Positions 1 through 20,827 of a stretch of 20,827 bases of DNA are shown here, one piece after another. Origin of the DNA: a virus. Position 1 is the stretch's first letter. Each line of letters opens with the position of its first letter. The notes beneath the pieces were generated by a model. The model was not told the DNA's origin, did not search any database, and saw nothing but the letters and a program-made list of their open reading frames with translations. The stretch spans positions 1-20,827 of IMG/VR virus record IMGVR_UViG_3300009079_000153; one strand, given 5' to 3'. The position numbers were made by a program, and so were the translations under genes.

Positions 1-157
1 CAGAATTATTTATAACATTAATTTGAATAATAGATAAATTTAAAGCGCTCAGCGTTTGACTTACTTCTGAAGCCAAGTCTTTAATATCTCCATGAACATT
101 AACTGGATCAGAAGACTCTGGGTATGGTAATGGGAAAGATCCGCTTGTATTTGTCAT
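1..157 (-). CDS. Probable tail-module protein, 3' end outside window
   Basis: This is the first 52 codons of a leftward gene that runs off the left edge. The protein begins MTNTSGSFPLPYPESSDPVN and continues with a helical segment rich in Ser, Leu and Ile. A short hydrophilic N-terminus followed by a helix is common in small actinophage tail proteins, but I do not recognise the family. It continues the direction of the tail genes to its right, so a structural role is an inference from context. The start is the ATG at 155-157, and a TGG-TATAAT extended -10 box lies just upstream (166-174 on the minus strand), leaving almost no leader. Confidence 0.6.
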   Translation of the reverse strand, partial: MTNTSGSFPLPYPESSDPVNVHGDIKDLASEVSQTLSALNLSIIQINVINNS

Positions 158-220
158 AATGATTCATTATACCACTTTTCAATGTCTACATTTGCCATTT
201 TAAAAATAATGTGCTCAAAA

Positions 221-250
221 TTGACTTTTGGGGTAAAATTATGTTATACT
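221..250 (+). promoter_or_regulatory. Sigma70-type promoter for the endolysin
   Basis: TTGACT (221-226) and TATACT (245-250) are separated by 18 bases. The -35 is followed by TTTGGGGT, the same extension seen in the promoter at 15017 and, in altered form (TTTAAGGGT), at the leftward promoter 12957-12985. It drives the rightward endolysin against the direction of the surrounding tail genes. Confidence 0.75.
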
Positions 251-260
251 TGGTAGTAAC

Positions 261-279
261 AACCCTGAAAGGGGTTTTT
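261..279 (+). promoter_or_regulatory. Leader hairpin with T-run (possible attenuator)
   Basis: AACCC and GGGTT form a 5-bp stem around a 6-base loop and run into a stretch of five T. It lies right after the predicted start of transcription and before the endolysin ribosome binding site. A short stem at the very 5' end could be an attenuator or simply a stabilising hairpin. Confidence 0.4.
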
Positions 280-299
280 CGTTTCTAAGGAGGAAACAG

Positions 300-848
300 A
301 TGAACATAACACAAGATAAACAAAAACTCATCGGAATACTCACGATTATAGTAATGTCAGCACAAGGTTTAAATGCTGCTAATGCTAGTGAACGCAACAA
401 CTTAAGTACAAAACCTGTAGTTGTAACAAGTCAAGCCTCGCAAGAGGCTTTAAGTGTTTCTACAGAGCAAAAATTAAAAAAGTTTGAAAATAAGGGTTCT
501 CTAACCGATGGTGAACTCAAGGAACTTTTATACCTCGTTGGCTTTAGGGGCAACGATCTAAAGGAGGCTTGGGCAATAGCCAAAAAAGAGTCTAATGGAC
601 AACCAATCAGATTTAATGGAAATACTGGGACTGGCGACAGTTCTTATGGTATGTTTCAGATTAATATGATTGGCATGCTAGGTCCTGATCGTAGAGACAA
701 GTTTAACCTTGTAACTAACTCAGACCTTCTAAATCCCGTTGTAAATGCACAAATTGCATTTCATATGTCAAACGGTGGAAAAGATTGGTCAGCCTGGAAA
801 GGCTTGACTCCAAGAACTAAAGAATGGATGAATCGCTTTCCTGAATAG
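300..848 (+). CDS. Endolysin: secreted lysozyme-like/transglycosylase-fold muralytic enzyme
   Basis: This 182-residue protein is likely to cut the glycan strands of peptidoglycan. Residues 1-29 look like a signal peptide: a Lys-containing start, a hydrophobic stretch (LIGILTIIVM) and a possible cleavage after AANA. Residues 70-168 form a lysozyme/SLT-like domain. The probable catalytic Glu is E97 in KKESNGQP. It is followed by GDSSYGMFQIN (about 112-122) and the conserved WSAW (163-166). The start is the ATG at 300 behind a strong AAGGAGG. It is read rightward from its own sigma70 promoter, and its last 32 bases overlap tail-to-tail with the leftward gene at 817. The signal peptide suggests Sec-dependent export rather than, or in addition to, holin-dependent release. 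A virion-associated role is possible because tail genes surround it. Confidence 0.8.
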   Translation: MNITQDKQKLIGILTIIVMSAQGLNAANASERNNLSTKPVVVTSQASQEALSVSTEQKLKKFENKGSLTDGELKELLYLVGFRGNDLKEAWAIAKKESNGQPIRFNGNTGTGDSSYGMFQINMIGMLGPDRRDKFNLVTNSDLLNPVVNAQIAFHMSNGGKDWSAWKGLTPRTKEWMNRFPE

Positions 849-1026
849 GATTGTCAGACAAATCTGAGTAAAAAGACTGAGTATCTGGGTTAAATTTTGT
901 TCCTACGGGAATATCATTTAGCCCAGATATTTCTTTTATAAAGGCTGCTTCGGCTTCTGGGGAAACATCAAATGTAGCCTGAACTACATTGTCTACTATT
1001 AGGGCAAAACTTCTTGGCTCTGTCAT
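817..1026 (-). CDS. Small tail-module protein, 69 aa
   Basis: The protein begins MTEPRSFALIVDNVVQATFD and contains VPVGTKFNPDTQSF-like residues (IPVGTKFNPDTQSF). It resembles the short phage proteins of the form 'I-V-x-N-x-V ... VG..Y/F.....F' that sit beside fibres, but the function is unknown to me. The start is the ATG at 1024-1026, which overlaps the stop of the preceding gene as TAATG, with GAGGAG as ribosome binding site. A longer in-frame start upstream would overlap the zinc-ribbon gene almost completely and is less likely. Its 3' end overlaps the endolysin end by 32 bases. Confidence 0.6.
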   Translation of the reverse strand: MTEPRSFALIVDNVVQATFDVSPEAEAAFIKEISGLNDIPVGTKFNPDTQSFYSDLSDNPIQESDSSIL

Positions 1027-1268
1027 TACTCGATCTCCTCTGTATATAGTTCTTTCTCTTTGCCCCATTTTCCTATAGGGCATTCTGCATGTGGGAGTTT
1101 TGTTTTTGCTTCCATAAAACAACCACACTTTTTGCACTGCTTGGTCATCTTAATCAAATGCTTACATCCTAGACAGGCAGCAAGTCTTGCTTCTGCAACC
1201 TCTGGCTTGACCCTACCAATATTTTTATTAAACATATCCCAAGGTCTTACTGGTTTGTCTTCTGACAT
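1026..1268 (-). CDS. Zinc-ribbon protein (DUF6171-like), 80 aa
   Basis: Cysteines at 32, 35, 45, 48, 50 and 63 make the pattern C-x2-C ... C-x2-C-G-C ... C-P-I-G-K-W. This looks like the DUF6171-type short zinc proteins found next to glycosyltransferases in phages and surface-polysaccharide loci. It is a clear paralogue of the gene at 2195-2422: both share QCKKCGCFM and CPIGKW. The two copies flank the glycosyltransferase 1299-2216. The start is the ATG at 1268 behind AAGGGAG. A TGA-TATAAT extended -10 (1288-1296, minus strand) gives a leader of about 13 bases. No function is established; a cofactor or scaffold role for the glycosyltransferase is only inference from position. Confidence 0.75.
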   Translation of the reverse strand: MSEDKPVRPWDMFNKNIGRVKPEVAEARLAACLGCKHLIKMTKQCKKCGCFMEAKTKLPHAECPIGKWGKEKELYTEEIE

Positions 1269-1298
1269 AAAAACTCCCTTTTTATTAATTATATCATA

Positions 1299-2216
1299 TC
1301 AAGAATCTAGGTGATCTTGATCTACAAAGCAGTCTATCCAGGACTGTAGTGAAGAGATGTCTATTAAAGAGTATCGTTCGTCAGCCAAATTACCAGTATA
1401 AAAATCATTCAGTCTCTGAGCAGATGCCTGGTCATTTTTGATGTGAGCCTCTTGATCTCCATCCCACTGCCTTTTTCTTTTTTTACCGCTGTAATCATGA
1501 AAAATATAATTCCTTGGCGGGGCAATTAACTTAACCCCTTTTTCATAAAACCTAATAGAAAGGGTTTGCTCCTCTCCATTAAAATATATACATGGATCAT
1601 ATCTAGTATTTAAAAAAGACTCTGTTTTTCCAAAAACCATGCCTGCACAAAAGTATCCAGTAAGCATTCCAAAATCTTCTCCAATATACTCTGTATATTT
1701 ACAGTTATATCTTAGTGTCTCACTTTCTGAAATTACCCCCTTTACTGCAGTAGGTCTTTCAAATTTATCAGAATAAGTGTTTCCATATTCATCATAAACA
1801 TAACCTTGTGGGTAAGAGGTCAGGATGATCTCACTTGTCCAATTACTATAACATTTTTTATAATCATCAACAAGCATCTCGTCCCAGTGTTCAGCAAATC
1901 TTGAGTGGCTATCAATTTGCAAGAAGAAGTCATGCTCAGGCTTAATAAAATCTTGAATGTAATTTCTTGCGTATCCTACTCCAGAAGAATCTACATAGTT
2001 GATCTTTTTATATGTGTAGTCTGATACTCCAAATAGGTCAAACAGATTTTCTAGTTTTGGATGTTTGTCATCTTCATCCTGAGAAAAAATACAAACGTGA
2101 ATCTTGCCTAAGTCTTTTGCTTGAGATAATAGACTATACAGGGTGTTTGTTAATTCAGCATCACGGAATGATGCTATAGAAACAAATATGCTATCTACCA
2201 CTTTCCGATTGGACAT
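1299..2216 (-). CDS. GlcNAc-type glycosyltransferase (PF11397/GT60-like), copy 1
   Basis: This 305-residue protein has IFVSIASFRDAELTNT near the N-terminus (about 10-25), the typical opening of the PF11397 GlcNAc-transferase family, and FFLQIDSHSRF with the acidic D-S-H metal/nucleotide motif at 102-104. Characterised members of GT60 transfer GlcNAc to hydroxyproline or threonine of cytosolic or mucin proteins. It shares both blocks and the order of features with the rightward gene 9678-10670. I chose the ATG at 2216 because a GAGG lies 7 bases upstream and the longer ORF would be read through the preceding gene; the genes still overlap by 22 bases. The likely substrate is a virion protein made from the same operon, in particular the poly-Thr adhesin, but this is inference. 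Confidence 0.8.
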   Translation of the reverse strand: MSNRKVVDSIFVSIASFRDAELTNTLYSLLSQAKDLGKIHVCIFSQDEDDKHPKLENLFDLFGVSDYTYKKINYVDSSGVGYARNYIQDFIKPEHDFFLQIDSHSRFAEHWDEMLVDDYKKCYSNWTSEIILTSYPQGYVYDEYGNTYSDKFERPTAVKGVISESETLRYNCKYTEYIGEDFGMLTGYFCAGMVFGKTESFLNTRYDPCIYFNGEEQTLSIRFYEKGVKLIAPPRNYIFHDYSGKKRKRQWDGDQEAHIKNDQASAQRLNDFYTGNLADERYSLIDISSLQSWIDCFVDQDHLDS

Positions 2217-2422
2217 GTTGCTGCCTCTAGACCTGTTTTGATTTTCATGAAGCAGCCACACTTTTTACATTGAGAGGTTACCTGTATCAATTCTGGGCAG
2301 GCTTTGCATATCTCAAACCTTTCCTCCCCCAAAGTCTTTTCTGCTTTTTTTGTTTTTGGGTTAAGCAAATCTAATGGAGTTACTCCATTTTTTGCTTTGT
2401 ATTCTTCCCAACGACTTGTCAT
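2195..2422 (-). CDS. Zinc-ribbon protein (DUF6171-like), paralogue, 75 aa
   Basis: Cysteines at 39, 42, 52, 55, 57 and 70 repeat the arrangement of the gene at 1026-1268, ending in CPIGKW at the very C-terminus. The N-terminal part (MTSRWEEYKAKNG) differs. It lies directly upstream of, and overlaps by 22 bases, the glycosyltransferase start, which suggests coupled translation. AGGA lies about 6 bases before the ATG. Function unknown; probably a structural zinc site. Confidence 0.75.
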   Translation of the reverse strand: MTSRWEEYKAKNGVTPLDLLNPKTKKAEKTLGEERFEICKACPELIQVTSQCKKCGCFMKIKTGLEAATCPIGKW

Positions 2423-2435
2423 TGTTTATCCTATT

Positions 2436-2816
2436 CTACGGTAGAAAATCAGTAACGTCTTGATTTAAAATTATAAACTTCTCACCATCAAACTGTGCGT
2501 TTGGAGATTGTACATACCTGCCATATGGGTAGTCTGCTAGATCCAATATCTGTGGGCTGCTTAAAAGAATACTTCCAAAATATTCAGAGGTATTAAAATC
2601 TTCTAAAGTAACTCCATTATTAATTAATCTCACAGTGATTCCTTCATTATCTGGATACTCATTTGATACATCAAGTATATCAGTTGTTGCTAAGAACATG
2701 CTTGCATAGTTTTTATTTAATGGAAGATCATACAAACATTCTCCATCAATCACCCACACTAATGCCTGCCCCTTACCTTGATCAGACTGAAACTCTATAT
2801 CTATATCATTAATCAT
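2436..2816 (-). CDS. Hypothetical tail-module protein, 126 aa
   Basis: An acidic, soluble protein beginning MINDIDIEFQSDQGKGQALV with no cysteine-rich or membrane segment apart from ordinary beta-rich stretches. I do not recognise the family. It sits between the big adhesin and the zinc-ribbon/glycosyltransferase pair in the same leftward operon, with AAAGGAG just before its ATG and 13 bases after its stop to the next start. A fibre accessory or chaperone role would fit the position, but nothing in the sequence proves it. Confidence 0.6.
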   Translation of the reverse strand: MINDIDIEFQSDQGKGQALVWVIDGECLYDLPLNKNYASMFLATTDILDVSNEYPDNEGITVRLINNGVTLEDFNTSEYFGSILLSSPQILDLADYPYGRYVQSPNAQFDGEKFIILNQDVTDFLP

Positions 2817-2828
2817 TTATTTTCTCCT

Positions 2829-4865
2829 TTATAGGTAAGCACATCTATATTCAACTCCTGATGTACATATTGAACCGCTACCGCAACCTCCGCTGCTGCA
2901 TCCTTGAGATACACAGTCTTGGTTCGCAACGTTAAATGATGTACAAAGTCTGGATACCTCTTGTGCTGCAGTTGTTGTAGTCGTAGTTGAACCAGTAGCA
3001 ACACAACCTGTGTCAGTAGTAACATTATCGCATGTTCCTGGAGTCCAACAAGTATAAGTGTTCATTGTTCCAGAAGCACATACAGATGTTGAAACAGATC
3101 TTGTGCCAGTGTAACTTCGTGCTGGATCGCAAGTATTTCCAGAGCAGTCAAGGCCTGTTGTTGTCGTGGTTGCAGGGGATGCTGTTGTCGTTGTCGTGGT
3201 TGCAGGGGATGCTGTAGTTGTGGTAGTCGTTGGAGCAACTGTGGTTGTAGTAGTAGTTGGAGCAACTGTGGTTGTAGTAGTAGTTGGAGCAACTGTGGTT
3301 GTGGTAGTTGTTGCAGCACCACTTGTAGAAATAGAAGCACTGGCATCTGCTAAATAGCCGTTGTTAGAATTTTTTGCGGTAACAAAAACTGTATGTAAAG
3401 TGTTTGGAGCAAGACCAGTAAATGTCTTAGATGTTGACCCTGTTGTTTCTGATGGATAGACTGCATCATTATCAGAGTATTGAACAGTATAGAATGCAGT
3501 TCCTGCTGGAGGGTTTGACCAAGAATAAGTTACAGAATTTGTAGTTGAAGATATACCGCTAATAGTAAATGCACCTGGTGCTACAGTGGTTGTAGTTGTA
3601 GTTGTAGGTGCTACAGTAGTTGTAGTTGTAGTTGTATTTACAGGTGGACAACTTGTTGGTGCTGCAGGCTGAGAAACTATTGAAACCGAAATACTTGTTG
3701 CTGGAGGATTTAAACCTTGAAGAAATGAAGTGTAGGCAGCAATTGCTTGGTTAATATCTTGTACAAGCGTGTTATCGGAATTAACAGGATATGATTCTTC
3801 TACAGGGGTTCCGAGGAAGCAATATGATAGATACGCTGTACCAGTTGCTGGTGCTGCAGTTGTTGTAGTAGTTGTTGTAGGGGCAACCGTTGTAGTGGTA
3901 GTTGTAGTTGTTGTAGGGGCAACCGTTGTAGTGGTAGTAGTAGGATTATTTGCAGGATTTGCAGTAAATGTTGATGAACCAGTAGAACTTGTATACCCAT
4001 CCTTAGATGCAGTTATATAAACCGTATAGGATTGATTTGGTGTTAAATTTTCAACAATAAATTCTTCGGGGAATTCGGGATTCTGAGTTCCAAGAGTAGA
4101 AGTATAAGTTGTTGTATATGTTGAATCAAAGTTAGTTATGTTAAATGTTGCATATACTGATCCTGGATAAACTTGCCAGCCAGCATATGTTTGAATTACT
4201 GGTGTTGGTAGTGTTGGAAGTGGTGCAACAGTTGTTGTAGTTGTTGTAGTTGTAGTTGTAGGAGCAACTGTAGTAGTAGTTGTAGTAACAACTGGGTGAG
4301 CAAAAGTAATGGTTTGTGAGTTTCCAGCACCAGCACTATTTATCACAGTTATAGTGACTGTATAAGACTGCCCTTCAGTCAAGTTAACAAGGTTTCCTGG
4401 CCATGTTGCAGTGTATGCTCCATAGTTGTATGGTGATGGATATAAAGATGAGTTTCCAGTAAACAGATAATTATTTATATTGCTTCCAGACCAAGAAAGA
4501 GTTCCAGTAGTAGTACCAGTTTTTGTATATGTTAAATTACTTATAGTTGCAACTGGGGCTGATGTTGTTACAGGTCCACTGCCACCGCCAGAAGTTGTTG
4601 TGGTAGTTGTTGTTACTGCTACATAGTTATAAATAGAAAGATCAACAGTGGTTTCATAATCAACTAGAGTTCCAGATGCAGGAGTTTGTAGTGCAACCTT
4701 ATTTGATAGATTAGAGTCTGATGTTGAGGTTGTAGAAATAATTGAGGCAACAGTCAGTCCTGCTGATTGTATTGCTGAAATTGCTTGTGCCTGTGTAAGT
4801 CCAGAAAGATTTGGTACTAAGACCATACCTTTTGATGAAGACCATAAGCCAAGGAATCCAAGCAT
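2829..4865 (-). CDS. Large adhesin/tail fibre: PASTA, fibronectin-III-like domains, poly-Thr linkers
   Basis: This 678-residue protein is a modular surface fibre. Residues about 14-78 look like a PASTA domain (VPNLSGLTQAQAISAIQSAG), which in other proteins binds peptidoglycan stems or cell-wall surfaces. Fibronectin-III-like beta domains follow at roughly 103-190, 217-302 and 430-517, with a separate domain at 343-409 (one Cys pair). They are joined by runs of 5-10 threonines in the form TTTTTTVAP (about 85-91, 194-212, 309-337, 411-428, 519-570, 627-632). The C-terminus is cysteine-rich (573-621 and 641-675), probably a disulfide-bonded receptor-binding tip. It is far longer than its neighbours. 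The Thr/Pro-rich linkers resemble mucin-type O-glycosylated stalks, and a GlcNAc-type glycosyltransferase lies 0.6 kb downstream. The coding DNA is a set of short tandem repeats and may vary in copy number. Confidence 0.8.
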   Translation of the reverse strand: MLGFLGLWSSSKGMVLVPNLSGLTQAQAISAIQSAGLTVASIISTTSTSDSNLSNKVALQTPASGTLVDYETTVDLSIYNYVAVTTTTTTTSGGGSGPVTTSAPVATISNLTYTKTGTTTGTLSWSGSNINNYLFTGNSSLYPSPYNYGAYTATWPGNLVNLTEGQSYTVTITVINSAGAGNSQTITFAHPVVTTTTTTVAPTTTTTTTTTTVAPLPTLPTPVIQTYAGWQVYPGSVYATFNITNFDSTYTTTYTSTLGTQNPEFPEEFIVENLTPNQSYTVYITASKDGYTSSTGSSTFTANPANNPTTTTTTVAPTTTTTTTTTVAPTTTTTTTAAPATGTAYLSYCFLGTPVEESYPVNSDNTLVQDINQAIAAYTSFLQGLNPPATSISVSIVSQPAAPTSCPPVNTTTTTTTVAPTTTTTTTVAPGAFTISGISSTTNSVTYSWSNPPAGTAFYTVQYSDNDAVYPSETTGSTSKTFTGLAPNTLHTVFVTAKNSNNGYLADASASISTSGAATTTTTTVAPTTTTTTVAPTTTTTTVAPTTTTTTASPATTTTTTASPATTTTTGLDCSGNTCDPARSYTGTRSVSTSVCASGTMNTYTCWTPGTCDNVTTDTGCVATGSTTTTTTAAQEVSRLCTSFNVANQDCVSQGCSSGGCGSGSICTSGVEYRCAYL
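3232..3312 (-). repeat. 27-base tandem repeat coding TTTTTTVAP
   Basis: Three copies of a 27-base unit (3232-3258, 3259-3285, 3286-3312); the first two are identical and the third differs at a few third-codon positions. Each codes nine residues of a poly-Thr stalk. A 30-base unit with GCAGGGGATGCT is duplicated next to it (about 3168-3213), and similar units lie at about 3590-3630 and 3850-3940. The in-frame period means that gain or loss of units changes stalk length without a frameshift. Confidence 0.85.
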
Positions 4866-4871
4866 CTGATC

Positions 4872-5501
4872 CTACGCTTTCAAATCGCCAATAAGAATCC
4901 ATGCATTTGTATCATCTTTTACTAAAACAGCGCCAGACCATTGTGCTGCAATTTTTCTATTTGAATTCTTGCTATAAAGAGTCACTCCTGCTGCAGGTGC
5001 GATAGATACTTCTCCACTACCTTTTCTAACAATCTCAATTTTTTGTCCAACGACAAATGGGATTGTTGCATAAGATGGAATAGTAATTGTTACGTTAGAC
5101 GATGACTCAACTCTAATTGTTTTTCCAGCATCTAAAAGAACTATTTGATAGTCTGCAGTTTTGGTTTCAAGCCAGCAAGAGTCATTATAGTTTCTCCACT
5201 TACCAGCATGATAATATTGAATTTGATTAATTTGATTTCCTGATGCATCTTGTCGTACAAAAACAACAAGGCCTTCAGGGGGTGCGGTGATTACAGCATC
5301 TCTAACTGTTGATGTTGCAAAATTATTTACTCCTGCTTTTGATACAACAACATCATTTAAAGATACTGTAGAACCAAATGAGTGTGCTCCTGACCAGTCA
5401 AAATTTGCTGCTGCATTTGTAGTTCCAGAAACTGGATACCAAGTATCAGTACCTTGATCATAAATGTATGCTGTTTTACCAACGCTACTAGTTGTTGCCA
5501 T
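4872..5501 (-). CDS. Minor tail protein/fibre with conserved C-terminal beta domain, 209 aa
   Basis: The N-terminal half (MATTSSVGKTAYIYDQGTDT) resembles the short attachment part of actinophage fibres. The C-terminal half, from about residue 117, matches a beta-domain common in phage minor tail proteins: AGKTIRVESSSNVTITIP, then VGQKIEIVRKGSGEVSIAP, then AAQWSGAVLVKDDTNAWILIGD. Its start overlaps the end of the 38-residue gene upstream by 14 bases and its stop is followed within 7 bases by the adhesin start. It belongs to the virion tail tip. Confidence 0.75.
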   Translation of the reverse strand: MATTSSVGKTAYIYDQGTDTWYPVSGTTNAAANFDWSGAHSFGSTVSLNDVVVSKAGVNNFATSTVRDAVITAPPEGLVVFVRQDASGNQINQIQYYHAGKWRNYNDSCWLETKTADYQIVLLDAGKTIRVESSSNVTITIPSYATIPFVVGQKIEIVRKGSGEVSIAPAAGVTLYSKNSNRKIAAQWSGAVLVKDDTNAWILIGDLKA

Positions 5502-5604
5502 CTGATCTCAACCCCAATGCTCTTAGTTCTGCCTCTGTAAATCCTAGTTCAACAAATTTGGCAATTGCAATTTCTTTTAACATCTGATCTCTTTCGTCAC
5601 TCAT
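5488..5604 (-). CDS. Small hypothetical protein, 38 aa
   Basis: A short helical protein (MSDERDQMLKEIAIAKFVEL and then GFTEAELRALGL). The 'GFTEAELRAL' helix-turn-helix-like ending is familiar from small ORFs between actinophage tail genes, but no function is known to me. The start ATG (5602-5604) overlaps the stop of the preceding gene as TAATG and the 3' end overlaps the next gene by 14 bases. The longer version of the frame, starting further upstream, would lie inside the preceding tail gene and is rejected. Confidence 0.6.
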   Translation of the reverse strand: MSDERDQMLKEIAIAKFVELGFTEAELRALGLRSDGNN

Positions 5605-6056
5605 TATGCACCTATCTCTAACCAGGCAGTACCTGAGTATACATACATTTTTAGTGGTGATGAGTCTGAGTCTACCCAAAGCATTCCTTGAGTAAGACCA
5701 TTTGTTGGAGCGGTTGTTTGATAACTTGCAGTAGAAACAATTTGAGTAACTGTTGCTGTTGAGTTTGAATCCATCCAAATATATCCCTCTACTGGTGTTG
5801 TAGGTAAAGTTGCGCTATATTCAGAACCAACTCCAAGGTTTTCTTGTGCAGTAACTCTATTTGATAATGACTGTAAGTGGCTTGCAATAGATGGAGTTGT
5901 CAAAGAAGAAGTGTTAGTATTGGCACCGTCATAAGTATACGAGCCATAGTGATATAACTTTAGCGCTGCTTGTATATCTGCTGCGTCTGAAAGTGCTGGA
6001 ATCTTGGTATTGAATAAACCAGTTCCGTTTGGGGTACCGTCAATGTTCTCAGTCAT
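5604..6056 (-). CDS. Minor tail protein, 150 aa
   Basis: The N-terminus contains TKIPALSDAADIQAALKLYHYG, in which KIPALSDAADIQAALKLYHY is typical of actinophage minor tail and fibre proteins. The rest is Ser/Thr-rich with two short repeats of the form P-x-E/Q-G-x-(I/L)-W-(M/V)-D (EGYIWMDSNS and QGMLWVDSDS). It ends in a short beta segment. It precedes the 38-residue gene with a TAATG overlap. The TGG-TATAAT extended -10 at 6075-6083 overlaps the stop codon of the gene before it and gives a leader of about 12 bases. Confidence 0.7.
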   Translation of the reverse strand: MTENIDGTPNGTGLFNTKIPALSDAADIQAALKLYHYGSYTYDGANTNTSSLTTPSIASHLQSLSNRVTAQENLGVGSEYSATLPTTPVEGYIWMDSNSTATVTQIVSTASYQTTAPTNGLTQGMLWVDSDSSPLKMYVYSGTAWLEIGA

Positions 6057-6075
6057 AAGTTATCACCACTTTAGA

Positions 6076-6654
6076 TTATACCACGGTAATGAATAGATGG
6101 ACTGTTACTGATTTAGCCAAATCTACCCAACCTGTTCCGTTATATTCAACCGCTTTAAAAAGTAAAGGCAGAGATAATACAGTATCTACGCTCTCCAATG
6201 GAAGAACAGAGACTGAAGAGGCGAGAGGTTCGTCATTTCCAGTTATTGAGTACTGAATGTTAAAGTTTGCCGAAGTTGCTGTTCCAATCATAGAAGATGG
6301 GACTAGGCTTGCAACGGGAATATTGACTCTTTGTTCTCCTGCTGCAAAAGTTACAGACCTATTTACGCTATAAGTATTTGGAATTAGTTTAAACAACTTG
6401 CTCCAAGAATTAGTTCCACTTACATTTTTGTATTGATAAATATATAGATAGTCTACATGCCCTGGATTTGTGTTTATACAAATATCAAAAACATTTGGAT
6501 TGGAAACTGGAAGAGTTGAGGTTGGGGCGCCTGATGAATTTGTATACCAAAGACTTCCACGTGTTCCAGCAGGACCAAAATCAAGGTCAACAGAAATAGA
6601 GGCTGGACCACCAAGTACCGTCATGTCGTCTGTTGATAAAAGTACGTCTGCCAT
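6076..6654 (-). CDS. Minor tail protein, 192 aa
   Basis: It begins MADVLLSTDDMTVLGGPASI and continues with VDLDFGPAGTRGS, a block that I recognise from actinophage minor tail proteins. The remainder is beta-rich and ends with VTVHLFITVV. Ribosome binding site AAGGAA lies close to the ATG. It follows the 143-residue gene by 12 bases. A structural role in the tail tip is likely from sequence and position; no catalytic motif is seen. Confidence 0.7.
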   Translation of the reverse strand: MADVLLSTDDMTVLGGPASISVDLDFGPAGTRGSLWYTNSSGAPTSTLPVSNPNVFDICINTNPGHVDYLYIYQYKNVSGTNSWSKLFKLIPNTYSVNRSVTFAAGEQRVNIPVASLVPSSMIGTATSANFNIQYSITGNDEPLASSVSVLPLESVDTVLSLPLLFKAVEYNGTGWVDLAKSVTVHLFITVV

Positions 6655-6666
6655 ATTATTCCTTAA

Positions 6667-7098
6667 TCAGGGAGTTCCAGAGCCAGTTGCGACTTGATCT
6701 GTTACGGTTATAAATCCGTTTAGAAGAGTATGAACAACTGGATAGCCATTTGCAGAAGTGTTTGTAGAAACCTGAACATCGTAAACATACTGTGTTCCTG
6801 CTGTCATTGTTAATCCGTCTGCTGGTCTAATTGCACAAACAATATGTGTTTTGTCATCAGAAATTTTTGAATAGCATGCTCTTTGATTTGCTACACCAGA
6901 GGCTCCTCTAGATGTAGAAAAAACAAATTTTGAAGTGTCATAGGCAACTTGAGGTGTTGATGAGTTTGAGTCGTCGTCATACAAAAGAATAAATGCAGAT
7001 AGGTCAAAAACTGTGCCATCTGTCTTTTTAGGGTAGATTTTAAACTCGTAGGTGTCACCTTTGTAGTAACTAATATTTAATTCTCCTGGAAATGCCAT
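6667..7098 (-). CDS. Minor tail/baseplate protein, 143 aa
   Basis: The opening GELNISYYKGDTYEFKIYP is like the N-terminal beta domain of baseplate upper proteins ('YKGDT-F' type). The rest is a beta sandwich-like sequence ending in HTLLNGFITVTDQVATG. The ATG (7096-7098) lies exactly 6 bases beyond TATAAT (7105-7110, minus strand), with no room for a ribosome binding site in a transcript from that box, so it may be translated leaderless or from readthrough of the upstream gene. Confidence 0.7.
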   Translation of the reverse strand: MAFPGELNISYYKGDTYEFKIYPKKTDGTVFDLSAFILLYDDDSNSSTPQVAYDTSKFVFSTSRGASGVANQRACYSKISDDKTHIVCAIRPADGLTMTAGTQYVYDVQVSTNTSANGYPVVHTLLNGFITVTDQVATGSGTP

Positions 7099-7105
7099 AG
7101 TTTTA

Positions 7106-7837
7106 TTATACCACGCTGACGTAGATAGAATTAAGGATTACGGATGCGTCAAAATCTGTTCTTAATTGAGGAACTGCTCCGTTACCCCACATTTTTTGGT
7201 TTTCAATAAATACCTGCTGTGTGATAGATATGTTGTAGGTGTGTTGATATTTAAAAGACCCTACTAGGTGTGCAATTTCCTGCTCGTGTGATGGAAAGAA
7301 GGTTCTCATCCAGACTTCAGTATTTTGAGTAAAGGTTGTCAACTCTAGGTTGTAAGTTACAAAAACTTGAGATCCTATTTTTAGTCCTTTAAAATTTAGC
7401 ATTCTTGAGTGTGGATTCCATAGACTTACACAGTCCTTTGGCAAAAATTCCTCATTCTTTTCTCCATCAGAGATGTATAGGCTTACCCATCCGTCAGTTC
7501 CTCTTGTTGCTCCTAGCCTAATCTCAATTTCAGAATCTGTAAAATATGAAGACCAACCTGCTTGTTGACCTGAAGAAGATAAAGAACTTAATCCGTTTTG
7601 TCCAGAAGATCCTTTTTCTCCCTTTTGTCCCTTTTGTCCTTCTGGGCCTTGAGGTCCAACTGATCCATCTTTTCCATCTTTGCCATCTCTACCTGCGGGA
7701 CCTTGAGGACCTTGTGGTCCAGGTACTGGAAGAAATGATAGTGTATTCTCTTGGTATGTATTTTGATTCTGTTCTACTTGCGCTGCGTAGCCAGACTTTT
7801 TTGCACTGGGAAAGTCCATAGATTTAGAAGCAGCCAT
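7106..7837 (-). CDS. Collagen-like tail fibre, 243 aa
   Basis: Residues about 38-82 are Gly-x-y triplets (GPQGPQGPAGRDGKDGKDG, then GPQGPEGQKGQKGEKG), a collagen-like triple-helical stalk that trimerises the fibre. Before it is a 37-residue attachment segment and after it a beta-rich domain of about 150 residues that carries IEIRLGATRGTDGWVSLYIS and ends in ILNSIYVSVV. Such fibres are common in tailed phages and hold receptor-binding domains. It is the second long gene of the tail operon and follows the 28-residue gene by 20 bases. Confidence 0.8.
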   Translation of the reverse strand: MAASKSMDFPSAKKSGYAAQVEQNQNTYQENTLSFLPVPGPQGPQGPAGRDGKDGKDGSVGPQGPEGQKGQKGEKGSSGQNGLSSLSSSGQQAGWSSYFTDSEIEIRLGATRGTDGWVSLYISDGEKNEEFLPKDCVSLWNPHSRMLNFKGLKIGSQVFVTYNLELTTFTQNTEVWMRTFFPSHEQEIAHLVGSFKYQHTYNISITQQVFIENQKMWGNGAVPQLRTDFDASVILNSIYVSVV

Positions 7838-7857
7838 GGATTGATTATCTCACGGAA

Positions 7858-7944
7858 TTATGATTTTACTTTAAATATTTTGTTCTTAATTTTAATTACT
7901 GCTGGCAACTCAGGTCTAGGAGTTGATACTTTTACAACTGCCAT
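7858..7944 (-). CDS. Very small protein, 28 aa
   Basis: ATG at 7942-7944 overlaps the stop of the gene upstream as TAATG, and the frame stays open for 28 codons (MAVVKVSTPRPELPAVIKIK, then a Lys-rich end). It fills what would otherwise be a 106-base gap between two tail genes in the same direction, which is the main support. The peptide is strongly basic. Function unknown. Confidence 0.55.
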   Translation of the reverse strand: MAVVKVSTPRPELPAVIKIKNKIFKVKS

Positions 7945-8324
7945 TATAGGCTACCTGTAATATCTCCAAGGACAGAGATAGTTCCAATCAATGGTGTCCA
8001 AATGGTTTCTCCATTAATAGTTACTTGAAGGTCAAAAGTTAATTCCGTTACAACTGGTTTAAAACCAAACCCCCATAGTTCTGTAATAGATGCAGGGGCA
8101 AGAATATCAACATATCCTGTTCCACGTGAAACTTCCAGGGAATCAAGAATGTCAGACTGAGGATCATAAGTAGTAGCCTCAAATGTCCAATCAGATATAT
8201 CAAAATATGTTACTTCGTCATCTTCTAAAAATTCAACACGAAGCGGAGAGGTATCTCCTCTAACAATCTGCCATTTAATTCTGGCTGGATCTGCTCCAAA
8301 TATCTCAGGTGAACAAAGATTCAT
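7944..8324 (-). CDS. Minor tail protein, 126 aa
   Basis: First gene of the leftward tail operon seen here. The protein starts MNLCSPEIFGADPARIKWQI, followed by VRGDTSPLRVEFLEDDEVTYFD, in which WQIVRGDTSPLRVEF is a typical N-terminal beta-domain block of actinophage tail proteins. I chose the ATG at 8322-8324. A TGG-TATAAT box ends 9 bases before it, giving a leader of about 3 bases; the longer in-frame start lies inside the terminator hairpin at 8344-8399. Confidence 0.7.
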   Translation of the reverse strand: MNLCSPEIFGADPARIKWQIVRGDTSPLRVEFLEDDEVTYFDISDWTFEATTYDPQSDILDSLEVSRGTGYVDILAPASITELWGFGFKPVVTELTFDLQVTINGETIWTPLIGTISVLGDITGSL

Positions 8325-8333
8325 AATACTTAG

Positions 8334-8342
8334 ATTATACCA
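8334..8342 (-). promoter_or_regulatory. Extended -10 promoter (TGG-TATAAT) for the tail operon
   Basis: TGGTATAAT on the minus strand with no recognisable -35 at 17 bases. The same nonamer lies before the genes at 157, 6056 and 7098; TGATATAAT lies before 1268 and again at 8407-8415. An extended -10 can work without a -35. It lies immediately downstream of the leftward terminator, so it would restart transcription for the tail genes. Confidence 0.55.
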
Positions 8343-8343
8343 T

Positions 8344-8399
8344 AAAAAAAGACTAGTACTCAGGCTGGTGGGTATGAAGGACAAACCAGAGTACTAGTC
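8344..8399 (-). terminator. Leftward intrinsic terminator
   Basis: GACTAGTACTC (8351-8361) pairs with GAGTACTAGTC (8389-8399), an 11-bp perfect stem, and on the minus strand it runs straight into seven T (8344-8350). It would stop transcripts coming leftward from the membrane-protein gene at 8610-8876, separating that gene from the tail operon. The 27-base loop is long, but the stem is strong. On the plus strand no T-run follows. Confidence 0.75.
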
Positions 8400-8609
8400 A
8401 ACTTAAATTATATCATATCAGTACAATCTGGACACTAAGATTAAAAGTTATCAGATTGTTATAATGGTTAATGTCCGTTTTGTCTTCTTTGTAATACTTA
8501 GTCAAAACTGGGATAGTGTATACTTAAAATATATAAGAAAAAAGAACTATCTTTAAAGGTTTATATTTATATATCTTATATACTATATATAGCAAATAGG
8601 CAAATTAGG
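8400..8609. other. Intergenic region, no gene seen
   Basis: This gap holds a TGA-TATAAT box for leftward transcription (8407-8415), an 8-bp inverted repeat ACAATCTG (8423-8430) / CAGATTGT (8452-8459) with a 21-base loop, and a very AT-rich stretch (about 8520-8600). No open frame with a plausible start was found on either strand. The inverted repeat could be an operator. Confidence 0.6.
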
Positions 8610-8876
8610 TTATTTACTATTATCAGCAATATGCTTAATTAGAATTTGATACATTTCATCAAGTTTCTTTTCTTGTCGATCTCTAGATTTTATAGAGTCA
8701 ATTCTCTGATCGTCTAAAGCACTTTCTAATCTTGAAACCTGATCTTTGAGACTCGATCCAGAATTAGGCTTAAGTTCGCTGAGATAATGTTTGACTAGCC
8801 ACTTGATAGAAAAGGCGATTGATGATACAATTGTAAGTATCGCTACGATTAAGGAAGCCCAGTCTTGTATTGTCAT
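8610..8876 (-). CDS. Holin-like small membrane protein with coiled coil, 88 aa
   Basis: One transmembrane helix lies near the N-terminus (about 6-27, LIVAILTIVSSIAFSIKWLV). The rest is charged and probably a cytoplasmic or external coiled coil (KDQVSRLESALDDQ, then RDRQEKKLDEMYQILIKHI). This arrangement is common in actinophage lysis cassettes and in membrane-anchored spacer proteins, so a holin is a reasonable but unproved call; the endolysin is 8 kb away. I use the ATG at 8876, not the longer frame, because the longer frame would run through the divergent gene at 8911. TATAAT (8886-8891, minus strand) gives a leader of only about 3 bases. Confidence 0.6.
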   Translation of the reverse strand: MTIQDWASLIVAILTIVSSIAFSIKWLVKHYLSELKPNSGSSLKDQVSRLESALDDQRIDSIKSRDRQEKKLDEMYQILIKHIADNSK

Positions 8877-8910
8877 AACTATATTATTATAACAGGAGTA
8901 TTTGAATAAA

Positions 8911-9681
8911 ATGAAAACAGCCATAATCAATACCCTGCAGCATTCGACAAATCTAATTATATCCCCAGATGCAGATGGAATTCTTTCAGCAGAGTTTTTA
9001 AATCGACATAACGGTTCTAAAGTCGTCGGCACATACGACAAAAATATTTTATGTCTCGCCGATGGTATAGATCCGTCAGAATGTTTGTTTGTTGATTGCG
9101 ATATGAATCGTTCGGAATATGTGTCAATCGGAAATCATATGAGGCTTTTAGTCGACGGGATGGCACTAAACTCGTTTAATCCGAATGTACACTTCGCCGA
9201 AAAGATATACACTAACAAGTTCCCATACGCAACCGCTTTTTTAATCGCCGACGCGATAGAGGTTCCTACATCTCACTCTGACCATCTACGCATGGCATAT
9301 GCAGATTCGACTCTAAGAAACATGGAGTCGTATGCAAGGAATATGCGAGCATGGTCTACTCGGATGAGCCATCCTTCTATTGACTACATTATTGAGAATT
9401 CTCCAGAATCTATTGAAGCAGATAATCTATTTAGAAAAACCCAAACAAGCCAAGCATTGGTTTCTAAGAGGTTTGGAAAGGCTAGGTACATAGATACCCT
9501 AAACAATGCCTTTGAACTCTCTGGTGTGCCCTTTGAGCCGATTTTAGACGGTAAGAAGTACGTGTCCGACAAGGTAGGTATTAACACGGTAATGAGATAT
9601 AGTAAGGATATAATTTCTTATGCTGAAGTATATATGGGAGAGTATTCTGTTACATATGATGAAGAGGTTGATTGGAAATGA
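8911..9681 (+). CDS. DHH-type phosphoesterase-like protein with degenerate active site
   Basis: This 256-residue protein has the outline of the DHH/RecJ phosphoesterase fold. Motif I is IISPDADGILSAEF (about 16-29), where the usual His before the Asp pair is Ser18 and Asp20 and Asp22 remain. Motif II is FVDCDMN (60-66). Motif III reads NHM (75-77) where the family has DHH. The following FNPNVHF and KFPYATAFLIADAI resemble the conserved Asn-Pro and helix after motif III. So part of the metal site is kept and part is lost; it may act on a nucleotide or single-stranded nucleic acid, or only bind it. The start is ATG 8911 (a TTG at 8902 is in frame; AGGAG at 8894-8898 is 3 bases from the TTG and 12 from the ATG). 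It overlaps the glycosyltransferase gene by 4 bases. Confidence 0.55.
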   Translation: MKTAIINTLQHSTNLIISPDADGILSAEFLNRHNGSKVVGTYDKNILCLADGIDPSECLFVDCDMNRSEYVSIGNHMRLLVDGMALNSFNPNVHFAEKIYTNKFPYATAFLIADAIEVPTSHSDHLRMAYADSTLRNMESYARNMRAWSTRMSHPSIDYIIENSPESIEADNLFRKTQTSQALVSKRFGKARYIDTLNNAFELSGVPFEPILDGKKYVSDKVGINTVMRYSKDIISYAEVYMGEYSVTYDEEVDWK

Positions 9682-10670
9682 TTCGTATACCTTCGATTCC
9701 TCCGCTAGTTGGTAAGGTTAATGCTCCAAAGATAAATACAAACCAAAACATAAAAACAATTTTTATTTCTATTGCAAGTTATCGAGATCCAGATCTTGTG
9801 AATACAGTTAGAAATGCCTATGAGAATGCTGCATTTAAAAATAGGTTGTTTTTTTCTATTGTTTCCCAGGCTGCCCCACAAGAACATCCAGATCTTTCTT
9901 TTATTCCAGAAGAACAACTAAGATATGAAAAAATTTCTTGGCAAGAAAGCCAGGGAGCATGTTGGGCAAGAGAAATTGCATCTAGAAGAATTGAACACGA
10001 TTATTATTTACAAATAGATTCTCATTCTAGATTTATTCCAAACTGGGATAAGGTTGTTCTTGAAAATTATGTTATGTGTGAAAAACATTGGGGATCTGAT
10101 ATAGCCTTTACCATGCACCCAAGAGGTTTTAGAAGAAACCACGAAACTGGAGAAGAAAACTTTTATGATTTTGGAAAGAAGCCACTAGTCGGTTTTATGG
10201 GCTGGAAAGAAGGAGAGTCAATGCCATGGCCAATATGGTATGACGTTGAGTACTCTAAGTACGGATATGAAGCCTACTTCCTTTGTGCTAACTCCTTGTT
10301 TTGCGATGCAAAAATTATAAAGGCTATTCCATATGATCATCAACTGTACTTTATTGGCGAAGAACCAACCTTGGCCTTGAGGTTTTATACCAGGGGAGTC
10401 AAATTGATCAACCCATCTTTCCATTATATGTGGCATGCCTATAACGACGAGTACAGAACAGATAAGAGAAGGCTACACTGGGATGATAACCCCGATTGGG
10501 ATAACATGAACGGGCATTCTTATAATAGGGCTGCTAAGATTCTAACTGGGGATATGTCTTTAGGCGTATATGGCATAGGCTCAAAAGAATTATATGATCA
10601 GTTCCAGGAAAAATCTGGAATTACCCTGCATGATAAGCGTGAACATATCATAGGTCACTATAAGGTATAA
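9678..10670 (+). CDS. GlcNAc-type glycosyltransferase (PF11397/GT60-like), copy 2
   Basis: This 330-residue protein has TIFISIASYRDPDLVNTVRN (about 28-46), FFSIVSQ (58-64), LQIDSHSRFIPNWD (111-124) with the acidic DSH motif at 114-116, and IGEEPTLALRFYTRGVKL further on. These are the hallmarks of the PF11397 family, and the first, third and last blocks are shared with copy 1 at 1299-2216. I use the ATG at 9678, which overlaps the stop of the DHH-like gene as ATGA, for coupled translation. It is on the opposite strand to the tail genes and next to a methyltransferase, so it might modify virion proteins, host envelope or a small molecule. The acceptor is unknown. Confidence 0.8.
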   Translation: MIRIPSIPPLVGKVNAPKINTNQNIKTIFISIASYRDPDLVNTVRNAYENAAFKNRLFFSIVSQAAPQEHPDLSFIPEEQLRYEKISWQESQGACWAREIASRRIEHDYYLQIDSHSRFIPNWDKVVLENYVMCEKHWGSDIAFTMHPRGFRRNHETGEENFYDFGKKPLVGFMGWKEGESMPWPIWYDVEYSKYGYEAYFLCANSLFCDAKIIKAIPYDHQLYFIGEEPTLALRFYTRGVKLINPSFHYMWHAYNDEYRTDKRRLHWDDNPDWDNMNGHSYNRAAKILTGDMSLGVYGIGSKELYDQFQEKSGITLHDKREHIIGHYKV

Positions 10671-10700
10671 TGTTTATATACGATCAGAATAAGGTAAATT

Positions 10701-11414
10701 ATGAAGCATGAATATTTAAATGGCGATGCTATGGAAGAAATTGTTGTAGATGAGTCTATTGAGTTGTTTATTCTGCACCCTCCGTATTTTGGAGTTGACG
10801 TCAATAGATATGCTAGACCTGAAAAACAACTAAATAAAGTAAAAAACAAAAAAGCCTTTATTAAAAATCTTGTCAAGGTTACGCACAACGCAGCCAAAGC
10901 CTTAAAGCATAATGGAAGCATTCTTATGGTTCTGCCATCATCAGATTATGACTTGATGCATAGATATCTATCTACCGTTGCAAAAAAATCAAATCTTCAA
11001 CATAATGTTACTATGGTCTGGTCATACTATGATCAGGAAACCGCTGATGGAATCTATCCTTCTTACGCATATGTTATACATCTATCAAAAGGACTTCCCA
11101 GACATGACAAAGAGTACATTAACAAACACCTTAATCCTATTTTAGAGTTTAAGAATGATCATGAACAATTGAGAGAGTTATACGCTACCCTGGCATATAC
11201 CTCAGATGCAATGTCATTAGAATTAACCAAACACTTAATTAAGATGTTTACACTTGAAGGAGATACTGTTTCAGAACTCTTTGGAGGAACAGGAACTGTT
11301 GTTCTTGCAGCAGAAAGCACAGGACGCAACTCTGTCTATAATGACATATCGGAGATACAGTTAAAACTTGCTAGGAAGCGTTTTGCTGATTTTAAGAAGA
11401 CTGAGAAGGATTAG
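10701..11414 (+). CDS. DNA methyltransferase, beta-class N4/N6 type
   Basis: This 237-residue protein has the catalytic motif IV as FILHPPYF (23-30; the usual first residue Asp or Ser is His26) near the N-terminus, and the SAM-binding motif I as SELFGGTGTVVLAA (191-204) near the C-terminus. Motif IV before motif I is the order of the beta class (CcrM-like, PF01555). It has no obvious target-recognition insert and no restriction partner, so it is an orphan methyltransferase, likely protecting phage DNA or marking it. His in place of Asp/Ser in HPPY is unusual. It begins 30 bases after the glycosyltransferase, with AAGG before the ATG and a TATAAT (10666-10671) over the preceding stop. Confidence 0.75.
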   Translation: MKHEYLNGDAMEEIVVDESIELFILHPPYFGVDVNRYARPEKQLNKVKNKKAFIKNLVKVTHNAAKALKHNGSILMVLPSSDYDLMHRYLSTVAKKSNLQHNVTMVWSYYDQETADGIYPSYAYVIHLSKGLPRHDKEYINKHLNPILEFKNDHEQLRELYATLAYTSDAMSLELTKHLIKMFTLEGDTVSELFGGTGTVVLAAESTGRNSVYNDISEIQLKLARKRFADFKKTEKD

Positions 11415-11514
11415 TCTTACAGGTACAGTTACCACCACAGCCTTCTTCTTTAACAATGTCGATTGCTTCTTTAGATGTACCCTTTTTTGGAGACAGGATC
11501 TGGAATAGTTTCAT
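11392..11514 (-). CDS. Small Cys/Gly protein, 40 aa
   Basis: The frame codes MKLFQILSPKKGTSKEAIDI followed by VKEEGCGGNCTC and a short polar tail. Three cysteines (26, 30, 32) suggest metal binding or a disulfide. It overlaps the end of the methyltransferase tail-to-tail by 23 bases. TGC-TATACT (11521-11529, minus strand) ends exactly 6 bases before the ATG, so a transcript from it would begin at the start codon, a leaderless gene. Small 'EGCGGNCTC' ORFs occur in actinophages, but I know no function. Confidence 0.6.
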   Translation of the reverse strand: MKLFQILSPKKGTSKEAIDIVKEEGCGGNCTCKTNPSQSS

Positions 11515-11654
11515 AGATTCAGTATAGCACAAAATCTGAAAAATTATTTATTTTCACTTTGTGGTAAATCTGAATATTTTTATTAAATGTACGATACATA
11601 ATTTTAAAAAAAGCAAATCAAAATAATAGTGAGCACATAATTGTGGATCAGATA

Positions 11655-11688
11655 CTAAATTGATCTGCTAAATTGATCTGCTAAATTG
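11655..11688 (+). repeat. 13-base direct repeat, 2.6 copies
   Basis: CTAAATTGATCTG occurs at 11655-11667 and 11668-11680 and again as a partial copy (CTAAATTG) at 11681-11688, head to tail. No gene or terminator explains it. Confidence 0.85.
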
Positions 11689-11699
11689 TTGAGGCATAG

Positions 11700-11729
11700 G
11701 GTACCACCCTCATTTAATTGGATGGTACC
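11700..11729. repeat. Inverted repeat GGTACCA / TGGTACC
   Basis: GGTACCA (11700-11706) and TGGTACC (11723-11729) form a 7-bp stem with a 16-base loop just beyond the stop of the leftward operon. No T-run follows, so it is a weak terminator candidate at best. The core GGTACC recurs in the C-rich array at 13041-13136. Confidence 0.6.
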
Positions 11730-11740
11730 GCCCCCACTAA

Positions 11741-12034
11741 CTATGTTTTGACCCTACTTAAAATAGGGACTACCTTTTGGTCATAGTGGTATTTGAGTGT
11801 TTTGATGTCCTCAGATTGCTTAGCATCTATTTTGTTAATACCTAAATCTTTTAACACTTTACTAGTTTCTACTACAATAGTTTTAGCAAATGCAACACCT
11901 AATAGTTTTAATCCTAAAGGTATTGCAACTACCGCGCCTATTGTTAGTACTAACATAATAATTGCCATAAAAATAAGTGAGTATTGGACTACATTAGCAA
12001 ACCATTCAAATGGTGATGTAATAAAATCTAACAT
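11741..12034 (-). CDS. Small membrane protein, 97 aa
   Basis: Residues about 16-55 are strongly hydrophobic (VVQYSLIFMAIIMLVLTIGA, then VVAIPLGLKLLGVAF), one or two transmembrane helices, followed by a charged C-terminal 40 residues with a Lys/Asp/Glu pattern (VLKDLGINKIDAKQSEDIKT). No family recognised. A holin-like or membrane-anchored accessory role is possible. It is the last gene of the leftward operon and starts 7 bases after the previous stop. Confidence 0.6.
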   Translation of the reverse strand: MLDFITSPFEWFANVVQYSLIFMAIIMLVLTIGAVVAIPLGLKLLGVAFAKTIVVETSKVLKDLGINKIDAKQSEDIKTLKYHYDQKVVPILSRVKT

Positions 12035-12041
12035 GTATCTC

Positions 12042-12251
12042 CTAGTCTGATGTAGTGAGTGTTGATACTGGAGTGAGTGAGTCTAGGTAATCTTGACGTA
12101 CCTTAGACATAACTCTATCTATCTGTGCGTATGCGTTAGCACAGTTATAGCAATAGGTTTCTGTGTTAATGCCTAGCATAAAGGCATCTGTACCACTATA
12201 GACCAATTCTGTTGAGTCACAGTTAATTACCTTGCATGTATTTGTATTCAT
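12042..12251 (-). CDS. Small zinc-binding protein, 69 aa
   Basis: Cysteines at 6, 11, 34 and 37 (CKVINC ... CYNC) suggest one zinc site. The C-terminal half is helical and polar, ending in PVSTLTTSD. No function known. It belongs to the five-gene leftward operon, with AGAGA before the ATG. Confidence 0.6.
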   Translation of the reverse strand: MNTNTCKVINCDSTELVYSGTDAFMLGINTETYCYNCANAYAQIDRVMSKVRQDYLDSLTPVSTLTTSD

Positions 12252-12255
12252 TTAT

Positions 12256-12360
12256 TTATCTCTTTTCTGTTGTGCATGAACATGGGTTGATTGTTATTTG
12301 TTTATTTTTTTGTGTCACTATAGCAAGCGTGTTGCATGATGAACATAGGTATAGGTGCAT
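12256..12360 (-). CDS. Very small zinc-knuckle protein, 34 aa
   Basis: The frame reads MHLYLCSSCNTLAIVTQKNK and ends with a CSC motif and a basic tail. Cysteines at 6, 9, 27 and 29 form a C-x2-C ... C-x-C zinc knuckle. The ATG overlaps the stop of the 30-residue gene upstream as TAATG, and the stop lies 4 bases before the next start, so the reading frames tile without gaps. This tiling and the Cys pattern are the support. Confidence 0.6.
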   Translation of the reverse strand: MHLYLCSSCNTLAIVTQKNKQITINPCSCTTEKR

Positions 12361-12452
12361 TAGAATTCGCTATCCTTATCTAACATAGTAGGGATTAGTA
12401 CAATTATAGCGCATAGCACTGACAAGGCTAGGACAATAAGGGGTAGGCTCAT
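12360..12452 (-). CDS. Very small membrane protein, 30 aa
   Basis: The peptide is one hydrophobic helix (MSLPLIVLALSVLCAIIVLI) with a short acidic tail (DKDSEF). The ATG follows directly after the stop of the upstream gene and the stop overlaps the next ATG. GGTAGG lies upstream. A single-helix peptide of this type could be a membrane modulator. A PafBC-type promoter motif lies inside the frame on the same strand (12403-12424). Confidence 0.55.
   Translation of the reverse strand: MSLPLIVLALSVLCAIIVLIPTMLDKDSEF
12403..12424 (-). promoter_or_regulatory. TGTCAG-N10-TATAAT promoter motif inside a gene
   Basis: On the minus strand TTGTCAGTG is followed by 8 bases and TATAAT. This fits the described PafBC/RecA-independent damage promoter consensus, including the TG after TGTCAG, better than any other copy here. 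It would start transcription near 12396, 36 bases before the zinc-knuckle ATG at 12360. It lies in a hydrophobic coding stretch, so chance or codon bias cannot be excluded. Confidence 0.4.
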
Positions 12453-12662
12453 TTACTTACCTACCTTTTTGTTACCATATAGGGACATGTAGCGTTTAAC
12501 AATATACTTAGCCTTATCCATAGGGTACTTATTGTTTAGTATTTGACATTGGCGTAATGTCAATGCGTACTTAGGGACAGGGGCGTAACCTGCTGCCTCT
12601 AATCCAAACTCTTTAGCAATATCAGAGCGTATTTCGTTATAGTAGTTATTTAATGTAGTCAT
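12453..12662 (-). CDS. Small hypothetical protein, 69 aa
   Basis: A helical, basic protein (MTTLNNYYNEIRSDIAKEFG; later PKYALTLRQCQILNNKYPMD). No cysteine cluster or membrane helix. First structural gene of the leftward operon; AAAGAAAGGTGG lies about 9 bases before the ATG. No family recognised. Confidence 0.6.
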   Translation of the reverse strand: MTTLNNYYNEIRSDIAKEFGLEAAGYAPVPKYALTLRQCQILNNKYPMDKAKYIVKRYMSLYGNKKVGK

Positions 12663-12776
12663 TTTTGACCACCTTTCTTTTTTAGTTAATAGGGGCTAAG
12701 TTTTATTTGCTTTAGATTTATTTGCTCTATTTCTAGAGGCTCACCCTAAAGGCTCAAACTTTTTTATTTAATTGTT

Positions 12777-12798
12777 ATAGTAGTAATACTAGCAGACA
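12777..12798 (-). promoter_or_regulatory. Variant TGTCTG-N10-TACTAT promoter, leftward
   Basis: On the minus strand TGTCTG (12793-12798) is followed by 10 bases and TACTAT (12777-12782). It has T where the rightward copies have A, so it is a near match. Its place relative to the leader repeats is the same as that of the TGTCAG promoter at 15150-15171. Confidence 0.35.
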
Positions 12799-12854
12799 TT
12801 TCCCGTACTGTCTAGTATACTCACTAGTAGTCTCACTATGTGGAGCGTGTACTA

Positions 12855-12870
12855 TGTGATTTAGGTCACT
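12855..12870. promoter_or_regulatory. CRP/GlxR-like site (TGTGA-N6-TCACT)
   Basis: TGTGATTTAGGTCACT, one mismatch from TGTGA-N6-TCACA. It follows the leader repeats of the leftward operon, as the site at 15106 lies between those of the rightward copy. Confidence 0.5.
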
Positions 12871-12919
12871 TATTTGCTAGGCTCATATAACTTTTTGTTA
12901 TCTTATTTGCTAGGCTCAT
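12866..12919 (-). other. Leader repeat pair with a 17-codon frame (leftward)
   Basis: ATGAGCCTAGCAAATAAG occurs twice on the minus strand (beginning at 12919 and 12886), 33 bases apart. With the ATG at 12917-12919 and AAAAGG 5 bases upstream it reads MSLANKITKSYMSLANK, then stop. The transcript from the promoter at 12957 would start about 31 bases before it. A homologous pair lies at 15080-15139 in the rightward direction. It may be a leader peptide or a DNA or RNA binding element; I cannot tell which. Confidence 0.5.
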
Positions 12920-12956
12920 TGACCTTTTAACTCTATTTAATTTTTCTTATACTAGT

Positions 12957-12985
12957 ATAATAACACATCTACCCTTAAAAGTCAA
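12957..12985 (-). promoter_or_regulatory. Leftward sigma70-type promoter with palindromic -10
   Basis: On the minus strand TTGACT (12980-12985) is followed by 17 bases and TATTAT (12957-12962). The overlapping TATACTAGTATA is a perfect 12-base palindrome. The -35 with its TTTAAGGGT extension and the following A-rich leader resemble the rightward promoter at 15017-15045. Confidence 0.7.
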
Positions 12986-13006
12986 GTTATAACACGGCGT
13001 GTCGCA

Positions 13007-13022
13007 TGTGATGTCCATCACA
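13007..13022. promoter_or_regulatory. CRP/GlxR-like site, perfect
   Basis: TGTGATGTCCATCACA fits TGTGA-N6-TCACA exactly. Its centre is about 64.5 bases upstream of the predicted start of the leftward promoter, a class I activator distance. Confidence 0.65.
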
Positions 13023-13040
13023 AAACGCCGATAAAAAATA

Positions 13041-13136
13041 CCCCCCCTATATACACACCCCCTATACAGGTACCCCTATATAGGTACCCCCATACAGGTA
13101 CCCCCCCATACAGGTACCCCCTATGTATATACCCCC
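13041..13136. repeat. C-rich tandem (iteron-like) array
   Basis: Seven runs of 4-7 C on the plus strand begin at 13041, 13058, 13073, 13087, 13101, 13117 and 13132, spaced 14-17 bases. The best unit is CCCCCTATACAGGTA, with GGTACC formed at several junctions. The minus strand is G-rich. The array lies between CGCCGAT (13026-13032) and ATCGGC (13147-13152), which elsewhere form a close hairpin or sit singly. Confidence 0.85.
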
Positions 13137-13155
13137 TATATAGATCATCGGCAAA

Positions 13156-13187
13156 TGTGGTCTATATCACATGTGTGCTACATCACA
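13156..13187. promoter_or_regulatory. Two adjoining CRP/GlxR-like sites
   Basis: TGTGGTCTATATCACA (13156-13171) and TGTGTGCTACATCACA (13172-13187) each differ from TGTGA-N6-TCACA at one base and adjoin with no gap. Their centres are 85.5 and 69.5 bases before the predicted start at 13249. Confidence 0.55.
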
Positions 13188-13220
13188 ATGTCCACAATGT
13201 CCGTTTTATACCCCCCTAAA

Positions 13221-13242
13221 TGTCAGACCCCCCTGCTATACT
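13221..13242 (+). promoter_or_regulatory. TGTCAG-N10-TATACT promoter (operon A)
   Basis: TGTCAG (13221-13226), 10 bases, TATACT (13237-13242), with TGC just before the -10. It is followed by TAC and AGTATA, making the -10 palindromic. It fits TGTCRG-N10-TAnnnT, the PafBC-type damage promoter. The predicted transcript begins near 13249 with a hairpin at 13259-13275 (TTGAGAA/TTCTCAA). Confidence 0.65.
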
Positions 13243-13293
13243 TACAGTATAAAGAAAGTTGAGAAAGGTTCTCAAACTTAGAAAGGACATAAA

Positions 13294-13488
13294 ATGTCAA
13301 ATAGTATCTTTGGTCAGGGATTCGCTACAGTAAGCGATTACCCAGCAGGTTTAATGAATACCTGCCAATGTGGTCAGGTTGTTTTAGCACCTGCTACAAT
13401 CCACGAAATGTGTACACCAGAAGGTGACAAGTATGGTAGAAAATGCTACCATAGTCGCTGTGGTAACTCACTTCCAACATCTAAGTAA
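13294..13488 (+). CDS. Small Cys-rich protein, 64 aa
   Basis: Cysteines at 24, 26, 40, 51 and 56 with His36 and His53 suggest a zinc site (CQCG, then C-x4-C near the C-terminus). The sequence starts MSNSIFGQGFATVSDYPAGL. It is the first gene of the rightward arm, with AGAAAGGACA before the ATG. Function unknown. Confidence 0.65.
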   Translation: MSNSIFGQGFATVSDYPAGLMNTCQCGQVVLAPATIHEMCTPEGDKYGRKCYHSRCGNSLPTSK

Positions 13489-13544
13489 TTAGATAAAAAA
13501 ACTTAATAAAAATTAACTAATAAAAAAAAGAAAGGTTGTCAAAA

Positions 13545-13724
13545 ATGATAACACTAGAAAATAAAAAGTGCGTAGAGCACAATCCAATGAAATCTGCTAT
13601 CTCAGAAATTGGAGATGAGCAATTTACTTTCTGTCAAGATTGTGAAAATAACATTGAGCGTTACTACTATGATGGTGACCCTGAGCGTCTACCTATGTGG
13701 ACAGATTGGTATGTGTCTAAATAA
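13545..13724 (+). CDS. Small zinc protein (C-x2-H ... C-x2-C), 59 aa
   Basis: CVEH (9-12) and CQDC (30-33) make a treble-clef-like zinc site, followed by a tyrosine-rich acidic tail. The same C-x2-H...C-x2-C order occurs in the 35-residue protein at 17751. I use the ATG at 13545 with GAAAGG upstream rather than the in-frame TTG at 13536. It follows the previous stop by 56 A-rich bases. Confidence 0.6.
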   Translation: MITLENKKCVEHNPMKSAISEIGDEQFTFCQDCENNIERYYYDGDPERLPMWTDWYVSK

Positions 13725-13864
13725 TGAGTACTCTAATTTGTTGCTTTTGTGAAAACACTTATTCTCAGGGAACGCTATTTTGCGGTTTCTGTAATGAGTA
13801 TAAAGGTCTAATGACTATAACTGAATTTGATGAATACTATGGAAAGAAGGTTTATAAAAAATGA
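13724..13864 (+). CDS. Small zinc-ribbon protein, 46 aa
   Basis: MSTLICCFCENTYSQGTLFC is followed by GFCNEYKG. C6/C9 and C20/C23 form a compact zinc ribbon. The start overlaps the preceding stop as TAATG and the stop overlaps the next ATG as ATGA, which supports a real operon of overlapping genes. Function unknown. Confidence 0.6.
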   Translation: MSTLICCFCENTYSQGTLFCGFCNEYKGLMTITEFDEYYGKKVYKK

Positions 13865-13962
13865 GTTTTTATCAAACTTTTTTTGAAAGTGGAAACGCAT
13901 TGTTTTGGTTTTCTATGATCTGTTTAATTAGCGGTTTTTATTTATCTGTAAAAAGTGAATAA
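13861..13962 (+). CDS. Very small membrane protein, 33 aa
   Basis: One hydrophobic helix, about residues 14-29 (LFWFSMICLISGFYLS), with a polar N-terminus and a short VKSE tail. The start overlaps the previous stop as ATGA. It is the last gene of operon A; the TCATCG element and DnaA-like boxes follow. Confidence 0.5.
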   Translation: MSFYQTFFESGNALFWFSMICLISGFYLSVKSE

Positions 13963-13989
13963 AAATCGCCGATAAAAATTTCATCGAGG

Positions 13990-14010
13990 TTATCCACAGG
14001 CTGTGTATAA
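13990..14010. promoter_or_regulatory. DnaA-box-like pair
   Basis: TTATCCACA (13990-13998) is the consensus DnaA 9-mer; TGTGTATAA (14002-14010) is the reverse of the known variant TTATACACA. They face each other. Similar boxes lie at 17576-17610 and 18348-18367. Confidence 0.6.
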
Positions 14011-14014
14011 CTTA

Positions 14015-14030
14015 TGTGAGGTTTATCACA
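14015..14030. promoter_or_regulatory. CRP/GlxR-like site, perfect
   Basis: TGTGAGGTTTATCACA. Centre is 74.5 bases before the predicted transcript start at 14097. Confidence 0.65.
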
Positions 14031-14068
14031 AAAATACTTTTCAGACACGCCCGAAATACAGGTCAAAA

Positions 14069-14090
14069 TGTCAGTACCCCGTGCTATACT
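14069..14090 (+). promoter_or_regulatory. TGTCAG-N10-TATACT promoter (operon B)
   Basis: TGTCAG (14069-14074), 10 bases, TATACT (14085-14090), TGC before the -10. Followed by TACT and AGTATA, a perfect 6-4-6 inverted repeat around the start region. Confidence 0.65.
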
Positions 14091-14143
14091 TACTAGTATA
14101 AAGATTGAACAATAAGTAAATCTCTTAAAGAAAGGAAAACAAA

Positions 14144-14368
14144 ATGTTTTCACTAACCTACAAGGTAGAGCATAACTCTAACCCTAACTATCCTCTATCA
14201 AGAGAGTTTAGCACTACGACTCTAGTAGTGCCTAGCGAAGTCTACGCTAACGAATACCTAGACTTAGTATCTCTTAAAGGTACTATCCTAGAAGTTTCTC
14301 TAACAGAGTTAGAAAACTACACACCTAGCACTCGCAAGGTGTACGCTACTAATAGAAGTTGGGAGTAA
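14144..14368 (+). CDS. Small hypothetical protein, 74 aa
   Basis: A soluble, probably beta-rich protein (MFSLTYKVEHNSNPNYPLSR; later YLDLVSLKGTILEVSLTELE). No cysteine or membrane segment. First gene of operon B with AAAGAAAGG before the ATG. I do not recognise the family. Confidence 0.6.
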   Translation: MFSLTYKVEHNSNPNYPLSREFSTTTLVVPSEVYANEYLDLVSLKGTILEVSLTELENYTPSTRKVYATNRSWE

Positions 14369-14373
14369 TACTA

Positions 14374-14496
14374 ATGAAAGATTTTGTAGAAAAATTAGAA
14401 TTAGAAACCTACTGGGAAAGTCCAGCATTAGGAATTCACCCTGATTTAGCAAAAATGCTAGATGAGGCAATAAAGAAAGGTAGTTACTCTAAATGA
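14374..14496 (+). CDS. Small hypothetical protein, 40 aa
   Basis: A mostly helical, charged peptide (MKDFVEKLELETYWESPALG, ending AIKKGSYSK). Starts 5 bases after the previous stop and its stop overlaps the next ATG as ATGA. Confidence 0.5.
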   Translation: MKDFVEKLELETYWESPALGIHPDLAKMLDEAIKKGSYSK

Positions 14497-14615
14497 AATT
14501 AGATGAATACAAACAAATGGTAGAGGCTCAACGCCTTGCCTCATTAGGTAAAGGCTTAGAAGCCCTAATGAAATCAAAAGCAATTCAAGAAAAAATGAAA
14601 GAGGAAAATAAATGA
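14493..14615 (+). CDS. Small helical protein, 40 aa
   Basis: One amphipathic or coiled-coil helix rich in Lys, Glu, Met and Leu (MKLDEYKQMVEAQRLASLGK). It overlaps both neighbours by the ATGA arrangement. Unknown function. Confidence 0.5.
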   Translation: MKLDEYKQMVEAQRLASLGKGLEALMKSKAIQEKMKEENK

Positions 14616-14776
14616 GTACCTATGTACCAATTAAATCAGTATGCGGTGCGGTTAGCACTAGCATAGACATCTATGACCTTGACTTAAACCCTCATGGTGT
14701 TATCTGTTGTGATAACTGTAAGTCAATCATCTTATGCCGTAAGGCGTGGGATTTCTTATACAAGAAAGGAAAGTAA
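14612..14776 (+). CDS. Small Cys protein, 54 aa
   Basis: Cysteines at 11, 32, 33, 36 and 42 (ICCDNCKS and ILCRK) suggest a metal site. The C-terminus is basic (YKKGK). It overlaps the previous gene as ATGA and its stop TAA is followed directly by the next ATG. Confidence 0.55.
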   Translation: MSTYVPIKSVCGAVSTSIDIYDLDLNPHGVICCDNCKSIILCRKAWDFLYKKGK

Positions 14777-14920
14777 ATGAAAAGAAATGTTTTAATCAGT
14801 TTTGTAACTGAAGCAGATACAGATCTACAAGCAGTTTTTAATTTAAATAAAATTTTTACTAAACTTAGTGAAAGCGAATTAGAAAATTTTGATGTGTTTG
14901 AAATTTTACCTGTTGAATAA
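14777..14920 (+). CDS. Small hypothetical protein, 47 aa
   Basis: Begins MKRNVLISFVTEADTDLQAV and ends with an acidic FEILPVE. The pattern of a beta strand, helix and beta strand is plausible; the segment ISFVTEAD...F.L resembles a ferredoxin-like half fold, but this is only a guess. Last gene of operon B, directly before a strong terminator. Confidence 0.5.
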   Translation: MKRNVLISFVTEADTDLQAVFNLNKIFTKLSESELENFDVFEILPVE

Positions 14921-14932
14921 ATAAAAGAAAGG

Positions 14933-14958
14933 TCGCAGTGTAGAAACTGCGATTTTTT
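14933..14958 (+). terminator. Intrinsic terminator of operon B
   Basis: TCGCAGT (14933-14939) and ACTGCGA (14946-14952) form a 7-bp stem with a 6-base loop followed by six T. Confidence 0.8.
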
Positions 14959-14969
14959 CATCGGCAAAA

Positions 14970-14985
14970 TGTGATGTAAATCATA
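14970..14985. promoter_or_regulatory. CRP/GlxR-like site (one mismatch)
   Basis: TGTGATGTAAATCATA. Centre is 74.5 bases before the predicted start from the promoter at 15017, the same distance as the site at 14015 from its own promoter. Confidence 0.5.
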
Positions 14986-15016
14986 GTCAAAATGTCCGAT
15001 TTGTGCGTGTCTAAAT

Positions 15017-15045
15017 TTGACTTTTGGGGTTTGGTCTGCTATACT
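15017..15045 (+). promoter_or_regulatory. Sigma70-type promoter with extended -10
   Basis: TTGACT (15017-15022), 17 bases, TATACT (15040-15045), with TGC before the -10 and TTTGGGGT after the -35. It drives the leader frame at 15080. The homologous leftward promoter is at 12957-12985. Confidence 0.75.
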
Positions 15046-15079
15046 TCTAGGTATAGAAAAAAATTAAATAAAGGACAAA

Positions 15080-15139
15080 TTGGCTAATGAGCCTAAGCAA
15101 ATAAATGTGACCAGTATCACAGTGAGCCTTAGCAAATAA
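15080..15139 (+). other. Leader repeat pair with a 19-codon frame (rightward)
   Basis: TGAGCCTAAGCAAATAA (15088-15104) and TGAGCCTTAGCAAATAA (15123-15139) lie 35 bases apart. A TTG at 15080 behind AAAGGA opens MANEPKQINVTSITVSLSK and stops in the second repeat. The arrangement of promoter, A-rich leader, RBS and repeat pair mirrors 12866-12985. A perfect CRP-like site (15106-15121) lies between the repeats. Confidence 0.5.
15106..15121. promoter_or_regulatory. CRP/GlxR-like site, perfect
   Basis: TGTGACCAGTATCACA. Centre is 64.5 bases before the predicted start of the promoter at 15150-15171. Confidence 0.65.
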
Positions 15140-15149
15140 GTAGCCAAAA

Positions 15150-15171
15150 TGTCAGCCCCTAATGGTAAGAT
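15150..15171 (+). promoter_or_regulatory. TGTCAG-N10-TAAGAT promoter (operon C)
   Basis: TGTCAG (15150-15155), 10 bases, TAAGAT (15166-15171), preceded by AAAA as in the other copies. Its -10 is a poor sigma70 match but keeps TAnnnT. Confidence 0.6.
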
Positions 15172-15206
15172 AGTCTTATCACTTAAAAACGAAAGGAAGT
15201 CAAATA

Positions 15207-15404
15207 ATGACTTACACTCTAAAACTAGAAACCTTTAATGGTTCTGTAAAAACAATCAGCCTACCCTCTAAAGGTGCGGTTGCTCAATTCATCTCAACTT
15301 ACCCAACTCAATTACCTGTTGGCGTATCCGTTAGAGTCGCTTGTGACTCTCTTGGAATTAGTGGCACAATGCGTGGCACTCTAATCCCCTCAAACTCAAA
15401 CTAA
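15207..15404 (+). CDS. Small hypothetical protein, 65 aa
   Basis: Beta-rich soluble protein (MTYTLKLETFNGSVKTISLP; ends GTLIPSNSN). First gene of operon C, behind AAAGGAAG. No family recognised. Confidence 0.6.
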   Translation: MTYTLKLETFNGSVKTISLPSKGAVAQFISTYPTQLPVGVSVRVACDSLGISGTMRGTLIPSNSN

Positions 15405-15423
15405 AGAATAGGAAATAAAATAA

Positions 15424-15633
15424 ATGACAATCTCAATAGAACACAATCTAAAATTCGTAACAGAATTTGATGAAACTCACCCAATCGCTCAACAGGTCTT
15501 AGCACTTGATGAATTCACACGAATTCAATTACTTGAAAGTATGCTAAAAGATTTAATTGCGCCTGCCTTAGAGCCTGCACTTAAAGAAATCAATGAGCGC
15601 GGTTCATACGCAATTCTAAAGGTGGCAAACTAA
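15424..15633 (+). CDS. Small hypothetical protein, 69 aa
   Basis: Acidic helical protein (MTISIEHNLKFVTEFDETHP, then helices to LKEINERGSYAILKVAN). Stop overlaps the next start as TAATG. Unknown function. Confidence 0.6.
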   Translation: MTISIEHNLKFVTEFDETHPIAQQVLALDEFTRIQLLESMLKDLIAPALEPALKEINERGSYAILKVAN

Positions 15634-15833
15634 TGATGACCCGTAAAGACTATGTTGCTACTGCTGAAATTCTTAGCAATTATTTTGCTACTTCTGTTTT
15701 TGATGAACAAGGAGAAATTTTATTTGCTGACTTAGTAGATGAATTTTCTCTAATGTTTGAAACAGATAACCCAAGATTTGACTCAACTAAATTTGCTATT
15801 GCTTGCTATAAAGAATTGGAGATGACTAAATGA
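15633..15833 (+). CDS. Small actinophage-type protein, 66 aa
   Basis: The pattern MTRKDYVATAEILSNYF ... LADLVDEFS-like helices ... ETDNPRFDSTKFAIAC is a small helical family I recall as frequent in actinophage early regions (RKDY ... DNPRFD). Its function is unknown. There are two adjacent ATGs (15633 and 15636); the first makes the TAATG overlap. Confidence 0.65.
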   Translation: MMTRKDYVATAEILSNYFATSVFDEQGEILFADLVDEFSLMFETDNPRFDSTKFAIACYKELEMTK

Positions 15834-15982
15834 TTTTAGATACTGGAACACTAATCGCAATTACAATTGCGCTTGCTGGATCTGTAACTATGATGTGTTT
15901 ATTTTGGAAACAAAATATTGAACAGCATAAAGAAATTCGCAGATTACAAGTTGCGTTGCGAACTGAACGACTTAATAAATAA
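15830..15982 (+). CDS. Small membrane-anchored coiled-coil protein, 50 aa
   Basis: A transmembrane helix (about residues 8-26, LIAITIALAGSVTMMCLFW) is followed by a basic coiled coil (QNIEQHKEIRRLQVALRTER). The start overlaps the previous stop as ATGA. Comparable to small spanin- or holin-like proteins in size, but no evidence for such a role beyond topology. Confidence 0.55.
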   Translation: MILDTGTLIAITIALAGSVTMMCLFWKQNIEQHKEIRRLQVALRTERLNK

Positions 15983-15994
15983 AATAAAAAATCC

Positions 15995-16024
15995 TGAGCA
16001 AGATTTAAAACTGCTCAATTTTTT
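15995..16024 (+). terminator. Intrinsic terminator of operon C
   Basis: TGAGCA (15995-16000) and TGCTCA (16012-16017) form a 6-bp stem with an 11-base loop, followed by A and six T. Confidence 0.7.
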
Positions 16025-16067
16025 GCCGATAAAAATTTCATCGACGCGTTCGGGCGTGTTGCCACGC

Positions 16068-16083
16068 TGTGAGATTTATCACA
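16068..16083. promoter_or_regulatory. CRP/GlxR-like site, perfect
   Basis: TGTGAGATTTATCACA. It is 160.5 bases before the start of the functional-looking promoter; the degenerate promoter copy lies between. Confidence 0.65.
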
Positions 16084-16207
16084 TGGCTTGAGCGTCTCAC
16101 CATTTGGACTTACTGGCTAGTAGGTTGATAATTTATGTCTAATAGGCTAGACTTACATAGTAAGTAAAAAAAGAAAGTCTATTTACTTTGGGCGTGTCTA
16201 GCAGAAA

Positions 16208-16229
16208 TGTCAGACCCTCATGGTAGGAT
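16208..16229 (+). promoter_or_regulatory. TGTCAG-N10-TAGGAT promoter (operon D)
   Basis: TGTCAG (16208-16213), 10 bases, TAGGAT (16224-16229). Like the copy at 15150 it keeps TAnnnT but not TATAAT. Confidence 0.6.
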
Positions 16230-16261
16230 AGAATTAACAACAAAAAGAAAGAGGTTGGCAA

Positions 16262-16465
16262 ATGTCAGCAAATGTCTATACAATAGAACACCTACTTGTA
16301 GGAACACAATACCGCTCCCGTACCCTTACAGGAGAAATTATCTCAGCAGAGATACACCCTAAAGCCGTATGGTATCAGGGTTGCGAAAGTTATCTAGTGG
16401 AAGTACGCCCTAATAATTTTGGAAAAGTCGTATGCCGTACAGTAGCAGTAAAGGTAGAAAATTAA
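16262..16465 (+). CDS. Small hypothetical protein, 67 aa
   Basis: A beta-rich, SH3-like pattern (VGTQYRSRTLTGEIISAEIH, later SYLVEVRPNNFGKVVCRTVA). It recalls the small 'VG..Y/I ...V..I' proteins at 17303, 18004 and 19922 in the same arm. First gene of operon D. Function unknown. Confidence 0.6.
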   Translation: MSANVYTIEHLLVGTQYRSRTLTGEIISAEIHPKAVWYQGCESYLVEVRPNNFGKVVCRTVAVKVEN

Positions 16466-16466
16466 A

Positions 16467-16619
16467 ATGGGAGTAATGAAAACACTATACACAGAAATAG
16501 AAAATTGCGAAAAATGCTATGGGCAAGGTTGGCAATTTTGGGCACAGGGTGAGGACTTTGATACAGAGTCTTGCGATTGTAATCCACACCAATTATTTAT
16601 CACTAAGGAGAATAACTAA
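16467..16619 (+). CDS. Small DnaJ-like zinc-knuckle protein, 50 aa
   Basis: CEKCYGQGW (14-22) followed by CDCNP (36-40) resembles the C-x2-C-x-G-x-G zinc motifs of DnaJ and of short phage zinc proteins. The stop overlaps the next start as TAATG. Binding of nucleic acid or protein is possible; no function known. Confidence 0.6.
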   Translation: MGVMKTLYTEIENCEKCYGQGWQFWAQGEDFDTESCDCNPHQLFITKENN

Positions 16620-16840
16620 TGAATAATGAATACCTATACTCAGTAACTAGCACCAATGATAGTGACACCAATACACTTTGGGTTGGACGCTATTCTAATG
16701 CCCTTGACGCAGTAAATGTCTTTAATAGTTTTATTGACTATGGAGATGCTAAAGAATACAGGGTAGTTAATTTATCTGAACCTTCAGGTAAGTTACACAC
16801 AAAAACTTTTTACACAACAGGAATGGTGGTATCAAAATAA
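16619..16840 (+). CDS. Small hypothetical protein, 73 aa
   Basis: MNNEYLYSVTSTNDSDTNTL opens a soluble protein with two strands and a helix (DAVNVFNSFIDYGDAKEYRV). Overlaps both neighbours by TAATG. Unrecognised. Confidence 0.6.
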   Translation: MNNEYLYSVTSTNDSDTNTLWVGRYSNALDAVNVFNSFIDYGDAKEYRVVNLSEPSGKLHTKTFYTTGMVVSK

Positions 16841-17004
16841 TGGAAACTTTTGAATTTCTAACCTACATAGATGTCCAAGCAGAAAACTATGATGAAGCCA
16901 TAGATGTCTTTCAATTCCAATTAAAGTATGGAATAGATAAAGATAATGTCTATGTTGCGGACATAAAGCAATTAACTAACAACAACGAAAGCGTAGAGGT
17001 ATAA
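16840..17004 (+). CDS. Small hypothetical protein, 54 aa
   Basis: Acidic protein (METFEFLTYIDVQAENYDEA) with a helix containing FQFQLKYGI. The start overlaps the previous stop as TAATG; the next gene starts 3 bases after its stop. It may share a small alpha/beta fold with the 47-residue protein at 14777, but the similarity is weak. Confidence 0.55.
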   Translation: METFEFLTYIDVQAENYDEAIDVFQFQLKYGIDKDNVYVADIKQLTNNNESVEV

Positions 17005-17007
17005 ATA

Positions 17008-17301
17008 ATGGGATCAGTAACAGCACTAGGAATAAAAGATGAGGTACTAGACCTTGAAACACAATTACTTTATCACTTGAAAGGTAATCACTATCCACCC
17101 GTACCCTCAGAAATGGTTGCCCCTTGTATTGAGGCTATTGACGCAGCCTATGATGAGGACTATAACCGCTTAATTGACATGCCTATGGTTGGTGACTTTC
17201 AGATAACCTATAAAGGTAGCAAGCAAGCACCTGCGTGGGCTATAATTGAACAGCACCACCTATCTTGGTTTATTGACCCACTAGATGAAGATGAGGAATA
17301 A
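17008..17301 (+). CDS. Actinophage-type conserved protein, 97 aa
   Basis: The blocks HLKGNHYPPVP-MV (about 23-36), IEAIDAA and APAWAIIEQHHLSWFID are characteristic of a conserved actinophage early protein. No function is known to me. It lies in the middle of operon D. Confidence 0.7.
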   Translation: MGSVTALGIKDEVLDLETQLLYHLKGNHYPPVPSEMVAPCIEAIDAAYDEDYNRLIDMPMVGDFQITYKGSKQAPAWAIIEQHHLSWFIDPLDEDEE

Positions 17302-17302
17302 A

Positions 17303-17545
17303 ATGTCTGATACAATGATTGCTATGGAATTAACTCACGCAGATAACTTAACACCAGATCAGTTAATGGTTGGTGATTTAATCAGAATTGAAAATGATAT
17401 TGTTGAAGTCATTTCTATTTCTACTGATGGTACAGGCGATAACTATGAAGTAGAAACACAAAATGAATTTGGTGAAAAAGAATTTACTAAATTTATTTAC
17501 AACGCAACAATTCCGTTTTATGTTTTTATTGAAGAAGGTGAGTAA
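17303..17545 (+). CDS. Small hypothetical protein, 80 aa
   Basis: A beta-rich, SH3-like pattern (LMVGDLIRIENDIVEVISIS). I use the ATG at 17303 with GAGGAA upstream, after the previous stop; an in-frame start at 17285 would overlap the previous gene. Last gene of operon D. Confidence 0.6.
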   Translation: MSDTMIAMELTHADNLTPDQLMVGDLIRIENDIVEVISISTDGTGDNYEVETQNEFGEKEFTKFIYNATIPFYVFIEEGE

Positions 17546-17552
17546 AAAAAAT

Positions 17553-17572
17553 GCCGACAAATTTTCATCGGC
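17553..17572 (+). repeat. Inverted repeat GCCGA / TCGGC
   Basis: GCCGA (17553-17557) and TCGGC (17568-17572) form a 5-bp stem around a 10-base loop. No T-run follows, so it is a weak terminator candidate; the same TCATCGGC element recurs in most of the larger intergenic modules. Confidence 0.55.
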
Positions 17573-17575
17573 GCC

Positions 17576-17610
17576 TGTGGATAACTGTTGTGGATAACTC
17601 TTGTGGATAA
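17576..17610 (-). promoter_or_regulatory. Three DnaA boxes at 13-base spacing
   Basis: TGTGGATAA, the reverse of the consensus TTATCCACA, occurs at 17576-17584, 17589-17597 and 17602-17610. All three face the same way. This is the best DnaA-box cluster in the window. Confidence 0.7.
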
Positions 17611-17614
17611 CTCT

Positions 17615-17630
17615 TGTGACTACTATCACA
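17615..17630. promoter_or_regulatory. CRP/GlxR-like site, perfect
   Basis: TGTGACTACTATCACA, beginning 4 bases after the last DnaA box. Centre is 85.5 bases before the predicted start at 17708. Confidence 0.65.
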
Positions 17631-17679
17631 CGCCTTGAGCGTCTTACTATGTGGAATTACTGCCTAGTAACTTGATAAA

Positions 17680-17701
17680 TGTCAGCCTTTCGTGCTACAC
17701 T
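17680..17701 (+). promoter_or_regulatory. TGTCAG-N10-TACACT promoter (operon E)
   Basis: TGTCAG (17680-17685), 10 bases, TACACT (17696-17701), with TGC before it. TTGATA lies at the -35 position with an 18-base spacer. The transcript would begin with a hairpin GTGAGA/TCTCAC (17716-17730). Confidence 0.65.
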
Positions 17702-17750
17702 TACAGAGTAAGAAAGTGAGAAACTCTCACTAAGAAAGGTTAGGTCAAAA

Positions 17751-17858
17751 ATGACTAACACTAATGAAAAAAAGAAAGTCGCTTATTGCGAAAAGCATGA
17801 GCAAGAATTCTCAGGTATCTGTGGTTCTTGCATAGGAGAATTTGGATACTTTGACTAA
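17751..17858 (+). CDS. Very small zinc protein (C-x2-H ... C-x2-C), 35 aa
   Basis: CEKH (13-16) and CGSC (24-27) make the same zinc arrangement as the 59-residue protein at 13545. Basic N-terminus and acidic aromatic tail (GEFGYFD). The stop overlaps the next ATG as TAATG. Confidence 0.55.
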   Translation: MTNTNEKKKVAYCEKHEQEFSGICGSCIGEFGYFD

Positions 17859-18004
17859 TGAGTACCTTTGATAGAATTCTTAAAGAGCAACAAGAAAAAA
17901 GAATTGCTCAATCAATAAAAGATAAAGCGGTTATAGAGTCCATGTTCTCTAATAACAATCGCCCCCTTAATAATAATCATGAACTAAAGAAAGTAGAAAA
18001 CTAA
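17858..18004 (+). CDS. Small helical protein, 48 aa
   Basis: A charged helix (MSTFDRILKEQQEKRIAQSI) and an Asn-rich stretch (NNNRPLNNNHELKK). Overlaps both neighbours by TAATG. Unknown. Confidence 0.5.
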   Translation: MSTFDRILKEQQEKRIAQSIKDKAVIESMFSNNNRPLNNNHELKKVEN

Positions 18005-18198
18005 TGTCACTATCAATAATCAATAAAATCACTGTTGGAAAACTGTTTATCTCCAATAACCAAAATTATCTTGTAAAAGAGATTCTTGAGGTTAATGATG
18101 AAACTGAATCAGTAATCGCAACACTCACTAATTCGCAAGGTGAAGAGGTATTCTTTACAGGTGGATTTTCTCAATGGTTCGAAGGGTTGGTTCAGTAA
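18004..18198 (+). CDS. Small hypothetical protein, 64 aa
   Basis: Begins MSLSIINKITVGKLFISNNQ. The pattern VGKLF ... YLVKEILEV ... FFTGGFSQWFEG is a small beta-barrel-like layout, similar to 17303. Overlaps both neighbours by TAATG. Confidence 0.55.
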   Translation: MSLSIINKITVGKLFISNNQNYLVKEILEVNDETESVIATLTNSQGEEVFFTGGFSQWFEGLVQ

Positions 18199-18287
18199 TG
18201 AAAACACTACAAGAAAAATTAGATTTAGTTTCTAAAGAACTAGAACCAATACTTTGGGAATTGTTAGATGAAATCGAAAAAGAATAA
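18198..18287 (+). CDS. Very small acidic helical protein, 29 aa
   Basis: MKTLQEKLDLVSKELEPILW followed by an acidic end: a single amphipathic helix. The start overlaps the previous stop as TAATG. Last frame before the terminator. Support is from tiling only. Confidence 0.45.
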   Translation: MKTLQEKLDLVSKELEPILWELLDEIEKE

Positions 18288-18298
18288 ATAAAAAAAAG

Positions 18299-18325
18299 AT
18301 TGCAGAATAAAAACTGCAATTTTTT
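18299..18325 (+). terminator. Intrinsic terminator of operon E
   Basis: ATTGCAG (18299-18305) and CTGCAAT (18314-18320) form a 7-bp stem with an 8-base loop, followed by five further T. Confidence 0.75.
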
Positions 18326-18347
18326 CATCGGCGCGTTCGGGTGTGTC

Positions 18348-18367
18348 TGTGTATAACCTGTGGATAA
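18348..18367 (-). promoter_or_regulatory. DnaA-box-like pair
   Basis: TGTGTATAA (18348-18356) and TGTGGATAA (18359-18367), both in the same direction, 11 bases apart. Confidence 0.55.
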
Positions 18368-18453
18368 CCTTGACCTACTCACTGGTAACCCTTATAAAAT
18401 ATCTTTAAGAAGGCAATTTTTATTTCCCCCAATCCTGGGCGGGAAAAATTTTT

Positions 18454-18469
18454 TGTGATTTTTATCACA
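18454..18469. promoter_or_regulatory. CRP/GlxR-like site, perfect
   Basis: TGTGATTTTTATCACA. Centre is 54.5 bases before the predicted start at 18516. Confidence 0.65.
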
Positions 18470-18479
18470 CGATCTGGAT

Positions 18480-18509
18480 TTGACATTTTTATCAGATGTG
18501 TGTTAGTAT
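18480..18509 (+). promoter_or_regulatory. Sigma70-type promoter, leaderless start
   Basis: TTGACA (18480-18485), 18 bases, TAGTAT (18504-18509). The predicted start coincides with the ATG at 18516, so the first gene of operon F would be leaderless. Confidence 0.6.
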
Positions 18510-18515
18510 TGCTAT

Positions 18516-18659
18516 ATGAAGAAAACAAATGAGGAATTACGCAGACTTATGGAACTAAGGCGTTCTAATGCTGCCTCTGCCGTGCCTTCAAAGAAAGCCT
18601 ACAATCGTAGGAAATGTCAGTCCGAACTGCTACAATTAAAGAAACAACAAGGAGAATAG
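18516..18659 (+). CDS. Small basic helical protein, 47 aa
   Basis: MKKTNEELRRLMELRRSNAA opens a basic, helical protein ending with LLQLKKQQGE. High Lys/Arg content suggests nucleic-acid binding, but there is no recognised motif. No ribosome binding site precedes the ATG; the promoter is placed for leaderless translation. A TGTCAG-N10-TACAAT motif lies in its 3' part (18615-18636). Confidence 0.55.
   Translation: MKKTNEELRRLMELRRSNAASAVPSKKAYNRRKCQSELLQLKKQQGE
18615..18636 (+). promoter_or_regulatory. TGTCAG-N10-TACAAT motif inside a gene
   Basis: TGTCAG (18615-18620), 10 bases, TACAAT (18631-18636). It has the same spacing and TGC as the intergenic copies and would begin a transcript near 18643, 20 bases before the ATG of the zinc-ribbon gene at 18663, with GGAG in the leader. 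Confidence 0.5.
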
Positions 18660-18662
18660 CCC

Positions 18663-18842
18663 ATGACCTACGAAAATGATGAACTGCTAGATGAATACTA
18701 CGCAACAACCTGCCCTAAATGTAAAGAAAATGCGGTTGATGAATTCATGCCTATCTGTGATTATTGCTGGACAAATGAATTAGCAGACTCAGTAACGAAT
18801 GAAGACATGGCACTAGAAATGAGTCTCTCCCTTGACTACTAA
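18663..18842 (+). CDS. Small zinc-ribbon protein, 59 aa
   Basis: CPKC (17-20) and CDYC (32-35) form a classic zinc ribbon inside a strongly acidic protein. GGAG lies 8 bases before the ATG. It overlaps the start of the GP88-like gene by 11 bases, which suggests coupling. Confidence 0.6.
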   Translation: MTYENDELLDEYYATTCPKCKENAVDEFMPICDYCWTNELADSVTNEDMALEMSLSLDY

Positions 18843-19566
18843 TACACTTAAACTAAAACGCTCTAATGATAGAAAGGTGGCTAACCTTGTCACGAAAAAT
18901 GGAAAACAAGCAGCAATCGCAAATACTTTTGGTCTCCCTGCTGGAAAGGCTTTCTCGTGTCCTGGTGCCACTAGTGTTTGTGAAAGCATATGCTACGCAG
19001 GAAAACTGGAAAAACTCTTCAAGGGTGTAAAGGCTAACCTACTACACAATTGGGATTTACTTAAAGACGCAGATCAATTAACTATGGAAGCATTGCTAAC
19101 TGATATGATTAATGATTTCAAGGCAGACTGTATCAAGAAAGACGCCCCTATGCTATTTCGTATCCACTGGGACGGAGATTTCTTTAATGATACTTACACT
19201 GAGGCATGGAAGACTATCATCCTTAATAACCTTGACATTCAATTTTGGGTGTACACTCGTGTGAAGTCTGCTGCCCTCATGCTTAAGGATATTGATAACC
19301 TGTCTCTTTACTTTAGCACTGATAGTGAGAATGTAAAAATTGGTGTTGACCTTAAAATTAATTCTGGTGTTCGCCTAGCATACCTTGCTAAGAATTTTGC
19401 TATTGGGCAGGCAGACATGAAAGAAATGATAGGTAAGCCTGGTGCTAAGTGTCCTGAAAACTTAAAGGCCATTCCACTAATTAGCACTGCTGGGTCCGCA
19501 TGCGTATCTTGCTCACTCTGTGTTTACAATAAAGCAGACATCGTGTTTAGCGCAACTAAAAAGTAA
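18832..19566 (+). CDS. GP88-like phage protein, 244 aa
   Basis: The block FGLPAGKAFSCPGATSVC ... CYAGKLEKLF (about 33-63) matches the 'GP88' family (gene product 88, PF17338) of actinophages. A second conserved block is FRIHWDGDFFNDTYTEAW, and the C-terminus has CVSCSLC. The cysteines suggest a metal or iron-sulfur site. Its function is not established. I use the TTG at 18832; no in-frame ATG occurs before about residue 85. It is the only long gene of the small-gene arm apart from the 140-residue gene at 20235. The stop overlaps the next ATG as TAATG. Confidence 0.75.
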   Translation: MTTNTLKLKRSNDRKVANLVTKNGKQAAIANTFGLPAGKAFSCPGATSVCESICYAGKLEKLFKGVKANLLHNWDLLKDADQLTMEALLTDMINDFKADCIKKDAPMLFRIHWDGDFFNDTYTEAWKTIILNNLDIQFWVYTRVKSAALMLKDIDNLSLYFSTDSENVKIGVDLKINSGVRLAYLAKNFAIGQADMKEMIGKPGAKCPENLKAIPLISTAGSACVSCSLCVYNKADIVFSATKK

Positions 19567-19637
19567 TGGAAACTTTTTTGTACGTGTTGCTAGCACTGAT
19601 GTTGCTTGCAAATATACTAGGGGCAAGTGGGACCTAG
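19566..19637 (+). CDS. Very small hydrophobic peptide, 23 aa
   Basis: METFLYVLLALMLLANILGA is almost entirely one membrane helix. The start overlaps the stop of the GP88-like gene as TAATG. No own ribosome binding site. Real tiny genes in this arm have the same TAATG overlap, but length alone cannot establish it. Confidence 0.4.
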   Translation: METFLYVLLALMLLANILGASGT

Positions 19638-19704
19638 ATCCCCTGCAAAAAAATCATCGGCGCAAAATCTTTGATTTGTCAAATCCGCCACGCTCAGCCT
19701 AAAA

Positions 19705-19720
19705 TGTGTTTAAGAACACA
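19705..19720. repeat. Perfect inverted repeat (operator-like)
   Basis: TGTGTT, TAAG, AACACA: a 6-4-6 palindrome with no T-run after it. An operator is a possibility. Confidence 0.5.
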
Positions 19721-19790
19721 CTAACATTATTCCCCAAAATTTGTATTTTTGAGATTTTTCTGCTAAAATTGTATTATACGCAGGAAACCT

Positions 19791-19806
19791 AGTGACGCAA
19801 ATCACA
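19791..19806. promoter_or_regulatory. CRP/GlxR-like site (one mismatch)
   Basis: AGTGACGCAAATCACA. Centre is 83.5 bases before the predicted start at 19882. Confidence 0.5.
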
Positions 19807-19846
19807 TAGAAAATGTCTCACATTTTGAGATTATTTGGAAATGGAT

Positions 19847-19875
19847 TTGTTATTTCTTAGATTTTTTGCTATACT
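19847..19875 (+). promoter_or_regulatory. Sigma70-type promoter, extended -10
   Basis: TTGTTA (19847-19852), 17 bases, TATACT (19870-19875) with TGC before it. Leader of about 40 bases to the ATG at 19922. Confidence 0.6.
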
Positions 19876-19921
19876 TAATACATAAGGCAATCCAGCCCAA
19901 CTAATAGAAAAGAGAAACACA

Positions 19922-20086
19922 ATGTCAGTAGCAACAAACACATACAAGGTAGGCGACCTCTACACAACTCAGAAGTCAAAGGTCACAGGAACAATCCAAG
20001 AAATCACTCCACAAGCAAATGGAAATGTGCGTGTGAAGTTAGATGTAAATGGTTCAGCCCGTTATACAACTTGGACAGCAAAGTAG
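19922..20086 (+). CDS. Small conserved beta protein, 54 aa
   Basis: MSVATNTYKVGDLYTTQKSK, then VTGTIQEITPQANGNVRVKL. The layout 'KVGD.Y ... V.GTI.EI.P..NG..R' is a small SH3/KOW-like barrel found in actinophages. It stands alone between two promoters and has a hairpin after the stop. Its cellular role is unknown. Confidence 0.65.
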   Translation: MSVATNTYKVGDLYTTQKSKVTGTIQEITPQANGNVRVKLDVNGSARYTTWTAK

Positions 20087-20118
20087 TCTAACTACTAAGT
20101 GGCTAGCGTACAGCCACT
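20082..20118 (+). repeat. Two hairpins after the stop codon
   Basis: AGTAGT/ACTACT (20082-20096, loop CTA) overlaps the stop; AGTGGCT/AGCCACT (20098-20118) follows with a 7-base loop. Neither is followed by a T-run. They may protect the 3' end or act as a poor terminator. Confidence 0.5.
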
Positions 20119-20176
20119 ATAAATAAGTGGCGTGACCTATCCTGAGCAAGATACAAAAAGGCTCACTTCAGTAAAA

Positions 20177-20198
20177 TGTCAGACCCCCACGCTATAAT
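20177..20198 (+). promoter_or_regulatory. TGTCAG-N10-TATAAT promoter (operon H)
   Basis: TGTCAG (20177-20182), 10 bases, TATAAT (20193-20198). No CRP-like site lies upstream in this module. Confidence 0.65.
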
Positions 20199-20234
20199 AG
20201 AAACTAACCCACAACAAAGAAAAGAGAAAACCCA

Positions 20235-20657
20235 ATGGCTAGAACAAAAGCAATAAATGTAAAAATCCCAACAGTACGAGTAATCGCAGGACTAGAGGAA
20301 GCACTTGCTACCCTAGAAGCAGACTACGCAACACAATCAGCAAAAGAAGCAAACTTCACCCTTGCTTATGAGGCTTGGAAAGTAGAAATTGGAAAGTGGG
20401 CTATGGCTCATTTCTCAAAGGCTGAAAACCTACGCACCAACTATCGTTCTTGGTCAGATACGCTAAATGTTGATTTTGACATCAAGACAAAAGAGGGAGA
20501 GTTCCCAGCAGAACCTGAAAAGGATTTTGAGGTTATTCACTCCAGCACTTACCGCGAGTCAAAGAAAGAAATCACAAACGCAATTCGCTTGCTAAAGATG
20601 ACAGATGAGGAAACAGTTTCCACATCAACCTACAACGCAATCGCTCAGTATCTATAA
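20235..20657 (+). CDS. Conserved actinophage protein, 140 aa
   Basis: MARTKAINVKIPTVRVIAGL begins a helical protein (EALATLEADYATQSAKEANF; AWKVEIGKWAMAHF) with a C-terminal STYRESKKEITNAIRLLKMT. It is a type of conserved early actinophage protein that I recognise only by its general appearance. No function. It is a single-gene transcription unit with its own TGTCAG promoter. Confidence 0.65.
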   Translation: MARTKAINVKIPTVRVIAGLEEALATLEADYATQSAKEANFTLAYEAWKVEIGKWAMAHFSKAENLRTNYRSWSDTLNVDFDIKTKEGEFPAEPEKDFEVIHSSTYRESKKEITNAIRLLKMTDEETVSTSTYNAIAQYL

Positions 20658-20733
20658 TTAGATAATGAAAGTCCTGAGTACGACTATAAACTGCTCACAA
20701 CACTCCCCCACGATCACCAGGGCACTTGACAAA

Positions 20734-20755
20734 TGTCAGACCCACACAGTATAAT
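20734..20755 (+). promoter_or_regulatory. TGTCAG-N10-TATAAT promoter with full -35
   Basis: TGTCAG (20734-20739), 10 bases, TATAAT (20750-20755). TTGACA lies at 20726-20731 with 18 bases to the -10, so this copy combines a consensus sigma70 promoter with the TGTCAG element. Confidence 0.7.
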
Positions 20756-20782
20756 TAATATAAACAACAAGAAGGAGCCCCA

Positions 20783-20827
20783 ATGGGATTAGATATGTAT
20801 CTCAGTGCAAGAAAGCACTTTGAAAAA
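20783..20827 (+). CDS. MGLDMYL-type protein, 3' end outside window
   Basis: Fifteen codons read MGLDMYLSARKHFEK and run off the right edge. The opening MGLDMYL(x)ARK is that of a widespread phage and bacterial family of unknown function. GAAGGAG lies 6 bases before the ATG. Confidence 0.75.
   Translation, partial: MGLDMYLSARKHFEK

Follow-up and report, generated by a model that had tools for sequence, protein, structure and literature searches.

A PF11397/GT60-type glycosyltransferase gene beside a threonine-rich phage fibre and its possible role in stalk glycosylation

The GT60 (PF11397) polypeptide alpha-GlcNAc-transferases comprise the Skp1 and Golgi enzymes of Dictyostelium and the mucin initiator of T. 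cruzi, and they lack a C-terminal ricin-like domain; in the Skp1 pathway of prolyl hydroxylation and glycosylation fusions of the enzymes are also known (PMC8724618). In mycobacteriophages, phage glycosyltransferases modify the C-termini of capsid and tail tube proteins (Freeman 2023, as cited in PMC12619734). In the library that we searched, the literature on poly-Thr stalks, on PF11397 and on prolyl hydroxylase together with phage glycosylation contained no account of a phage module for stalk glycosylation. To our knowledge, only a few examples of phage enzymes that glycosylate virions have been described.

Here we analyze a stretch of 20,827 nucleotides of viral DNA (the window), which encodes a fibre with threonine stalks and a nearby glycosyltransferase, GT1. 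The phage enzyme scores well over the cut-off of the same Pfam family as the GT60 enzymes, has an acidic-X-His motif and no ricin domain, and mucin-like or potentially hydroxylated candidate acceptors lie near the phage enzymes. The reaction of GT60 enzymes is the transfer of alpha-GlcNAc from UDP-GlcNAc to Thr or hydroxyproline of a polypeptide. Unlike its GT60 counterparts, GT1 is phage-borne, has about 305 amino acids and is encoded beside its putative acceptor. As in the Skp1 pathway, a prolyl-hydroxylase-type gene accompanies PF11397 in four viral records (L268, L281, L308 and L315), and in the last three PF11397 is fused to OFucT. However, in the phages a repetitive stalk of viral origin would serve as acceptor, and the window phage has no recognised hydroxylase. 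The mycobacteriophage case is similar in that phage-encoded glycosyltransferases act on virion proteins; it differs in that the citation in PMC12619734, as far as it goes, describes no Thr/Pro stalk.

The fibre, its operon and the two enzymes

The fibre gene (2829-4865, minus strand) encodes 678 amino acids with a PASTA domain (residues 15-78, 1.8e-10), fn3 domains (6e-12; both Pfam) and 15 threonine runs of the TTTTTTVAP type. The runs are 5-10 residues long and hold 100 of the 184 threonines, and VAP follows directly after nine of them. Their threonine codons are mixed (ACA 44, ACT 38, ACC 11, ACG 7) and resemble those outside the runs. Thus, the runs look as if kept at the protein level and not as a plain DNA microsatellite. 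The open reading frame and its stalks are real, as originally predicted. Mucin-like acceptors are marked by dense O-glycans and by Thr/Ser/Pro-rich repeats whose composition is kept over their sequence, and such repeats are present in this fibre and its relatives. The context supports the assignment of this protein of a freshwater phage as a tail fibre, whereas the original label of adhesin would be putative; no isolate phage matches it. Upstream lie further tail-fibre genes, among them directly adjacent a tail-fibre-like protein (4872-5501, minus strand; tail/virion PHROGs) and a collagen-like fibre with Gly-Pro-X repeats (7106-7837, minus strand; PF01391, 2.3e-8), which is a possible alternative acceptor.

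Four genes follow 3′ of the fibre in the same direction, and neighbours either overlap or are separated by 12-30 bp. These code for a 126-aa protein (2436-2816, minus strand), which starts 12 bp past the fibre stop, a Cys-rich and probably zinc-binding DUF6171 protein (2195-2422, minus strand) whose gene overlaps the start of the next one, GT1 (1299-2216, minus strand) and a second DUF6171 protein (1026-1268, minus strand; Pfam). From the fibre stop to the GT1 start there are 612 bp, and since the intervening genes overlap or are 12-13 bp apart, it is reasonable to place fibre and enzyme in the same operon. The prediction of a GT60-like gene about 0.6 kb downstream in the same operon thus holds. 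It had, however, mentioned a single enzyme of this kind. The one at 1299-2216 is real, but the window encodes a second PF11397 enzyme (GT2; 9672-10670, plus strand), which is 33% identical to GT1 and adjoins a DNA methylase gene. GT1 has a DUF6171 paralogue on either side, and other phages likewise place DUF6171 between the stalk gene and the enzyme gene; it might be a helper of this system.

The window region was also found in three phage contigs of 32, 66 and 92 kb. The largest carries tail, replication and WhiB genes, and the host is therefore probably an actinobacterium. This contig also holds a second sugar cluster away from the fibre (L022:7016-11601), where a HAD-nucleotidyltransferase fusion lies together with two GT61 genes and others.

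By profile both enzymes belong to PF11397 (GT1: 1.1e-41, 143.9 bits; GT2: 3.7e-34, 119.2 bits; Pfam cut-off 21). A DSH motif (D102-S103-H104 in GT1) is invariant across 54 aligned enzymes and resembles the DxH motif of polypeptide GalNAc-transferases. The AlphaFold2 model of GT1, which reaches a pLDDT of 89.8 with the 54 relatives (a model made without an alignment gave 41), has a GT-A fold with an acidic metal motif of the D-x-D/H kind. Pfam finds no ricin-like C-terminal domain in its 305 residues. When the model was compared with solved structures by Foldseek, the best PDB matches were TarP/TarS, RmlT and polypeptide GalNAc-transferases. Within the best 50 matches the highest TM-scores (0.61-0.64) belong to PGANT9A, one of the metazoan GalNAc-transferases (GT27), which GT1 resembles in fold but from which it differs by having no lectin domain and no sequence-level match in the PDB; a sequence search of the PDB with the enzyme gave no relative. 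The best E-value belongs to the teichoic-acid enzyme TarP, which counts against a protein acceptor. The predicted fold thus fits a protein acceptor but leaves room for teichoic acid. Among viral structures the best matches come from phages and giant viruses and bear the annotation of GlcNAc glycosyltransferases. Three isolate phages encode matches to GT1, all of them distant. In XacN1 a relative adjoins a carbamoyltransferase and has no fibre close by, which speaks against stalk glycosylation.

Thr/Pro-rich stalks as partners of PF11397 enzymes

With the enzyme profile we collected 79 viral loci, which form 57 clusters at 80% identity. A Thr/Pro-rich stalk gene lies within 10 kb of the enzyme in 35 of the 57 clusters and within 1 kb in 22; often it is the next gene, 40-55 bp upstream. 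By the same definition a stalk was found at 3 of 120 collagen-fibre loci and at none of 80 loci centred on the GT2 family, a control which replaced a GT61-centred one that was too small (7 loci). A stalk gene on the same strand within 600 bp of the enzyme occurs in 20 of the 57 clusters, compared with a mean of 7.8 and a maximum of 16 for random genes of the same loci (2000 draws). The loci are in part not independent: the 21 with an adjacent stalk shrink to 6-8 contexts when joined by 2-3 shared neighbour genes, and single-linkage clustering at 50% identity leaves 9 clusters in which adjacency is no longer significant. In the enzyme tree the short, window-type enzymes separate from the long ones, and each group has stalk-linked members.

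In the reverse direction, PF11397 is present in 8 of 50 records with TPTPTPTP as against 1 of 50 with collagen repeats (p=0.03), whereas the counts for the GT2 family (PF00535) are 11/50 and 13/50. For TTTTTT(A/V)AP the count is 3 of 50, which is not a significant enrichment over the 1 of 50 collagen records. Poly-Thr stalks thus seem not to need a PF11397 enzyme, though the records are fragments. The pairing of poly-Thr with the enzyme, as originally proposed, must therefore be widened: the comparison of records supports a Thr/Pro-rich stalk as the general partner, poly-Thr being one form of it.

Close relatives of the window phage illustrate this. Records L263 and L264 encode GT1 at 66-69% identity, and in the fibre position L264 has a 362-aa protein with a (TPTPV)n stalk; a globular stretch of 63 residues between its stalks shares 78% identity with the window fibre. 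In L268 a (PT)n stalk is fused to an N-terminal relative (46%) of the protein 4872-5501. It is followed by DUF6171, a clear prolyl-4-hydroxylase-type oxygenase (PF13640, 3e-17; the nearest solved structure is a bacterial P4H of the procollagen type), several sugar genes and a GT2 relative (47%), which here sits in the stalk operon. A collagen-like fibre belongs to the tail operon in the window phage as well as in L264 and L268. The gene order is kept, and within one lineage the repeat has thus changed while its Thr/Pro nature has stayed and a PF11397 gene has remained in the operon. Two of the three poly-Thr records with an enzyme (L502 and L503) repeat the window order of stalk, DUF6171 and enzyme, although their enzymes and GT1 are no more than distant relatives (about 24% identity for L502).

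Past GT1, L263 (1139-3785) and L264 (10949-13556) have three genes that the window phage lacks, for a 193-aa protein (P0002), a 344-aa protein which by eye only is fucosyltransferase-like and matches nothing in Pfam, and an epimerase/GDP-mannose dehydratase-like protein. P0002 matches PF13532 below the cut-off, bears the PHROG label ferrochelatase, has an invariant H-x-D...H and shows no similarity to the PF13640 set; we tentatively regard it as an oxygenase. The same motif, typical of Fe(II) oxygenases, is invariant in members of PHROG 2954 (L264:10949-11530, L268:7138-7710), so that the ferrochelatase label of this family may be wrong.

Two distant phages, L308 and L315, have a gene of the prolyl hydroxylase type that stops 2-3 bp ahead of a gene for a 1039-aa HPAT-OFucT-PF11397 protein, and L281 has the same arrangement without a recognised HPAT match. 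PF11397 is also fused to a Glyco_transf_7 domain (L304). HPAT and O-FucT are families of protein O-glycosyltransferases, and the fusions therefore point to a protein acceptor. From their gene content these cassettes look like a plant/protist-type cassette for hydroxyproline glycosylation. They (L308:1272-8149, L315:6726-13595, L281:5288-10841) also contain another PF11397 gene, tested by Pfam in L308, and a carbamoyltransferase (by Pfam in L308, by resemblance in L281 and L315).

We also considered a general enrichment of prolyl hydroxylases with PF11397 enzymes and dropped it, as PF13640, otherwise common in phages, occurs in 7 of 50 and 8 of 50 records with the enzymes or stalks and in 10 of 50 collagen records. 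A prolyl 4-hydroxylase that shares its genome with the enzyme, as in the Skp1 pathway, was detected in relatives only. The contigs of the window phage have no PF13640, and the 92-kb contig, which is possibly incomplete, has no match to two oxygenase profiles; the window stalk is also poorer in proline than those of the relatives. In L089 (217-12661) four Pfam-confirmed PF13640 genes, out of five matches in the record, lie near a protein with an 18-residue threonine run.

Proposed stalk glycosylation and its alternatives

We suggest that GT1, a GT-A enzyme of PF11397/GT60 type, works in the cytoplasm and would glycosylate the threonine hydroxyls of the TTTTTTVAP stalks of the fibre from the same operon. 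The sugar would probably be GlcNAc, or else a different HexNAc, drawn from the UDP-sugar pool of the host. This would take place before virion assembly, and the dense glycans could hold the PASTA/fn3 linkers extended and shielded. A stiffer or protected stalk or a changed host range, as originally proposed, may be the result. In related phages the Thr/Pro-rich stalk would be the acceptor, and as some of these encode a prolyl hydroxylase, hydroxyproline might be a second one. Phage-encoded mucin-type O-glycosylation of stalk threonines is in our view the best reading and a fairly probable one. That the phage glycosylates its own stalk had been proposed from the window sequence; the idea now gains from the recurrent linkage, the swapped stalk in a kept gene order and the fusions beside prolyl hydroxylases. 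The role of threonine as acceptor may have to be shared with hydroxyproline in some relatives.

GT1 could instead act on a surface glycan of the host (teichoic acid, capsule or similar) like the prophage enzyme TarP, which transfers to poly-ribitol phosphate, with the stalk adjacent merely as a fellow host-interaction gene. TarP and TarS are among its best fold matches by E-value, and further sugar genes (two GT61, HAD/nucleotidyltransferase) occur in the 92-kb contig at a distance from the fibre. The linkage, however, is specific to Thr/Pro stalks and does not extend to fibres or glycosyltransferases at large, and PF11397 occurs in fusions with OFucT and HPAT, both of them protein O-glycosyltransferase families; we therefore consider a host glycan unlikely. 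Slightly more doubtful still is that the target of GT1 or GT2 is a different virion protein and the poly-Thr stalk stays bare. The chief candidate would be the collagen-like fibre, given its recurrence in the tail operons and the procollagen-type affinity of the L268 oxygenase. Yet PF11397 was found in just one of the 50 collagen-fibre records, and no prolyl hydroxylase was detected in the contigs of the window phage.

A chance neighbourhood, in which poly-Thr is a common unglycosylated spacer of phage fibres and GT1 has an unrelated purpose, could explain why there are at least 120 viral TTTTTT(A/V)AP stretches and why most records tested have no PF11397. It is very unlikely in view of the enrichment in both directions with controls and of the conserved order of stalk, DUF6171 and enzyme. 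Glycosylation of hypermodified phage DNA is the least credible proposal, and we hardly believe in it. The DNA methylase beside GT2 and a weak match of GT1 to the TAGT family (PF20691) might suggest it, but this match stays at 17.9 bits below the cut-off of 27.5, as against 143.9 bits for PF11397. On this score we rejected it; moreover the scanned part of the 92-kb contig held no gene recognisable as base-hydroxylating or hydroxymethylating.

The pairing of PF11397 enzymes with stalks across many diverse phages suggests, at the level of gene content, that phages glycosylate their own fibres. It is conceivable, though we would not yet favour it, that complete cytoplasmic modules for mucin- or extensin-like O-glycosylation, dedicated to Thr/Pro-rich fibre stalks, are widespread among tailed phages, so that a protein glycosylation regarded as typical of eukaryotes would be a common phage trait. 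Such a module would consist of a GT60-type initiator and in some phages of OFucT, HPAT-like and galactosyltransferase domains and a prolyl hydroxylase. If such a module is widespread and its acceptor can be recognised, it would account for the frequency of Thr/Pro-rich stalks in the fibres of environmental phages and would add phage members to the functional study of GT60, HPAT and OFucT enzymes. It would also offer soluble cytoplasmic systems, potentially for making mucin-like proteins in bacteria, and it touches on the origin of these eukaryote-type families.

Two further features of the window concern its DNA. At 17576-17618 there are three 13-bp repeats TGTGGATAACTCT, which contain TGTGGATAA, the complement of a DnaA box, and could mark a replication origin. 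Units of the ACCCCCATACAGGT type stand in tandem at 13042-13140 in a gene-poor stretch.
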